Shown here piece by piece: positions 1 to 64,000 of a stretch of DNA of 64,000 nt. Numbering within the stretch: the stretch's first letter is position 1; each line of letters opens with the position of its first letter. This DNA is from Shimia gijangensis. GTDB lineage: Bacteria > Pseudomonadota > Alphaproteobacteria > Rhodobacterales > Rhodobacteraceae. Below the pieces are notes generated by a model, which was not told where the DNA came from, ran no database searches, and saw only the letters and a list, made by a program, of their open reading frames with translations. Made by a program: the position numbers and the translations under genes. The stretch is from the NCBI RefSeq assembly GCF_900142085.1, contig NZ_FQZQ01000005.1:124001-188000 (forward strand), written 5' to 3'.

Positions 1-334
1 TAAGGTGAAAGCTGCCGGTGCCGGATTGCTGCATCTTGGACATGTCGATCGGCGCGCCCATTTCGCTGCTGATCACGGCGCCCATCTCGTCCGAGCGCTT
101 CATATAAATGTCGAGGATGTTTTCCATCAACTCAAGACGTTCTGCCTTGGATGACTTGCGCCAGCTGGGAAACGCCGCCTTAGCTGCGGCAACTGCTGCA
201 TCCGTGTCCGACTGCCCACCAAGCGAGATCGTCGCAATCGATTCTTCTGTCGAAGGATCAATAACAGGGAAGTCCTGTCCTTGGAGTGGATTGACCCATT
301 GGCCATTGATGTAAAACTTGCGCGCGTCCTGCAT
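1..334 (-). CDS. Aldehyde dehydrogenase family protein, N-terminal part (cut by left edge)
   Basis: The minus strand is open from an ATG at 334 to the window edge. The 111 visible residues read as the N-terminus of an NAD(P)-dependent aldehyde dehydrogenase: a KFYINGQW start, then VIDPSTEE and a heptad-rich helix (AAVAAAKAAFPSW) that are characteristic of the family's coenzyme domain. The catalytic Cys and Glu lie outside the window. It is divergent from the FAD oxidoreductase at 614, a pairing seen in amine catabolism where an oxidase makes an aldehyde and this enzyme oxidises it to an acid. Substrate cannot be read from the sequence. Confidence 0.85.
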   Translation of the reverse strand, partial: MQDARKFYINGQWVNPLQGQDFPVIDPSTEESIATISLGGQSDTDAAVAAAKAAFPSWRKSSKAERLELMENILDIYMKRSDEMGAVISSEMGAPIDMSKMQQSGTGSFHL

Positions 335-613
335 AAGAAAATCCCTATTATGATGCTCAGGAATGCGACCGGCCCAAAGCCATCGCGATGCGCGAACTTC
401 TGGAATTATTGCTGCGAGGTCAAGCAAATCCTGCGTGATCCTGCTTTGCCTGAATAAAATTGATGGCTTTAAGCTGAACCACGGTCACCCTTGCGTCAAA
501 ATTACCGGGTGAACATCACAATTTGACCCGCGCTGGGAATCTCACCAAGGTCAACTTAGCGTGTCTCAAGACCGCCCACGAGATTCGAAATCAACCATCA
601 GAAGGTCGGCGCA
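335..613. other. Divergent intergenic region, no gene
   Basis: About 280 bases separate the divergent aldehyde dehydrogenase and FAD oxidoreductase starts, so promoters for both should lie here. I see no convincing ORF, RNA gene or strong hairpin. Two TTTGA-containing stretches near 495-525 could be half-sites, but no clear symmetrical operator emerges. Confidence 0.5.
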
Positions 614-1885
614 GTGTCTGAGACCACAGCCATATCACTTTGGGACAATTCTTCTGCGGAACCCGACGTCGGGTCTCCTATGAACAGCGACGACATTTGT
701 GACGTCGCAATCATCGGCGCAGGTTACACCGGACTTTCCACAGCATACCATGCAGCCCAAAAGGGGTTGAATTGCCATGTGATCGAAGCGCAGCACATTG
801 GCTACGGAGGGTCTGGCCGCAATGTCGGACTGGTCAATGCCGGGCTTTGGCTGCCACCGCAGGACGTGCATGCGATGTTGGGCAAAACGGCCAGTGTGCC
901 ATTGATGAAGACATTGGGCGACATGCCCGATTATGTGTTTTCTCTGATCGAGAAACATCAGATTGCCTGCGAACCCCATCGCTCAGGAACCATCCACGCA
1001 GCCCACGCGCCCAAGGGGTTCCAAGATTTGCAGCGCCGCGCTGAAGGCTGGCGGCAAATGGGCGTTGAAGTGAACCTTCTGAACGCTGCAGAGGTGGCTG
1101 ACAAAACCGGGTCGACTGCTTTTTATGGCGGGCTGCTGGATCACCGAGCAGGAACGATCAACCCGATGGGTTTTGCCCGCGGACTGGCGCGTATGGCCAA
1201 AACCGCAGGCGCAACAATCTCGACAGGTGTTACGGCCCAATCCCTGTCTCGTGAAAATGGGCTTTGGCATGTGCGGACGGCCCGGGGGATGGTGACAGCC
1301 AAATATGTCGTGATCGCAACCAACGCCTACTCTGACGAACTGTGGCCGGGCCTGTGCCAATCCTATACGACCATCCCTTTCTTCCAGCTGTCAACAAAAC
1401 CACTGGGGTCGCGTATCTCAGGTATTTTAAAAGAAAATCAGGGGCTTTGGGACACTGCGCCAATCATGTTTTCATTGCGGCGCGACAACTTTGACAGGCT
1501 GATCATTGGGTCGATGGGGGCAGTTCATGGCAATATCAAAGGCCTGTCCCAGCGATGGGCAAGCAAAACACTCCGGCGGATTTACCCTGCTCTTGGGCCA
1601 GTGGCGTTTGAAAGCGCCTGGCATGGCAAGATTGCGATGACACCCGATCATATCTTCCGGATTCATCGCCCGTCCGAAAACCTTTTTGCACCAATTGGAT
1701 ACAACGGACGGGGCATTATCACTGGCACACTGTTTGGTCAGGCTCTGGCCGACCTGATGATCGGAGCACGCGAAGACCGCTTGCCTGTGCCAGTAACCGA
1801 TTTGCACCCTGTTCGGAACCAAAGACTGAAGAGTGTGTTTTTCAACACCGCGTTCGCGATAAACCAGTTTTGGAAAGGTTTCTGA
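614..1885 (+). CDS. FAD-dependent amine/amino-acid oxidoreductase (DAO family, PuuB-like)
   Basis: This 423-residue flavoprotein has an N-terminal Rossmann motif IIGAGYTG (about residues 33-40) and the adenine/isoalloxazine motif GGSGRNVGLVNAG (65-77), typical of the DAO family that includes gamma-glutamylputrescine oxidase and related amine oxidases. A C-terminal APIGYNGRG segment is the usual FAD-closing motif. It would oxidise a C-N bond and make an aldehyde or imine; the divergent aldehyde dehydrogenase is a natural partner. The longest frame starts with GTG at 614; an in-frame ATG at 680 would give a shorter protein that still keeps the FAD site, so the start is uncertain. Confidence 0.85.
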   Translation: MSETTAISLWDNSSAEPDVGSPMNSDDICDVAIIGAGYTGLSTAYHAAQKGLNCHVIEAQHIGYGGSGRNVGLVNAGLWLPPQDVHAMLGKTASVPLMKTLGDMPDYVFSLIEKHQIACEPHRSGTIHAAHAPKGFQDLQRRAEGWRQMGVEVNLLNAAEVADKTGSTAFYGGLLDHRAGTINPMGFARGLARMAKTAGATISTGVTAQSLSRENGLWHVRTARGMVTAKYVVIATNAYSDELWPGLCQSYTTIPFFQLSTKPLGSRISGILKENQGLWDTAPIMFSLRRDNFDRLIIGSMGAVHGNIKGLSQRWASKTLRRIYPALGPVAFESAWHGKIAMTPDHIFRIHRPSENLFAPIGYNGRGIITGTLFGQALADLMIGAREDRLPVPVTDLHPVRNQRLKSVFFNTAFAINQFWKGF

Positions 1886-1960
1886 GCGAAGTGACCAGCC
1901 GCCGCAAAACGATTGCCGCGAGCGATTTTGCAAATACTGACCACCCGGATTTGAACGCAG

Positions 1961-2821
1961 TTAGGCGTGCTCACGACTTTCCAACCGGTCAATAACCGAA
2001 CACAAAAAATCAATGTCTTCGGGGCTGGCAAGCGCAGGCGCATGGCCGCAGTTGTCAAACACCGAAACCTGCGGCAGCGGACCTTCGGTGCACATTCGTT
2101 CCAAAATCGGGGTCGTCAGTATGTCAGAATACGCCCCCGCCAGAACATGGGTTGGCAGTGAAATTCTGGCATAGCGATCCCAGCTGTTCAGCTCGTCGGC
2201 AAAACAATCAAACTGTCTGATGATTTGCGGGTCATAGTGTAACGTTAACATGCCATCATCTCGACGGCGCAGCGACGTCAGCGTCATGCGACGCCAAAAG
2301 TCGTCGGGGGCCTCGCCAAACGGCGCATAGACTGTGCGTAGCCAAGTCTCGGCTTCGCCAAAGCTTGCGAACACAGGCAGATCAGCCGCATAGGTAAGGA
2401 TGCGGTCGACGGCGTCTTGGGGAACCTCGGGGCCAATATCGTTGATAATGAGGTAATTCAGCCGTTCGGCACGGTGGTCTGACGCCAGATACATTCCGAT
2501 CAGCCCGCCCATAGAGGTGCCAAGCCAGCCGGTTTGGTTTAGATCGAAATGATCCAACAACGCCTCTGCCGTATCCGCCATATGGGCGACAGAATAGTCC
2601 GTTTCTGGGGCGACCGACCAACTTGATAAACCACGCCCAAACGTATCGGGGCAAAGCACGAAATGGCTTTCACCGAGCACGCCGGCCAATTCGTCGAAAT
2701 CCCGGCCGGTGCGTGCAAGACCGTGCCACATGACAATCGGCTTGGCCGCAGGATCTCCCCAAAGCGTGACGTGTATCTCATGCCCACAGGCTGCGATAAA
2801 TTCATGACGTGGCGTGATCAA
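1961..2821 (-). CDS. Alpha/beta hydrolase
   Basis: A 286-residue alpha/beta-hydrolase-fold protein. WHGLARTGRDF (about 32-42) forms the oxyanion region, GTSMGG (101-106) is the nucleophile elbow with Ser103, and a late DNCGHAP segment supplies the catalytic His. I place the start at the TTG at 2821 because it overlaps the livM stop codon (TTGA), which implies translational coupling; the frame stays open upstream inside livM to 2905. Being the last gene of a Liv-type transport operon suggests it hydrolyses an imported ester, amide or lactone, but the substrate is unknown. Confidence 0.8.
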   Translation of the reverse strand: MITPRHEFIAACGHEIHVTLWGDPAAKPIVMWHGLARTGRDFDELAGVLGESHFVLCPDTFGRGLSSWSVAPETDYSVAHMADTAEALLDHFDLNQTGWLGTSMGGLIGMYLASDHRAERLNYLIINDIGPEVPQDAVDRILTYAADLPVFASFGEAETWLRTVYAPFGEAPDDFWRRMTLTSLRRRDDGMLTLHYDPQIIRQFDCFADELNSWDRYARISLPTHVLAGAYSDILTTPILERMCTEGPLPQVSVFDNCGHAPALASPEDIDFLCSVIDRLESREHA

Positions 2822-3894
2822 TCGCGTGCTCCCTTGGTCCAGATCGTGCCAGCAATGCCCTTGGGAAAGAAATAAACCAACAGAATGAAAATGATACCAA
2901 GCCAAAGCAGCCAGCGATCCGGGTCAAACAGCTCGGGCAACACCGGCACACCATGAAAAAACTCAGCAGCAACGCCCATCAGATCTCGCAAGTAATACTG
3001 GGCAAGCACCAACAAAACTGCACCGATCACCGCGCCATACATCGTGCCCATTCCGCCGATAACAACCATCAACAGAATGTCGATCATAATGGTAAAGCTA
3101 AGCGCGGTGTCAGGACCGGTATACTTCAGCCAGATCGCATAGATCGTTCCGGCCAGGGATGCTGCTGCGGCGGCCATACAGAATACGAAGGTGCGATAGG
3201 CCACAACGCGATACCCGATAGCCTCGGCACGGGCCTCGTTTTCGCGGATCGCTTTCAACACGGTTCCAAGTGGAGAGGCAACCATGCGCAGACACAGAAT
3301 GAACAACGCCAGGGAGGTTGCAAAAACAAAATAGTAGGCCGCCAGTTTACCATTGAGTTTAACACCAAACAGGCGGGCGACTTTGCCGTTTTCATCCACC
3401 AGCAACTTGGTCGCGGTCTTGAACACCTGCGGAGTTTTGTAAGTAATCCCGTCTTCGCCACCGGTAAGACCGGACAGTTGCGAAGCCAAAACAAGAGCAA
3501 CCGAGGCCGCCGCCAGTGTGATCATAGCAAAGAAAATCGCCTTTACGCGCAGCGACAGAAGACCGATGGCAATGGCAACAATGATGGACACTGCCAACCC
3601 CGTTATCGCACCTACAATCACCGCATCCCACCCGGGGCCCATTTGTTTCAGAGCGATGGCACCTCCGTAAGCCCCAAAGCCAAAGAACATCGTGTGGGCA
3701 AAGCTGACGATGCCGGTATAGCCAATCAACAAATCATAGCTCGCCACCAGCACCACAAAGATGCAGATGCGGGCCGCCACTTCGAGCGAACGTGTGTCCT
3801 GAAACAGAAATGGTGCAAACAGCAGCAACACACCAATGGTCAGTACCAGCGCCTTGATGAAAAGTTCGCCTCTGGCGGGGGATGAATGTGTCAC
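2818..3894 (-). CDS. livM: Branched-chain amino acid-type ABC transporter permease LivM
   Basis: A 358-residue inner-membrane permease with about ten hydrophobic segments. The block YDLLIGYTGIVSFAHTMFFG near residue 55 and the later EAR-AEAIGY cytoplasmic loop are hallmarks of the LivM family. It pairs with the LivH protein encoded upstream to form the membrane channel of a HAAT-family importer. The gene lies 10 bases after livH and its stop overlaps the TTG start of the alpha/beta hydrolase. A substrate other than leucine/isoleucine/valine (amide, amine, aromatic acid) is quite possible for this family. Confidence 0.92.
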   Translation of the reverse strand: MTHSSPARGELFIKALVLTIGVLLLFAPFLFQDTRSLEVAARICIFVVLVASYDLLIGYTGIVSFAHTMFFGFGAYGGAIALKQMGPGWDAVIVGAITGLAVSIIVAIAIGLLSLRVKAIFFAMITLAAASVALVLASQLSGLTGGEDGITYKTPQVFKTATKLLVDENGKVARLFGVKLNGKLAAYYFVFATSLALFILCLRMVASPLGTVLKAIRENEARAEAIGYRVVAYRTFVFCMAAAAASLAGTIYAIWLKYTGPDTALSFTIMIDILLMVVIGGMGTMYGAVIGAVLLVLAQYYLRDLMGVAAEFFHGVPVLPELFDPDRWLLWLGIIFILLVYFFPKGIAGTIWTKGARD

Positions 3895-3904
3895 GCGCCT
3901 CTCC

Positions 3905-4897
3905 TCACTTCACGGCCGGTTTGAGGCCGCTTGGCCGCCATAGAAGAATTGCCATCATCAGGATCATGTTCGATGCCAGCGCAAGTTTCGGGGCCAGAAA
4001 GCCTATGTAATTGGCCATCAAACCAACCATGATCGCGCCTAAGAGTGTGCCTTCGACAGAACCAAGCCCGCCGATGATGACAACGATAAACACAACAATC
4101 ATCATCTCACCGCCCAGCGCAGGGGTAATCAGCGTCTCGTACCCCGCCCACATGGCGCCACCCAACGCAGCCAAAGCCGAGCCGACCATAAACACGCCGA
4201 CAAACAACCGGTTGATTTTATAGCCAAGAGCTTCGACCATTTCGCGGTTTTCCACCCCTGCGCGGATCAACAGACCAATACGAGTGCGGGTAAGAACGAA
4301 GAACAGCGCAAGATAAACCGCCAGCCCAAGTGCAAATGCAAAGGCACGGTAAATCTCGATGGTGACATCGCCGATTAACCAGGATCCTTCCAAAAATGCA
4401 GGGCGTGGCACAGAAACGGGCGCCCCGCCCCAGATGGCAAGGATGATCTGTTCAGAGACGATCAGGGCCCCCATTGTGATCAGAATTTGGCGCAGGTGAT
4501 CGTGGTAAACTGGTTTGATAATCACCACTTCGAAAAACCAACCTGCGACCAGGCCAAATGCCAGCGCTGCAGCAAAGGCCAGAAACAAAGCCAGAATATT
4601 GAGTGCCACACTGTCTGCGCCAAGCCAGCCCGACAGATAGGCAAGCGCGCTTGCGCTCACGAAGGCGCCAAAGCTGACAAAGGCCGAGTGGCCAAAGTTC
4701 ATCACATCCATCAACCCAAAAATAAGCGACAGGCCCGACGCCATGAGGAAAATCATCATCCCCATCGACAGCCCCGCCACAGTGAGCGTAACCCAGCTCG
4801 ACGGTGCACCGATCAGCACAAAGGCGATTAGACCAACAATGACGGGCAAGAGGTACACTCCGCCAAAACGTTCGAGAGTTTGAGAAATCTGGTTCAT
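3905..4897 (-). CDS. livH: Branched-chain amino acid-type ABC transporter permease LivH
   Basis: A 330-residue permease. GLSLIFGLMDVMNFGHSAF near the N-terminus is the canonical LivH motif, and ENREMVEALGY is the cytoplasmic EAA-like loop contacting the ATPase. I chose the ATG at 4897 rather than the longer frame to 4996, because it is preceded by GAGGGAAAAGATCAG, a good ribosome-binding site, and the longer frame would run into livF. It lies between livF and livM in the same operon. Confidence 0.92.
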   Translation of the reverse strand: MNQISQTLERFGGVYLLPVIVGLIAFVLIGAPSSWVTLTVAGLSMGMMIFLMASGLSLIFGLMDVMNFGHSAFVSFGAFVSASALAYLSGWLGADSVALNILALFLAFAAALAFGLVAGWFFEVVIIKPVYHDHLRQILITMGALIVSEQIILAIWGGAPVSVPRPAFLEGSWLIGDVTIEIYRAFAFALGLAVYLALFFVLTRTRIGLLIRAGVENREMVEALGYKINRLFVGVFMVGSALAALGGAMWAGYETLITPALGGEMMIVVFIVVIIGGLGSVEGTLLGAIMVGLMANYIGFLAPKLALASNMILMMAILLWRPSGLKPAVK

Positions 4898-4910
4898 CTG
4901 ATCTTTTCCC

Positions 4911-5615
4911 TCACGACGACAAGCTGAGAAGTTGCTCTTGCAGAGCGGTATCGACCGCAAAGTCTGGCATAGTTCCGGTGTGGGCGATGTGGCCATCGTC
5001 GATCACGGCCATGCCCTGACCCAGCCGTTTAGCAAAGTTGAAGTTCTGTTCGACAAGGAGGATCGTCGTGCTTTGACCAATCTCGGCAAACGCCTCGGCC
5101 ATACCGTCAATGATCGAAGGCGCAAGACCCTTGGTCGGCTCGTCAATAAGAATAAGTTCGCGTGGTTCTATGATGGCGCGGGCGACAGACAGCATCTGTT
5201 TTTGTCCACCCGAAAGAGACCAAGCCTGCTTGGTCCAAAACTGCTCTAGTGCTGGAAACAAATCGTAAATACGTTTGAGACGCACGTCATCAAATTTTCC
5301 CTTGGCTGTGGCAAGCACGAGGTTTTCCTCAACGGTCAGACCGCCAAAAACACCCATGTTCTCGGGCACAAAGGCGATCCCTTTGCGGGCAATGTCCGAG
5401 GCGTGCAGCCCCGCGATATCTTCGCCCCTGAAACGCACCGATCCGGGGCTTGGTTTCCACAGCCCCATGATCGAACGCAGGGTTGTGGTCTTGCCAGCTC
5501 CGTTACGACCCAACAGCACAAAAACACCGCCTTCGGGCACATCAAACGTCACATCATGCAGCACATGATACTGGCCGATAGAGGTTTTCATCTGGGAAAG
5601 AGAAAGCAGGCTCAT
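4911..5615 (-). CDS. livF: ABC transporter ATP-binding protein LivF
   Basis: A 234-residue ATPase with Walker A GRNGAGKTT (about 37-45), the signature LSGGQKQM and Walker B LILIDEPTKGLAP, the last a diagnostic LivF sequence. The start overlaps the livG stop by four bases (ATGA). It energises import through LivHM together with LivG. Confidence 0.93.
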   Translation of the reverse strand: MSLLSLSQMKTSIGQYHVLHDVTFDVPEGGVFVLLGRNGAGKTTTLRSIMGLWKPSPGSVRFRGEDIAGLHASDIARKGIAFVPENMGVFGGLTVEENLVLATAKGKFDDVRLKRIYDLFPALEQFWTKQAWSLSGGQKQMLSVARAIIEPRELILIDEPTKGLAPSIIDGMAEAFAEIGQSTTILLVEQNFNFAKRLGQGMAVIDDGHIAHTGTMPDFAVDTALQEQLLSLSS

Positions 5616-6391
5616 GCCGCATCCTCCCCAGAGGATCCAAGGTATACATCCCGCACGATCTGGCTTTGCATTACTTCGTCTGGAGGCCCGTCAGCAAGCA
5701 ACTCTCCGTTATGCAGAACGATGATCCTGTCTGCCAATGCCCGCACGACGCTCATCTTGTGTTCAACAAGCAGAATGGTTTTGGTTTTGTCTTCTTTGAG
5801 CGTAGCAATGAGGTTCAGGACATCGGGCGTGTGATCAAGGCTCATGCCTGCGGTTGGTTCGTCAAACATGTAGATGTCAGGTTCCATTGCCATCAAAAGT
5901 GCAACTTCGAGCTTGCGCTGATCGCCATGGGGCAATTCGGCTGCGGCCATGTGGGCCTTGTCCGAGAGTTTGGTGGCCTGCAAGAATTGATCGGCCTCTT
6001 GTTTTAATGCGCCAAGGCGTGAGGCGGGCGAGAAGAACCGCCAGCCGTGACCTGAACGGGCCTGAACGGCGAGACGGATGTTTTCAAGCACGGTGAGCGC
6101 CGGAAACAGGTTGGTCAGCTGAAAGGCGCGGCCAATTCCGCGATGGGAACGGGCCGAAGGCGCAAGCCGCGTGATGTCCTCGCCACCTTTCAGGACACGT
6201 CCTTCAGAGGCTGTCAGTTGACCTGAGATGAGATTAAAATAGGTTGTCTTGCCAGCGCCGTTGGGGCCGACGATCACAGTCAGCTCACCGGGATTAAAGG
6301 CACAACTCACGGCGTTTACCGCGACATGGCCACCAAAGCGGATGGTCAGGTTTTCTGTCACCAACGAAGGCTGCGACATGGGAACGCTCAT
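5612..6391 (-). CDS. livG: ABC transporter ATP-binding protein LivG
   Basis: A 259-residue ATPase with Walker A GPNGAGKTT (about 40-48), the LivG-type GIGRAFQLTNLFP Q-loop, and Walker B DIYMFDEPTAGMS. The usual LSGGQ signature is replaced by LPHGDQRK, normal for LivG proteins. It forms a heterodimer with LivF. A strong hairpin (6409-6437) separates it from the upstream binding-protein gene, probably to give unequal expression. Confidence 0.93.
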   Translation of the reverse strand: MSVPMSQPSLVTENLTIRFGGHVAVNAVSCAFNPGELTVIVGPNGAGKTTYFNLISGQLTASEGRVLKGGEDITRLAPSARSHRGIGRAFQLTNLFPALTVLENIRLAVQARSGHGWRFFSPASRLGALKQEADQFLQATKLSDKAHMAAAELPHGDQRKLEVALLMAMEPDIYMFDEPTAGMSLDHTPDVLNLIATLKEDKTKTILLVEHKMSVVRALADRIIVLHNGELLADGPPDEVMQSQIVRDVYLGSSGEDAA

Positions 6392-6408
6392 TTCATGTGG
6401 TTCAGATG

Positions 6409-6437
6409 GGCTCCGGCAAACAGGGCCTGCCGGAGCC
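6409..6437 (-). other. Intercistronic hairpin after the binding-protein gene
   Basis: GGCTCCGGCA and TGCCGGAGCC form a perfect 10-bp stem with a 9-base loop, just after the stop of the binding-protein gene and before livG. There is no T-run, so it is more likely an RNA-stabilising or attenuating hairpin than a full Rho-independent terminator. Confidence 0.6.
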
Positions 6438-6448
6438 AGTGATTGGTC

Positions 6449-7645
6449 TTAGTTGTTGCGACCAACGGGGATGTTCATTTCTTCCGGCTTGATCTCACGG
6501 ACCAGCTCGGGGATCGCCCAGTCGACATTCTCGTCAACTTTGATCTTAAAGTGATACATCGACTGCAGCGCTTGGTGGTCTTCGGGGCGGAATGTCATTG
6601 TGCCCTTCGGGGTCTCCCAGCTCATGCCTTCCATCGCAGTGATAAGCGCTTCGGTCTCCAGTTCTTCAGCCGTGTTCAGAGCTTTCACAACAGCCATAGC
6701 CGCTGCCATACCACCGGCCGTAAAGAAATCCGGCGGGCCGTCAAAACGCTCTTGGTGGGTTTTCACAAGCCAGTCGTTCACCTCGTTTTTGGGCGCCTCG
6801 TAGTAGTAGTAGATTGCGCCCTCCATGCCCGGCACGCGCTTGTATGTAGGCAACACAGGCAGGATGTGGCCGCCCGTGGAAATCTCAATGCCAAACCGTT
6901 CTGGCTGCATTGCCTGAATTTTGCCCATCGGATCGCCACCACCGGCAACGTAGATCATGATAACCTTGCGGCCTTCCTTGTCTTTCAGCGCGTTGAACAT
7001 ACGCTCGGTTGCGGCTGTGAAGTCTGTTGTGCCTTGCGGAATGTATTCTTCGGCCTCGATGGTTGCCCCCGAACCGTCAAGCGCGGCTCTGAACGCCTTG
7101 ATGCCATCACGACCAAAGGCATAGTCTTCGGCCAATGTTGCAACATGCAGGTTTTCGTCTGGCTTCAATGCCAATGCCTGCGCCTGCATATCCATTGACG
7201 AATTCCGCGATGTTTTAAAGATATAGCGGTTGCTGTCAGGCCCGGTCAGGCTGTCAGCCACGGCAGGCTCAACAATCAGGATTTTCTCGTATTCTTCCGC
7301 AATCGGAAGCAAGCCCTTTGTCACGCCGGATGATGTTGCACCAACGGCCAGCAATACTTCGTCGTCGCCATAGGCCTCGGCCAGAACAGCACGCGCCACG
7401 TCGGGCTTGAACTGCGTATCCTTGTGGATGATCTCAATTTTGCGGCCCTTGACCATGCCAGTGCCGTCTGTGGCATATTCGATACCCAGCTCGAATCCGG
7501 TTTGCGCCTGCTTCGAGAAGACCTCGAAAGAATGGCCTGAAATGCCGTGTACCAGTGCAATTTTAATTGGGTCATCAGCCCAGGCGGCGGTGCCCATGGC
7601 CAGGCCTGCAACCGCACCTGCTAGGGTTCTAAATAGTGGTTTCAT
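6449..7645 (-). CDS. ABC transporter substrate-binding protein, LivK/amide-binding type
   Basis: A 398-residue periplasmic binding protein (Peripla_BP_6 type I fold). It begins with a Sec signal peptide (MKPLFRTLAG... cleaved near AAWA-DD) and has the domain core VHGISGHS, GATSSGVT and the hinge segments typical of HAAT binding proteins. I chose the ATG at 7645, which follows AGGGAGGACCAA, over the frame extending to 7678, because only this start gives a proper signal peptide. It is the first gene of the livG-F-H-M-hydrolase operon. The ligand is not evident. Confidence 0.9.
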   Translation of the reverse strand: MKPLFRTLAGAVAGLAMGTAAWADDPIKIALVHGISGHSFEVFSKQAQTGFELGIEYATDGTGMVKGRKIEIIHKDTQFKPDVARAVLAEAYGDDEVLLAVGATSSGVTKGLLPIAEEYEKILIVEPAVADSLTGPDSNRYIFKTSRNSSMDMQAQALALKPDENLHVATLAEDYAFGRDGIKAFRAALDGSGATIEAEEYIPQGTTDFTAATERMFNALKDKEGRKVIMIYVAGGGDPMGKIQAMQPERFGIEISTGGHILPVLPTYKRVPGMEGAIYYYYEAPKNEVNDWLVKTHQERFDGPPDFFTAGGMAAAMAVVKALNTAEELETEALITAMEGMSWETPKGTMTFRPEDHQALQSMYHFKIKVDENVDWAIPELVREIKPEEMNIPVGRNN

Positions 7646-7724
7646 TTGGTCCTCCCTGAATGAACTTTTGCGTTCCAAGCATTGTCACGCTTAGATTGCC
7701 TTCGTAGAATCCTCTGAGGAAAGG

Positions 7725-7743
7725 GTCACTCAAGCGCTGTGAC
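7725..7743. promoter_or_regulatory. Short inverted repeat in the divergent promoter region
   Basis: GTCAC and GTGAC arms separated by nine bases lie between the binding-protein start (7645, minus) and the PAS-LuxR start (7755, plus). The position fits an operator for the divergent regulator, but five-base arms could be chance. Confidence 0.25.
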
Positions 7744-7754
7744 AAATCAATATT

Positions 7755-8348
7755 GTGGAAACACTTATCGATCAAAGCTATCGCACGGGCTCGTTTGAAG
7801 AGCTGGCCTTCACCTATGCACCAATCGGTTTGGTGGTATCAGAAAACCGCGTAATGCGAGATTGCAACATCGTCTTTGCGTCGATGTTTGGTTACGAGCG
7901 ACAGGAACTGCAAGGCCAGACCTTTGCCATGCTTTACCCTAGCGACGAAGAGTTTGTGAACATTCGCGACAGGGGTGTTGAAAGACTTAGAGAGACGAAC
8001 TCGTACTGGGATGAACGCATTATGGCCCGCAAGGACAAAAGCCTTTTCTGGTGTCGCACAAGGGGGCATTCTTTCACGCCGCAAGACCCTTTGATGCGCG
8101 CGGTCTGGAGCTTTGCCGACTTGTCAGAAGTGCGCCCTTACCATCCGCTCACCCGTCGCGAGCGCGAGATTGTCTCGCATCTGGCTGATGGGCTGACCAG
8201 CAAGGAAATCGCTCTCAGGCTGGATCTGTCCTACCGAACGGTTGAGGTTTATCGCGCGAAAATGCTCAAGAAATTTGGGGTTAGCAACACCTCGGGCTTG
8301 TTTCAGGCATTGGGTGCCATCGGCACAGAACACGTTGTATCGTCGTAA
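7755..8348 (+). CDS. PAS-domain LuxR-family transcriptional regulator
   Basis: A 197-residue two-domain regulator. Residues about 15-125 form a PAS sensor (ELAFTYAPIGLVVSENRVMRDCN through DLSEVRP). Residues about 130-195 are a LuxR-type helix-turn-helix with LTRREREIVSHLADGLTSKEIA and the recognition helix SYRTVEVYRAKMLKK. The start is a GTG at 7755. It is divergent from the liv-type operon and is the obvious candidate regulator for it. The PAS ligand is unknown; there is no phosphoreceiver domain. Confidence 0.87.
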   Translation: METLIDQSYRTGSFEELAFTYAPIGLVVSENRVMRDCNIVFASMFGYERQELQGQTFAMLYPSDEEFVNIRDRGVERLRETNSYWDERIMARKDKSLFWCRTRGHSFTPQDPLMRAVWSFADLSEVRPYHPLTRREREIVSHLADGLTSKEIALRLDLSYRTVEVYRAKMLKKFGVSNTSGLFQALGAIGTEHVVSS

Positions 8349-8476
8349 CCAACACAGGTGATGGGCGCAATACGGATCGTGTCTTGGCGGATTTCGTCCG
8401 TCCGTTTCGATCCCCTAGTCAATCTCCTTTGAGGCCGTAAATGCTATCAACGGAGCTGATCAAGTCGCGACAGGTC

Positions 8477-8523
8477 CGGTGCATGCTCTGAGGAGCACCA
8501 AATTGCGTCCTCAGAGCGCACCG
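8477..8523. terminator. Long hairpin between convergent genes
   Basis: CGGTGC-AT-GCTCTGAGGA pairs with TCCTCAGAGC-GCACCG: a 16-bp stem broken only by an AT bulge, loop 13 bases. It lies between the converging regulator (ends 8348) and hydrolase gene (ends 8537). No T-run is present on either side, so bidirectional termination is inferred from position and stem strength only. Confidence 0.5.
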
Positions 8524-8536
8524 AAATCCCTGCAAT

Positions 8537-9376
8537 TTATGCGTCGTTCTCACAAACCTGGCTCTGCTCTCCCAACCCTTCAATGCCAAGACGCACGGTA
8601 TCTCCGGCCTTAAGGTAGCGCGGTGGTTTGAAACCAAGGCCAACGCCCGGAGGCGTACCGGTCGAAATAACGTCGCCGGGATGTAGGGTAAAAAACTGAC
8701 TAAGATAGCTGACCAGATGGGCAACACCGTAAACCATCGTTTTGGTTGATCCGTCCTGAACACGCTCACCATTCACATCAAGCCACATAGACAATGACTG
8801 GGGATCGCTGACTTCATCCGGGGTCACCAGCCACGGGCCAATTTGACCAAAATTGTCGCATGACTTGCCTTTGGACCACTGGCCTTGACGCTCAATCTGA
8901 TATTCGCGTTCTGATACGTCATTGATGACGCAATACCCGGCGACGTGATCCAGTGCGTTCTCTTCCGTCACGTATTTGGCGGATTTGCCAATCACAACAC
9001 CCAACTCAACTTCCCAGTCTGTCTTAACAGATCCGCGGGGAATGATGATGGGGTCGTTTGGCCCGCAAATCGCTGAGGTGGCCTTCATAAACAAAACCGG
9101 TTCCGATGGCACGTCCATGCCGCTCTCAGCTGCATGATCTGCGTAATTGAGGCCAATACACAAAAATTTGCCAGTTCCTGCGACGCAGGCCCCCAACCGA
9201 GGATTGCCGTCAACCACCGGTAACTCGGCCGTGTTCAGATCTCCCAGTTGATCCAGATTGCACAGGACATCACCGCTAAGGTCGCTGACCACCGCGCTCA
9301 GATCACGGATTTGACCGTCTGCATCCAAAAGGCCGGGTTTCTCGGCCCCGCGCGGGCCATAACGCAAAAGTTTCAT
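8537..9376 (-). CDS. Fumarylacetoacetate hydrolase-family protein, probable 2,4-diketo-3-deoxy-L-fuconate hydrolase
   Basis: A 279-residue FAH-fold protein: GLNYADHAAESG (75-86), WEVELGVVIG (121-130) and INDVSERE (151-158) contain the usual Mg-binding acidic residues and catalytic His. In the non-phosphorylative L-fucose route, an enzyme of this family cleaves 2,4-diketo-3-deoxy-L-fuconate to pyruvate and lactate; the adjacent SDR would make that substrate. It is the last gene of the minus-strand sugar operon. Ureidoglycolate-lyase or acylpyruvase roles are alternatives from sequence alone, but the neighbours favour the fuconate assignment. Confidence 0.82.
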   Translation of the reverse strand: MKLLRYGPRGAEKPGLLDADGQIRDLSAVVSDLSGDVLCNLDQLGDLNTAELPVVDGNPRLGACVAGTGKFLCIGLNYADHAAESGMDVPSEPVLFMKATSAICGPNDPIIIPRGSVKTDWEVELGVVIGKSAKYVTEENALDHVAGYCVINDVSEREYQIERQGQWSKGKSCDNFGQIGPWLVTPDEVSDPQSLSMWLDVNGERVQDGSTKTMVYGVAHLVSYLSQFFTLHPGDVISTGTPPGVGLGFKPPRYLKAGDTVRLGIEGLGEQSQVCENDA

Positions 9377-9402
9377 GTTCGTTCCGTTCGTTCTTATTGA
9401 GT

Positions 9403-10131
9403 TTAGATTGTCCAGCCGCCATCAATGTTCATTGCCTGCCCAGTGGTAAAAGCCGCCTCGTCTGAGGCTAGATAACAGGCCAGTGCGGCGATTTCATCAG
9501 CCGTACCGATACGTCCCATTTTTTGACGTGCGTTGAACTCGGTCCACGCCTGTTCATAATTGCCGGTGGCACGCAAGCGCTCGTGCAGGCTGGGGCTATC
9601 AACAGTGCCCGGGCAAATCGCATTGCACCGCACGCCTTCTTCTACATAGTCCGCCGCCACTGATTTTGTCAGGCCTATCACAGCTGCTTTTGTCGTGCCG
9701 TAGACACAGCGGTTCGGCACACCGATGGTCGAACTTGCCACCGACGCGATATTTACAATCGAGCCTTTGCCGCGTTCGCGCATGCCCGGCAAGACGGCCC
9801 GAATGGTATCAAACATCGCCTTAACATTGAGAGCAAAGGCAAAATCGAGATCCGCATGCGTGGCGTCTTGCACGCTGCCCGCGTGCACAACACCAGCGCA
9901 GTTAAACAGGATATCAACCTCTCCGGCACCTGCGATGGCAGCATTCACTGCGTTCACATCTGTCACGTCGAGTTGACGCACGTCCATGCCTGTCACGCCT
10001 TCCAGCGGCGCAATGTTGATGTCCGTCGCAATCACGCGCGCACCTTCGGCGGCCATGCGTTCAACGGTGGCCCGCCCAATGCCCTGCGCTGACGCGGTGG
10101 CAAAGACGGTTTTTCCTTCGAGTCGTTTCAT
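9403..10131 (-). CDS. SDR oxidoreductase, probable 2-keto-3-deoxy-L-fuconate dehydrogenase
   Basis: A 242-residue classical SDR. The cofactor motif reads TASAQGIG (about 12-19), the variant seen in DHRS6/2-keto-3-deoxy-L-fuconate dehydrogenases rather than the standard TGxxxGIG. NCAG is at 78-81, and the catalytic Ser (~134), Tyr145 and Lys149 (YGTTK) are present. ATG 10131 is chosen because the longer frame to 10182 would overlap the UxaA gene. It would oxidise the 4-OH of 2-keto-3-deoxy-L-fuconate with NAD, feeding the FAH-family hydrolase directly downstream. Confidence 0.84.
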   Translation of the reverse strand: MKRLEGKTVFATASAQGIGRATVERMAAEGARVIATDINIAPLEGVTGMDVRQLDVTDVNAVNAAIAGAGEVDILFNCAGVVHAGSVQDATHADLDFAFALNVKAMFDTIRAVLPGMRERGKGSIVNIASVASSTIGVPNRCVYGTTKAAVIGLTKSVAADYVEEGVRCNAICPGTVDSPSLHERLRATGNYEQAWTEFNARQKMGRIGTADEIAALACYLASDEAAFTTGQAMNIDGGWTI

Positions 10132-10144
10132 AATAAGGTTCCGT

Positions 10145-11347
10145 TTATTTGGTGGGCAGGCAGGCTGGCCCAACCGGTTCAAAGCTTTTGTAAGTCAGGA
10201 TGAATTCTTGATGCCCCATGGCTTCCGAGGCGGTGTGGTGTCCGGAAGCCGTGTCATGAATGGCGGTCAGGATTTCTTCAGCCACCTCATCCAAATCTCT
10301 GGTTCCGGAAATGATGGCGCCGGCATTGATGTCCATGTCTTCTGACAAGGCTTCATAGGTGTCAGGGTTGGCGCAAATCTTGATCACTGGTGCGAGAGCC
10401 GACCCCACAACCGACCCGCGCCCGGTGACGAACAGGGTCATATGGGCTCCGGAGGCGATCATCTCAACAATCTCGGCGTTGTCGGCAATGTTTGGGAACC
10501 CGTAACGGACTTCGCCATCAGGAACGACATCCATCAAATACAGTCCTCCTGAGGGAGGAATATCTCCCGGTTTGATGATGCCACTGATCGGGGCGTCGCC
10601 GCTTTTCACATAGGCCCCCAGCGACTTTTCTTCGATCGTTGACAATCCCCCCGTGGCATTGCCCGCGGCAAAGCTGCCATAGCCCAAGGTGTCGTAATAC
10701 CGCGCGGCTTTGGCAACTGTTTCACGAAGCGCCTCGCCCAGCTCCGGGGTAATCGCTCGTTCGGCCATGATATGTTCGCAGCCGATCAGCTCACCGGTTT
10801 CTTCAAAAATACAGGCGGCCCCTTCTGCGACCAGTTGGTCAAACGCACGCCCCGCGGCCGGGTTGCCCGAGATCCCGCTGGTACCGTCCGACCCGCCGCA
10901 GATCGTGCCAACCACCAGATCCTGCGTGGTCATCTCAACGCGAGGAACATTTGCAATGCCGGCTAGGGTCTTCTTGACCTGCGCCTGACCTGACCGGATT
11001 GTCGCCGCAGACCCGCCCGTTTTTTGGATCACAAGCGTTTCCACCGGCCTGCCGCTGGCTTCGATCACCTCGGCCAGCTTGCCCCGGTTGAAGCTTTCAC
11101 AACCCAACGAGACCAACAGAACACCGCCAACATTCGGGTGGGTGCACAAGCGTTCCATCATGTGTTGGGCATAGTCGTTGGGAAAACATCCGGGAAAGCC
11201 GATCAGATGCACGTCCTGATCCCGGAAGGCGCGGGTGATTTCATCCGCCACAAACCGCGCGCACTCCACAAGATAGACAACGGCAACCGTGTTGCGAATG
11301 CCCTTGCGTCCGTCGGTCCGCAGATACCCTTGCCATGTTTTACTCAT
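10145..11347 (-). CDS. UxaA-family sugar-acid dehydratase, large (catalytic) subunit
   Basis: A 400-residue protein of the UxaA family (altronate/galactarate dehydratase C-terminal type). GYLRTDGRKGIRN at the N-terminus, CGGSDGTSGISGNPAAG in the middle and FVTGRGSVVGSALAPVIKICANP late are family hallmarks; the last is involved in metal binding. Its ATG overlaps the stop of the SAF-domain gene, so the two are probably halves of one enzyme. It would dehydrate a sugar acid to a 2-keto-3-deoxy acid. It coexists with two enolase-type dehydratases, so its exact substrate in the pathway is open. Confidence 0.82.
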   Translation of the reverse strand: MSKTWQGYLRTDGRKGIRNTVAVVYLVECARFVADEITRAFRDQDVHLIGFPGCFPNDYAQHMMERLCTHPNVGGVLLVSLGCESFNRGKLAEVIEASGRPVETLVIQKTGGSAATIRSGQAQVKKTLAGIANVPRVEMTTQDLVVGTICGGSDGTSGISGNPAAGRAFDQLVAEGAACIFEETGELIGCEHIMAERAITPELGEALRETVAKAARYYDTLGYGSFAAGNATGGLSTIEEKSLGAYVKSGDAPISGIIKPGDIPPSGGLYLMDVVPDGEVRYGFPNIADNAEIVEMIASGAHMTLFVTGRGSVVGSALAPVIKICANPDTYEALSEDMDINAGAIISGTRDLDEVAEEILTAIHDTASGHHTASEAMGHQEFILTYKSFEPVGPACLPTK

Positions 11348-11654
11348 CTGCCAGTCCTGCCTCTTCGTCGCGATAATGGGTCGCTGTGTAACGGCTGGCG
11401 ATATTGTGCACATGCACATGTGCGCCCGCTGGGATATCTTCAGTGGCTGTGCCGATTGGCATCCCGTATTTGACCACCAGTTCACCGTTCGAAATCGGTC
11501 GCGCTGCGACCTTGTGGCCAAGAGTGACATGCGCACTCAGCGACAAGATTTGACCGCGTGCGAGTGGCACGTCACCGGGCCCAACAGCTGACAGCGCGAC
11601 AAGCACATTGTCGCTGTCATGAAGAGAAATCAGTTTGAACCGTGCGTCCGCCAT
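11340..11654 (-). CDS. SAF-domain small subunit of a UxaA-type dehydratase
   Basis: A 104-residue SAF-domain protein (UxaA N-terminal type) with LISLHDSDNVLVALSA at the front and GMPIGTATEDIPAGAHVHVHN, the typical SAF core, near 65-85. In altronate dehydratase this domain is fused to the large domain; here it is a separate gene overlapping the next by eight bases. Start is set at ATG 11654; the frame stays open to 11678 inside the upstream gene. Confidence 0.82.
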   Translation of the reverse strand: MADARFKLISLHDSDNVLVALSAVGPGDVPLARGQILSLSAHVTLGHKVAARPISNGELVVKYGMPIGTATEDIPAGAHVHVHNIASRYTATHYRDEEAGLADE

Positions 11655-11665
11655 CTTCGTGCCTT

Positions 11666-12775
11666 TCATCCGACCCAAGTCGTCGTGTTGTCGATCAGAG
11701 CCCAGTCCAGCGCGCGGCCCAAACCCGGCTCTTCGGGTAGACGTGCCATGCCATTGGAAATGGGCAGTGGTTTTGTAAGCCCAAAGTTGAACTGAGCCAC
11801 CGGAGCCAACAGTTCAAGATAACTGCAATTTCGCACCGCCCCACAAATATGCAGGTTCATCATCTCAAGGGGGTGAAAAATTGAGGTGTGAATCTCGCAG
11901 TTCATCCCAAAGCTTTCGGCAAGATTCGCTGTCTTCAAGACCGCTGTTACCCCACCGGACCAGCTGACATCTGCCCGGACAACGTCCACCACCCGATCCG
12001 CGATGCACCCCGCAACGGAATAGGGGTGTTTGGCGAGGGTTTCGGTGCCAACCACGGGAATATCAAGACTCTGGGTCAAAGCCTTAAGCGCGGGAATGTT
12101 TTCGTCTTGAATGGGCTCTTCGAACCATAAATACCCAAGCTCTTCCAGCCGCCGACCATAGCGCAAAGCCTCGGGGTAAGTCATGAAAGCCACCGGGTCA
12201 CTCATCAACCCAAAATCAGGCCCAACCGCGTCGCGGCAGGCTACGTGAATATCGAGATCTTCGCTGATCGAACTTCCGGGCGGGTGCAATTTATAGGCCG
12301 CGAACCCCTCATCCTTGGCCGCAAGAGCTTCGTCAACATAAGCCTGCCCATTGGTGTGAAACATAGAACTGACATAAACTGGCACCTCAGAGCGGCATCC
12401 CCCGATATAGCGCCAAAGTGGCTGACCTGCAGCCTCTGAAGCCAAAAGCCAGAGACAGCAATCTATCGGTCCCCAAATATAGATTGGCAACAGACTCCAA
12501 AAGCGGTCTTGCTTGCGAAAATCATGCCATAGGGCCTCGCGATCCAAAGCGTTGCGACCTTTTAGGAAAGGCCCCAGGGATTTGGCCAGCCGTGCCGACC
12601 CTTCACCGTCGGCCCCGGCAAACCCGAACATTGAAGCGGATCGACCGCATTCCGTACGCAACGTGTAAACCAGAAATTCGATTTTGTCCGGACGTGTAAC
12701 ACCCTTGAGCGCGTCGCTTGCGGCAACGTCGCTGGTCAATGCACAGGCACGAATATCCAGACCGGTAATCTTCAT
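11666..12775 (-). CDS. Enolase-superfamily (mandelate racemase-type) sugar-acid dehydratase
   Basis: A 369-residue enolase-superfamily enzyme. The barrel carries a KLH motif (Lys162, His164) in place of KxK, and metal ligands Asp193 (SDP), Glu219/220 (FEEP) and Glu245 (GTE), with a late EIHTS segment that may supply the general acid/base. The KxH arrangement differs from the KxK paralogue encoded at 13759. Acid-sugar dehydration is inferred from family and context; L-fuconate is one candidate. It overlaps the RraA-like gene by one base and the SAF gene by 13. Confidence 0.83.
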   Translation of the reverse strand: MKITGLDIRACALTSDVAASDALKGVTRPDKIEFLVYTLRTECGRSASMFGFAGADGEGSARLAKSLGPFLKGRNALDREALWHDFRKQDRFWSLLPIYIWGPIDCCLWLLASEAAGQPLWRYIGGCRSEVPVYVSSMFHTNGQAYVDEALAAKDEGFAAYKLHPPGSSISEDLDIHVACRDAVGPDFGLMSDPVAFMTYPEALRYGRRLEELGYLWFEEPIQDENIPALKALTQSLDIPVVGTETLAKHPYSVAGCIADRVVDVVRADVSWSGGVTAVLKTANLAESFGMNCEIHTSIFHPLEMMNLHICGAVRNCSYLELLAPVAQFNFGLTKPLPISNGMARLPEEPGLGRALDWALIDNTTTWVG

Positions 12776-13425
12776 CAGAACTTTCCGTATTTCAGGTAAG
12801 CATCCTGTGGATCCATGCCGTCCATGATGGCGGTGCGGACCTTGTTTTCCGTGTGCATGGCGGCAACGGATTTCTCTGTCACCTCAGCAAGAATGGCTTT
12901 TGGAATGCGCACCATCCCGTCGCGGTCACCCAGCAGGAAATCACCTGGTTCGATCCGCACATCTGCAATCTGGATCGGCACGTCTGTAGCCGTTGGCAGC
13001 CAGCGTCCCACGATGTCTTTAGGGGTGTGAGAAATCCGCCATGTCTGAAAGCCGATATCCATCAGGAAATTGGTATCGCGAGCATGCCCGTCCAGTACGC
13101 AGCCAAGAACCCCCTTCTTTTGAAGGGTTTCGGCAGATAGTTCACCCATCTGAGCAAGATCATGTGTATGAGGCTGGCAGGTCCAGATGTGGCCTGCAGG
13201 GGCCTTCGACAGCAACCCCGTCCACGCCAGCAGCGTTTCATGGGCGTCGGCTGTTTCGTCCAAACGACCTTCGATTGTGAAAGCCGGGCCGCAAAGGGTT
13301 TTTTCCGGCATCAGGGGCGTTATCGACGCAGGAAGTGTGAAATTGCGCAGCCCCATCCCGCGCATCACGTCATGTGCGACTCCAGAATAGCAGGTGGCCA
13401 GTTCTTTTCTTAATTCTTCAGTCAT
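12775..13425 (-). CDS. RraA/HMG-aldolase family protein
   Basis: A 216-residue RraA-fold protein. GVLGCVLDGHARD (about 109-121) and DFLLGDRDGMVRIP (about 162-175) match the active-site loops of 4-hydroxy-4-methyl-2-oxoglutarate / 4-carboxy-4-hydroxy-2-oxoadipate aldolases, including the conserved Arg and Asp residues. In sugar-acid clusters this family often acts as an aldolase or decarboxylase of a 2-keto-3-deoxy acid; the true substrate here is unknown. It overlaps both neighbours, so it is clearly part of the operon. Confidence 0.8.
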   Translation of the reverse strand: MTEELRKELATCYSGVAHDVMRGMGLRNFTLPASITPLMPEKTLCGPAFTIEGRLDETADAHETLLAWTGLLSKAPAGHIWTCQPHTHDLAQMGELSAETLQKKGVLGCVLDGHARDTNFLMDIGFQTWRISHTPKDIVGRWLPTATDVPIQIADVRIEPGDFLLGDRDGMVRIPKAILAEVTEKSVAAMHTENKVRTAIMDGMDPQDAYLKYGKF

Positions 13426-13747
13426 GGTGAAACACCTCTTCTAGCATCGACCATTGTTCGCCGTACGCGCTGTTTGGCATAGGTGTCTGGCAGGGGTCGG
13501 TCAGCACCCACCATTCTTTTGTCTTTGGATCTGCGGCCATCTTGGCGGCATCTGCTGCAAAGTCGTTGCCGTGGTATTCCCAGTAGCCAAACAACAGGTT
13601 TTCCGGCTCTCGCAGGTAGATCGAGTAATTGCGAATGTTGCACTGGCTGATCTGATCCAGAATGTCGGGCCAAACGTTGGCGTGCAGCCGTTTATACTCG
13701 GCGATTTTTTCGGGCTTGATCCCAGTTACCATGGCCATGCGCTGCAT
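13418..13747 (-). CDS. rhaM: L-rhamnose mutarotase family protein
   Basis: A 109-residue RhaM/YiiL-type protein. Diagnostic segments are YKRLHANVWPDIL near the N-terminus, NYSIYLREPENLLFGYWEY in the middle and the acidic/histidine tail LEEVFHHD. It interconverts alpha and beta anomers of L-rhamnose or related 6-deoxy sugars, delivering the anomer used by the aldose dehydrogenase. Its presence supports a 6-deoxyhexose substrate for the locus. Confidence 0.88.
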   Translation of the reverse strand: MQRMAMVTGIKPEKIAEYKRLHANVWPDILDQISQCNIRNYSIYLREPENLLFGYWEYHGNDFAADAAKMAADPKTKEWWVLTDPCQTPMPNSAYGEQWSMLEEVFHHD

Positions 13748-13758
13748 CTCGTTTTCCC

Positions 13759-14868
13759 TTAGCTACGAATATCGATCGGGGTCATAGCGGCTTGGTCTGC
13801 AATCGCTGACCAGTCCCAATCAATCCCGATTCCAGGTTTTGAGGACGGGCGTGCCCAACCATCTGTGATCTGCATGCTATCTTCGGCAATCAGGTCCAAC
13901 TGCGGGATGTACTCCAACCACCGTGCATTCTGAACGGCACACACAAGGCTAACATGCAGTTCCATGAGGAAATGCGGGCAAATCGCAACATTATGGGCTT
14001 CGGCCAAATGCGCAATCTTAAGCCACGGTGTGATGCCACCCACGCGCGCAACGTCGGCCTGCACAATCGAAGCCCCACCTCGGGTCAGGTAGTCTTTGAA
14101 TTGCGACAATGAATACATGCTTTCGCCAACCGCGATTGGCACCTTGGAGTGACGTGCCAGTTGCACATGGGCTTCTATGTCGTCTGCGGGCAGCGGTTCT
14201 TCGAACCAGCCAACTCCGGCCTCGTTCAGCATATCTGTGCGCCGGATCGCTTCACCCAATGTAAAGCTTTGATTGGCATCGACCATGATTTCATACGAAG
14301 GGCCAACCGCCTCACGCAGCGCCATCAGGCGGGCCCGGTCTTCACTGAGATGCGGTTTGCCAATTTTCACTTTTGAACCCAAAAAGCCACGCTCTTGCAC
14401 TGCCAGCGCATCTTCAATCAAAGCTTCTGGTTCAATATGCAGCCAGCCGCCTTCGGTCGTGTAAAGCGGAACAGAGTCTCTCGCACCGCCGGCCATAATC
14501 GACAGTGGCAACCCGGCTTTCTTGCAACGCATATCCCATAGCGCTGTGTCGACGGCTGCCATCGCAAGGGAGGTAATTGCCCCCACGGCAGTCGCGTGAG
14601 TGGTGAACAGCATGTCGTTCCAGATCGACTGGATTGCTTCGGCTTCTCGCCCAATAAGCCTCGGTGCAAGCGTGTGCTCTAACAGGGCAATGACAGACGG
14701 GCCGCCGGTCCCAATCGTGTAGCTGTAGCCGACCCCAACCGCGCCTTCACTGTCGGTGATGCGCACAATGGGCGTCTCTTGGCTGACAAAGCTTTGGATG
14801 GCATCCGTCCGAAGCACCTTGGGCTTGAGGTCAACCATGTGAATTTCGACGCGTTCAATTCGGGCCAT
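13759..14868 (-). CDS. Mandelate racemase/muconate lactonizing enzyme-family protein
   Basis: A 369-residue enolase-superfamily enzyme of the mandelate racemase subgroup: KVK (Lys166/Lys168), Asp197 in VDANQ, Glu223 in FEEP, Glu249 in GES and a catalytic His in ICPHFL near residue 299. This full KxK plus His set supports two-base chemistry on an acid sugar (dehydration or racemisation). It is a distant paralogue of the enzyme at 11666, so the operon has two different active-site types. It follows the ABC ATPase gene by three bases. Confidence 0.84.
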   Translation of the reverse strand: MARIERVEIHMVDLKPKVLRTDAIQSFVSQETPIVRITDSEGAVGVGYSYTIGTGGPSVIALLEHTLAPRLIGREAEAIQSIWNDMLFTTHATAVGAITSLAMAAVDTALWDMRCKKAGLPLSIMAGGARDSVPLYTTEGGWLHIEPEALIEDALAVQERGFLGSKVKIGKPHLSEDRARLMALREAVGPSYEIMVDANQSFTLGEAIRRTDMLNEAGVGWFEEPLPADDIEAHVQLARHSKVPIAVGESMYSLSQFKDYLTRGGASIVQADVARVGGITPWLKIAHLAEAHNVAICPHFLMELHVSLVCAVQNARWLEYIPQLDLIAEDSMQITDGWARPSSKPGIGIDWDWSAIADQAAMTPIDIRS

Positions 14869-14871
14869 GAT

Positions 14872-15963
14872 TTATCCTCTCAGACTTTGGCCAGTTTCGG
14901 CATCGAACAGGTGGCATTTCTCTAAGTGCAACTCACAAGACAGAACCTCGCCGCCTTTAACGGGGCGTGGATTATGCATGCGGGCCTGAATGTCTTTGCC
15001 ACCAAAAGAGGACAGCAGGATGGATTCTGATCCAAGTGGCTCGGCCAGATCGATCGTCAGATCAAGATCGTGCAGCACACCGCTTTCGGCCAGGGTATGA
15101 CCTTTGGGCATCAACACATCAGCGCGAAACCCAAACACAACGCGGCGACCATCAACAACCTTGCCTGAAAAATCCGGAGGCACAGGGACAGAGCGGCCAT
15201 CGCTGAATACGACAGTATCGTTTTTTATGGTGCCATCGATCAGGTTCATGGGCGGGGACCCGATGAAACCAGCGACAAAGGTATCAACAGGACGCTCAAA
15301 CACCTCTAAAGGAGTGCCGATCTGTACGATGTGGCCATCCTTCATGATGACGATCCGATCCGCCAACGTCATCGCTTCGACCTGATCGTGGGTCACATAA
15401 ACGATGGTTGTCTTGACCTTGGCGTGCAGTTTCTTGATCTCGACCCGCATCTGGGTGCGCAACTTGGCATCCAGATTGGACAGAGGTTCATCGAACAGAA
15501 ATACATCCGGATGGCGCACAATTGCGCGGCCCATGGCCACACGCTGACGCTGACCACCTGAAAGCTCGGCGGGTGTGCGCTCGAGCAGTTCATCCAGCCC
15601 TAGAATATCAGCGGCGTCTTGCACTGCCGCCTCAATTTCTTCCTTAGAGCGGCTCGCAATCTTAAGAGAAAAACCAAGGTTTTCGCTGACTGTCATATGT
15701 GGGTAGAGCGCATAGTTTTGAAAAACCATGGAGATATTGCGTTTTCGCGGAGGAAGCTGATTGACCACCTGATCACCGATCAAAATGTCCCCGTCCGAGA
15801 TTTCCTCAAGCCCGGCGATCATTCGCAGCGTGGTCGACTTGCCGCAGCCCGAAGGACCGACCAGCACCACAAATTCATTGTGGGCGATATCAAGATTGAT
15901 CCCGTGGACCACCTCTACAGCACCATATCGTTTTACAACGTCTTTTAGCGTTACGGTTGCCAT
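14872..15963 (-). CDS. Sugar ABC transporter ATP-binding protein (UgpC/MsmK type)
   Basis: A 363-residue ATPase with Walker A GPSGCGKST (about 37-45), signature LSGGQRQRVAMGRA, Walker B DVFLFDEPLSNLDAKLR and a C-terminal TOBE/OB domain, the layout of CUT1 sugar importers. ATG 15963 follows AAAGGATAATTGAA and is preferred over the frame extending to 16071, which would overlap the permease gene heavily. It powers the two permeases encoded immediately upstream in the operon. Confidence 0.93.
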   Translation of the reverse strand: MATVTLKDVVKRYGAVEVVHGINLDIAHNEFVVLVGPSGCGKSTTLRMIAGLEEISDGDILIGDQVVNQLPPRKRNISMVFQNYALYPHMTVSENLGFSLKIASRSKEEIEAAVQDAADILGLDELLERTPAELSGGQRQRVAMGRAIVRHPDVFLFDEPLSNLDAKLRTQMRVEIKKLHAKVKTTIVYVTHDQVEAMTLADRIVIMKDGHIVQIGTPLEVFERPVDTFVAGFIGSPPMNLIDGTIKNDTVVFSDGRSVPVPPDFSGKVVDGRRVVFGFRADVLMPKGHTLAESGVLHDLDLTIDLAEPLGSESILLSSFGGKDIQARMHNPRPVKGGEVLSCELHLEKCHLFDAETGQSLRG

Positions 15964-15968
15964 TTCAA

Positions 15969-16814
15969 TTATCCTTTCACGCCGCCAAAGGTCAGGCCGG
16001 CAATGAGATGTTTTTGTACAAGGAAGGTCAGGATCAGTGCTGGGATGATGATAATCACCGCCATGGCGCACATGCCTGCCCAGTCGATAGTAAACTGAGC
16101 GGTGAAGTCCATGAGGCCGACCGGAAGGGTTTTACTGTCGGTCGAGCGGGTCAGCTGACTGGCCAGCGCATATTCATTCCAAGAGGTGAGAAAGGCAAAG
16201 ATGCCGGCCGAGGCAATGCCCGACTTAGCAAGCGGGAATTCGATCTTCCAAAAGGCTTGCCAGCGGGTGCATCCATCAATCTGTGCCGCTTCATTCAGAT
16301 CATTTGGCACCTGTCGGAAAAAGCCTTCAGTCAGCCAGACTGTGAACGGCACGTTGATCGCGGTGAACACAAGGATCACGCCAAATTTCGTGTCGATGAT
16401 CCCCAGACGGGACCAGATGATGAAAATCGGCAGTGACAGCGCAATTCCCGGGACTGTGCGTGACAACATCAACCACAAAAATGCGGGTTTCTTACCAGGG
16501 AAGGAATAACGGGCAAAGGCATACCCACCGGTCATACCGATCAATAGTGCCAGCGCAGTAGACGTGATCGAAATCACCAGCGAGTTCCGGAAGTAGCTGG
16601 CGACCGGAATGCCTACGACATTCTCTCCAAAACCAAAAATGGCTCGGAAATTGTCGAGCGTCAGGTTTTGTGGAATCCAGATGGCTGGTTTGGTCAGGAT
16701 CTCTCCGTTCGTGCGGAAAGCTGACAGAATGATCCACAGTCCCGGCATGCAGATGATCAGCATGATAAAGAAGGTGACGATCCAGATCAGGACCGTTTTG
16801 GTGCGTGATGGCAT
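15969..16814 (-). CDS. Sugar ABC transporter permease, MalG type
   Basis: A 281-residue permease with six predicted membrane segments and the EAA loop EAAQIDGCTRWQAFWKIEFPL in the C-terminal half, characteristic of CUT1 MalG-like proteins. Its start overlaps the stop of the MalF-type gene by one base. It forms the channel with the 302-residue partner. Confidence 0.92.
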   Translation of the reverse strand: MPSRTKTVLIWIVTFFIMLIICMPGLWIILSAFRTNGEILTKPAIWIPQNLTLDNFRAIFGFGENVVGIPVASYFRNSLVISITSTALALLIGMTGGYAFARYSFPGKKPAFLWLMLSRTVPGIALSLPIFIIWSRLGIIDTKFGVILVFTAINVPFTVWLTEGFFRQVPNDLNEAAQIDGCTRWQAFWKIEFPLAKSGIASAGIFAFLTSWNEYALASQLTRSTDSKTLPVGLMDFTAQFTIDWAGMCAMAVIIIIPALILTFLVQKHLIAGLTFGGVKG

Positions 16815-17722
16815 CAGAACGCTCCCAGATGTTTGCGGGCTTCCATCAATTTGTTGAAGAAGAACCAGGTAAAGAAGATCGACAGCAGGATCGCGACATA
16901 GCTCATCGCATTCGCCCGCCCCATGCGCGCATCGTCATAGGCCGTACGCGAGATCAGCGTCCAAAGCAGTTCGGTACGACCCGCCGGGCCGCCTCCGGTC
17001 ATGACATCAACTATGTCAAACGCTCGTGCCACGTCCAAAGAGCGAATAGCCATCGCGATGTAGATAAAGGGCATCAGGAAAGGCAGTGTTATGTGTTTGA
17101 AAACCTGCCAGTTCGAACAGCCATCGACACGAGCCGCCTCGATTGGATCTTTAGGTAACGCGAACAGCCCTGCCAAAATCAGAATGGCAAAGATCGATGT
17201 GCTCATCCATATCTCGGCGAACGCAATCGAGAAGAAGGCCAGCCAGCGATCGACCAGGAACGGAATGGCCTCATGGGTCAGCCCCAAAGACTGAAGTCCG
17301 TTGTTCACAAGCCCAATCGTGTCGTTGAACAGGTACTTGAACTGAAACCCAACAAGGATCGGGGAGAACATCATCGGAAACATCATGATGGTGCGCATCG
17401 TGCGCTGCCCCCACGTGATCTTGTTCACCAACAGAGCCAGCCCCAATCCAAACAAAAGCTCTAGGTTGAGAGCAACAGTCAGGAACAAAACCGTACGTCC
17501 AAACGCGACCCAAAAGTCCCAATCCCCCATAATGCGTTTGTAATTTCGCAACCCGACCCAATCCCATAGGCTGTCTGGCCGGATCAGTCGGTAGTTCGAA
17601 AAGCTTGTGTAAAAGGAGAAGATCAGAGGCAGTAAGACCACCATCAAAATGATCAACACCGCGGGGGATATCAACGCAAAGGGGACAGCGTTTTCCCGAA
17701 TTGTTCGACGTAGTCTGGTCAT
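16814..17722 (-). CDS. Sugar ABC transporter permease, MalF/UgpA type
   Basis: A 302-residue permease with six membrane segments and the EAA loop EAARVDGCSNWQVFKHITLP. I use the ATG at 17722 (MTRLRRTIREN), since the longer frame begins with a TTG at 17755 without a ribosome-binding site. A hairpin at 17790-17815 separates it from the highly expressed binding-protein gene. Confidence 0.91.
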   Translation of the reverse strand: MTRLRRTIRENAVPFALISPAVLIILMVVLLPLIFSFYTSFSNYRLIRPDSLWDWVGLRNYKRIMGDWDFWVAFGRTVLFLTVALNLELLFGLGLALLVNKITWGQRTMRTIMMFPMMFSPILVGFQFKYLFNDTIGLVNNGLQSLGLTHEAIPFLVDRWLAFFSIAFAEIWMSTSIFAILILAGLFALPKDPIEAARVDGCSNWQVFKHITLPFLMPFIYIAMAIRSLDVARAFDIVDVMTGGGPAGRTELLWTLISRTAYDDARMGRANAMSYVAILLSIFFTWFFFNKLMEARKHLGAF

Positions 17723-17789
17723 GACTAAAGTGGCTCCGTTCTGCGGGGGGCGCAAACAGGGTGACTTGGCTTAGATTGTCAGAGAAGTA

Positions 17790-17815
17790 TTGCCGCCCCA
17801 GCGTGGGGGCGGCAA
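17790..17815 (-). other. Intercistronic hairpin after the sugar-binding protein gene
   Basis: TTGCCGCCCC and GGGGCGGCAA form a perfect 10-bp GC-rich stem with a six-base loop, 17 bases past the binding-protein stop. No T-run follows in the minus direction. It likely protects the upstream transcript or attenuates reading into the permease genes. Confidence 0.6.
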
Positions 17816-17831
17816 ATGAGCAAAGCGCTAC

Positions 17832-19148
17832 TTAGAGATGACCGGCATCTTGCATCACTTCAAGCACGTCTTCGGCAGCCTCATCCAATGCTTCCTGAGC
17901 AGTCTTGTCGCCCAGAATTGCGGCTTGCAAACGCGGCCACAATGCATTGGAAATCTCGCCCCATTCGGCGATCAGCGGCGGAGTAAAGGCATGGTTCGCC
18001 ATCGAGTCGCTGTAGATTGCGAAGATTTCGACCATGTAGTCGTTTTTCTCAGCCTTAAACTCGGCAATCACGTCATCCCAAACCTGAGTACGCGTTGGCA
18101 GAATACCCGCGCGGGCCTCCAACATTTGCGCATCATGGCTGGTGAGGAACGTGATGAGGCTGGCTGCAGCCGCCTGATTGTCACAACCTTTTGTCATCGA
18201 GAAGCTATGCGACCCGGACCAACCTGTACGCTTACCACTTGAGCCAGCTGGCGCGAGCACGATACCAACGTCACCACTTATCTTGCTGTCGTCACTGTTG
18301 AAGTACGCAGCCCAGCCGCCCCAGTCGAGGTTGAAGGCAACCGCACCTGCGGCAAAGCCAAGTCCCAGGTCATCCCAGACATAGTTGGTTGTGCCAGCGG
18401 GAACCGCTTTGGCTTCATACAGATCGACAAACCAGTTCAGGGCCCGAACACCTGCTTCGCTGTTGAATGCAGGACTCATGTCATCATTCAGCATTACGCC
18501 GCCTTCGGCGACCAGCATTTCGTAAAAGCGACCGGTGATACCTTCGTCTTTACCAGCGAAATGCGTGCCGTAACGGTCAGGCGCGTCGGTAAAGAATTTC
18601 GCCTGATCCGATGCTTGCGCCCAAGTTGCAGGTGGTGTCAGGTCATAGCCATATTCGGCCTTAAATTTCGCCTGATTATCCGCATCTTCATACAGCGACT
18701 TTACGTAGTACATGTTGGATACATCTGAGTGACGCGGCATTGAGAACAGCTTACCGCCAACGGTGGCGTGGCTGACCACCAAGGGCGAGAAATCGGCAAG
18801 GACATCAGCCGAGATGTGGCCATCAAGTGGCTCTGTCATCACATCATATTGCGGCGCAAAGTTCGTGTGGTTGGAGAACACGCAATAATCGGTGTTCCCG
18901 GCGGCGATATCCTGCTTCATTTCCCGATCAAGCTCGAAATGACTTTTGCGAGACAGGATATCTACTGTGGCGCCCGTGGCTTTTTCCCATTCGGGAATCA
19001 GCGTGTAGAGCGGCTCGTACTGTGCCCCGCCAATTAGTTTTACACGCAACGTATAGCCGTCAAAACTTCCATAATCAGAGGCACTTACACTGCTTGCAGC
19101 CATCAAAGTCGCCAGACTCAATGCACCGATTTTATTGATGTTTCTCAT
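17832..19148 (-). CDS. Sugar ABC transporter substrate-binding protein
   Basis: A 438-residue extracellular solute-binding protein (family 1, CUT1). It starts with a signal peptide (MRNINKIGALSLATLMAASSVSA) and contains IPEWEKATGATVDI and the PATWAQASDQAKFFT region usual for such proteins. The ATG at 19148 follows TCGGGAGGAAATC. It is first in the long minus-strand operon, so the ligand is presumably the sugar catabolised by the downstream enzymes, L-fucose or a related 6-deoxyhexose or its glycoside. Confidence 0.9.
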   Translation of the reverse strand: MRNINKIGALSLATLMAASSVSASDYGSFDGYTLRVKLIGGAQYEPLYTLIPEWEKATGATVDILSRKSHFELDREMKQDIAAGNTDYCVFSNHTNFAPQYDVMTEPLDGHISADVLADFSPLVVSHATVGGKLFSMPRHSDVSNMYYVKSLYEDADNQAKFKAEYGYDLTPPATWAQASDQAKFFTDAPDRYGTHFAGKDEGITGRFYEMLVAEGGVMLNDDMSPAFNSEAGVRALNWFVDLYEAKAVPAGTTNYVWDDLGLGFAAGAVAFNLDWGGWAAYFNSDDSKISGDVGIVLAPAGSSGKRTGWSGSHSFSMTKGCDNQAAAASLITFLTSHDAQMLEARAGILPTRTQVWDDVIAEFKAEKNDYMVEIFAIYSDSMANHAFTPPLIAEWGEISNALWPRLQAAILGDKTAQEALDEAAEDVLEVMQDAGHL

Positions 19149-19196
19149 GATTTCCTCCCGAAATCGAAACGCGAATATTCATATTTGAGTGATCGA

Positions 19197-19225
19197 TTTA
19201 TCCGTAAATAAATGACTTGAGTCAA
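19197..19225 (-). promoter_or_regulatory. Candidate sigma-70-type promoter of the sugar operon
   Basis: On the minus strand TTGACT (19225-19220) and GATAAA (19202-19197) are separated by exactly 17 bases, about 50 bases upstream of the binding-protein ATG. The -35 box overlaps the candidate operator at 19213-19224. Confidence 0.45.
19213..19224. promoter_or_regulatory. Candidate operator for the IclR regulator
   Basis: TGACTTGAGTCA is symmetrical (TGACT/AGTCA around TG) and sits in the divergent region between the sugar operon and the iclR-type gene, on top of the candidate -35 box. Binding here would block the sugar operon. The assignment to the IclR protein is inference from position. Confidence 0.35.
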
Positions 19226-19278
19226 TCCAAAAAATCAGACATTGTTTTCACAAGACCCGGCAGGACAAGGATTTGGAC

Positions 19279-20049
19279 ATGGATGAAAGCGGCAAGTATC
19301 GCGCCCCGGCTTTGGATAAAGGCCTGGATATCCTTGAGTTACTGGCAGGCGCCCCAACCGGAATGAGCCAGGCTGAGATAGCAAAATCTTTGGGACGAAC
19401 CACCAATGAGAACTATCGCATGCTCGATACGCTTGTGCGGAGGCATTATGTGACCCGCTCACCAGAAGGCGACCGGTTTATGCTTTCGTTAAAGATGCTG
19501 GTGCTCGCGCAGCAGCACCCCCCACGTCGGCGGCTTTTGGACATTGCCGAACCCCTGATGCGGGCACTCAGTCTTGAAAGCGAACAATCGTGCCATTTGG
19601 CCCTTTGGGAAGACGGCGACATTGTTATTGCCTCTGCGTTCTCAGCGCCCGGCAACTGGCGCCAATCTCTTCGTCCGGGCGCCGTAATCGGCATTTACAA
19701 TACAGGTTCGGGACGCGTTCTGGCCGCCTTTCAATCCAAGGAAGCGCGCCTGCGTATGTTGGCGGACCACAATCTGGTTATTGGCGAAGAACAGGCCGAC
19801 ACGACCGGCCTAAATGCTGAACTGGATGCTTTAAAGGTGAAAGGCTGCGCCGTTGAGCCGTCAAAAACCGTTCGCGGCACTACCAATATTTCATTCCCGG
19901 TTCTCGACCCATCTGGCAACGCCATCGCCGCCTTAACCTGCCCCTTCATTGAGCGAATCGACGACTATCGCGCACCAAACGTAGAGCAGGTTACCGAAAT
20001 GTTTGGCAAAGCCGCCCGCGAAATTGGTCGCCAGATCAACGGAGAATAA
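19279..20049 (+). CDS. IclR-family transcriptional regulator
   Basis: A 256-residue IclR protein: N-terminal winged helix (LDKGLDILELLAGAPTGMSQAEIAKSLGRT, about 12-45) and C-terminal effector domain with YNTGSGRVLAAFQS. The ATG at 19279 is chosen; a TTG two codons earlier is possible. It is divergent from the sugar ABC/catabolic operon and is followed two bases later by the aldose dehydrogenase, so it likely controls both arms of the locus in response to a pathway intermediate. Confidence 0.88.
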   Translation: MDESGKYRAPALDKGLDILELLAGAPTGMSQAEIAKSLGRTTNENYRMLDTLVRRHYVTRSPEGDRFMLSLKMLVLAQQHPPRRRLLDIAEPLMRALSLESEQSCHLALWEDGDIVIASAFSAPGNWRQSLRPGAVIGIYNTGSGRVLAAFQSKEARLRMLADHNLVIGEEQADTTGLNAELDALKVKGCAVEPSKTVRGTTNISFPVLDPSGNAIAALTCPFIERIDDYRAPNVEQVTEMFGKAAREIGRQINGE

Positions 20050-20051
20050 CT

Positions 20052-21056
20052 ATGTCTCTTGCCACATCCAAACTCGGCCGAAATCAGTTGACCGTTAGCC
20101 AATTGGGACTGGGCTGTGCCAGCTTGGCCGGTATTTTCGAAGCAGTTCGTGACCAAGACGCACGCGCAACCATTGCCGAGGCGCTGAGCGCGGGCATCAC
20201 CTATGTCGATACAGCACCGTTCTATGGTCATGGCCTGTCCGAGCGGCTGGTTGGGGACGGTGTGCGCGCCGCATCTGATGTCGTGGTCTCATCCAAAGTG
20301 GGGCGAATTTTGACCCCGGGCCCTGCCTCCAATCCGGGCGCTTGGGTTTCTGCACTGCCTTTCACGCCGACCTATGATTATTCCTACGACGGGGTCATGC
20401 GAAGCTACGAGGCATCCCTACATCGGATGGGACGCGACAGGATCAACATTCTCTATTTCCACGATATCGGCGCCATGACACATGGCGATGTAATGGGTCG
20501 CGAGATATTTGAAACGGCAATGACCAGCGGATACCGGGCTTTGGAAGAGCTTCGAAACTCGGGCGCCATTGATGCCTTTGGCTTAGGTGTGAACGAAGTG
20601 GCTGTCTGTGAGACCGCCCTGGAAAGGGGCGATTGGGACGCTTTCCTACTGGCAGGGCGCTACACGTTGCTGGAACAATCGCCTTCAAACCTGCTTTTGG
20701 CAAAATGTGCGGCGCGAGGCGTAGATATCGTCGTTGGTGGCCCGTTCAACTCTGGTGTTTTGGTCGGAGGCAACAGCTTTGATTATGGAGCGATCCCCCC
20801 CGAAATTACTGGAAAAGTGTTGGAAATGACGCGTATTTGTCAGACCCATGACGTCCCCTTGCCTGCTGCAGCCTTGCAATTTCCGCTTGCCCATCCCGTC
20901 GTGAAATCGGTCATTCCCGGCCCGCGTACGCCGCAGGAACTACACCAGATTTTAGGCTGGTGGTCACATACCATTCCGGCGGGGCTATGGAGCGACCTCA
21001 AAGACGCCGGACTTATAGCCTCAGAGGCGCCGGTACCTGCTGGCACTCTTGCTTAG
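20052..21056 (+). CDS. Aldo/keto reductase, probable L-fucose (D-threo-aldose) dehydrogenase
   Basis: A 334-residue aldo/keto reductase with the tetrad residues in YVDTAPFYGHG (Asp, Tyr), VVSSKVG (Lys) and ILYFHDIG (His). The DTAPFYG form is typical of L-fucose/D-threo-aldose 1-dehydrogenases. It would oxidise L-fucose at C1 to L-fuconolactone, the substrate of the amidohydrolase next door. It belongs to the plus-strand trio iclR-akr-lactonase. Confidence 0.85.
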   Translation: MSLATSKLGRNQLTVSQLGLGCASLAGIFEAVRDQDARATIAEALSAGITYVDTAPFYGHGLSERLVGDGVRAASDVVVSSKVGRILTPGPASNPGAWVSALPFTPTYDYSYDGVMRSYEASLHRMGRDRINILYFHDIGAMTHGDVMGREIFETAMTSGYRALEELRNSGAIDAFGLGVNEVAVCETALERGDWDAFLLAGRYTLLEQSPSNLLLAKCAARGVDIVVGGPFNSGVLVGGNSFDYGAIPPEITGKVLEMTRICQTHDVPLPAAALQFPLAHPVVKSVIPGPRTPQELHQILGWWSHTIPAGLWSDLKDAGLIASEAPVPAGTLA

Positions 21057-21074
21057 AGAATTTGGAGACAGATC

Positions 21075-21902
21075 ATGAAAATCGACAGCCATCAGCACTT
21101 TTGGTCTCTGGCACGCGGAGACTATGGTTGGTTAACCCCCGAACTCGAACAAATTTATCGCGACTTTACCCCCGGTGATCTGGGCCCACTTCTCAATTCC
21201 GCTGGGATTGACAAAACAATTGTGGTTCAGGCCACCGATACAGTCGCCGAAACCGAATTCTTACTGGAATTGGCAGACGCCCATGACTTTATCGCTGGGG
21301 TCGTCGGTTGGATCGATATGGAAGCCGAAAATGCGATCGGAACACTCGAACGATTGGCCCAAAACCCATACTTCAAGGGCATCCGCCCAATGATCCAGAG
21401 CATCGAAGACGATGAATGGATTTTGAAACCTGAACTGGATCCGGTATTTGACGCTCTTCAGAACATGGGGCTCGCGTTTGATGCGCTTGTGCTCCCTCAT
21501 CACCTGCCGCATCTTTTGACAAGGCTGGCACGCAATCCAAGCCTTAAGTGCGTGATCGATCATGCCGCCAAACCGGATCTGAGGGGCGGAAATCTTGAGG
21601 TGTGGCGTCGTGGGATGCTTCGATTGGCAAATGAAACCAACTGCTTTTGCAAATTCTCCGGTTTGGTCACCGAAGCACACACTGGCTGTTCCCCTCAGGA
21701 TCTAAAGCCCGCGACAGACCTAATACTGTCAGCCTTTGGCGCCAATCGCTTGATGTTCGGAAGCGACTGGCCGGTGCTCAACCTCGCCAAGGACTACCAA
21801 GGTTGGGCTGACATGGTTGCAACAATAACAGGGTATTCCGGAGATGACGCAGCAGCATTCTGGGGCAGGAACGCTTCGTTATTCTACGATATCCGCAACT
21901 GA
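21075..21902 (+). CDS. Amidohydrolase, probable L-fuconolactonase (COG3618)
   Basis: A 275-residue amidohydrolase-superfamily protein beginning DSHQHFW (HxH metal motif, residues 4-10), with VIDHAAKPDLRGG (about 166-178) and MFGSDWPV (about 232-239, catalytic Asp). This pattern is the COG3618 lactonase group, which includes L-fucono-1,5-lactonase and L-rhamnono-lactonase. It would open the lactone made by the aldo/keto reductase. It is 18 bases downstream of that gene. Confidence 0.86.
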   Translation: MKIDSHQHFWSLARGDYGWLTPELEQIYRDFTPGDLGPLLNSAGIDKTIVVQATDTVAETEFLLELADAHDFIAGVVGWIDMEAENAIGTLERLAQNPYFKGIRPMIQSIEDDEWILKPELDPVFDALQNMGLAFDALVLPHHLPHLLTRLARNPSLKCVIDHAAKPDLRGGNLEVWRRGMLRLANETNCFCKFSGLVTEAHTGCSPQDLKPATDLILSAFGANRLMFGSDWPVLNLAKDYQGWADMVATITGYSGDDAAAFWGRNASLFYDIRN

Positions 21903-22003
21903 TAAGAATTTTGTCCTGGACCGGCATCGCGTTACCAGTGATCTGTAGAAAAATCTCCGTTTTGCAAAGCCGTTTCTCAGGGCCATTTTCCCGTCCAATA
22001 GGG

Positions 22004-22183
22004 TTAAAAGCCAGCCTTTTTGTCTTTCATAATTTCATAGTTATCAGGGTAGTAGGTCGTATCACCTGGCTTCCAAAACTCGTCGTACTCGTAAAACAAT
22101 GGTTTCTGGTCATTGGGCTTGGGGGAACTTTTAGACGATCGAAGCCCTAGTCGAAGAGTTGAGACGGGGCAGAATGCCAGCAT
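22004..22183 (-). pseudogene. Unrecognised C-terminal coding remnant
   Basis: A 59-codon frame on the minus strand. Its last ~45 codons (PLFYEYDEFWKPGD... to MKDKKAGF) have protein-like composition rich in Tyr/Phe/Asp, while the first part runs up to the insertion-sequence terminus at 22200. It looks like the 3' end of a gene cut off by that insertion. I do not recognise the family. Confidence 0.35.
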
Positions 22184-22265
22184 AACAGTGCTGGTTTTCT
22201 GAAGTGGTCCGGCAGATTTGGACAGCGTGCTAGAATGTATCCAACACGATTGACTGGATGCGAGA

Positions 22266-22477
22266 ATGACGACGCGACGGAGCTTTTCAGATAATTTGAG
22301 GCTACAGTGGCGCTTGAAGGCATACCCGGGGGCTTCTCAGACAAGGTCAAAAAGACTGAGAACAAGGATGGCAAGATTGGCCAGCTTGGCCAGCTTGCGG
22401 TGGAAAATGACTTTTTGTCCCAAGCGCTGAATGCCGCCGACCGACAGGCGAATGTGAAGCATTCTGCCGAGAGGTGA
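22266..22477 (+). pseudogene. IS3-family transposase orfA, degenerate
   Basis: It begins MTTRRSFSDNL (the normal orfA start) in one frame. About 50 bases later it resumes in another frame as GGFSDKVKKTENKDGKIG and QLAVENDFLSQAL, ending at TGA 22475-22477. An internal deletion of several dozen bases plus frame change has removed the helix-turn-helix middle. It cannot make a functional product. Confidence 0.75.
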
Positions 22478-23100
22478 TGATCTCGTCTGAACGCCGCGAA
22501 ATAATCTGCAAAGAGAACCCAGATTTGTGCCTGACACGCCAGTGTAAACTGCTCAAGATCAGCCGTTCCTCGATCTGTTACACGCCGGTCGGCTTTGATC
22601 AGGCGACCTTAGACCTAATGCACGAGATTGACTGGACCTTTACGAAGCACCCCTTCTTCGGTAGCTGCCAGATTGCGGCGTCTCTTCCCCAATCAGGGTT
22701 CTCGACGGGCCGCCACCGCGTGCGTCGCCTTATGGGCATCATGGGGTTTCAGGCCATCTACAAGGGGCCAAACACCAGCAAGAATCATCGCCGGCACATG
22801 TTCTGGCCATACATGCTGCGAAAGCTGGCGATCACGCGCCCTAACCAAGTCTGGTGCAGCGACATTTCATATATCCCCGTCAAGAACGGTTTACTGTATC
22901 TGGTCGCCATCATGGATTGGGCAACGCGTAAGGTATGGTCCTGGCGGCTATCAAACACGCTCGATGCCAACTTTTGCCCTGCGGCTTGGGAAGAAGCCAT
23001 CGCCAAATACGGAACGCCCGAGATCATGAAAACGGATCAACGCAGCCAATATACGGGTGCTGACTGGATCAAGACTTTGACCGAAGCTGAGATCAAAATC
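22474..23100 (+). pseudogene. IS3-family transposase orfB (DDE), 3'-truncated
   Basis: About 209 codons of an rve-type integrase: HTH_21 region (SICYTPVG...), RRLMGIMGFQAIY, then first catalytic Asp in VWCSDISYIPVKNG and second in IMKTDQRSQYTG. The normal G in DQGSQ(F/Y)TG is R here. The reading stops after LTEAEIKIS, exactly where MDGKGR and the catalytic Glu segment should follow. Without the Glu it is inactive. Confidence 0.8.
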
Positions 23101-23171
23101 TCGTGGCGATGTTTAGCGATATCAATTGCTACCAGAACGGGCGCATCAGGTGTAATCTTGTGGTCGGTCAT
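23098..23171 (-). pseudogene. IS110-family transposase, N-terminal stub
   Basis: The stub reads MTDHKITPDAP then VLVAIDIAKHRHEIL, the conserved start of the DEDD (RuvC-like) domain with its first acidic residue in AIDIAKHRHE. The following codons are antisense to the IS3 orfB. More than 90 percent of the gene is missing. Confidence 0.75.
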
Positions 23172-23290
23172 AATCGGTCTCCTCTTCAGTGTGATTTGCA
23201 CAAAACCACTGTAGAGACCCGATGCCCGGTTATGGCCACCTGCTCCGCTCGATGAGGGGCTCCGCAGGTCGCCGTAACCCACAAATCAAC
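23098..23290 (-). mobile_element. IS110-family left-end fragment
   Basis: In minus orientation, a noncoding leader of about 115 bases with GGTTTTGTGCAAATCACACTG and a ribosome-binding site GAGGAGACCG leads to ATG 23171. Only about 25 codons of an IS110 transposase follow. In IS110 elements of the IS621 type the 5' noncoding end encodes the bridge RNA, so part of that region may survive here; this is inference. Confidence 0.6.
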
Positions 23291-23303
23291 GTGTTTCCCA
23301 AGG

Positions 23304-23520
23304 TGCTACGGGACGGAGTTCACCAGTCGGGCGATCCTGAAATGGGCGAATGAGAATGACGTCGAATGGCACTACATCGATCCGGCAAACCCCAGCAGAA
23401 CGCCTTCATCGTGTCATTCAACGGCAGCCTGCGCGACGAGTTGCTGAACGAAGAATGGTTCGACAGCTTGGACGACGCCCGCCGCAAGCAGGCGCTCTGC
23501 GATATGATGACAACAACGTC
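23304..23520 (+). pseudogene. Second IS3-family transposase fragment (orfB C-terminus)
   Basis: The fragment reads YGTEFTSRAILKWANENDVEWHYIDP, then after a one-base deletion GKPQQNAFIVSFNGSLRDELLNEEWFDSLDDARRK, and a second frameshift at the ALC/DYNNV position. It holds the usual catalytic-Glu helix position, but as FIVSFNG instead of FIESFNG, so the Glu itself is replaced. It comes from a different IS3 subgroup than the element at 22200. Confidence 0.75.
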
Positions 23521-23561
23521 ATGCTGTGATCCCCAAAAACGTCCTCGTTTTTGGTTAGAGT

Positions 23562-23949
23562 TTTCCGCTGGATTTTCCTTGGCTGGGCAGGAGTGGGCCG
23601 CGATGGTGCCGGATATGGCACCTGAACAAGTGCTGGAAGTCAAATATGAAACGCTTATCGAAGAGCCCGAAGAAACCCTGAACAAGATTTGTTTGTTTCT
23701 CGACGTCCAGTTCCAGCCAAGCGTGCTCGAATATGACCAAAACAGCACCTATTCGAAACCCGACGCTGCCTTGACCTACCAATGGCGCAGAAAACTGACC
23801 CCAGAGAGGTAGGATTGGCCGAGGCGCAAGCGGAACCGCTGATGTCCGCGTTAGGCTACAACCTCAGCGGCCATCCCCCCGTGCACCCCAACGTACTGGA
23901 GCGCGCGTCCTTGGCAGTCGGGCACCGCCGCGCAACTTGGGGTACCTGA
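23562..23949 (+). pseudogene. Sulfotransferase C-terminal fragment, frameshifted
   Basis: AGQEWAAMVPDMAPEQVLEVKYETLIEEP and TLNKICLFLDV are typical of the C-terminal half of bacterial sulfotransferases (Sulfotransfer_3). The frame stops at TAG 23810-23812, but reading continues with sense in the +1 frame (VGLAEAQAEPLMSALGYN) to TGA 23947-23949, so one base has been lost near 23808. The N-terminus with the PAPS loop is absent, removed by the IS activity next to it. Confidence 0.65.
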
Positions 23950-24254
23950 ATTGAACGATTTGGTTTAAAGGACACAATGCTTGAGATGTCATCTCGCAGG
24001 CTCATGTTGCCAGCATTAGGGCATGCAGCACAGCGCAGGATTGACAAAAAAAGCGATCAAATTTCTCAAGTAGAATATGCACTTAAGCCGACATTGGCGC
24101 AATCGCAGCGAAAGCTCGGTATCTTCGCGGAGCGGACCTTGGTGCATTCCGTAGCGAATGACTACTTTCCGCTCACACTGTCAAAATGGGCATTCCGCAG
24201 CATCGATCACTATGGGCTCAAACCAGAGCTAGGGCAGCGATACCGCCCCAGCCA
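23950..24254. other. Gap between debris and D,D-peptidase gene
   Basis: A plus-strand frame opens with ATG 23977 and continues antisense into the peptidase gene. Its first ~90 codons do not resemble a family I know. I see no RNA gene or clear terminator for the peptidase gene here. Confidence 0.4.
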
Positions 24255-25745
24255 TCACGCCCCGTACAATCCGTCCCAACGCTCAATCAGGCGTTGCTGC
24301 AATTTCTTGGCCTTGCCGTTCCACGCACGTGCGCCCTTGGGGCGTTCTTTGTCCTGTGCGGGGATCGCAGCGCGTTTTCCGGTGTCGGCCACAAAGATCG
24401 CAAAGGCCAGCTCGGTACCGTCATGGGCCTCTAAATACCCCGCCAGCCCGCTCACGAAATTCAGCGTTCCGGTCTTTGCCACAACCTTCATCGGGGGGTT
24501 CTTTTTAACGTTGCCCTGGCTATCACGCAGCTTGATGTTCTTCAGCAGCGGCTGCAACTCGCTGCGACGCGCGCTCTGTGCCAGCGCTATGACCATTTCA
24601 TCCGCCCTCAGGCGGGACTGATCCCCCAGCCCGGAGTGATCGACCAAAGATGCGTTCGTCATATTCAACGCCCCGGCAGCCCAACGGCTCATTTCCTGAC
24701 CGGATGCCTTCAATGTGTTGGCCGAGGTGCCCCGCGCCTGCGTCGCCGCCAGCCCAATCATCTCTGCGGTGATATTGGTCGAATACTTCAACATCCCTCG
24801 CAGAATGTCTTTTAGCGCAGCGCTGTGAATCTCGGCCAAAACCTGCCCCGTGGGTGGGCTATGCGACAGCTTTGGTTTCTTCAGAACAATGCCATGCGCC
24901 CGCGCGAGGGTGCGAAACACCTGTCCCGCATAAATTTCCGGCTGTCGGACCGGCAACCACCGCGATCCGCCATTGCCCAAGGCCCCGCTGGCGACAGTCC
25001 AGTGATCCACGCCGCCCCGGTTTTCATAGGTGTAAACTGGCATACTGCGTTTTACGACGCGCATCTTGGCCATGGTCACATCGGGACGATATTTGTCAGA
25101 CCGTGCATCCATCGACACAACCCAGCCCTGCGCCCCACGTTTCCATTCAAAATGCACCCGATTGTAATTCAGGCTCAGCCCAGAAATTGCCGGAGAATAC
25201 CCCGCATGGTCCGGCTGAGAGGGATCAATCGCATGGATAGACGGCAACGCTCGTCCCCAGACCAGAAACTTTCCAGAGACTTCCCGAATTCCGGCCTTTT
25301 TCAGCTGTGCCGCCAACTGCGCCAGCCCATTTGTGTCCAGCGTCGGATCACCGCCACCTGCCAACACCAGATCACCCTTGAGCACGCCGTTGCTCACGGC
25401 GCCGGCTGTCATCACCCGGGTAGTGAAACGATGCCCGGCGCCCAGCGTGTCCAGCGCATACATCGCCGTCACAGCCTTGGTCACGCTGGCAGGTGGTAAC
25501 CCCTGATCGGCCTGATGCCCCTCCAGCACCAATCCCGTGGCCACATCTGCTACGGAAAAGGACACGTTTCCGGTGACCCCGGATGCGCGGATCAGATTGC
25601 CCGGACCAGGAGCCGCCAGCTGACGCAAAGACTCTGGGCGCAGTCGCGGCCTTAACGAAGAACTCGGCGGATTGGCCCAAACAGGTGTCGCAACACCTGC
25701 CAATAAACTTGATAAAAAATACCGCCGGGAAATGCCTTTAACCAT
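24255..25745 (-). CDS. dacB: D-alanyl-D-alanine carboxypeptidase/endopeptidase (PBP4, S13)
   Basis: A 496-residue periplasmic penicillin-binding protein of the S13 family. The signal region carries a twin-arginine-like RRYFLSSLLAG followed by AGVATPVWA. Active-site motifs are SVTK (Ser87, Lys90), STN in YSTNITAEMIG and KTGT in VAKTGTLNFVSG. The large insertion between SxxK and SxN is typical of class C PBP4. It trims or opens peptidoglycan cross-links. It is monocistronic and borders the IS debris, yet looks intact. Confidence 0.92.
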   Translation of the reverse strand: MVKGISRRYFLSSLLAGVATPVWANPPSSSLRPRLRPESLRQLAAPGPGNLIRASGVTGNVSFSVADVATGLVLEGHQADQGLPPASVTKAVTAMYALDTLGAGHRFTTRVMTAGAVSNGVLKGDLVLAGGGDPTLDTNGLAQLAAQLKKAGIREVSGKFLVWGRALPSIHAIDPSQPDHAGYSPAISGLSLNYNRVHFEWKRGAQGWVVSMDARSDKYRPDVTMAKMRVVKRSMPVYTYENRGGVDHWTVASGALGNGGSRWLPVRQPEIYAGQVFRTLARAHGIVLKKPKLSHSPPTGQVLAEIHSAALKDILRGMLKYSTNITAEMIGLAATQARGTSANTLKASGQEMSRWAAGALNMTNASLVDHSGLGDQSRLRADEMVIALAQSARRSELQPLLKNIKLRDSQGNVKKNPPMKVVAKTGTLNFVSGLAGYLEAHDGTELAFAIFVADTGKRAAIPAQDKERPKGARAWNGKAKKLQQRLIERWDGLYGA

Positions 25746-25846
25746 GGCGGGATACTAACCTTGGCAAGCCGCGTCAGACAAGTGGGGGATCGTACAGAAT
25801 TTGTCTGGAACAGTTCATGGTAACCCACAATTCCTCTGGAGGTCTT

Positions 25847-26797
25847 TCAGGTGAGCTTTCCCTGTTGCAATGACGGAGACACACCAAAGTTTGCGCGGTA
25901 CACCCGCGAAAAATGCCCCGGGCTTTCAAAACCGCAGGCCAGGGCAATGTCGGTGATGGACCTGTCCGTCTGCACAAGCAGGTTGCGCGCCCTTTCCAGC
26001 CGCATTTCCACATAGTATTTTTTCGGAGAACAATTCAGATACTTGCCAAACAGCCGCTCAAGTTGCCGGGCGGATATCCCAATTTCCTCGGCGATAAGCG
26101 CCGGAGAGATTGGCGCATCCAGCGTGTCATTCATCCTTTGAATGGCCTTGGCCATATGTGGGTTGCGCATGCCGTGCCGCGATTGCAGCGATACGCGTTG
26201 TTCGGCCGTTGCATCGCGCACCGCGTTGTAAACCATCTGATCCGCCACTGCGACGGCCAGATCATGGCCATGCGCGTTTTCAATCAGATGCAGCATCAGA
26301 TCCGCGGTCGCGGTCCCTCCCGAAGCGGTGATGAACTTTTCATCGGCCACAAACACATTGCGCACCAACGCCACCTCGGGGAACTCTTCCATAAAGCTGT
26401 CGTGAAATTCCCAGTGGATCGCAGCCTGTACCCCATCCAGAAACCCGGCCTTGGCAAAAATGTGGGCCCCAGAGCACAGCGCACCAAGTGCCGTGCCCCG
26501 AACCCGTTCACGGCGCAAAGTCGCCAACAGCTTGCCGGACACTTTCTTATGCACATTGATGCCCGACAACACAAAAAGCCGGTCGCTTTTGGGAATATCG
26601 CCATAGCTGTGGTGCACCAGTGTAACGGATCCGTTTGAACAGGCCGCAGACACACCATCCTCAGACACATAAGACCATTTGTACAAATCCTTGCCACTCA
26701 CAAGATTGGCAATGCGCAATGGCTCGACCGCGCAGGAAAATGCGATGTGCGAAAATTCATCCACAAGAATGAATACAAAATGTTTTGTGTCGTCCAT
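25847..26797 (-). CDS. GlxA-family AraC transcriptional regulator
   Basis: A 316-residue regulator with an N-terminal DJ-1/PfpI-like domain (FVFILVDEFSHIAFSCAVEPLR, then ALCSGAHIFAKAGFLDG) and a C-terminal AraC helix-turn-helix pair (ISARQLERLFGKYLNCSPKKYY and ACGFESPGHFSRVYRANFGVSP). This architecture is shared with regulators of glycine betaine, carnitine and related quaternary amines (GbdR/CdhR group). ATG 26797 is chosen; the longer frame to 26893 lacks domain sequence. It is divergent from the GntR gene. Confidence 0.87.
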   Translation of the reverse strand: MDDTKHFVFILVDEFSHIAFSCAVEPLRIANLVSGKDLYKWSYVSEDGVSAACSNGSVTLVHHSYGDIPKSDRLFVLSGINVHKKVSGKLLATLRRERVRGTALGALCSGAHIFAKAGFLDGVQAAIHWEFHDSFMEEFPEVALVRNVFVADEKFITASGGTATADLMLHLIENAHGHDLAVAVADQMVYNAVRDATAEQRVSLQSRHGMRNPHMAKAIQRMNDTLDAPISPALIAEEIGISARQLERLFGKYLNCSPKKYYVEMRLERARNLLVQTDRSITDIALACGFESPGHFSRVYRANFGVSPSLQQGKLT

Positions 26798-26843
26798 GTG
26801 CACCAACAGGCCAGATTTGAAATTGCACTCTACGCGAATTTTT

Positions 26844-26862
26844 ATTGTATTCAAATTGTATT
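26844..26862. promoter_or_regulatory. Direct repeat in the glxA-type/gntR divergent region
   Basis: Two ATTGTATT copies 11 bases apart lie 47-65 bases upstream of the GlxA-type start in an AT-rich stretch. One-turn-spaced direct repeats are typical AraC-type half-sites, so autoregulation is possible. Confidence 0.3.
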
Positions 26863-26958
26863 TTCTTTGGTAGCAAAAGTAACACCGCGCCATTGCGCGT
26901 GCCCAAATCTGCCTAAACTGGGTGTCTTTTCCGACTGAACTTCGAATTGGAGAGAATG

Positions 26959-27669
26959 ATGAAAGATGCGGCTAAGCGTCGGAAATCCGAGCTTTATTCT
27001 CATCTGAAAACGGCCATCATGACGCTCGAATTGCGTCCGGGTGCCGATCTGGACGAGACACAATTGTCCGAATCGTTTTCCCTGTCCCGTACGCCATTGC
27101 GCGAAGTTTTTCGCCAGCTGGCCGGGGACGGATATGTAGATTTGCGCGAAAACCGTGGTGCGCGGGTGTCGGAAATGTCCCACACAACCCTGCGCGATTT
27201 CTTTCTTGCAGCCCCGATGATCTATGGCGCGGTACTGCAACTGGCCGCCAAAAATGCGCGTTCAACGCAAATCGAAGCGCTGAAAAAGGCACAAGAAGAC
27301 TTCAAGTCGGCGCTGCGTCACGGCTCGGGCGCCGATCGCACCATGGCCAACAACCTGTTTCATGAAATCACCGGAGAGATGGCGGACAATATCTATCTGC
27401 TACCGTCGTTCCGCCGCCTGCTGATCGATCACGCCCGCATCGGCATGACTTTTTACCGCCCGCAAAACCCGACTATGGTCGAAAACCTATCCGAGGCCAG
27501 CCTTCAGCACGACGCGATCATCGCCGCCATTGAAACCGGTGACGAAACGCAAGCCGGCAGGCTGGCCGTGGAACACTGGAACCTGTCGAGGGACCAGATT
27601 GAACTTTTCGTAATGCCCGCCGCCTTGGATATGCCGCTTGGCTCCATCGCGCGCCAAACCCCAGCATGA
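26959..27669 (+). CDS. GntR-family (FadR subgroup) transcriptional regulator
   Basis: A 236-residue regulator: winged helix with LDETQLSESFSLSRTPLREVFRQLAGDGYVDLRENRGARV (about 25-70), then an all-helical FCD effector domain with the metal-ligand histidines in LFHEITGEM, LIDHARIG and LQHDAIIAAIE. ATG 26959 is six bases after GGAG; a TTG at 26947 is the longest alternative. It is followed closely by the DHDPS-family gene and probably regulates that operon. Confidence 0.87.
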   Translation: MKDAAKRRKSELYSHLKTAIMTLELRPGADLDETQLSESFSLSRTPLREVFRQLAGDGYVDLRENRGARVSEMSHTTLRDFFLAAPMIYGAVLQLAAKNARSTQIEALKKAQEDFKSALRHGSGADRTMANNLFHEITGEMADNIYLLPSFRRLLIDHARIGMTFYRPQNPTMVENLSEASLQHDAIIAAIETGDETQAGRLAVEHWNLSRDQIELFVMPAALDMPLGSIARQTPA

Positions 27670-27676
27670 GGACCGC

Positions 27677-28609
27677 ATGACACCGATTTTTCGTTTTGAG
27701 GGGATATACACCCCCGTCGTGACCCCGTTTCACGCCGATGGCTCTGTCAACTACGACGCCCTTTCTGATGTCATCGAACAGCTGATCGACAAGGGTGTGC
27801 ATGGCCTGATTTCCGGCGGCTCCACCGGTGAAAACTATGCCCAGACCGTGGCTGAACGCCTTGAAGTGGCCCGTTTCACCAAAGATCAAATCAAAGGACG
27901 GCTGCCAACCATCGTTGGCACCGGCGCAATGATGACACCGGACTCGATTGCCTTGGCCTCTGGCGCACGCGACATAGGTGCTGATGCCATCCTGCTGGCC
28001 ACTCCACCCTATTCGGTGCCGACCGAGCGTGAAAACGCCCTCAATGCGCTGGCCATCGACAAGGCCGCGAACCTGCCGGTCATTCTCTACAACTACCCCG
28101 GTCGCATGGGTGTGCACATGGGCGAAGAGTTTCTTGATCGCGTGGGCCGGTCCCGCAACATCTGCGCCATCAAAGAAAGCTCGGGCGACATCAACCGCGT
28201 GCACCTTCTGGCGCGCGACTACCCTCATATTCAGATGTCCTGTGGCATGGACGACCAGGCGCTGGAGTTCTTCGCATGGGGCGCGCGCTCCTGGGTCTGT
28301 GCGGGGTCAAACTTCCTGCCCGAAGAACATGTGGCACTTTATCAGGCCTGCGCCGTCGAAGGCGATTTTGACAAAGGCCGGCGTATTATGTCGGCAATGA
28401 TGCCCCTGATGCGCATCCTCGAACAGGGTGGCAAATTCATTCAATGCGTCAAACACGGCGTCGCTCTGAACGGCATCCCCACTGGCCCCATGCGTCCGCC
28501 GCTCAAAGGGCTCAACAAGGATGACAAACGCGGGTTGGAACAAGTGATCCGGGTGCTGAAAACCACCATCGCCGACATCTCAAATGAACAACCAAAGGCA
28601 AAGGGCTGA
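27677..28609 (+). CDS. Dihydrodipicolinate synthase (DapA)-family lyase
   Basis: A 310-residue TIM-barrel class I aldolase of the DHDPS family: GGSTGEN (47-53) for the GTTGE loop, LYNYPGR (137-143) with Tyr138, and AIKESSG with Schiff-base Lys166. The start ATG 27677 follows GAGG. Members in catabolic operons act as keto-acid lyases or as deaminases such as the pyrroline-hydroxycarboxylate deaminase of hydroxyproline breakdown. With an aldehyde dehydrogenase and a DAO-type oxidase next to it, that chemistry is plausible, though unproven. It is unlikely to be the lysine-biosynthesis DapA. Confidence 0.83.
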   Translation: MTPIFRFEGIYTPVVTPFHADGSVNYDALSDVIEQLIDKGVHGLISGGSTGENYAQTVAERLEVARFTKDQIKGRLPTIVGTGAMMTPDSIALASGARDIGADAILLATPPYSVPTERENALNALAIDKAANLPVILYNYPGRMGVHMGEEFLDRVGRSRNICAIKESSGDINRVHLLARDYPHIQMSCGMDDQALEFFAWGARSWVCAGSNFLPEEHVALYQACAVEGDFDKGRRIMSAMMPLMRILEQGGKFIQCVKHGVALNGIPTGPMRPPLKGLNKDDKRGLEQVIRVLKTTIADISNEQPKAKG

Positions 28610-28612
28610 TCC

Positions 28613-30112
28613 ATGGACCTGTTGACCCAAGAAGAATACCAAGCCATCGCAGACGATCTGATCCTGCCCACCAGCGCCTTTATTGATGGGTCTTATCGAC
28701 CTGCAGCCTCCGGCGCCACTTTCACCACGACGAACCCGGCAACGGGCGAGGCGTTGGCCAAAATCGCTGCCTGCGGTGCCGAGGACGTAGACTTTGCCGT
28801 CGCCAAAGCGCGCGAGGCCTTTGATGATGGTCGCTGGAGCAAAATGCATCCGTCCGCACGCAAGGATGTGCTGATCCGGTTCTGCAAACTCCTGACCCGC
28901 AATGCCCGTGAACTGGCCGTGATGGAAAGCCTGGATTCAGGCAAAACCATTTATGACTGCGAAACCGTGGATGTGCCCGAAACCATCCACTGTCTCAAAT
29001 GGCACGCCGAGGCGATCGACAAAATATATGATCAGGTCGCACCGGCCTCAGACGATCACATCGCCATGGTGGTCCGTGAACCCATCGGCGTTGTTGGCCT
29101 TGTGCTGCCATGGAACTTTCCGCTCCTGATGCTGGCGTGGAAAATTGGCCCAGCGCTCGCGGCAGGCTGTTCGGTGGTCATCAAACCCGCAGCAGAAACC
29201 ACGCTGACGGCCTTGCGCGTAGCAGAGCTTGCATCCGAGGCGGGCCTGCCTCGCGGTGTTCTGAACATCGTGCCCGGCAGTGGTGCAGATGTGGGCGAAC
29301 CCATCGGTCGCCATATGGATATCGACATGGTGTCCTTCACCGGCTCCACCGTGACCGGCAAACGGTTCCTCAGCTATTCTGCCGAAAGCAACGCCAAAGA
29401 GGTGGTGCTTGAGATGGGCGGCAAGAACCCCTGCATTGTCATGGAAGACGCCGAAAATCTTGATGTCGTGGCCCAACATGTGGTCAACGGCGCCTTTTGG
29501 AACATGGGTGAAAACTGCTCGGCCAGTTCGCGGTTGATCGTGCACAAAGATGTCAAAGAAGAGCTGCTTTCCCGGATCGAAGACCACGCGCGGCATTGGA
29601 ATGTCGGTGCGCCCCTGAACCCTGAAACCCGCATGGGCGCGCTGGTCTCCAAGGCGCATTTCGACAAGGTCTGCAGCTATCTTGAAGGGGCAGAAAACGT
29701 GCGTATCGGCGGCAAAGCCCACGATGGTGCCTTTGTCGAGGCCACGGTGATCGAAGTCCCCGATAACAGCCACACATTGGCGCGCGAAGAGATTTTCGGC
29801 CCGGTCCTCACCGTCATCCCCGTGGCCGGATTTGACGAAGCCATCCGCATCGCCAATGACACGGAATATGGCCTGTGCGCGTCGATCTTCACCGCCAACG
29901 CCAAACGCGCCATTCGCGGCGCACGCAGCCTTCGGGCAGGCACCGTCACGGTCAACAGCTTTGGCGAAGGGGACATTTCCACACCCTTCGGCGGCTTCAA
30001 GCAATCCGGCTTTGGCGGACGCGACAACTCGGTCCATGCACACGATCAGTACACCCAGCTGAAAACCATCTGGATCGACCTGTCCGACGACGCCGATGAG
30101 GCGGTCGACTAG
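28613..30112 (+). CDS. NAD-dependent aldehyde dehydrogenase
   Basis: A 499-residue full-length aldehyde dehydrogenase: PWNFPLLMLAWKIGPALAAG (Asn of the oxyanion hole), FTGSTVTGK (cofactor loop), LEMGGKNP (general base Glu), and MGENCSASSR with the catalytic Cys. It resembles gamma-glutamyl-gamma-aminobutyraldehyde or betaine-aldehyde dehydrogenases. It starts three bases after the DHDPS-family stop and precedes the FAD oxidoreductase, so it probably oxidises the aldehyde made by one of these. Confidence 0.9.
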   Translation: MDLLTQEEYQAIADDLILPTSAFIDGSYRPAASGATFTTTNPATGEALAKIAACGAEDVDFAVAKAREAFDDGRWSKMHPSARKDVLIRFCKLLTRNARELAVMESLDSGKTIYDCETVDVPETIHCLKWHAEAIDKIYDQVAPASDDHIAMVVREPIGVVGLVLPWNFPLLMLAWKIGPALAAGCSVVIKPAAETTLTALRVAELASEAGLPRGVLNIVPGSGADVGEPIGRHMDIDMVSFTGSTVTGKRFLSYSAESNAKEVVLEMGGKNPCIVMEDAENLDVVAQHVVNGAFWNMGENCSASSRLIVHKDVKEELLSRIEDHARHWNVGAPLNPETRMGALVSKAHFDKVCSYLEGAENVRIGGKAHDGAFVEATVIEVPDNSHTLAREEIFGPVLTVIPVAGFDEAIRIANDTEYGLCASIFTANAKRAIRGARSLRAGTVTVNSFGEGDISTPFGGFKQSGFGGRDNSVHAHDQYTQLKTIWIDLSDDADEAVD

Positions 30113-30116
30113 CGCC

Positions 30117-31457
30117 ATGGCGACACAGGTCACCGCCCGGCGCCTGCCAATCCATCAGGGCCCTGCCGCCTGGAACGTCATTCTGGGCGCGCAGGGTGTA
30201 CCGGATGTGTTCGAAGGCGAGGCCACGGCCGACTTTGTGATTGTTGGCGCGGGGTTTGCCGGGTTGTCGGCGGCCCGGCGGTTGCTGCAACTGCACCCAA
30301 CAGCGCGGATCATCGTGCTCGAAGCAGGACGCCTTGCCGAAGGCGCTTCGGGGCGCAATTCGGGTTTTATGATCGACCTGCCGCATGATCTGGCGTCTGA
30401 TGATTACGCCGGTGCGGGCGATGATCGCACCATGATTGCCCTCAACCGTCAGGCCATCGCCTTTGCGCGCGAGGCTGTGTCGGATTTCGCAATCGATCCG
30501 AACTATTTTGACGAAGCTGGCAAGATCAATGGCGCCGCCAGCGCTGCGGGTCACGCCCATAACCTCTCTTATGCCAAACACCTGACATCCCTTGGCGAAG
30601 CCTCGGAAATGCTCGATCAGGCACAAATGACCGCGCTCACCGGCAGTGCCCATTACCAGTCTGGCCTGTTCACCCCCGGCACCGTCATGTTGCAACCCGC
30701 AGGCTATGTTCGCGGGTTTGGTGCAGGGCTGGCCGCGCATATGCGCATCTGCGAAAACTCGCCCGTTACCGGGTTTGCACGTGTCGGATCAGATTGGCGC
30801 GTCACCACCCCCAAAGGCACCGTCACCACACCGCGCATTCTTTTGACAAACAATGGTCATCTCGAAAGTTTTGGCTACGAGAAAGGCCGCCTGATGCAGC
30901 TGTTTCTCTACGCCTCCATGACGCCGGAGCTGGAGACAGACACGCTGGCCAAACTCGGTGGCGCGCCGCGCTGGGGCATCACCCCCAGCGACCCCATGGG
31001 CACCACCGTGCGCCGCATTAATACAAGCCAAGGCGGCAATCGCATCATCACTCGCACCTGTGCCACCCTGAACCCCAACATGACACCCACCGCATCGGAT
31101 GTCGCGCGCGCCGCTCGTGTGCAGCAGCGCAAATTCGACCAACGGTTCCCGCAATTGGCAGGCCTGCAGATGGAGCACAAATGGGCCGGTCACCTGTGCC
31201 TCAGCCTCAATGGCGTTTCCGTGATGCGCGAGATCGAGAACGGCGTGTTTTCTGGCTGTGTTCAAAACGGCCTTGGCACAGCACGCGGCACCCTGACCGG
31301 TATTGGAGCAGCGGAACTCGCCTGTGGTGAGACCTCGGATATCACGGCCTTTTTCACACGCTCAGCCCCACCCCAAAGGCTCCCCCCGCAACCCTTTGCC
31401 AAGATCGGCGCCAATGCAGTGCTGCGCTGGAAAGAATGGCGCGCGGGCAACGAATAA
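30117..31457 (+). CDS. FAD-dependent oxidoreductase (DAO family)
   Basis: A 446-residue flavoprotein with FVIVGAGFAGLSAARRL (FAD Rossmann motif, about 40-57), EGASGRNSGFMIDLPH (about 80-95) and a C-terminal NGLGTARGTLTG closing motif. This resembles D-amino-acid or amine oxidases acting on secondary or N-methyl amines. ATG 30117 lies just after the aldehyde dehydrogenase stop. The protein lacks an iron-sulfur or GcvT-like extension, so it is a simple oxidase/dehydrogenase. Confidence 0.86.
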   Translation: MATQVTARRLPIHQGPAAWNVILGAQGVPDVFEGEATADFVIVGAGFAGLSAARRLLQLHPTARIIVLEAGRLAEGASGRNSGFMIDLPHDLASDDYAGAGDDRTMIALNRQAIAFAREAVSDFAIDPNYFDEAGKINGAASAAGHAHNLSYAKHLTSLGEASEMLDQAQMTALTGSAHYQSGLFTPGTVMLQPAGYVRGFGAGLAAHMRICENSPVTGFARVGSDWRVTTPKGTVTTPRILLTNNGHLESFGYEKGRLMQLFLYASMTPELETDTLAKLGGAPRWGITPSDPMGTTVRRINTSQGGNRIITRTCATLNPNMTPTASDVARAARVQQRKFDQRFPQLAGLQMEHKWAGHLCLSLNGVSVMREIENGVFSGCVQNGLGTARGTLTGIGAAELACGETSDITAFFTRSAPPQRLPPQPFAKIGANAVLRWKEWRAGNE

Positions 31458-31470
31458 CCCGCGCAATCCC

Positions 31471-33027
31471 TCAGAAACTCTGGTTCAACTCATCGCTCGC
31501 AGGAATTTCACGCTCGCGGCGCGCGATATACTCCAGCAGCTCTTCGTTCTTGGCCACATCCAGCGTCGGCTCCTGATATTCGCGCAGCAGCTTTTTGGCA
31601 TGGTTCAGCGCACGTTCGGTGATCTCGATCCCGCCTTCGGCCTGCCATTGTTCGATCGAGTTATTGTCGAACATCTCGGGCATGAAAAACGCCGACTGAA
31701 AGTTCTCCTGCGTGTGCGGATGCCCCAGATAATGCCCACCCGGACCCACGTCCGGCACCGCCGCCAGCGCGGCGTCAAAATCATCCCAGTTCGGCCCCTG
31801 CGCCATCCGGTAGGCCATCGCGCATTGTTCGGCATCGACAATAAACTTGGCCACCGAACAATGCATCCCGGCCTCATTCCAGCCCGCTGAATGCCAGATG
31901 TAATTCGCCCCGGCATGCATCACCGCCGACAGGGTGGTGGCACTCTCGTATCCCGCCTGTGCGTCAAAGGTTTTGGCCCCGCCGAGCGTGTTTGAGGTGC
32001 GCCACGGTACGTCATAATACCGCGCCATCTGACCAATCATAAAGTTCATCAAACTGATTTCCGGCGTGCCCGCCATCGGTGCGCCAGACTTCATCGACAC
32101 GGTCGACAGGTAATGGCCGTAAATCGCCGGAGCCCCTTTGCGAATAACTTGTGTGTAAGCCAATGCCGACAACGCCTCGGCATTCAACTGCGCCACAGAG
32201 GCCGCCACGGACGCCGGTGTATTGGCCCCGCCCAACACAAAAGGCGAACACAGAACCGGTTGGTTCCGCCGACAAAACGCCCGCATCGCCCCCAGCATAG
32301 TCTCATCCCAGACCAGTGGCGAGTTACCGTTGATATTGCCCGTGGTGACAGGGTTTTGATCGATAAACTCCTCACCAAACAGGATGGCGCACATGTCCAG
32401 CACGTCTTCGGCATTCTTGGGGCTGGTGGTCATGCCCATGAACATCTTATCGGAATGCTTCATCGACGAATAGGTGATGCGTAGATGCCGCTGACTGATC
32501 GGATGATCGTAAGGTTCCACAATGTGATGCGCCGAACTGTGCAGGCTGGGCATCATGTGACTGAGCTTGTGAAACATCGCCAGATCTTCGAGCAATGGAT
32601 TGCGCCGCTCATCGTTCAGATCCCGCAAGAAAGGCGCACCCGTCATCGGCACAAACACCGAATGTTTGCCGCCCAGGCGCACATTCTTCTTTGGGTCGCG
32701 GGCGTGATAGGTGAAATCCGCCGGAATCGTCGTGATCAGATCGCGCACCAACCCCCGGTCCAGATAGACCGTATCGCCGACAACTTTGGCCCCTGCCCGT
32801 TTCCAGTCCGCCAACGCAATATCATCACGAAACACCACACCCACGTTTTCAAGAATATCCATCGACGCGGCATCAATCCGTTCAACCTGGCCCGCATCCA
32901 TGACCTCGCAGACCGGAATGTTGCGCGTCAGCCCCGGCAACATCTCAAAATTCGGGGCAGACCGAATGGCGCGCCGCGCCGCACGGCCTCCGGCACGAGA
33001 GCGGGTGGGTGTAGCAGTCTCAGTCAT
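31471..33027 (-). CDS. Trimethylamine methyltransferase (MttB)-family protein, non-pyrrolysine
   Basis: A 518-residue MttB-family TIM-barrel protein: VCEVMDAGQVERIDAASMDILENVG near the N-terminus, then TTGNINGNSPLVWDE, GGANTPASVAASVAQLNAEAL and GGAKTFDAQAGYESATTL are family hallmarks. There is no in-frame amber codon, so it belongs to the large pyrrolysine-free group, some of which demethylate glycine betaine, proline betaine or carnitine with a corrinoid protein. No corrinoid partner is in the window. ATG 33027 follows GGAG at good spacing. It converges on the DHDPS-ALDH-oxidase operon. Confidence 0.88.
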   Translation of the reverse strand: MTETATPTRSRAGGRAARRAIRSAPNFEMLPGLTRNIPVCEVMDAGQVERIDAASMDILENVGVVFRDDIALADWKRAGAKVVGDTVYLDRGLVRDLITTIPADFTYHARDPKKNVRLGGKHSVFVPMTGAPFLRDLNDERRNPLLEDLAMFHKLSHMMPSLHSSAHHIVEPYDHPISQRHLRITYSSMKHSDKMFMGMTTSPKNAEDVLDMCAILFGEEFIDQNPVTTGNINGNSPLVWDETMLGAMRAFCRRNQPVLCSPFVLGGANTPASVAASVAQLNAEALSALAYTQVIRKGAPAIYGHYLSTVSMKSGAPMAGTPEISLMNFMIGQMARYYDVPWRTSNTLGGAKTFDAQAGYESATTLSAVMHAGANYIWHSAGWNEAGMHCSVAKFIVDAEQCAMAYRMAQGPNWDDFDAALAAVPDVGPGGHYLGHPHTQENFQSAFFMPEMFDNNSIEQWQAEGGIEITERALNHAKKLLREYQEPTLDVAKNEELLEYIARREREIPASDELNQSF

Positions 33028-33206
33028 GGGCAGTCTCCGTGGTTTGTCTGCAACATGGCGCACACATCATCCCCTGTCCTGCCTCGTTCCGAAGCCCGCT
33101 TGCAGAATGCGACATGGCCCGACGAGCGTCGAGACCACTCCGGCGGATAGAGCAGACCTGAATTTGCCCATGGCCGCCTATCGCACACCATGCTAAGGGC
33201 CGCCTT

Positions 33207-34046
33207 ATGTGGCAGGCTCTTTTCATCATGTTCATCGCGATGTCGATGATCCCGGCAGGCGATACGGCCGGAAAGCTGCTGATGAACGCGCATGACGCCA
33301 GCCCGCACTATGTCGCCTGGTCGCGATTTGCGATTGGCGCATTGGTCGCCCTGCCCCTTTTGCGGGCCGACACCATCCGGCTCTTGGCCGATTGGCGCAT
33401 TTGGCTTCGGGCTATGCTTTTGACCGGGGGAATTCTGTCGATTCAGACCGCCTTGGCCACCATCCCGCTGGCCGACACCTTTGCCGCCTTCTTTATCGGC
33501 CCGATTTTCAGCTATGGACTGTCCGTGCTTTTGCTTGGGGAAAAAGTCACGCTATTGCGCAGCCTTCTGATGTTGTTGGGTTTTGCAGGCGTTCTGTTGG
33601 TCGTGAGGCCCGGCTTTGACATGGAACCGGGGCTGATTTTCGCCGTGCTGGCGGGCCTGTGTTACGGGGCCTTCCTGACCTCTTCGCGTTGGCTGGCCCC
33701 GGTGAGCCGACCGGGCAGCCTGTTGTTCACGCAACTGTTCCTCAGCTTTGTGATGATGACGCCGATTTGCTGGAATTCAGCGCCCCCGATCACCGCGCCC
33801 ATCCTTGGGCTGACAACCCTCAGCGCGCTGTTTTCCATGGGCGGCAATTTCCTGTTGTTGTTTGCCTACGCGCGCGCCTCTGCGACCTCGCTGGCGCCCT
33901 ATGTCTACTTCCAACTGATCGCTGCCGTGGCTTTGGGGTGGCTGGTGTTCGAAGACCTGCCAGACGGGTTTACCATCGTTGGCCTGACCCTGATTGTCGG
34001 CGCGGGCATCGCCTCGGCCCTGGCCGCCACCAGACCCCGCCCCTAG
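33207..34046 (+). CDS. DMT-superfamily (EamA) transporter
   Basis: A 279-residue membrane protein with ten predicted helices in two EamA repeats; [30 protein letters not shown] starts the first and [11 protein letters not shown] begins the second. It would export or exchange a small metabolite. The start overlaps nothing; the stop overlaps the converging nadD stop by four bases. Confidence 0.86.
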
Positions 34047-34645
34047 TCGCGCGCCCAGTCCCCGTGGGCCCGTATCCGGGTTGAGCTGATATCCTGCATC
34101 GGCACATTCACAAAACACCACGCTGGCGCATCACATTGCCCCAAAAGCTGACTGGAACGCGGATGCAACCGCGCATGTCGAAACACCTGCGCCGCCTTGG
34201 CTGTGCGCGCTTCCACCCGGTCTCCGGGGCGCGCTAACACCCCCATGGGCACGCGCAAGGCAATCTCTTGCCAGTCCTTCCAGCGATGCAACTGCGCCAG
34301 ATTATCCGCGCCCATCAGCCACACAAACCGCACGCCCGGATGGGTCTGCTGCAAGGCCGCAATGGTTTCTGCGGTGTACCTCGTCCCGGCCCTTGTCTCA
34401 AAATCGCTGATCTCAACGCGCGGATGATCCATCAGCGCCCGTGCCGCCGCCATCCGTCGCTCTAATCTGGCGGGCCCGCGATCCTTCAAAGGATTGCCCG
34501 GAGACACCAGCCACCACACCCGATCCAACCCGAAGCGTTTCAAGGCTTCGCGCGTGATATGCACATGACCCGCGTGCGGCGGATCAAAAGAGCCGCCGAG
34601 CAGGCCAATGGTTTGGCCACGGTATCCACTTTGTGTTCCGGTCAT
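34043..34645 (-). CDS. nadD: Nicotinate-nucleotide adenylyltransferase NadD
   Basis: A 200-residue nucleotidyltransferase with [18 protein letters not shown] (nucleotide-binding HxGH, about 12-29), [28 protein letters not shown] and the C-terminal ISSTRIR motif. It makes nicotinate adenine dinucleotide for NAD synthesis. ATG 34645 follows AAAGGACGTC; an ATG at 34666 is a possible alternative. It is divergent from the DUF2059 gene, starts 42 bases apart. Confidence 0.93.
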
Positions 34646-34687
34646 GACGTCCTTTACTGCGCGCATTTCCACGCTACAACAAAGGAT

Positions 34688-35242
34688 ATGTCGTATTTTC
34701 GAAAACCAAAAGCTGCTTGGCTCATTCCCACCCTGACTTGGATGCTTCTTGGGCTGGCCCAACCTGCCAACGCAGACAAAGAAAGCGATATTCGGTTTAT
34801 CGTAGAACACACCATTACGGTCGAGCATTTTAACGAGATTTATCAGTCAGACATGCGCACGATTATGTTTGAGGTGGTGCGCAGGCTACGAACGTTCGGG
34901 ATTGACATCGCAGAACCCGAACCCTTTTTTGATCTCTTGTTCGAAGCCTTTGTTGTTGAATTCATCGCCCTCATGCAGGATGAAATCGCGGCGTATTATC
35001 ACAAAACCTACACCGCCTCAGAAATGCGCGACCTGGCCCGCTTTTATTCGTCTCCAACGGGCAAGAAAGTGTTCGCCAACACATCCAAATTCCTGCTCGC
35101 CAATGCCGCGGCCATCCGGTCAACGCGCGAAACTGCGGCAAAAAAATCCACAGCACGCCTTGCCAAAAACCTAGAAGAACGCGGTATCTCGTTAGAAAGC
35201 AGCCAAGGTTTGACCAAAATGATCATCGACGTGTTCGATTAA
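34688..35242 (+). CDS. DUF2059 family periplasmic protein
   Basis: A 184-residue protein with a signal peptide ([11 protein letters not shown]..., predicted cleavage ANA-DK) and a DUF2059 domain, recognisable by [18 protein letters not shown] followed by SPTGKKVFA. Function of the family is unknown. ATG 34688 follows AAAGGAT; the frame continues upstream inside nadD but without family sequence. Confidence 0.85.
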
Positions 35243-35335
35243 CGCACCGCGAAACACTCAGCCTGCATTGCCCCCCCTGACCCCATCCGCTATCACCCCC
35301 TCTAACGCGAGAAACACCCAACCCGGAGTCGTCCC

Positions 35336-36991
<1,656 letters not shown>

Positions 36992-37027
36992 GGTGCGTTT
37001 CTTGGGGTTGCCGCTTGGGGTCAAGGC

Positions 37028-37068
37028 GTGCGCGAAAGCTTGTTTTCAAAGAAAACACGCGTGCGCAC
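37028..37068. other. Hairpin downstream of ettA
   Basis: An outer stem GTGCGC/GCGCAC and an inner stem TGTTTTC/GAAAACA (loop AAA) fold the spacer between ettA and its tail copy. No T-run follows, so it is not a classic terminator. Confidence 0.4.
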
Positions 37069-37094
37069 CCCGTTGAGAAGGCTCGGTGGCAGGG

Positions 37095-37133
37095 ATGCCA
37101 AAGCGGTTGAAGCATAAGAAGTTTACGCGGTAA
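37095..37133 (+). pseudogene. Orphan duplicate of the ettA 3' end
   Basis: ATG CCA AAG ... CGG TAA encodes MPKRLKHKKFTR and a stop. The 11 residues after Met are identical to the EttA C-terminus (36956-36991). Of the 36 aligned bases (11 codons plus stop), 11 differ and every difference is synonymous (or TAG to TAA). The identity stops abruptly upstream. It looks like the last codons of a different ettA allele left behind by recombination, not random similarity. Confidence 0.75.
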
Positions 37134-37142
37134 GTATATACA

Positions 37143-37880
37143 TTAGGTCAGCAGGCTGAAAATCTGCTGACCTTTTTCGAGTAAGCTCTGGGCGACGGAA
37201 TAAGTCTTGTCAGCCTTAGAAAGACCTTCTGCGCAACGTCCAAAAAACTCAAAAATACGTCCGAAAGTTTCTTGATTTCCGGACTCCTCCGCGACATCGC
37301 GGTTTATCGCAAGCTCCCCCAACAAAGCCGCTAACTCCACTTCCAGTTTGTCGGACCCAAAGAACAGGAAGTGCTTCAAACTAGCTGAAATTTGTAGGAG
37401 TCGATATGCAAGAGTCTCTTTCAAGTGGTCAGGCAAACTTGAGTTGCGAACGGCTTCGGCAAGCTCATCTGCCAGACTTGCCAGCTCGATGGTTTCCAAG
37501 TCCAGTTCTGGCCGTCTCTTGTGACCACTAATTGCCATATGAATATTTATTAAACCGACGAGGTTGCTATCCTTAAGGAAATTGTTTTTGGCTGTTTGCA
37601 CGTCCATATGAACATGTGCAAATGAGCGCAGTCCGTTGAACGGACTTAGATAACTATTCAAGTACTTCTTTTCGCCATCATCCAACGGCAAACCTTCAAT
37701 GTCACGACTAATATCAGCATGGATTTTATAAAAATACTTAACCGCTTCGGGTTCAGCCAATTCCCCTTCAAGTCCAAAGTACTCTGCCGCGCATTTAAGA
37801 AATCTGTCTTTTGGCTGACCTCTTTTATTAACGTGAGCCAAAACTTGGTTTAATGCTTGCGCCGAAGTTGTCATGTTCAT
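37143..37880 (-). CDS. Hypothetical protein, orphan
   Basis: A 245-residue soluble protein I do not recognise. It is mostly helical by composition, with a distinctive HMAISGHKRRPELDLETIELASLADELAEAV segment in the middle, and has no signal peptide or membrane segment. Its base composition is visibly more AT-rich than its neighbours (AAA, AAT, TTT codons common), suggesting acquisition. ATG 37880 is chosen; the frame opens with TTG 37895 and another ATG lies at 37874. It sits directly next to the duplicated ettA tail, which may mark one edge of the insertion. Confidence 0.7.
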   Translation of the reverse strand: MNMTTSAQALNQVLAHVNKRGQPKDRFLKCAAEYFGLEGELAEPEAVKYFYKIHADISRDIEGLPLDDGEKKYLNSYLSPFNGLRSFAHVHMDVQTAKNNFLKDSNLVGLINIHMAISGHKRRPELDLETIELASLADELAEAVRNSSLPDHLKETLAYRLLQISASLKHFLFFGSDKLEVELAALLGELAINRDVAEESGNQETFGRIFEFFGRCAEGLSKADKTYSVAQSLLEKGQQIFSLLT

Positions 37881-37975
37881 TCCGAAATTATTCAACCCTC
37901 GATGGCAATTACTAACTACTTCACTCGCCTTGGGGAAGCGGATTTCTCCACCTCAGTCAAAATAGGTTTTCATTC

Positions 37976-37995
37976 AAAAGCCCGCAAAGCGGGCT
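37976..37995 (-). terminator. Terminator-like hairpin, minus orientation
   Basis: Read on the minus strand AGCCCGC-TTT-GCGGGCT is followed by TTT. It would stop leftward transcription before the hypothetical gene at 37143, although no leftward gene lies immediately to its right. Confidence 0.5.
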
Positions 37996-38272
37996 ACGCG
38001 TCCGACCCGCCCCATGGGCGGGCGCGTTCCGCACCCACCCCGTGCCGGACGCGCGGCACTTCCTAAAATCCGTAGGGCGGGGTTTCACCCCGCCAAACCT
38101 TCCAGCCCACCAAACCCACCACACCCACTACACCTCCAACAAACGGCGGGGTGAAACCCCGCCCTACAGGGCCCGGGCACCCTGTCACATTCCCGTGATC
38201 CAAACCTGTCTCCTCTGGTCTTGGCACCCTCGCATTGACATCCTTCACCACACATCCCCTCGGAGGCCCCTC
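37996..38272. other. Repeat-rich intergenic region
   Basis: GC-rich sequence with several short palindromes (CCCGCCCCATGGGCGGG near 38010, GTGCCG/CGGCAC near 38041-38058) and the 96-base nested inverted repeat at 38072-38167. A plus-strand frame runs through it but has low-complexity, non-protein-like content (His/Thr/Pro repeats), so I do not call it coding. Confidence 0.6.
38072..38167. repeat. Nested inverted-repeat element (REP/MITE-like)
   Basis: The 23 bases at 38072-38094 are a perfect reverse complement of 38145-38167, separated by 50 bases rich in C and A. Each arm is itself palindromic (GGCGGGGT-TTC-ACCCCGCC), so the element can fold as one long hairpin or two small ones. No transposase is encoded; it resembles dispersed REP- or MITE-type elements. 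Confidence 0.8.
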
Positions 38273-38644
38273 ATGCGTTTCATCCTCACTCTCATCGTCA
38301 CCATCCTCCTCATGGCGGCCCTCATCGCGCTGGACATCGCCAAACCGCTTGGCGCGCATCCGTGGTGGTCGCAAAAAACCCTGATGATCGGCGCGCCCAT
38401 CGGCCTGATCCTTGGCGCGCTCTCGGCCCGTGTGATCGCCCCCCTGCCCCGCACCGTTTTATTTGCCCTGTTCACCCTCGCCGCGTTTGGCATCACCAAA
38501 TACGGCCAGACCCAGTTCGCGGCCTCTTATGCCGAGGACACACTGGCGGGGAAACTTTGGTATTTCGGCTGGATTGGCATCGCTGTCATGGCCGCTGCGA
38601 TGTGCTTCTCACTGGTTCAGCTGACCCTGCGCAAAGCCGCCTGA
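38273..38644 (+). CDS. Small hypothetical membrane protein
   Basis: A 123-residue protein with four hydrophobic segments (about 4-22, 37-54, 61-78 and 98-117) and few charged residues. ATG 38273 follows CGGAGG at seven bases; the longer upstream frame is non-protein-like. I do not recognise the family. Function unknown. Confidence 0.7.
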   Translation: MRFILTLIVTILLMAALIALDIAKPLGAHPWWSQKTLMIGAPIGLILGALSARVIAPLPRTVLFALFTLAAFGITKYGQTQFAASYAEDTLAGKLWYFGWIGIAVMAAAMCFSLVQLTLRKAA

Positions 38645-38668
38645 CCCTGCCCTGACAATCGTTAACCC

Positions 38669-38690
38669 TTTGGTCATATCTCTGACCAAA
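38669..38690. promoter_or_regulatory. Inverted repeat, candidate operator
   Basis: TTTGGTCA and TGACCAAA, perfect eight-base arms with a six-base spacer, lie 25 bases after the small membrane protein gene and about 165 bases upstream of the lipoprotein start. Confidence 0.45.
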
Positions 38691-38704
38691 ACCGCTGTTT
38701 TCAA

Positions 38705-38714
38705 TTTGTACAAA
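38705..38714. promoter_or_regulatory. Palindrome TTTGTACAAA, copy 1
   Basis: A perfect ten-base palindrome, extended as TTTGTACAAAACGG. Its centre is 31 bases from that of copy 2, three helical turns, which suits cooperative binding by a repressor. The regulator is not known. Confidence 0.5.
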
Positions 38715-38735
38715 ACGGACATTCGGCCAAAAACT

Positions 38736-38745
38736 TTTGTACAAA
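38736..38745. promoter_or_regulatory. Palindrome TTTGTACAAA, copy 2
   Basis: Identical to copy 1, extended as TTTGTACAAACCGG; about 100 bases upstream of the lipoprotein ATG at 38846. Confidence 0.5.
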
Positions 38746-38845
38746 CCGGTGACCTTGCCCTTTGCGCGCTCAACACCCCCCTAGACAGCACAGGTTTGGA
38801 TTTGCCACTCTGCACAGGAACCGCGCGCCCAAAAGGGAGGTTTCC

Positions 38846-39331
38846 ATGACCAGATTTCGCCTGCTGCTGCTTGCCGCTTTGTCTGTCACCTTGCTGGCCT
38901 GTTCTTCGGTCACCGTGCCAAACAATGCCCGAACCACCATCATCGCCCTGCGCCACGCGGACCGCGATGGCACCGAGCTGAATGCCAAGGGGCGCGCCCG
39001 TTCCGCCGCTCTTCCGGCGGCGCTTGAAGGCTATGACATCGACGCGATCTTTGCCCCGGATATCCAACGAAACCTGGACACAGCCGCGCCTCTGTCCAAG
39101 GCCACGGGCCTGCCTGTGACCCAGATCATCACCGACAATGCCGCTGGTCAGATGACCACCGCTTATCCCAATGGCACAGTGGTTTGGGTGGGAAACAAGG
39201 ATAATCTCAAGGCCTTGTGGAAAGACCTCGGCGCATCCGGAGAGCCACCGTTGAAATACGGTGACCTGTTTGTGGTCGAATTGAAGAGCCTTGGAAGACG
39301 CAGTGTGACGCATCTGTCTTTCGGAGAGTGA
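38846..39331 (+). CDS. Lipoprotein with histidine-phosphatase-like domain
   Basis: A 161-residue predicted lipoprotein: signal peptide with lipobox LLAC (Cys19). The mature part begins IIALRHADRDGTELNAKGRARSAAL, the RH catalytic motif of the phosphoglycerate-mutase/histidine-phosphatase superfamily (R-H with following G-R-x-R). The later catalytic His block is not obvious, so activity is uncertain. ATG 38846 follows AAAAGGGAGG. It lies downstream of three palindromic sites. Confidence 0.78.
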   Translation: MTRFRLLLLAALSVTLLACSSVTVPNNARTTIIALRHADRDGTELNAKGRARSAALPAALEGYDIDAIFAPDIQRNLDTAAPLSKATGLPVTQIITDNAAGQMTTAYPNGTVVWVGNKDNLKALWKDLGASGEPPLKYGDLFVVELKSLGRRSVTHLSFGE

Positions 39332-39454
39332 GCGTAAATACCGGCCAGCAACAATTCTCCCCATGTTTACAATTCGCTCTTTACACTAGCCCCCAGAAAG
39401 AGAAAGGTACGTATACCGTCGTACACCACGTATCATCGCCGCAAAGGAGGCGAC

Positions 39455-41254
39455 ATGAAACCCACGAATACGGCCGACCCTGAATATTTTCACCGGGTCG
39501 TTGACTGCCAATTCGCCTGTCCCGCACACACCCCTGTGCCGGAATACATCCGTCTCATCGCTCAGGAACGCTATACTGACGCCTATATGGTGAACTGGGA
39601 AAGCAACGTCTTTCCCGGTGTATTGGGCCGCACCTGTGACCGCCCCTGCGAGCCCGCGTGCCGCCGTGGTCGGGTCGAGGAAGAACCTGTCGCCATCTGT
39701 CGCCTGAAGCGCGTCGCCGCTGATTTCAAGGATGACGTCAGCGCCCTGATGCCCAAGGCGGGCCCAAAGAACGGTAAGAAGATCGCCCTGATCGGTGGAG
39801 GCCCTGCCTCGCTCACCGTTGCGCGCGACCTTGCCCCGTTGGGCTATGAGATGCATTTGTTTGACGCCCAAGCCAAGGGCGGCGGCTTTATGCGGTCGGA
39901 AATTCCGTCGTTCCGCCTGCCGGATTCGGTGCTCGACGAAGAGGTCGGCTATGTTCTGGATATGGGCATCACGGCCCACTTCAACACTTACATCGACAGT
40001 CTGCAAAGCATCATCGACAAAAAATATGACGCGATATTTGTCGGCTCCGGAGCCCCGCGTGGTCGCGATCTGCCCAACGTAAAGGGCCGCAACGCAGGCG
40101 AAAAGAATATTCACGTCGGCCTTGACTGGCTATCCAACGTGGCCTTCGAGCACACCAAGAAAATTGGCAAGAAAGTCATCGTTCTGGGTGGTGGCAATAC
40201 CGCTATGGACTGCTGTCGCACCTCGCGCCGGATGGGCGGTGAAGACGTCAAAGTGATCGTGCGTTCGCCCTTTGCGGACATGAAAGCCAGCCCTTGGGAA
40301 AAAGAAGACGCCATTCACGAAGGCATCCCAATTATCGACAACCATGTCCCCAAAGAGTTTGTCGTCGAAAAAGGCAAACTGGTTGGCATGACCTTTGACA
40401 GGGTCGAAGCGGTCTATGATGCAGATGGCAACCGCGAACTGATTTCAACCGGAGAAGAGCCCGCGTTCTACCCCTGTGACGACGTTCTGGTCGCCATCGG
40501 TCAGGAAAACGCCTTCCCGTGGATCGAAAAGTCCACTGGCGTTCGCTTCACCAGCTGGGGCACCCCGATCATCAATGATGATGAGACGTTCCAGTCCACA
40601 CGCAAGAACGTGTTCTTTGGCGGCGACTCGGCTTTTGGCCCCGCTAACATCATCACCGCCGTGGCGCATGGTCATAAGGCCGCCGTATCGATTGATATGT
40701 TCTGCCGTGGCGAAAACCCCGAGGTTGATCGCCCCGATCCGCGGTTCACTTTGGTCAGCCAAAAAATGGGTATCCACGAGTGGAGCTATGACAGCATTCC
40801 GATCGATGACAAACGCGAAGCCGTTCCATTGGTCGATCTGGAAAAAGCGCTAAAAAGCAAAACACTCGAGGTTGAACTGGGTTTTGATGTAGAAACCGCT
40901 TTTGTTCAGGCCGAACGTTGTCTCAATTGCGACGCGCAGACCGTGTTCACGGAAAGCACCTGTATTGAGTGTGACGCCTGCACGGACATCTGTCCAACCA
41001 GCTGCATCAGCTTTGTGGAAAACGGCTCCGAGGAAGATCTGCGTGCCCGACTTCTGGTACCTGCCACCAACGAGGAACAGGACTTGTATGTCTCGGGTAA
41101 TCTTCCCACCGGAAAAGTGATGGTCAAAGACGAAGACGTCTGCCTGCACTGCGGACTTTGTGCAGAGCGCTGCCCAACAGCCGCATGGGATATGCAGAAA
41201 TTCTTCTACACGATGGCCAAAGCCACACCAGACCTGCTGGAGGCCGCAGAATGA
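39455..41254 (+). CDS. FAD/NAD(P)-binding, iron-sulfur electron-transfer subunit (GltD-like) of a 2-oxoacid oxidoreductase
   Basis: A 599-residue protein. The N-terminal ~100 residues hold cysteines (DCQFACPAH, GRTCDRPCEPACRRG) as in glutamate synthase small subunits. The middle has two dinucleotide folds (IALIGGGPASLTVA, VIVLGGGNTAMDC). The C-terminus is ferredoxin-like with CIECDACTDICPTSC and CLHCGLCAERCP for two [4Fe-4S] clusters. It probably passes electrons between NAD(P) and the oxidoreductase encoded by the next two genes, with which it overlaps by four bases (ATGA). Confidence 0.87.
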   Translation: MKPTNTADPEYFHRVVDCQFACPAHTPVPEYIRLIAQERYTDAYMVNWESNVFPGVLGRTCDRPCEPACRRGRVEEEPVAICRLKRVAADFKDDVSALMPKAGPKNGKKIALIGGGPASLTVARDLAPLGYEMHLFDAQAKGGGFMRSEIPSFRLPDSVLDEEVGYVLDMGITAHFNTYIDSLQSIIDKKYDAIFVGSGAPRGRDLPNVKGRNAGEKNIHVGLDWLSNVAFEHTKKIGKKVIVLGGGNTAMDCCRTSRRMGGEDVKVIVRSPFADMKASPWEKEDAIHEGIPIIDNHVPKEFVVEKGKLVGMTFDRVEAVYDADGNRELISTGEEPAFYPCDDVLVAIGQENAFPWIEKSTGVRFTSWGTPIINDDETFQSTRKNVFFGGDSAFGPANIITAVAHGHKAAVSIDMFCRGENPEVDRPDPRFTLVSQKMGIHEWSYDSIPIDDKREAVPLVDLEKALKSKTLEVELGFDVETAFVQAERCLNCDAQTVFTESTCIECDACTDICPTSCISFVENGSEEDLRARLLVPATNEEQDLYVSGNLPTGKVMVKDEDVCLHCGLCAERCPTAAWDMQKFFYTMAKATPDLLEAAE

Positions 41255-43131
41255 AACAGATCAAAGGCACCAACGACTTTGTCGTCAAATTCGCCAATGT
41301 GAACGGCACTGGGTCGGCGTCGGCCAACCATTTGTTTGCCAAGGCGATTTTCCGCATGGGTATTCCGGTCTCCCCCCGCAATATCTTTCCTTCAAACATT
41401 CAGGGCCTGCCAACGTGGTACGAAGTCCGTGTCAGCTCCAAAGGCTATCTTGGGCGTCGCGGGGGGGTGGATCTCATGGTATGCGTTAACCCGCAAAGCA
41501 TGGAGCAAGACATCGCCAGCGTGGAACCGGGTGGGTACTTTGTCTACGACAACACCAAACCGCTTGCGCCGCATCTAAAACGCGATGACATCCATTTCTT
41601 TGGTATTCCCTTTACCGAAATGTGTATGCGCGAATACTCGGTGCCCCGTCTTCAGCAGCTGTTGAAAAACGTGGTTTATGTGGGCGCGCTCGCCGCCCTT
41701 CTGGATATCGACTTTGGTGTTCTCAAAGGTCTTTTGAACGACCAGTTCAAAGGCAAAGAAAAGCTGATCTCATCCAATGTGCATGCGCTGGAAATGGGTT
41801 ACCAATACGCAACTGAAAACTTTCAGTGCCCGCTGCCGATCAAGTTGAAAAAGGGCGGCAATGTTGCGCCGCATATTCTTGAGACGCCGCATATCCTGAT
41901 GAACGGTAACACGGCCGCTGCATTGGGTGCGATCTATGGTGGGGCAACGGTGGCTGCTTGGTATCCGATCACGCCATCGACGTCGGTCATCGATTCATTT
42001 GCCACATATGCCAAACGCCTGCGTATTGATGCCGGTAGCGGCAAGAAAAACTACGCCGTTGTGCAGGCCGAGGACGAACTGGCCGCGATGGGCATGGTTG
42101 TCGGGGCCGGTTGGAATGGCGCGCGTGCCTTTACAGCCACATCCGGGCCAGGTGTCTCGCTGATGAGTGAATTTCTGGGTCTGGCCTATTTCGCCGAAGT
42201 GCCCGTGGTGTTGATCAACGTACAACGCTCGGGCCCGTCAACCGGGATGCCAACGCGCAGCCAGCAGTCTGATGTTCTGGCGGCAGCCTATGCCAGCCAT
42301 GGCGACACAAAACAGGTGTTGTTGTTCCCGGCCACACCGCAAGAGTGCTTTGAGATGACGGTCAATGCCTTTGACCTTTCCGAGCGTTTGCAAACGCCGA
42401 TTATCATGATGTCGGACCTTGATCTGGGCATGAATGACTGGATGTCGCCACCGCTTGAATGGGACGACAACTATGAAATGGACCGGGGCAAGGTTCTGGA
42501 TGCCCAAGGTCTGGACGACGCCAAGAAATGGGGCCGTTATCTGGATGTGGATGGGGATGGCATTTGTTATCGCACTCTGCCCGGCGCCCATCCGACCAAG
42601 GGCGCCTATTTCACCCGCGGATCATCCAAAAACGAAATGGCCGTGTATTCCGAAAGCGGAGACGACTACGTAAGAAACGTGGATCGGCTTTTGCGCAAAT
42701 TTGAAACGGCCAAAGATCTGGTCCCTCAGCCGAAAACCCACCCGCCGATTGAGGTCAAGAAGCCCAAGACCAAGCTAAAACTTGGGGCTCTGTTCTTTGG
42801 CACTTCGGCCTCGCCAAGTTATGAAGCGGTCGAAATGCTGGCACCCGAAGGCTATCCCATCGACACGATGCGCATCCGCGCCTTCCCGTTTCACAACGAT
42901 CTGGATCAATTCATTCACGACCACGACCTGGTGTTTGTCATCGAGCAGAACCGCGATGGCCAGATGCGTCAGCTGATTATGAACGAGTGTCAGATTGCGC
43001 CGACCAAGCTGACGTCGATCCTGAACTATTCGGGCACGCCCATCACCGCGCGTGATATTGCCAATCAGATACGTACCAGCCTGAACACCAAAAGCGCCAA
43101 GATCGTGCCCCTGCATGCGGAGACCGCCTGA
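41251..43131 (+). CDS. 2-oxoacid:acceptor oxidoreductase, fused gamma-alpha subunit (KorA-like)
   Basis: A 626-residue protein. Residues ~1-190 are the gamma domain (GTGSASANHLFAKAIFRMG, GYLGRRGGVDLM); residues ~215-600 are the pyrimidine-binding alpha domain (GNTAAALGAIYGGATVAAWYPITPSTSVID). With the beta subunit it forms a thiamine-diphosphate 2-oxoacid oxidoreductase, converting a 2-oxoacid and CoA to acyl-CoA. Whether it prefers 2-oxoglutarate or a branched/aromatic keto acid cannot be read. Start ATG 41251 follows CTGGAGG; the next gene overlaps by one base. Confidence 0.9.
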   Translation: MKQIKGTNDFVVKFANVNGTGSASANHLFAKAIFRMGIPVSPRNIFPSNIQGLPTWYEVRVSSKGYLGRRGGVDLMVCVNPQSMEQDIASVEPGGYFVYDNTKPLAPHLKRDDIHFFGIPFTEMCMREYSVPRLQQLLKNVVYVGALAALLDIDFGVLKGLLNDQFKGKEKLISSNVHALEMGYQYATENFQCPLPIKLKKGGNVAPHILETPHILMNGNTAAALGAIYGGATVAAWYPITPSTSVIDSFATYAKRLRIDAGSGKKNYAVVQAEDELAAMGMVVGAGWNGARAFTATSGPGVSLMSEFLGLAYFAEVPVVLINVQRSGPSTGMPTRSQQSDVLAAAYASHGDTKQVLLFPATPQECFEMTVNAFDLSERLQTPIIMMSDLDLGMNDWMSPPLEWDDNYEMDRGKVLDAQGLDDAKKWGRYLDVDGDGICYRTLPGAHPTKGAYFTRGSSKNEMAVYSESGDDYVRNVDRLLRKFETAKDLVPQPKTHPPIEVKKPKTKLKLGALFFGTSASPSYEAVEMLAPEGYPIDTMRIRAFPFHNDLDQFIHDHDLVFVIEQNRDGQMRQLIMNECQIAPTKLTSILNYSGTPITARDIANQIRTSLNTKSAKIVPLHAETA

Positions 43132-44180
43132 TGTCATATATCAAACCCAAATTCCGCCACCCCCGTCTGCCCACCAACAATCTGGGCTACACGATTGCGG
43201 ATTATGACGGCGCGATTTCAACGCTTTGCGCAGGCTGCGGACATGACAGCATTTCGGCCTCGATCCGCAACGCCTGTTTCAAATCATCTCTGCATCCGCA
43301 TCGCATTGCCAAGATTTCCGGCATTGGCTGTTCGTCAAAAATGCCGACCTATTTCCTAAGCCGCTCGCACGGCTTTAACTCGGTGCATGGGCGGATGCCA
43401 TCGGTGGCCACCGGCGCAAGCCTTGCCAATCGTGATCTGACTTATGTTGGGGTTTCCGGTGACGGCGACACGGCCTCTATCGGGATGGGGCAATTCATCC
43501 ACCTGATGCGCCGCAACGTAAACATGACCTACATTGTCGCCAACAATGGCTGCTACGGCCTTACCAAAGGGCAGGACAGCGCCACCGCTGACCTTGGATC
43601 GATCAGCAAATACGGCGATGTAAACGGCTTTGACGGCATTGATCTGGCCAGCCTTGCGATCCTTCAGGGTGCCAGTTTTGTGGCCCGCAGCTTTTCCGGC
43701 GACAAAGAACAGCTTGAACCCCTGATCCGTGCTGCGATGGCGCACAATGGCTTTGCTTTTATCGATGTTGTCAGCCCTTGCGTGACTTTCAACAATCATA
43801 ATGGTTCAACCAAAAGCTATGCCGAAACCCGTGATCATCTGGATGCCATGCCGGTTGATTTCGTACCCATGCGCGATGAAATCCGCACGCAATACGCCGA
43901 GGGCACCAGCCAAAGTGTAACCCTGCATGACGGCTCGGTCATTCATCTGAGAAAGGCTGTTTCCGGCCTTGCAACCAACGACCGTCAGTCCGCGCTGAAT
44001 ACGATCAAGTCTAACGAAGACAAGGCCCGGATTCTCACCGGGCTGTTGTTCCTTGATCCCGACACGCAGAACCTCAGCACCTCGCTTGAGCTGGCCACGC
44101 GCCCCTTGAATGAACTGGGCAAAGACGAGCTATGCCCGGGCAGCAAAGTGTTGAAAAGCATCAACGAAGGTCTGCGCTAA
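43131..44180 (+). CDS. 2-oxoacid:acceptor oxidoreductase, beta subunit (KorB-like)
   Basis: A 349-residue thiamine-diphosphate-binding subunit: cluster-ligand cysteines in LCAGCGHD and GIGCSSKM, TPP motif VSGDGDTASIGMGQFIHL ... ANNGCYGLTKGQ. It completes the enzyme with the fused gamma-alpha subunit. It is the last gene of the three-gene operon. Confidence 0.92.
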   Translation: MSYIKPKFRHPRLPTNNLGYTIADYDGAISTLCAGCGHDSISASIRNACFKSSLHPHRIAKISGIGCSSKMPTYFLSRSHGFNSVHGRMPSVATGASLANRDLTYVGVSGDGDTASIGMGQFIHLMRRNVNMTYIVANNGCYGLTKGQDSATADLGSISKYGDVNGFDGIDLASLAILQGASFVARSFSGDKEQLEPLIRAAMAHNGFAFIDVVSPCVTFNNHNGSTKSYAETRDHLDAMPVDFVPMRDEIRTQYAEGTSQSVTLHDGSVIHLRKAVSGLATNDRQSALNTIKSNEDKARILTGLLFLDPDTQNLSTSLELATRPLNELGKDELCPGSKVLKSINEGLR

Positions 44181-44193
44181 CGCACGCAAGCCT

Positions 44194-44583
44194 TTAGTCG
44201 TCCGCCGGCAAAACGCGCGGGCGACCATCATCGTCGATAGCGACATAGGTAAACACAGCTTCGGTTACTTTTTCCGACTGACCGGTTTTGTGACGCACGG
44301 CCCAGGCTTCGATCCTAATGCCCATTGACGTGCGCCCTTCGCGCTCGACCCAGGCCCAAACACCCAGAATATCGCCGATACCGACGGGACGAATGAATTG
44401 CATTGCGTCCACGGCAACCGTGGTAACACGGCCCTTGGCCCGCTGTGCCGCCTTGATGCCGCTGGCAATATCCATCTGGGCCAGTACCCAGCCGCCAAAG
44501 ATATCTCCGTTGACGTTGACATCAGATGGCATGGCAACTGTTCGCAAGGTTGCTTCGCCCGTGGGTTGGATTTCTTCACGCAT
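44194..44583 (-). CDS. Acyl-CoA thioesterase (YciA/hotdog fold)
   Basis: A 129-residue hotdog-fold thioesterase of the YciA/BACH type: MPSDVNVNGDIFGGWVLAQMDIASG (Asn and Asp of the active site) and the VAVDAMQFIRPVGIGD strand. It hydrolyses acyl-CoA. ATG 44583 follows AAAGGGCAATCC and is preferred over the frame to 44664, which would overlap the divergent gene. It is 14 bases from, and convergent with, the korB-like gene. Confidence 0.88.
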   Translation of the reverse strand: MREEIQPTGEATLRTVAMPSDVNVNGDIFGGWVLAQMDIASGIKAAQRAKGRVTTVAVDAMQFIRPVGIGDILGVWAWVEREGRTSMGIRIEAWAVRHKTGQSEKVTEAVFTYVAIDDDGRPRVLPADD

Positions 44584-44649
44584 GGATTGCCCTTTCTGCT
44601 CGCCAGACACCCTACCCCTCTGGCGCGTCATAGGAAAGTTGGTAAAAAC

Positions 44650-45831
44650 ATGCGTATGGATCAAACCAATTCACCTGAGTTCGATATTATTGTGATCGGC
44701 GCCGGGCCTGCGGGCAGTGCTGCAGCCAGTAGGGCGGCGCGCCATGGGGCCACTGTCGCGTTGGTCGACAAAGCGAGCTTTCCGCGCACGAAGCTTTGTG
44801 GTGGGTTGTTCACAGAACGCAGCCATCAGACCTATTGCAAGGTCTTTGATCGGCAGTTTGATTTTTCACACGCTGTCACTCGACGCGAAATTGAATTTTG
44901 GCACGACAACAAATGCCTGTCATCCCTGCCTGATGTGCCGCCAATGCACCTGACCATGCGGATCGATCTCGACAAGAGGCTTTTTACGCACGCAATTGAA
45001 GACGGAGCCCATGATTTTTCGGGCAAATCCATCGCATCACTCGACGGTACTGACGTGACATTTCGTGACGGTTGCACAATCCGGGGACGTGTTTTGATCG
45101 GTGCGGACGGCGTCAACTCCATAACCGCGCGGGCCCTTTTCGGAGCGCCTTTTGATAAGTCTACCATTGGCTTTGGACTAGAAGTCGAAGTGGCACCGGA
45201 TGAACAAATCCCCACGGAACAACCCTTACGCGTCGATTTTGGCGCTGCCAATTGGGGCTACGGGTGGTCCTTTCCCAAACAGGGTTCAACCACGGTCGGA
45301 GTCGGAGGGCTTTTGAACTCCAACCCGGATATGAAGGGACAGTTTTCGACCTACCTTAAGGCTCAAGGCCTTGATCACGACCCCAGGCGCTTTAAAGGGC
45401 ATTACCTGCCTTTCGGAGATTTTCGCGTCGTACCGGGACGGGGCGCGGTTTTGCTGGCAGGGGATGCGGCGGGGCTGGTTGATCCGATCACCGGCGAAGG
45501 TATCGCCTTGGCTATGGAAAGCGGGCATTTGGCGGCTCGGGCTGCTTTGGACGCGATCAACGCAAGCGCTCCGGAAACCGCATTGGACCGCTATCAGGTC
45601 GCTTTGAAAGACATGCATCGCTCTTTGCGTATTGCACGCGGGATACGACGCATCGTTTTTGCGCCGGGCTGGCAACAAACCTTTGTTGGCGCCTTTCGCC
45701 GTTCCGGCACCTTGCGAACGCAATATCTGCAACTTCTTGCCGGTCAGGTAGAATATCCGGAACTGGCCCGCAATATGCTACGGCGTTTGCCTCGGCTTGT
45801 GGTGAACCGGCTAGGCGGTCACAGATTCTGA
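44650..45831 (+). CDS. Geranylgeranyl reductase-family FAD oxidoreductase
   Basis: A 393-residue flavoprotein of the BchP/ChlP-like geranylgeranyl-reductase family: FDIIVIGAGPAGSAAASRAARHG (FAD motif, about 10-32), FPRTKLCGGLF (the Cys-Gly-Gly hinge), GADGVNSITAR and LAGDAAGLVDPITGEGI. Roles range from isoprenoid chain reduction to oxidation of polycyclic or halogenated compounds; nothing nearby fixes the substrate, and no photosynthesis gene is in the window. ATG 44650 is chosen, with ATG 44656 as an alternative. Its 3' end overlaps the trxC 3' end by 13 bases. Confidence 0.85.
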   Translation: MRMDQTNSPEFDIIVIGAGPAGSAAASRAARHGATVALVDKASFPRTKLCGGLFTERSHQTYCKVFDRQFDFSHAVTRREIEFWHDNKCLSSLPDVPPMHLTMRIDLDKRLFTHAIEDGAHDFSGKSIASLDGTDVTFRDGCTIRGRVLIGADGVNSITARALFGAPFDKSTIGFGLEVEVAPDEQIPTEQPLRVDFGAANWGYGWSFPKQGSTTVGVGGLLNSNPDMKGQFSTYLKAQGLDHDPRRFKGHYLPFGDFRVVPGRGAVLLAGDAAGLVDPITGEGIALAMESGHLAARAALDAINASAPETALDRYQVALKDMHRSLRIARGIRRIVFAPGWQQTFVGAFRRSGTLRTQYLQLLAGQVEYPELARNMLRRLPRLVVNRLGGHRF

Positions 45832-46250
45832 CGGACCCAACTGACGATTGAAGCAGACGGCATCGCCCCGGACTGGCGCGCCTTTTCCTTGCCACCTGCG
45901 AAAGCCGCCATCGTAGGAATACCCCGAATGCCATATTTTGCGCCCGCCTGCGGGTGGTCCTCGGTGTTCAACTTGACCAAGCGCGCCTGGCCGCCCAAGT
46001 CGTTGGCCGCCTGCGTGAACTGCGGCGCCATTTGACGACAGGGCCCGCACCAGGGCGCCCAGAAATCTACCACCAGCGGCACATCGTCATTGCGCGCAGC
46101 CTTTTGCAACGTAGCCAGATCAACCTCGACCACTTTGCCCGACAGCAACCGGCTGCCGCAGGTGCCGCATTTTGCTCCTGCCCCCAGCTTGTCCACTGGC
46201 ACACGGTTTACCTGACCACAGTCGAGGCACGTCAGCTTCTTGCCGCTCAT
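45819..46250 (-). CDS. trxC: Thioredoxin TrxC (thioredoxin 2)
   Basis: A 143-residue thioredoxin with an N-terminal zinc domain (CLDCGQ and CGTCGS) and the active site WCGPC (Cys68, Cys71) in FWAPWCGPC. This zinc-plus-thioredoxin layout is diagnostic for TrxC. It reduces protein disulfides in the cytoplasm. It is convergent with and slightly overlaps the upstream flavoprotein gene. Confidence 0.93.
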   Translation of the reverse strand: MSGKKLTCLDCGQVNRVPVDKLGAGAKCGTCGSRLLSGKVVEVDLATLQKAARNDDVPLVVDFWAPWCGPCRQMAPQFTQAANDLGGQARLVKLNTEDHPQAGAKYGIRGIPTMAAFAGGKEKARQSGAMPSASIVSWVRQNL

Positions 46251-46319
46251 CGGTTATTTCCTTAACATCGCTCTTTTTGCATATTTAGGGCACACCTCTG
46301 GCATTTTGAACCCTGCACC

Positions 46320-46353
46320 AAAAAAAAGGGGCCAGAGGTTTCCCTCTGACCCT
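46320..46353 (-). terminator. Rho-independent terminator of the pyrimidine ABC operon
   Basis: On the minus strand GGGTCAGAGG-GAAA-CCTCTGGCCC is followed by eight T. It lies 25 bases after the binding-protein stop (46379), a textbook intrinsic terminator. Confidence 0.9.
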
Positions 46354-46378
46354 CCTCCACTCCCCGTGGAAGAAACGC

Positions 46379-47368
46379 TTAGTTCAGCGCCTTATCTGTG
46401 ATCGCATGGGTCCATGCGCCCTCAGGTTTCTTGGTGATGACAGGATCAGAACCGCCCGACATCAGGCTGTCTACGGTGCGGTCAAAGTCTGCCGGGTCCA
46501 GCGCGCCGTTTGAACCGGCGGTCAGCTTGGCCACTTCAGACATCATACGCTTTTGGTGCTCTTCGGTTTGAGCACCCGACGCGTCATTGTCCAGAACGAT
46601 CATGGCGGCATCATCTGGGTTCGATTCAGCCCATTTCCAGCCCTTCATCGACGCCCGCACAAAGCGCACCATCTTGTCCTGGAACGCGGCATCCTTGAGG
46701 TTTTCTTCCATGACATACATGCCATCCTCAAGTGTCGCGACGCCTTGGTCTTCGTATTTGAACACCATCAACTCTTCTGGTGTCAGACCGGCATCAATGA
46801 TCTGCCAATATTCATTATAGGTCATGGTGGACACACAAGCCGCCTGACCTTGCAGGATGGGATCAACGTTAAAGCCTTGCTTCAGAACGGTGACGCCACC
46901 ATCTGAGCCATCTGTTGCCAGACCCAGTTTGCTCATCCAGCTGAGGAACGGATATTCGTTACCAAAGAACCAAACGCCCAGTGTTTTGCCTGCGAAGTCA
47001 TCAGGTGAAGACACGCCTGCATCCTTGCGACAGGTCAGCATCATGCCCGACGATTTGAAAGGTTGCGCAATGTTAACCAGCGCCAGACCTTTTTCGCGGG
47101 ACGCCAGAGCAGACGGCATCCAGTCCAGAACCACATCAGCACCGCCACCCGCGATCACTTGCGCCGGAGCGATATCAGGACCGCCCGGTTTGATCGTTAC
47201 ATTCAGGCCTTCGTCGGCATAAAAGCCTTTGTCCAGCGCCACGTAATAGCCCGCAAACTGGGCTTGCGTGACCCATTTCAACTGCAGCGTCACATCATCG
47301 GCCGCATTCGCGATTGAGGCCGCCAGCCCCAAAGCCGCTGCGCCTAATGTTTTGATGATCATTTTCAT
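46379..47368 (-). CDS. ABC transporter substrate-binding protein, NMT1/THI5 family (pyrimidine-related)
   Basis: A 329-residue periplasmic protein with a signal peptide (cleavage near IANA-AD) and an NMT1/THI5-type fold: LQLKWVTQAQFAGYYVALDKGFY at the start of the mature protein and GGGADVVLDWMPSAL. In this family ligands include thiamine precursors and pyrimidine derivatives. Position at the end of a dihydropyrimidinase operon points to a dihydropyrimidine, hydantoin or related nitrogen compound. Confidence 0.88.
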   Translation of the reverse strand: MKMIIKTLGAAALGLAASIANAADDVTLQLKWVTQAQFAGYYVALDKGFYADEGLNVTIKPGGPDIAPAQVIAGGGADVVLDWMPSALASREKGLALVNIAQPFKSSGMMLTCRKDAGVSSPDDFAGKTLGVWFFGNEYPFLSWMSKLGLATDGSDGGVTVLKQGFNVDPILQGQAACVSTMTYNEYWQIIDAGLTPEELMVFKYEDQGVATLEDGMYVMEENLKDAAFQDKMVRFVRASMKGWKWAESNPDDAAMIVLDNDASGAQTEEHQKRMMSEVAKLTAGSNGALDPADFDRTVDSLMSGGSDPVITKKPEGAWTHAITDKALN

Positions 47369-47415
47369 TTTTTACACTCTCCTTGTTGAACTTGATTTTT
47401 TTGTACTTGTTATTG

Positions 47416-48261
47416 TTACTCTTGCCCTCGTTGCGACGGGTGCCAGAAGGTCACCGCCTTTTCCAGCAACGCAACACCCCCATAAAATGCCGACCCTACG
47501 ATCGCCGCGACAACGATCTCAGCCCAGACCATATCCAATGCCAGCCGTCCCACCTCGGTCGAAATACGAAATCCCATGCCCTTGATGGGCGAACCAAAGA
47601 ATTCGGCCACAATAGCACCAATAAGCGCCAGCGTTGTTGAAATTTTGAGCCCATTGAAAATGAACGGCATGGCCGCAGGCAGGCGTAACTTCAGCAGGGT
47701 TTGCGGATAGCTTGCCGCATAGGTGCGCATCAGGTCACGCTGCATGTGGTCTGTCGCTTGCAGACCCTGGACCGTGTTCACCAGCATTGGGAAGAACACC
47801 ATAATGACCACAACCGCCGCTTTGGATTGCCAGTCAAATCCGAACCACATCACCAGAATGGGCGCCATGCCAATGACGGGTAGGGCTGCCACGAAATTCC
47901 CAATTGGCAAAAGGCCCCTCTGCAGAAACGGAAAGCGATCAATGACAACAGCGATCAGAAACGCAGCGCCACACCCGATGATATAGCCGCTCAGTGCACC
48001 CTTGATGACCGTCTGCACAAAATCCTGCCATAGGATACTCGTCGAGCTCGCGAACCGAACCGCGATCATTGACGGCGGCGGCAAAAGAACCGGGTTGATA
48101 TTGAACCCCTGCACGACACATTCCCAAATAGCGATCAAAGTCACGCCAAACAGAACGGGCACGACCAGTCGTGTGAGCCGCGTTTTGGGCAGGTTGGCCA
48201 GCCAGACATTGAGACCCCAGCCGACCAGCCACACAACGATCCCTGCAATCAGCCAGCTCAT
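47416..48261 (-). CDS. ABC transporter permease (SsuC/TauC type)
   Basis: A 281-residue BPD-type permease with about seven membrane segments and the EAA-like loop YPQTLLKLRLPAAMPFIFNGLK. Overlaps the upstream permease gene by four bases. One half of the channel for the pyrimidine-related importer. Confidence 0.9.
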   Translation of the reverse strand: MSWLIAGIVVWLVGWGLNVWLANLPKTRLTRLVVPVLFGVTLIAIWECVVQGFNINPVLLPPPSMIAVRFASSTSILWQDFVQTVIKGALSGYIIGCGAAFLIAVVIDRFPFLQRGLLPIGNFVAALPVIGMAPILVMWFGFDWQSKAAVVVIMVFFPMLVNTVQGLQATDHMQRDLMRTYAASYPQTLLKLRLPAAMPFIFNGLKISTTLALIGAIVAEFFGSPIKGMGFRISTEVGRLALDMVWAEIVVAAIVGSAFYGGVALLEKAVTFWHPSQRGQE

Positions 48262-49145
48262 TGTGCCATCCCCATCCGTTTGAGAACATGTTTCTGGATC
48301 ACCCCGATGATCCCAACCAACGCTGCCGCAAGGGCCGCAGCCGTCAGCAACGCGCTCCAGATTTGAATGGTTTGACCGTAATAGCTCCCGCCCAGCAGGC
48401 GTGCACCCAATCCGGCCACAGCCCCGGTGGGCAATTCACCCACAATGGCCCCAACCAACGAGGCTGCCATCGCCACTTTGAGCGAGGTAAACAAATACGG
48501 CATGGAGGAAGGAAGACGCAGCTTCCAGAACTCCTGGTTGCCCGAGGCATTCCAGGTTTTCATCTGATCCAGTTGCATATGATCCGGACTGCGCAGCCCT
48601 TTGACCATGCCCACGACCACCGGGAAGAACGACAGATACATCGAGATCACCGCTTTGGGCAGCAGACCGGAAATGCCAATCGCATTCAGCACCACGATAA
48701 TCATCGGGGCAATCGCGAGGATAGGAATGGTCTGGCTGGCAATCACCCACGGCATGATGCTCATGTCCATGGTGCGGTTGTAAACAATCCCCACCGCCAA
48801 TGCGATGCCCAGCGCCGTTCCCAGCACAAAGCCCAGCAACGTTGAACTCAGCGTAATCCAGCTATGATAAATGAGTGACCGTTTGGAAAACGCCTTGCCG
48901 CGCAAAACCATGTCGCCCGTGGTTTTCCAAATCTCGGCCCCAACCTGATGCGGCGGTGGCAGTTTGGGCTTCTTCTGGTTCATGGTGTCGGCAATCAACT
49001 CCGAGGTCGACAATTCCACCCCGGCGCGTTTCGCTTTGTCATGGGCCCAGGCAGAATTCAGCGCCACGGACCCTGCATACCAAAGCACAAAGATGGCAAT
49101 CACAACCGTGATGATAGGGCCAATTCTAAACCAAAGTCCGCGCAT
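48258..49145 (-). CDS. ABC transporter permease (SsuC/TauC type)
   Basis: A 295-residue permease with an N-terminal helix and six more membrane segments; the EAA-like loop is GNQEFWKLRLPSSMPYLFTSLK. It is a paralogue of the 281-residue permease, so the channel is a heterodimer. One base overlaps the ATPase stop. Confidence 0.9.
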   Translation of the reverse strand: MRGLWFRIGPIITVVIAIFVLWYAGSVALNSAWAHDKAKRAGVELSTSELIADTMNQKKPKLPPPHQVGAEIWKTTGDMVLRGKAFSKRSLIYHSWITLSSTLLGFVLGTALGIALAVGIVYNRTMDMSIMPWVIASQTIPILAIAPMIIVVLNAIGISGLLPKAVISMYLSFFPVVVGMVKGLRSPDHMQLDQMKTWNASGNQEFWKLRLPSSMPYLFTSLKVAMAASLVGAIVGELPTGAVAGLGARLLGGSYYGQTIQIWSALLTAAALAAALVGIIGVIQKHVLKRMGMAQ

Positions 49146-49930
49146 TATACGTCATCCTCGTGGCCAGCCCTCAAGCCATCGCGCACGCGGTGTGCAATCT
49201 TGATAAACTCTTCGCTGTCACGGATGTCCAACGGGCGCTCTTTGGGCAGGGTGCTTTCAATCACATCGGCAATACGGCCCGGACGGGGGCTCATCACCAC
49301 GATCTTGGTCGACAGATACACCGCCTCGGGGATCGAGTGGGTGACGAAACCAATGGTCTTGTTGGTGCGTGCCCACAGCTCCAAAAGCTGTTCGTTCAGA
49401 TGGTCACGCACGATCTCATCCAGCGCACCAAAGGGTTCATCCATCAACAGAATATCCGCGTGAAACGCCAACGCCCGTGCAATCGACGCACGTTGCTGCA
49501 TGCCGCCCGAAAGCTGCCACGGGAATTTCTTTTCGAACCCGTCCAGATGCACAAGGTCCAGCACCTCATTAACGGCGGCATCCTGTTCGGCTTTGCTCAC
49601 GCCCATGATTTCAAGCGGCAGGCGAATGTTGCCGCCAATCGTGCGCCACGGATAGAGTCCCGCGTGTTGGAACACATAGCCATAGGCACGCGCCATGCGG
49701 GCTTCTTCTGCCGATACACCATTGACCGTGATATCCCCGGCTGTGGGTTTCTCAAGGTCCGCCATCACCCGCAGGAACGTGGTTTTGCCACAGCCCGACG
49801 GGCCGATGAAGCTCACGAAATCGCCTTTGTTGATATCTAGGTTGATATCCTGCAACGCATGCACAGGGCCATCGTTGGTCTGAAAGGTCAGCGAAAGGTT
49901 TTTCGCGCTGATAACCGGGTCAGTTGTCAC
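49145..49930 (-). CDS. ABC transporter ATP-binding protein (SsuB/TauB type)
   Basis: A 261-residue ATPase with Walker A GPSGCGKTT (about 42-50), signature LSGGMQQRASIARA and Walker B ILLMDEPFGALD. SsuB/TauB-like ATPases go with NMT1/THI5-type binding proteins. It energises the two permeases downstream. Confidence 0.93.
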   Translation of the reverse strand: MTTDPVISAKNLSLTFQTNDGPVHALQDINLDINKGDFVSFIGPSGCGKTTFLRVMADLEKPTAGDITVNGVSAEEARMARAYGYVFQHAGLYPWRTIGGNIRLPLEIMGVSKAEQDAAVNEVLDLVHLDGFEKKFPWQLSGGMQQRASIARALAFHADILLMDEPFGALDEIVRDHLNEQLLELWARTNKTIGFVTHSIPEAVYLSTKIVVMSPRPGRIADVIESTLPKERPLDIRDSEEFIKIAHRVRDGLRAGHEDDV

Positions 49931-49970
49931 TGTATTCTTGCTCCGCTGGCCAAATGGCTTGCTAGGGATC

Positions 49971-49992
49971 GGCCCCGCCCTTTGGCGAGGCC
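49971..49992 (-). other. Intercistronic hairpin after dihydropyrimidinase
   Basis: On the minus strand GGCCTCGCC-AAAG-GGCGGGGCC folds into a nine-bp stem with one G-U pair, nine bases past the hydA stop and 40 bases before the ATPase start. Likely an RNA-processing or stability element inside the operon. Confidence 0.5.
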
Positions 49993-50000
49993 ATCAATGT

Positions 50001-51464
50001 TTAGATACCCGCCGGGATATTCATCGGATCACGCATGATCTGCTTGGGCGAGGTCAGCTCTTTCCACTTTGAAAGGGCCGTGTGGGCCGACGGGAAGGCT
50101 GGACGTGGTACAAACCGGCCCCGACCGGGTTGCGGTTGCGAATTTTGCCCCCAGGCCCAGATCACTTCACCACGGCTGAGCGTGTAACGCGACTGCGCTT
50201 TGACATCGAAGCCTTCGAACACGTTGTAATCCAGAACCGAGTGGTGATTGGCCTGACTGATGGTTTTGGAAATCTTCGGATCCCACACCACGATGTCGGC
50301 ATCAGCCCCTTCCACAATCGCCCCTTTCTTGGGATAGATATTGAGGATTTTCGCCACATTGGTCGAGGTCGCCGCAACAAACTCATTTGGCGTCAAACGC
50401 CCCGTCTCAACCCCTTCGGTCCACAGCACGGCCAGACGTTCCTCAAGCCCGTTAGACCCGTTGGGGATCAGGCAGAAATTGTCTTTGCCCATCAGCTTTT
50501 GCTCGGACGTGAACGCCGCATGGTCAGTCGCGACCACCTGCAGCGAACCCGACTGCAATCCAGCCCACAGGCTTTGCTGATGCTCTTTGTTGCGGAACGG
50601 AGGCGACATCACGCGGCGCGCCGAATGCATCCAGTCGCCGGTGTAATAGACGCTGTCGTCTAGTGTCAGGAACTGGATCAATGGCTCGCCATAAACCCGC
50701 ATGCCCTTTTGACGCGCCCGCCGGATCGCCTCATGCGCCTGCTCACAGGACACATGCACGATGTAAAGCGGCACGCCCGCAGCATCGGCAATGGTGATCG
50801 CACGATTGGCGGCCTCGCCTTCAAACTCGGGCGGGCGGCTATAGGCATGCCCCTCGGGACCGGTGATGCCCTGATCCAGCATCTGTTGCTGCATGTCCGC
50901 CACCAGATCGCCGTTTTCCGCATGCACCATTGGCAGTGCACCCAGCTCTTTACAGCGCTTGAACGAGGCAAACATCTCGTCGTCCTCAATCATCAAGGCG
51001 CCTTTGTAGGCCATGAAATGCTTGAACGAATTGACGCCCATGTCGACGGCATCTTTCATTTCGGTGAACACGTTCTCGTTCCAGCCGGTGATCGCCATGT
51101 GATAGCCAACGTCCGAGCAAATCTGCGGCGCAGATTTCCGGTGCCATTCGTTGATCGCGTTCTTAATCGAGCCATCTTCGCCCGGCAGACAAAAATCCAC
51201 CACCATCGTGGTGCCACCCACCGCCGCAGCCCAGGTGCCGCTCTCAAACGTCTCGGCGGCGGTCGTGCCCATGAACGGCATTTCCAGATGGGTATGCGGG
51301 TCAATCCCGCCGGGGATCACATAGGCGCCTTCGGCATCAATGTATTCATCGCCCTTAAGGTCCTCGCCGATCTGCTTGATGACTTCGCCCTCGATCAGGA
51401 CATCCGCTTTCCATGTGCGATCAGCCGTACAAACGGTGCCGCCTTTGATTACCTTAGTTGTCAT
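50001..51464 (-). CDS. hydA: Dihydropyrimidinase
   Basis: A 487-residue amidohydrolase-superfamily enzyme: GIDPHTHLEMPFMG (His57, His59), the carbamylated lysine in FMAYKGAL (Lys154), VHAENGD, IVHVSCEQAHEA and VVATDHAAF (catalytic Asp). Length and motifs match bacterial dihydropyrimidinases/hydantoinases. It opens dihydrouracil or dihydrothymine to N-carbamoyl-beta-amino acid. Its ATG overlaps the stop of the small membrane protein gene (ATGA). Confidence 0.94.
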   Translation of the reverse strand: MTTKVIKGGTVCTADRTWKADVLIEGEVIKQIGEDLKGDEYIDAEGAYVIPGGIDPHTHLEMPFMGTTAAETFESGTWAAAVGGTTMVVDFCLPGEDGSIKNAINEWHRKSAPQICSDVGYHMAITGWNENVFTEMKDAVDMGVNSFKHFMAYKGALMIEDDEMFASFKRCKELGALPMVHAENGDLVADMQQQMLDQGITGPEGHAYSRPPEFEGEAANRAITIADAAGVPLYIVHVSCEQAHEAIRRARQKGMRVYGEPLIQFLTLDDSVYYTGDWMHSARRVMSPPFRNKEHQQSLWAGLQSGSLQVVATDHAAFTSEQKLMGKDNFCLIPNGSNGLEERLAVLWTEGVETGRLTPNEFVAATSTNVAKILNIYPKKGAIVEGADADIVVWDPKISKTISQANHHSVLDYNVFEGFDVKAQSRYTLSRGEVIWAWGQNSQPQPGRGRFVPRPAFPSAHTALSKWKELTSPKQIMRDPMNIPAGI

Positions 51465-51910
51465 TGAATTCTCCCCTCTTTAACCCGTGCAAAGGCCATG
51501 TTGAAAACGTCCCAAAACGCAATCATGACCAACATCGCGTAGACTCGAAACGCATCATCAGACAGCGCCACACTTTCAACTGTCACTTCACCCAAATGAT
51601 TGGATATACGCCCAAGCAATTGATCTTGTTCTATATTCGGCCAAGCCAGATAAAAAATGTAACCGACCGAGGTAAACACAAACACGATAAACGTGTTGAT
51701 ATAGTACAGCAGAAAGGCCCCAACCGCCGTAAAGATCAGGAACCAGTTTTCGGTCATCGTCTCATAGACTTTCAGAACGAAAAAATGCAGCTCGTTGTCG
51801 GCCCTGGCCCACAGAACATAAGCCGTAAGGCCAAACACGCCCAAGACAAAGTAGACCGAGAACCTTTCTGCGAGGCTATTCATAAATACCAAGCTCTCTG
51901 CACCAGCCAT
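51461..51910 (-). CDS. Small membrane protein inside the pyrimidine operon
   Basis: A 149-residue protein with three hydrophobic segments (about 16-33, 52-75 and 122-139), the second preceded by ENWFLIFTAVGAF. I do not recognise a family. It is translationally coupled to dihydropyrimidinase by an ATGA overlap and follows beta-ureidopropionase by 18 bases, so it probably works in the same pathway, perhaps in substrate or product transport. Confidence 0.75.
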   Translation of the reverse strand: MAGAESLVFMNSLAERFSVYFVLGVFGLTAYVLWARADNELHFFVLKVYETMTENWFLIFTAVGAFLLYYINTFIVFVFTSVGYIFYLAWPNIEQDQLLGRISNHLGEVTVESVALSDDAFRVYAMLVMIAFWDVFNMAFARVKEGRIQ

Positions 51911-51928
51911 CTATGGTGTTTCGTATGT

Positions 51929-53179
51929 TCACTCCACAATCTCCGCCGTTTCCAGCACCGCATGCATCAACACATCTGTGCCTGCAGCGGCCCACTCGCG
52001 TGAAATATCTTCGGCCTCATTGTGAGACAATCCATCTACGCAAGGACACATCACCATTGCCGTCGGGGCCACTTGGTTGATCCAGCAGGCATCATGCCCG
52101 GCACCTGAAATCAGGTCGCGGTGGGAATATCCGAGACGCTCAGCGGCATTGCGCACAGCCGTCACACAGCCTTCATCAAATTCTACGGGGTCAAACCCGC
52201 CGACTTTTTCAAATGCAATGCTCAGACCCATGTCATCCGCGACTTTCTGACCTTCGACGCGCAACCGCGCCTCCATGTCTTCGATCACAGACAGGTTTGG
52301 CGAACGGAAATCCACCGTGAAAACCACTTTGCCGGGGATCACATTGCGGGAATTTGGATAGACATCGATATGCCCCGCAGCGCCCACAGCATGTGGCGCA
52401 TGGCTCCATGCGATTTCATCCACGGCTTCCAGAACCCGCGCCATACCAAGGCCTGCATTTTTACGCATAGGCATCGGGGTTGAGCCGGTATGAGAATCTT
52501 TGCCTTCGATGGTGACTTGGGTCCACGACAGACCCTGCCCGTGCGTGACCACGCCAATATCTTTGCCTTCGGCCTCCAGAATGGGGCCCTGTTCAATGTG
52601 CAACTCGAACATGGCATGCATCTTACGCGCGCCAACCTCTTCATCGCCGCACCAGCCGATGCGCTTTAACTCATCGCCAAATTTCATCCCTTCGGCGTCT
52701 TCGCGATCATAGGCCCAGTCCTGCGTGTGAATGCCCGCAAACACACCTGACGACAACATCGCCGGCGCATAGCGCGTGCCTTCTTCGTTGGTCCAGTTGG
52801 TCACCACAATCGGGTGCTTGGTCTTGATCCCAAGATCCTTCATCGTGCGCAGAATTTCCAAGCCGCCCAGAACGCCAAGGACACCGTCATACTTGCCACC
52901 GGTTGGCTGCGTGTCCAAATGAGAGCCCACATAAACTGGCAGTGCGTCGGGGTCGGTGCCGGGGTATTCGGCAAACATGTTGCCCATCGTATCAAGCCCC
53001 ATGGTACAGCCCACGGCCTCGCACCATGTTTGGAACAACGCACGTCCTTCACCATCTTCGTCCGTCACGGTCTGGCGATTGTTGCCGCCAGCAACACCGG
53101 GGCCAATCTTGGCCATCTCCATCAAACTGTCCCACAAACGGTCGCTGTTGATTTTCAGGTTTTCACCGGGTGCCGCCAT
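51929..53179 (-). CDS. Beta-ureidopropionase / N-carbamoyl-amino acid hydrolase (Zn-dependent, HyuC type)
   Basis: A 416-residue M20/HyuC-type amidase. GSHLDTQPTGGKYDGVLGVLGGLE holds the first metal ligands, TNEEGTRY the Glu-Glu pair, ELHIEQGP the His, and SGAGHDACWI the last His. It hydrolyses N-carbamoyl-beta-alanine (or beta-aminoisobutyrate) to the beta-amino acid, ammonia and CO2, completing reductive pyrimidine breakdown. It is the first gene of the leftward operon, downstream of two RutR-like palindromes. Confidence 0.92.
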   Translation of the reverse strand: MAAPGENLKINSDRLWDSLMEMAKIGPGVAGGNNRQTVTDEDGEGRALFQTWCEAVGCTMGLDTMGNMFAEYPGTDPDALPVYVGSHLDTQPTGGKYDGVLGVLGGLEILRTMKDLGIKTKHPIVVTNWTNEEGTRYAPAMLSSGVFAGIHTQDWAYDREDAEGMKFGDELKRIGWCGDEEVGARKMHAMFELHIEQGPILEAEGKDIGVVTHGQGLSWTQVTIEGKDSHTGSTPMPMRKNAGLGMARVLEAVDEIAWSHAPHAVGAAGHIDVYPNSRNVIPGKVVFTVDFRSPNLSVIEDMEARLRVEGQKVADDMGLSIAFEKVGGFDPVEFDEGCVTAVRNAAERLGYSHRDLISGAGHDACWINQVAPTAMVMCPCVDGLSHNEAEDISREWAAAGTDVLMHAVLETAEIVE

Positions 53180-53239
53180 TGTTCTCTCCCTTGCCGTTTC
53201 ACGCGTCGGACCTTGAGGCCTCTTGCAATCGCGCGCTTC

Positions 53240-53255
53240 CTGACCGTATGGTCAA
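53240..53255. promoter_or_regulatory. RutR-like operator 1
   Basis: CTGACCGTATGGTCAA matches the E. coli RutR consensus TTGACCA-NN-TGGTCAA at 12 of 14 defined positions. It lies 61 bases upstream of the amidase start, in the region divergent to the first TetR gene. Confidence 0.65.
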
Positions 53256-53272
53256 GATCAGAGCACCACAAC

Positions 53273-53288
53273 CTGACCAATCGGTCAA
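53273..53288. promoter_or_regulatory. RutR-like operator 2
   Basis: CTGACCAATCGGTCAA matches the same consensus at 12 of 14 positions. Its centre is 33 bases from operator 1 (about three helical turns), and it ends 25 bases before the TetR start, fitting autorepression. Confidence 0.65.
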
Positions 53289-53312
53289 GAAAATTCTCGG
53301 ACCCGAAACTGC

Positions 53313-53948
53313 ATGCCATACGCCGCACGCCCCAACAGCAAAAAAGAACGCCGCCAAGAGAATGAAAAGCTTATTTTGGCGGCAGCCGAAAAAGTCTTTG
53401 CAGAAGCGGGGTTTGGCGGGGCTACGATGCAGTTGATTGCCGATGTTGCGGGCCTTCCCAAAGCCAATCTGCACTATTATTTCCCCACCAAAGAAGCCTT
53501 GTACAGGCAGGTCGTTCAGAACATCTTTCAGATCTGGTTACAGGCCGCTGATGTCTTTGACGCCGCAGATGGCCCCGAAGAGGGAATCGGGGCCTATATT
53601 GACGCCAAGATGGAAATCTCGCGTCACCACCCTGCGGGATCCAAGGTCTGGGCCAGCGAGGTGATGCATCGCGCGCCGGTCATTCAGGACTATCTTGAAA
53701 CCACACTGGCCGAATGGACCCAAGGCCGTATCGCGGTCATCGAACGCTGGATCGAAGAGGGACGCATGGACGCCATCGACCCACGCCATCTCCTCTATAT
53801 GCTTTGGGCCACGACGCAGCATTATGCCGACTTTGGTCACCAGATTGACACGCTCAACAACGGCATGCCGCTCAGTGATGCACAATGGGAAGAGGCCAAG
53901 ACCTCGGTCAAGCAAATCATCCTGCGCGGCATTGGCGCTACTGGCTAG
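53313..53948 (+). CDS. TetR-family regulator, RutR-like (first copy)
   Basis: A 211-residue TetR protein: helix-turn-helix with AEAGFGGATMQLIADVAGLPKANLHYYFPTKEALY (about 32-65) and a RutR-type C-terminal domain recognisable by VMHRAPVI, PRHLLYMLWATTQHYADF. RutR senses uracil or thymine in E. coli. Location divergent from the pyrimidine operon and next to RutR-like palindromes supports the same role here. Confidence 0.88.
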   Translation: MPYAARPNSKKERRQENEKLILAAAEKVFAEAGFGGATMQLIADVAGLPKANLHYYFPTKEALYRQVVQNIFQIWLQAADVFDAADGPEEGIGAYIDAKMEISRHHPAGSKVWASEVMHRAPVIQDYLETTLAEWTQGRIAVIERWIEEGRMDAIDPRHLLYMLWATTQHYADFGHQIDTLNNGMPLSDAQWEEAKTSVKQIILRGIGATG

Positions 53949-54009
53949 TCTGGACCTGCACCAATTGACCCCGTAAGGTCTTGTTTCCAACAAACGGCAA
54001 GACGGTCAA

Positions 54010-54633
54010 ATGGCGAGCATCGCACAAACCCAGAAAAAACCCAGCCGCATTCAACAGCGCAATCGATTGCGGATACTGGATGCAGCGCTCGACGTGTTTT
54101 CCCGCAATGGTTACCGAGGGGCGACGCTGGATCAAATTGCCGAGCAATCCGGCCTGTCCAAGCCCAATATCCTCTATTATTTCGATGGCAAGGAAGACAT
54201 TCACGTCACTTTGTTGAATCAACTGATGGAAAGCTGGCTTGAGCCGCTGGAACAGCTTGATCCCAATGGTGAGCCCTTGGATGAAATTCTGGGTTACGTC
54301 AGCCGCAAAGTGGAAATGACCCGAGAATTTCCACGTGAAGGCCGGCTGTTTGCCAATGAAATTCTACAGGGTGCACCGCGCATGGGCCCGCACCTTGAAA
54401 GCGGGCTGAAGCCCCTTTTTGATGAAAAATGCGCTCTTATTCAGCGTTGGATGGACGACGGCAAATTATCTCCGTCCGATCCACGTCATCTGATTTTTTC
54501 AATCTGGTCGACAACGCAGCACTACGCCGACTTTGACGCACAGGTACGGGTTCTGATGGCCCCGGAAAAAGGTGTTTTGGACGGAGCGGGTGTATTCCTG
54601 ATTACGATGTTCCGAAAACTGCTGACACCCTGA
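54010..54633 (+). CDS. TetR-family regulator, RutR-like (second copy)
   Basis: A 207-residue paralogue of the preceding regulator: LDVFSRNGYRGATLDQIAEQSGLSKPNILYYFDGKEDIHV (HTH) and FANEILQGAPRMG, PRHLIFSIWSTTQHYADF (C-terminal domain, closer to E. coli RutR). A TTGACC/GGTCTT pair at 53965-53982 precedes it, but with wider spacing than the operators above. The MFS gene begins two bases after its stop. Confidence 0.88.
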   Translation: MASIAQTQKKPSRIQQRNRLRILDAALDVFSRNGYRGATLDQIAEQSGLSKPNILYYFDGKEDIHVTLLNQLMESWLEPLEQLDPNGEPLDEILGYVSRKVEMTREFPREGRLFANEILQGAPRMGPHLESGLKPLFDEKCALIQRWMDDGKLSPSDPRHLIFSIWSTTQHYADFDAQVRVLMAPEKGVLDGAGVFLITMFRKLLTP

Positions 54634-54635
54634 AA

Positions 54636-55805
54636 ATGAAGACGAAAGATTCAGGGGCCGCCGCTAAAAGCGGGCACCCATCTTCCGCAACCGCCGTGGC
54701 TGCAATGTTCACGCTGAACGGGGCTCTGTTTGGCATGTGGGCATCGCGCATTCCCGCATTCACCGATGCTCTGCAGTTGGATCACGCAACACTTGGTCTG
54801 CTGTTGTTGCTGCTTGCTGCAGGTGCAATTCTGTCTTTTCCAATTGCCGGCCGGATGACCGACAAACACGGTGCGGCCCTTGTGACACGGTTGTTGGGGT
54901 TCGCCAATTGCGCCGCGCTCATTCTAATTGCTTTCTCGCCGGGCATAGCGACGATTGCGGTCGCATTGTTTCTGTTCGGGGCAACACATGGCGCGATGGA
55001 CGTATCGATGAACGCCTGGGCTGCCGAATCCGATCGGGCGTCGGGCAAAGCTTTGATGCCGGTATTTCACGCTGTCTGGAGCTTTGGCGCAGGTATGGGC
55101 GCCCTAAGCGGTGTAGGTGCGATTGCTATGGATTGGCTCCCCTTGGCTCAGTTCGGTATTGTGGGCGTCATCTTAACAAGTCTGACCCTTTGGCTGGCCA
55201 ACATCCCCTGGCAATCCCAAACTGGTCAGGACCACGGCGGACCCTTGTTTCCACTGCCCAAGGGCCCTCTGCTTTTGGTAGGATTGTTGGCCCTGTGCTC
55301 GACCCTTGGCGAAGGGGCCATGGCAGACTGGAGCGCGATCTATCTCAGAGATGCCGCGGGGGCGACCGAGGGCCTCGCAGCGGCTGGATACGCGGTTTTC
55401 TCCGCTGCCATGGTTTGTGTGCGCCTGTCCGGCGCCGCTTTGACACGCGCCCTTGGGCCAATTCGTGCAACCCAAACCAGCGGGGCGGTGGCTTTGATCG
55501 GCGTTTTGTTGATTGTTGGACTGGCCACACCGCAGGCAACGCTGATTGGGCTTGGATTTCTCGGCCGTGGCTATGGTCTGGTTGTACCGCTGGCCTTTTC
55601 ACGCGCCGCCAATGATCCCGAGCTGCCACAGGCCCAAGCCATCGCGCGCGTGGCGACACTTAGCTATGGCGGTATGCTTCTGGGGCCGCCGACCATTGGG
55701 TTTCTGGCGGCAACCACAAGCCTGCGCATGTCCTTTGGACTGCTAGGTGTTTTGGCCTTGGGCACGATCATGCTGGCCACGGTCCTGCGGCCACCAAAGT
55801 CCTGA
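54636..55805 (+). CDS. MFS transporter
   Basis: A 389-residue protein with about twelve membrane segments, including FPIAGRMTDKHGAALVTRLLGF with the conserved GRMTDK loop after helix 2 and GATHGAMDVSMNAWAAE around helices 4-5. That latter motif is common in fucose-permease/YfkF-like MFS proteins. It is cotranscribed with the second RutR-like regulator, so a pyrimidine-related export or uptake role is likely, but unproven. Confidence 0.87.
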   Translation: MKTKDSGAAAKSGHPSSATAVAAMFTLNGALFGMWASRIPAFTDALQLDHATLGLLLLLLAAGAILSFPIAGRMTDKHGAALVTRLLGFANCAALILIAFSPGIATIAVALFLFGATHGAMDVSMNAWAAESDRASGKALMPVFHAVWSFGAGMGALSGVGAIAMDWLPLAQFGIVGVILTSLTLWLANIPWQSQTGQDHGGPLFPLPKGPLLLVGLLALCSTLGEGAMADWSAIYLRDAAGATEGLAAAGYAVFSAAMVCVRLSGAALTRALGPIRATQTSGAVALIGVLLIVGLATPQATLIGLGFLGRGYGLVVPLAFSRAANDPELPQAQAIARVATLSYGGMLLGPPTIGFLAATTSLRMSFGLLGVLALGTIMLATVLRPPKS

Positions 55806-55807
55806 AA

Positions 55808-55837
55808 TGAAAAGGCCCCCGGTCATTCCGAGGGCCT
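55808..55837 (-). terminator. Terminator of preT-preA
   Basis: On the minus strand AGGCCCTCGG-AATGA-CCGGGGGCCT (ten pairs with one G-U) is followed by TTTCATTT, 33 bases after the preA stop. It may act on the converging MFS transcript as well. Confidence 0.65.
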
Positions 55838-55869
55838 GATGCATTAAGTTTTGAAGATCAACGAAACCG

Positions 55870-57174
55870 CTATTCGGCAGCCTGCGCCGATGGGTTGTTG
55901 GGGTGCGCGGTCCAGTTGCCATAGTCCGCAGACACAGGCTGGCCGGTGCGTTCGTCCAACTCGCCAGGTTCCAGCGTGCGCATGGTGATGCAGCCCTCAA
56001 CCGGGCACACATTGACACAAAGGTTACAGGCGACGCATTCGTCGTCTTTCACTGTGAACACGCGATCCTCGGACATCTCGATGGCCTGGTGACTGGTGTC
56101 TTCGCAAGCCGCATAACAACGGCCGCATTTGATGCAATCGTCTTCGTTGATGACGGCCTTGGTGATGTGATTGAGGTTCAGGTACTGCCAATCGGTCACA
56201 TTTGGCGTCGCCATGCCGACAAAGTCTGCCGTGCTTTCATAGCCTTTTTCATCCATCCACTGGCTGAGGCCGGTGATCATTTCCTGAACGATTTTAAAGC
56301 CATAGGTCATGACGGCGGTACAGACCTGTACGTTGCCTGCACCCAGCGCCATAAACTCAGCCGCATCGCGCCACGTGGTGATGCCCCCAATACCAGAGAT
56401 CGGCAGCTTGGCCGTTTCCGGATTGCGGGCGATTTCCGCCACCATGTTCATCGCAATTGGTTTCACGGCCGGACCGCAATATCCGCCATGGGTGCCCTTG
56501 CCATCAATCATCGGCTCGGGGCTCATCGCGTCCAGATTGACCGAAGTGATCGAGTTGATCGTATTGATCAGGGACACCGCATCCGCGCCACCGCGCAAGG
56601 CCGCTTCGGCAGGGTAAAGCACGTTGGTGATATTCGGGGTCAGTTTGACAATCACCGGCAAATCAGTCGCCTCTTTGCACCAGCGCGCCACCATTTCGAT
56701 ATATTCCGGCACCTGCCCCACAGCGGACCCCATGCCGCGTTCGGCCATGCCATGCGGGCAGCCAAAGTTGAGTTCAAACCCATCGCATCCTGTCTCTGCA
56801 ATCATCGGCAGAATCTTTTTCCAGGCATCCTCTTCGCAAGGCACCATCACAGACGCGATCACAGCGTGGTCCGGATAATCCCGCTTCACCCGCGTCATTT
56901 CCTCAAGGTTTACCTCAAGCGGACGATCGGTGATCAGCTCAATATTGTTGAGTCCCAACAAACGCCGGTCTGCCCCGTGGATCGCGCCATAGCGCGGGCC
57001 ATTGACGTTGACGACAGGCGGACCTTCTTCGCCGAGCGTCTTCCAGACCACTCCGCCCCAGCCCGCCTCAAAGGCGCGGCGCACGTTGTATTCTTTGTCC
57101 GTCGGCGGCGCTGAGGCCAGCCAGAACGGGTTTGGGGATTTGATCCCAATGAAATCACTTGTGAGATCAGCCAT
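55870..57174 (-). CDS. preA: NAD-dependent dihydropyrimidine dehydrogenase subunit PreA
   Basis: A 434-residue protein. The N-terminal DHODH-like FMN barrel has the catalytic Cys139 in ELNFGCPHGMAERGMG, and GGITTWRDA(AEF) for FMN phosphate binding. The C-terminus has two ferredoxin motifs, CIKCGRCYAACED and CVACNLCVNVCPVEGC. With PreT it reduces uracil and thymine to the dihydro forms using NADH. Complete and collinear with E. coli PreA apart from its tail. Confidence 0.95.
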   Translation of the reverse strand: MADLTSDFIGIKSPNPFWLASAPPTDKEYNVRRAFEAGWGGVVWKTLGEEGPPVVNVNGPRYGAIHGADRRLLGLNNIELITDRPLEVNLEEMTRVKRDYPDHAVIASVMVPCEEDAWKKILPMIAETGCDGFELNFGCPHGMAERGMGSAVGQVPEYIEMVARWCKEATDLPVIVKLTPNITNVLYPAEAALRGGADAVSLINTINSITSVNLDAMSPEPMIDGKGTHGGYCGPAVKPIAMNMVAEIARNPETAKLPISGIGGITTWRDAAEFMALGAGNVQVCTAVMTYGFKIVQEMITGLSQWMDEKGYESTADFVGMATPNVTDWQYLNLNHITKAVINEDDCIKCGRCYAACEDTSHQAIEMSEDRVFTVKDDECVACNLCVNVCPVEGCITMRTLEPGELDERTGQPVSADYGNWTAHPNNPSAQAAE

Positions 57175-57191
57175 TTGCGTGTCTCCCTTTC

Positions 57192-58514
57192 TTACGCCGA
57201 CAATGTGGCGTGAATATCTTCGGCCGCGTCACGGCCCTCGGCAACGGCGGTCACGGTAAGGTCGTCTCCACCCGTCGCACAATCGCCCCCGGCCCAGACA
57301 CCGCCAATGCTCGTGCGGCCCGTGTCGTCGACAGCAATCTTACCGCCCTCAAGGTCAGGCAGATCATTGCCGTCCAGACTTTGACCAATCGCTTTGAACA
57401 CCTGATCCGCGGCCAGACGAACGGTCTGTCCGGTCGGTTTGAGATCATTGTCGGTGTATTCAAACTCGATCTCACGCACCGCTCCATTGCCGATCATCGC
57501 TTTGGGCGAGGCATTGGTGATGATGCGCACCCCTTTGGATGTGGCAAGGTTCTGTTCAAACACGCTGGCATTCATCCGCTCTGTGCCCCGGCGATACACC
57601 AGGCTGACGTTCAAAGCCCCCAGCAGCTTGGCCTGAACCGCAGCGTCCACGGCGGTCATACCGCCTCCAATCACCACTACATCCCGGCCAATCGCCACGT
57701 CGCTTAAATCCGAAGCCTGACGCAGGTCCGAGATGAAATCGACAGCGTCCAAAACGCCGTCTTTGTCTTCTCCATCAACCCCCATGGCATTGACACCACC
57801 GAGACCAACCCCGAGGAAAACAGCATCATATTCTGCTCTCAGACCATCCAGTGTCACGTCATTGCCAAGCGTCTTTCCGGTCTCAATGGTGATGCCGCCA
57901 ATCTGCAACAGCCAATCGACTTCGCGCGCCGCAAACCCATCCACAGACTTGTAGGATGCAATGCCAAATTCGTTCAACCCGCCAGCCTTGGCCTTTCCGT
58001 CAAACACGGTCACGTCGTGGCCGCTCATGGCCAGACGATGCGCACAAGACAGGCCCGCAGGCCCAGCGCCGACGACCGCAATCTTTTTGCCAGTTTCCGG
58101 CGCCCGCACAAACGGATGCACACCGCGTTCCATCAAAACGTCTGTCGCATAACGTTGCAAACGGCCAATCTCGACCGGTTTGCCTTCGGCGGCTTCGCGC
58201 ACGCAAACCTCTTCACACAGCGTTTCCGTCGGGCAAACCCGCGCGCACATGCCACCCAGAATATTCTGGCTAAAGATTGTGGTTGCCGCCGCTTCAGGTG
58301 TACCGGTTGAAATCTGGCGAATGAACAACGGAATATCGATATCCGTTGGGCAGGCGTCCATACAAGGCGCATCATGGCAAAAGTAACAGCGGTCCGCCGC
58401 CACCAAAGCCTCGTGATCGTCCAGGCGTGGATGCAAGTCGGCAAAGTTGTCAGCCAGATCAGCTGTCGCCAGCCGCCCCGCCACGATACCTTCGCTAAAA
58501 GGAGAGTTGGTCAT
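57192..58514 (-). CDS. preT: NAD-dependent dihydropyrimidine dehydrogenase subunit PreT
   Basis: A 440-residue electron-input subunit: N-terminal [4Fe-4S] cysteines CYFCHDAPCMDACPT and GGMCARVCPTETLCEEVCV, FAD motif IAVVGAGPAGLSCAHRL and NAD motif VVVIGGGMTAVDAAVQA. It passes electrons from NADH to PreA. The gene is 17 bases upstream of preA. A RutR-like palindrome lies 53 bases ahead of the start. Confidence 0.94.
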   Translation of the reverse strand: MTNSPFSEGIVAGRLATADLADNFADLHPRLDDHEALVAADRCYFCHDAPCMDACPTDIDIPLFIRQISTGTPEAAATTIFSQNILGGMCARVCPTETLCEEVCVREAAEGKPVEIGRLQRYATDVLMERGVHPFVRAPETGKKIAVVGAGPAGLSCAHRLAMSGHDVTVFDGKAKAGGLNEFGIASYKSVDGFAAREVDWLLQIGGITIETGKTLGNDVTLDGLRAEYDAVFLGVGLGGVNAMGVDGEDKDGVLDAVDFISDLRQASDLSDVAIGRDVVVIGGGMTAVDAAVQAKLLGALNVSLVYRRGTERMNASVFEQNLATSKGVRIITNASPKAMIGNGAVREIEFEYTDNDLKPTGQTVRLAADQVFKAIGQSLDGNDLPDLEGGKIAVDDTGRTSIGGVWAGGDCATGGDDLTVTAVAEGRDAAEDIHATLSA

Positions 58515-58566
58515 GATGTCTCTCTGTTGTCAGTTTCTTTCTGACAGGCTGACACATCTTAATTTT

Positions 58567-58582
58567 TTTATCAACTGGTAAA
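58567..58582. promoter_or_regulatory. RutR-like operator upstream of preT
   Basis: TTTATCAACTGGTAAA is a near-perfect palindrome (one mismatch) that matches TTGACCA-NN-TGGTCAA at 11 of 14 positions, in an AT-rich promoter-like region. It is weaker than the two sites near 53260. Confidence 0.4.
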
Positions 58583-58689
58583 ATTTTTAAAACAACAGGC
58601 AGATTATCCGCAAACTCCCAATACCTTGAAATCAAATCTGATCTCGTGCTTTTCGATTGCCCGTACAATTCCCAGACGCGTATCTGGAT

Positions 58690-58716
58690 AGAAAAAGGCG
58701 CCCAATGGGCGCCTTT
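58690..58716 (-). terminator. Rho-independent terminator of gcvP
   Basis: On the minus strand AGGCGCCC-ATT-GGGCGCCT is followed by TTTTCT, ten bases after the gcvP stop. Confidence 0.9.
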
Positions 58717-58725
58717 CCTAGTTGT

Positions 58726-61551
58726 TCATTCTTCGATGTAATCTTCCATCGGTGGACAGGTGCAAATCAGATTGCGATCCCCATACGCGTTGTCCACCCG
58801 GTTGACCGGAGGCCAGTATTTGTCGACTCGGAAGGCGCCGGGAGGGAAGCAACCCTGTTCGCGGCTATAGGGTCTGTCCCATTTGCCAACCAGATCCTCG
58901 GTGGTGTGCGGTGCATTTTTCAGCGGGTTGTTTTCACCGTCGATGCGACCTTCTTCGATGTCGCGAATTTCGGCGCGGATCGACAGCATTGCATCACAGA
59001 ACCGATCCAGCTCGGCCTTGGTCTCGGACTCAGTCGGCTCAATCATCAGCGTGCCCGCTACAGGCCAGCTCATGGTGGGCGCGTGGAAACCACTGTCCAT
59101 CAGGCGCTTGGCGATATCCTCAACCGTGACGTTAGCGCTTTCTTCAAAGGGGCGCGTGTCGATGATGCATTCATGCGCCACCCGACCCGTTGGCCCCTTG
59201 TACAGCACGTCATAGGCCCCTTCGAGACGCTTGGCGATATAGTTGGCATTCAGGATCGCCGCCCGTGTGGCTTGGGTCAGCCCCTCGCCGCCCATCAGCA
59301 GGATATATGCCCAGCTGATGGTCAAAACCGAAGGCGACCCGAATGGCGCGGCACTCACGGCACCGGCTTTTTCCGGCAGATGCGGCACCAGATGGGCTTT
59401 GACACCAATCGGTCCCATGCCGGGGCCACCCCCGCCATGCGGGATGGCAAAGGTTTTGTGCAGGTTGAGGTGACTGACATCACCGCCAAGATCGCCCGGA
59501 CGCGACAGGCCCACCATGGCGTTCATGTTGGCACCATCGATATAGACCTGACCACCGCGCTCGTGGGTGATCTTGCAGACATCAATCACCGTTTCTTCGA
59601 ACACACCGTGGGTTGACGGATAGGTGATCATGCAGCCTGCCAGATCATCTGCGTATTTCTCGGCCTTGGCGCGGAAGTCCTCAAGGTCGATATCGCCATT
59701 CTCCGCCGATTTTACCGGCACAACTTTCCATCCCACCATCTGCGCAGAAGCCGGGTTGGTGCCATGTGCGCTGGTTGGGATCAGACAGACGTTGCGATGC
59801 CCTTCGCCGCGCGCGGCATGGTAATCCGAAATGGTCAGAAGACCTGCGTATTCGCCCTGCGCGCCGGAATTGGGCTGCATCGAGAAATCATCATAGCCGG
59901 TGATCTGACACAGTTTGTCCGACAGATCACTGAGCAATACTGAATAGCCTTCCGCCTGATCTTTGGGGCAGAACGGATGCAACCGCGAAAAATCGCGTGA
60001 GCTGAGCGGCATCATTTCCGCCGCCGAATTCAGCTTCATTGTGCAGGACCCAAGCGGGATCATCGCGCGATCCAACGCCAGATCACGGTCCGACAAACGC
60101 CGCATATAGCGCATCATCTCGGTTTCCGCCCGGTTCATGTGGAAAATCGGGTGCGTGAGGTAATCGCTCTTGCGGTGCATACCTTCGGGCACACGGTACT
60201 CGGGCTTGAAATCATTGTCTTTGCGTTCGATGCCAAAAGCGCGCCAAACTTTTTCAACCACTTTCGGACGTGTCGCTTCATCAAGCGTGATGCCAACACG
60301 ATGCTCTCCGACGATACGCAGGTTAATGCCTTCATCCAGTGCAGATTTGATCACCGCGGCCTGAAGTGGCCCAACATCAACCGTTATGGTGTCGAAAAAC
60401 ACCTTGGGATCCACTTTGAACCCGGCTTCTTCCAGTCCTCGGGCCATTCGCACAGTTTTGCGATGAATGCGTTGAGCGATGGCTTGCAAACCTTTGGGCC
60501 CGTGAAACACCGCATACATCGAGGCCATAACCGCCAGCAAAGCCTGCGCCGTGCAGACGTTGGAGGTGGCTTTCTCGCGGCGGATATGCTGCTCGCGGGT
60601 TTGCAGCGAAAGGCGATAGGCCTTGTTGCCACGCGAGTCGATGGACACACCTACAATACGCCCCGGCATATTGCGCTTATAGGCGTCTTTGGTCGCCATA
60701 TAAGCCGCGTGTGGCCCACCGTATCCGATCGGCACACCAAACCGCTGAGTACTGCCCACCGCGATATCGGCCCCCATCGCGCCGGGTTCTTTCAACACTG
60801 TCAACGCCAGTGGATCTGCCGAGACAATACCAATGGCTTTGTTCTCATGCAGCGCGGCGATGTGATCGGTGAAATCGCGCACGTGGCCATAGGTGCCGGG
60901 ATATTGGAACAAGGCCCCAAACACCGCGCTGGCGTCCATCTTGTCGGGATTGCCGACAATCACCTCAATGCCCAAAGGTTTGGCACGGGTCTGGATCACT
61001 TCGATGTTTTGTGGATGACAATCGCGATCCACAAAAAACGCCTTGGATTTGGATTTCGACACCCGCTCGGCCATGGTCATGGCTTCGGCGCAGGCCGTGG
61101 CTTCGTCCAGCAAGGACGCGTTGGCAATTTCCAGCCCGGTCAGGTCAGACACCATGGTCTGAAAGTTTAGCAGCGCTTCAAGGCGACCTTGCGAAATCTC
61201 GGGCTGATAGGGCGTATAGGCTGTGTACCAGGCCGGGTTTTCCAGAATATTGCGCTGGATCGCGGGCGGTGTGACCGTCCCGTGATAACCTTGACCAATC
61301 AGGCTGTTCAGAACTTTATTTTTCGCACCCGTAACGCGCATATAGTGTAACAACTCACGCTCGGACATCGGCTTGCCAAACTCCAGCGGCGCGGCCTGAC
61401 GAATGCTTTTCGGCACGGTGTCTTCGATCAACGCGTCCAGATCAGAGGCGTCAACGACCTCCAGCATCTCAGCCATTTCTTCAGGCGACGGCCCGATGTG
61501 GCGACGGTTTGCAAAATCATATGGCAGGTATTCGGTCGGCTTGAATGGCAT
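58726..61551 (-). CDS. gcvP: Glycine dehydrogenase (decarboxylating), P-protein
   Basis: A 941-residue single-chain P-protein with both homologous halves fused. The PLP lysine is in [20 protein letters not shown], preceded by [11 protein letters not shown]. It decarboxylates glycine and transfers the aminomethyl group to GcvH. ATG 61551 lies six bases after GGAG; a TTG at 61563 is a longer alternative. Last gene of gcvT-gcvH-gcvP. Confidence 0.96.
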
Positions 61552-61674
61552 GTCATACTCCAACAGTGATTATCTGGCGCGCCGCTTTGGTCGCACCCCG
61601 CCCTTCGGGCTTCAATATTTCAAAAACGCGTCCTCCGGAGGGCCGCCATCCGACGGCCCCCAAAAGGTCGCGGA

Positions 61675-62034
61675 TCAGCCGATAAACTTGTTATAGGCGG
61701 CTTCGTCCATGTAATCGTCCATCTGAGACGGATCAGCAGCTTTGATCTTGAAGAACCACGCATCGCCTGTCGGGTCTTCGTTGACCTTGCCCGGATCTTC
61801 GACCAGCGGCTCGTTCACTTCGACAATCTCGCCGTCAATCGGCGCCAGAATGTCCGAGGCCGCTTTGACCGATTCAATCACGCAAACCTCTTCGTCTTTG
61901 GTCACTTCAGTGCCAGCCTCTGGCAGTTCGATAAACACCACATCGCCAAGCTGCTCTGACGCATGTGCAGTGATACCCACCACAACGAGGTCATCTTCAA
62001 CGCGCAGCCATTCGTGCTCTTCAGTGAATTTCAT
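61675..62034 (-). CDS. gcvH: Glycine cleavage system H protein
   Basis: A 119-residue lipoyl carrier with the lipoylation site IESVKAASDI (Lys57) and a FTEEHEWLRVE start. It shuttles the aminomethyl group between GcvP and GcvT. Confidence 0.96.
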   Translation of the reverse strand: MKFTEEHEWLRVEDDLVVVGITAHASEQLGDVVFIELPEAGTEVTKDEEVCVIESVKAASDILAPIDGEIVEVNEPLVEDPGKVNEDPTGDAWFFKIKAADPSQMDDYMDEAAYNKFIG

Positions 62035-62054
62035 GTCTTGTATCTCCTGTTAGA

Positions 62055-63179
62055 TCATCGTTTGAAATTGGCCGGTACCAGCGGCATCTTGGCCACCATA
62101 ACGGGCAACCGTTTGCCCCGCACCTCGCCAAATACTTCCGTCCCGACAGCGGCTTGCGCGCTGCCGACATATCCCATGGCCACTGGCCCCTCCAACGTGG
62201 GGCCAAACCCGCCCGACGTAACTTCGCCAATTGGGTCGCCACCTTCGGCTGCCGCAAACAATTGCGTGCCAGCCCGCATTGGAGCACGCCCCTGCGGCGC
62301 CAGCCCAACCCGTTTGCGTGCCACACCTTCGGCCAGATCGCCGAAAACGCGGGACGCGCCCGGAAATCCCCCGGCCCGATCACCGCCTGCACGGCGCACC
62401 TTTTGAATGGCCCAGATCAAACCCGCTTCAATCGGTGACGTGGTGGCATCAATGTCATTGCCATATAGGCAAAGGCCGCCTTCAAGACGCAGACTGTCGC
62501 GCGCGCCCAGGCCAATGGCCTCAACTTCATCCATACCCAGCAAGGCCCGGCACAAGGCATCGGCTTCGGCAGCGGGAACGGAGATCTCGTATCCATCTTC
62601 GCCGGTGTATCCCGACCTTGACACCCAGCATTCCGCCCCATTCAAAGTGACCGTGGCGACATCCATGAAACTCATTTCTGCGACCACAGGGTTGAGCCGC
62701 GCCAGGGCGGTTTCTGCCGCAGGCCCCTGCAACGCCACCAGCGCGCGATCCTCGATCACCTCTACCGAGACGTCGGGCTCAAGTGCGGTTTTCATACGGG
62801 CAATATCTGCGTCTTTGCAGGCGGCATTGACCACAACAAACAAATGATCCCCACGATTGGCAAACATCAGGTCGTCATCGATCCCACCAGCGTCATTGGT
62901 GAACAGCCCATAGCGCTGACGCTCGGCCCCAAGGCCCAGAACATCCATCGGCACCAAAGTTTCAAATGCCGTGGCCACGGCCTCATAGCTTTCACCGCGC
63001 AGGATCACCTGCCCCATGTGGCTGACATCAAACAATCCGGCCGAGGCGCGGGTATGCAGATGTTCTTTCATCACACCCAGCGGATATTGTACCGACATCT
63101 CATAGCCCGCAAATGGCACCATCTTGGCCCCCAGCTCCACGTGCAGATCGAACAGTGGCGTGCGCAACAGCTCACCCAT
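62055..63179 (-). CDS. gcvT: Aminomethyltransferase, glycine cleavage T protein
   Basis: A 374-residue GcvT: FDVSHMGQ near residue 50, GIDDDLMFAN with the catalytic Asp, RSGYTGEDGYEI (folate site) and LGARDSLRLEGGLCLYG. It transfers the methylene group to tetrahydrofolate and releases ammonia. First gene of the operon, directly after the glycine riboswitch; TTAGGAG precedes ATG 63179 by nine bases. Confidence 0.95.
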   Translation of the reverse strand: MGELLRTPLFDLHVELGAKMVPFAGYEMSVQYPLGVMKEHLHTRASAGLFDVSHMGQVILRGESYEAVATAFETLVPMDVLGLGAERQRYGLFTNDAGGIDDDLMFANRGDHLFVVVNAACKDADIARMKTALEPDVSVEVIEDRALVALQGPAAETALARLNPVVAEMSFMDVATVTLNGAECWVSRSGYTGEDGYEISVPAAEADALCRALLGMDEVEAIGLGARDSLRLEGGLCLYGNDIDATTSPIEAGLIWAIQKVRRAGGDRAGGFPGASRVFGDLAEGVARKRVGLAPQGRAPMRAGTQLFAAAEGGDPIGEVTSGGFGPTLEGPVAMGYVGSAQAAVGTEVFGEVRGKRLPVMVAKMPLVPANFKR

Positions 63180-63228
63180 AAACTTCGCTCCTAACTTTCC
63201 GGAACGCTCAATTCTGAGAATACGTCCG

Positions 63229-63267
63229 GCATCACTCTGACGCGCGATTTGCTCGCGCGGGCGATGC
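63229..63267 (-). promoter_or_regulatory. Expression-platform hairpin of the glycine riboswitch
   Basis: CGCGCGA-GCAAA-TCGCGCG closed by GCATC/GATGC folds just 3' of aptamer 2. No T-run follows; it may affect access to the gcvT leader. Confidence 0.5.
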
Positions 63268-63422
63268 CCCCTCTGTCCTTTCGCCTGAGATCGTTATCCC
63301 TTCGGCGGACGCAATATTTGCGCCTCTCTCCAGAGTTCCTTGTTAAGTGCGTCGGTCCCTGAGGCCTGAGAGTTTCCGGGGCGGTTGCTCCTTCGGCACC
63401 GGATAGCTCCGGTTCTCCCGAC
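63265..63422 (-). ncRNA. Tandem glycine riboswitch
   Basis: In the minus direction two aptamers are evident. The first has GTCGGGAGAACCGG, GCCGAAGGAGCAA and AACTCTCAGG closing with GACCGAC; the second starts at CTCTGGAGAGAGG and has GCCGAAGGGATAA, ATCTCAGGC and AAAGGACAGAGG. These are the conserved core elements of the gcvT RNA. It senses glycine and normally turns on gcvT expression. Confidence 0.95.
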
Positions 63423-63475
63423 TCACTTGCCGTATACCGTAGTGTGCTGAATTCTCGCTGACAAGAGGCTTTGGA

Positions 63476-63928
63476 TCAGGTGGCCCGCAAGCAGGGCTCA
63501 GGTGCCAGAATACTGGTCAAAGCCGGGTTGTCACAGACCAGCGCATCCAAAGTGACGCCATCCAGCCGGTGATAAAAGGACTCGACCGCTTCTTGTAACG
63601 CATCCCGCAACCGGCAAGCCTCGACCAAAGGACAGGAACTGTCTGCATCGGCAAAACATTCTGCTACGGGCACAGGTGCTTCCATAACGCGAAAAATCTG
63701 GCCAATCTCGATGTCTTTGGGATCGCGGGCCAGTTCCAACCCACCATTGCGACCACGTTGCGTGTTGATCACGCCCATCTGGCCCAGTTGATTAATGACT
63801 TGCGCAAGGTGGTTTTCCGACGCCTTACAGACTTCGGCAATCTCCGATTTAGTCACAAGACGTCCGCGATGCGCGGTGCAAAACATCAGCACCCTAATCG
63901 CAATATTAGTTCGTTTGGTTATACGCAC
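63476..63928 (-). CDS. nsrR: NsrR-type Rrf2-family nitric-oxide-sensing repressor
   Basis: A 150-residue Rrf2 winged-helix protein: MRITKRTNIAIRVLMFCTAH and RGRLVTKSEIAEVCKASENHL, with cysteines at 91, 99 and 105 (ECFADADSSCPLVEAC), the exact spacing and numbering of E. coli NsrR cluster ligands. It would bind an NO-sensitive Fe-S cluster. Start is GTG at 63928. It is divergent from a gene cut by the right edge. Confidence 0.87.
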   Translation of the reverse strand: MRITKRTNIAIRVLMFCTAHRGRLVTKSEIAEVCKASENHLAQVINQLGQMGVINTQRGRNGGLELARDPKDIEIGQIFRVMEAPVPVAECFADADSSCPLVEACRLRDALQEAVESFYHRLDGVTLDALVCDNPALTSILAPEPCLRAT

Positions 63929-63976
63929 GTCCGGTTCCCATACTCACGAGACAATCACAACACTATGGAGACTAGC

Positions 63977-64000
63977 ATGACGTTAATAATTGACATGGAT
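63977..64000 (+). CDS. Start of a gene cut by the right edge
   Basis: ATG 63977 preceded by ATGGAGACTAGC opens the frame MTLIIDMD to the edge. Too short to identify. Its divergence from the NsrR-type gene, about 48 bases apart, suggests an NO-stress or denitrification-related target. Confidence 0.4.

Follow-up and report, generated by a model that had tools for sequence, protein, structure and literature searches.

Which regulator reads the pair of RutR-like palindromes that lies between a reductive pyrimidine operon and a divergent tetR gene in Shimia gijangensis, and does it read them in the DNA code of Escherichia coli RutR? We addressed this question in a 64,000-nucleotide stretch of the genome (the window), the relevant features of which are collected in the table below. 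A precedent for RutR-like control of the reductive pathway exists in Pseudomonas putida, in which PydR acts on the dihydropyrimidine dehydrogenase gene as a RutR-like repressor (Hidese et al. 2012, J. Biochem. 152:341-346, by its title as cited in PMC7332683), and the likeness of the present locus to that system is a RutR-like TetR protein that would govern the reductive pyrimidine pathway. A search of the open-access literature, supplements aside, found no paper describing this locus; PMC12366255 and PMC6657504, retrieved as PydR papers, were false matches, the accessible part of PMC4344238 names RutR for E. coli only, and nothing on regulation was found in the accessible part of PMC7142369, which concerns beta-alanine synthase. 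Leyn et al. (2016, PMC5343134) predicted RutR regulons for 68 genomes from 13 groups of Proteobacteria, with motifs that change between taxa; unlike the locus examined here, the accessible part of that study describes neither pyd targets nor twin sites nor a second regulator, and the two sites may be listed in RegPrecise.

The divergent region and its twin sites

Leftward of the two sites, termed O1 and O2, the closest PDB relatives of the PydC-like protein are an N-carbamoyl-L-amino-acid hydrolase (8apz, 691 bits) and an N-carbamoyl-beta-alanine amidohydrolase (8c46, 659 bits), and those of the dihydropyrimidinase are the D-hydantoinase 4tqt and the dihydropyrimidinase 3dc8. The end of the intervening 149-aa protein, for which Pfam and NCBIfam scans gave no match, overlaps the start of the dihydropyrimidinase, and a relative of this protein was present in one of 100 searched loci (L220, 56%). 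The ABC transporter genes share the direction of this operon with small gaps, the permeases being named by position only. Rightward, tetR1, tetR2 and the MFS gene are faced by preTA on the opposite strand. Across relatives the dihydropyrimidinase is mosaic, with a best-segment identity of 60-65% in part of the loci and 75-96% in the rest; the closest relative by TetR1 (L006) carries the 63% kind of dihydropyrimidinase and yet a PydC that is 95% identical. This mosaic suggests gene replacement.

Table. Features of the pyrimidine locus in window coordinates
Feature	Coordinates	Strand	Remarks
ABC transporter (ATPase, two permeases, NMT1/THI5-type binding protein)	46379..49930	-	Open reading frames; ATPase and binding protein by profile
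Dihydropyrimidinase	50001..51464	-	TIGR02033, 590 bits against a cut-off of 393
149-aa protein within the pyd operon	51461..51910	-	No family match
Beta-ureidopropionase (PydC-like)	51929..53179	-	PDB relatives; substrate assignment putative
Proposed tetR1 promoter	53223..53252	+	TTGCAA (53223-53228), 18 nt, TATGGT (53247-53252, within O1)
Operator O1 (predicted)	53240..53255	.	CTGACCGTATGGTCAA; consensus CTGACC[GA]TATGGTCA[AG] over 80 loci
Operator O2 (predicted)	53273..53288	.	CTGACCAATCGGTCAA; consensus [CT]TGACCA[AT]N[CT]GGTCAA over 80 loci
Proposed -35 (TTGACC) of the leftward promoter	53283..53288	-	Outer half of O2
TetR1, PydR-type TetR_C_3 regulator	53313..53948	+	Profile search, PDB match, tree
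TetR2, RutR-subfamily regulator	54010..54633	+	Downstream of tetR1; profile search, PDB match, tree
MFS transporter	54636..55805	+	Starts 2 nt past tetR2
PreA, dihydropyrimidine dehydrogenase subunit	55870..57174	-	NF006183, 718 bits against a cut-off of 335
PreT/PydX-type oxidoreductase subunit	57192..58514	-	Pfam Fer4_20 and Pyr_redox_2; adjoins PreA
Third operator (predicted)	58567..58582	-	TTTACCAGTTGATAAA; 52 nt upstream of the preT start codon

The original prediction had located, in the gap that separates a RutR-like tetR gene from the beta-ureidopropionase gene, two sites about three helical turns apart, each matching 12 of 14 positions; both the sites and their place in a divergent promoter region were borne out. 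O1 and O2 each carry two mismatches to TTGACCANNTGGTCAA, which we take to be the E. coli-type RutR operator consensus and which was found as text in no paper of the open-access literature search, and the distance from start to start is 33 bp (3.1 turns at 10.5 bp). At up to three mismatches the whole window holds 10 matches against 3.34 expected, so that lone weak matches carry little weight; those at 291, 8709, 10827, 11470, 15761, 38662 and 52789 were dismissed as near chance level. When the 133-bp intergenic region was put through 20,000 dinucleotide-preserving shuffles, at least one site (at most two mismatches) arose in nine and two sites arose in none; the O1/O2 pair is not a product of chance. 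Additional own-genome matches to YTGACCN4GGTCAA (C33:53087, C36:192424 and C71:86835) were rejected, the reversed control likewise giving three.

Conservation is stronger evidence for O1 and O2 than the shuffles. We aligned the window with the best 80 of 456 relatives retrieved with TetR1, giving 81 loci that are related to each other and hence not independent; the best pair displayed 0, 1, 2 and 4 core mismatches in 70, 8, 2 and 1 of these, respectively, and was spaced at 33, 34, 32 and 30 bp in 65, 9, 6 and 1. The exact pattern TGACCNNNNGGTCA occurred 156 times compared with 0 for the reversed control, and 74 compared with 11 times when one mismatch was allowed. Thus, the motif search in relatives found the sites kept upstream of the orthologous operons (80 of 81 loci at no more than two core mismatches), and their absence there, named beforehand as the observation that would count against the idea, was not encountered. 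Information content reached 1.90 and 1.83 bits in the site columns, compared with 1.13 in the spacer and 0.64-0.68 in the flanks, as calculated from 32 distinct rows (65 loci have a spacing of 33, 64 of those at most one mismatch, and 32 of these sufficient flank). Letter counts over 80 loci, the one with four mismatches being dropped, gave a C at position 1 in 78 first sites and 68 second sites, with conserved centers of [GA]TAT in the first site and A[AT]N[CT] in the second; the departures of O1 and O2 from the E. coli consensus are themselves conserved. O1 and O2 are genuine sites that very probably act as operators.

The same 80 loci conserve TATGGT inside O1 in 75 cases, with a TTG 18 nt upstream in 62, and TTGACC in the outer half of O2 in all, from which we infer that O1 contains the -10 of tetR1 and O2 the -35 of the leftward operon. 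Because a strict sigma-70 scan called no promoter on either the tetR1 or the leftward side, these elements are proposed from conservation alone. The conserved blocks could in principle be mainly the core elements of two overlapping divergent promoters in which the palindromes are incidental, and the near-invariance of TATGGT and TTGACC, together with conservation of the upstream TTG, would suit such an arrangement; we consider it very improbable, as each of the two sites also conserves a half that is dispensable for the proposed promoter elements, related single operators occupy the corresponding position before TetR2, and the strict scan is without a promoter. It is also highly improbable that TetR1 is mainly an activator or only an autoregulator, leaving the leftward operon under other control such as nitrogen control. 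Such a role is compatible with the sequence, and in E. coli an indirect activation of carAB by RutR is described in PMC10891134, but O2 overlaps the putative -35 of the leftward promoter and P. putida PydR is a repressor according to the title of its paper.

Subfamily placement of TetR1 and TetR2

The genome encodes two strong RutR-like TetR proteins (210 and 194 bits), the third-best scoring 37 bits. TetR1, which is 94% identical to the TetR1 of an uncultured Shimia, and TetR2 are 31% identical to each other and 36% and 41% identical, respectively, to E. coli RutR, the best PDB match for both. Scores of 194 bits for TetR1 and 211 bits for TetR2 stay below the curated cut-off of 368 bits for the RutR equivalog TIGR03613, and the control of a rut operon that goes with this assignment has no visible counterpart, as E. 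coli has the Rut pathway whereas a search of the window's own genome for RutA gave no match. In two trees, TetR2 grouped with the RutR of E. coli and with rutA-adjacent RutR proteins, and TetR1 fell in a separate subfamily (split support 100/99); in a narrower first tree, built from 119 of 224 distinct proteins and with a bootstrap that had not settled, E. coli RutR instead joined TetR1 (98/54), which was flagged as a long-branch join.

TetR1 itself adjoins reductive pyrimidine genes, as is characteristic of a PydR-type regulator, and joins with moderate support (85/85) the TetR proteins found beside PreT-PreA of other Proteobacteria (L298, L299 and L300, from two f190 genomes and one f212 genome), which are 47-49% identical to TetR1 compared with 32-36% to TetR2. 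Within a fourth PreA stretch (L301), in which PreT-PreA is present, such a TetR was not found. Gene order suggests that the f190 loci are pyd clusters of pseudomonads, with PydR as their TetR; these f190 proteins, 47-48% identical to TetR1 and in the same group, stand in for P. putida PydR in the comparison. Against that system, the Shimia locus has another gene order, paired operators at a distance of 33 bp and, in tandem with TetR1, a second regulator, of RutR type.

The likeness of the locus to E. coli RutR extends to the uracil-contact residues, a related half-site and the divergent promoter position. W77, Y97, W167, Q171 and Q179, the residues that contact uracil in RutR according to the accessible part of PMC10891134, are conserved in all 106 distinct TetR1 and all 117 distinct TetR2 proteins, those of the window included; other subfamily members (L275, L277 and L278) have L at position 77. 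Positions 51, 53 and 56 of the recognition helix are P, A and H in TetR1 versus S, P and L in TetR2, with few exceptions.

Some relatives of the regulators occur in other settings. The TetR1 proteins of Mesorhizobium (L074, L078, L082) are nested inside those of Rhodobacteraceae, and their TetR2 proteins fall outside most of the family's TetR2 in the first tree, a pattern that would fit a transfer of the TetR1 module. For TetR1-like proteins distant from pyd genes in f190 and f212 genomes, the neighborhoods gave no clear pathway. In other families, one TetR1-like regulator lies near a gene of the GTP cyclohydrolase II family and B6-type ABC transporter genes (L284), and another a few kilobases from a xanthine permease (L279), contexts hinting at other nucleobase pathways.

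Co-occurrence of operators and regulators

We compared operator patterns with regulator content in 198 family genomes, scoring TetR1 as present at 60% identity or more. The strict twin pattern was found in 17 of 27 genomes with TetR1 and in 0 of 171 others (Fisher p = 5.5e-18), counts that come from related genomes, so that the events are not independent. Of the 10 TetR1 genomes that do not have a strict pair, six retain degenerate paired sites, spaced by 32-34 bp, and the other four a single site (at most three mismatches). Four further genomes, excluded from the 27, carry a TetR1-type protein of 52-56% identity, three of these proteins being placed in the TetR1 clade by a tree that did not include the fourth, from G160; a strict pair is present in none of them, for a wider count of 17/31. 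In total, 17 of 198 genomes of the family and 5 of 385 of the class, two sets that both include the own genome, carry the pair pattern, and the reversed-control pair pattern had no hit among the matches listed for either. The pair lies always between PydC and TetR1 in the 12 family loci among the matches listed, and TetR1 is beside the pair in three of the five class genomes. In the other two, L107 and L108 (family f10), which speak against the association, a palindromic twin pattern is spaced by 29 bp with no TetR1 or PydC within 1.5 kb, one of the two having a weakly similar TetR nearby (22%). Because of this co-occurrence, we assign the twin sites to TetR1.

The original prediction of a pair of operators held as to the twin itself, but overlooked a third operator before preT. 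At no more than one mismatch, TTTACCAGTTGATAAA has a single match in the own genome, the reversed control likewise giving one; across the family, the pattern TTTACCNNTTGATAAA occurs in 131 of 198 genomes compared with 11 of 198 for the reversed control. It is present in 124 of 160 genomes with TetR2 and in 7 of 38 that lack it (p = 1.8e-11), and its presence in 103 of 134 genomes with TetR2 and lacking TetR1 implies that TetR1 is not needed for the preT site. Restricting the TetR2-less genomes to those with PreA leaves the site in 6 of 16 and absent from 10, versus 124 of 160 with TetR2 (p = 0.0014). Of the seven TetR2-less genomes with the pattern, five have preTA near contig ends and one (G033) has a match that is not beside preT, while G167, which is 100% complete, is a true exception. 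This co-occurrence points to TetR2, rather than the PydR-type TetR1, as the likely regulator at preT. Among 43 preT upstream regions (the first set and the window), 30 have the TTTACCNNTTGATAAA form, 12 a TTGACC-type site and one (L063) neither. Two preT-promoter sites 20 bp apart, one TTGACC-type and the other TTTATTGAT[TC]GGTCAA, are found in nine loci, mostly Shimia (L032, L033, L037, L039, L040, L043, L051, L052 and L056).

A site before TetR2 was detected in 8 of 11 loci where this gene is detached from TetR1 compared with 3 of 57 where it follows directly (p = 3.2e-6), although the eight include four Mesorhizobium loci with an identical site and two (L066 and L071) that are alike, and thus represent fewer independent cases. 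No site was found before tetR2 in the window, and tetR2 therefore most likely depends on the TetR1-controlled promoter. In each of 20 TetR1-less regions, the TetR between PydC and preTA, in the place of TetR1, is TetR2, the gap from PydC exceeding 1 kb in some; each has at least one site (at most one mismatch to TTKAYCN4GRTMAA) within 300 bp before TetR2. As these regions were picked for an exact preT site near TetR2, the preT site is there by selection, in contrast to the site before TetR2. Sites paired at 30-34 bp were found before TetR2 in none of the 20 regions, and in one of them (L207) two sites lie 218 bp apart.

Compared with the E. coli consensus, the twin sites differ on average at 2.1 and 1.7 positions, the TetR2 operator next to PydC at 1.45 and the preT sites at 3.3 (3 or 4), so that none of these operators simply equals the E. 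coli code. RutR-like control of the reductive operon was partly supported, in so far as the sites are operator-like, lie in a divergent promoter and are kept upstream of orthologous operons; its wording as the same DNA code was too simple, given the conserved departures and a twin that tracks TetR1, a PydR-type protein outside the RutR subfamily. We also considered that a single RutR-like code operates throughout, with TetR2, or TetR1 and TetR2 alike, even as mixed dimers, binding both the twin and the preT sites. In favor of this, the half-sites overlap, the uracil pocket is conserved in both proteins, TTGACC-type sites occur before preT in the minority of regions counted above, and by mismatches the preT site is farther from the E. 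coli consensus than are the twin sites. We nevertheless judge a single code unlikely, since the twin pair goes with TetR1, whereas the preT site follows TetR2 and is present where TetR1 is missing, and the recognition helices of the two proteins differ.

Sites beyond the family were compared in the same way. The f190 and f212 stretches gave no TTKAYCN4GRTMAA site at one mismatch or fewer; palindromes at promoter places are CTGTCCAGTTGGACAG in the TetR-PydC gap of L300 (f212) and CTGTCACCGATGACAG before the hydantoinase of L298 (f190), and these share an outer C..G with the twin sites. In L287, whose TetR sits on a long branch within the TetR1 subfamily, the TTTACC-type TTTACCAAAAGGTAAA lies between PydC and TetR, making the separation of codes outside the Rhodobacteraceae-type family only a lead. 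The 6-kb rut stretch of E. coli K-12 has one site at up to three mismatches, TGGACTAAACGGTCAA, between rutA and rutR, which is not significant alone because 33 of 200 shuffles give as many. Two of three other rutA-bearing stretches (L285 and L291) have TGGACCATTTGGTCAA or TGGACCATATGGTCAA before rutA, and no such site was found before rutA in the third (L281) at the same stringency. In L293, a RutR-subfamily protein beside pyd genes is accompanied by TTGACCATTTGATCAA.

Two candidate repressors at one locus

The reading that we regard as probable is that, via the twin sites, TetR1 represses both the pyd-transport operon and its divergent neighbor tetR1-tetR2-MFS, and that TetR2 represses preTA. 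It builds on the sites with their conservation and spacing, the family placing of the regulators, the intact pocket residues and the co-occurrence; the pairing of site and protein, repression, the ligand, promoter positions and operon extents, and a cascade of tetR1 over tetR2, are proposed on these grounds. The twin sites would be operators of TetR1, a putative PydR-type, pyrimidine-sensing TetR repressor, two dimers of which may occupy O1 and O2 from almost the same side of the helix and thereby close the two divergent promoters. Occupancy of O1 would cover the putative -10 of tetR1-tetR2-MFS and occupancy of O2 the putative -35 of the leftward pydC-hydantoinase-ABC operon, until a pyrimidine of the pathway releases TetR1. 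TetR2, the second RutR-family protein, presumably made from the tetR1 transcript, would repress preTA, and with it the first step of the pathway, via the third operator. As the half-sites overlap, cross-binding of TetR1 and TetR2 is possible.

More tentatively, the locus may form a two-repressor circuit in which TetR1, through cooperative twin operators, guards import and the later steps, and TetR2, itself under a TetR1-controlled promoter, guards the first; the DNA codes (CTG..CAR vs TTK..MAA), and perhaps also the ligands, would then have diverged despite the same pocket residues. What appears to be new here is that the twin is conserved, that a PydR-type regulator and a RutR-type regulator are encoded in tandem, and that the two seem to have operators of their own. 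The E. coli RutR motif should accordingly not be transferred to such loci without asking which of the two regulators is meant. Judged from sequence comparison, the locus would be a natural setting in which to test how related repressors that share a pyrimidine pocket avoid each other's operators, and it yields a prediction of which uracil-catabolism promoter each regulator controls across a large bacterial family.
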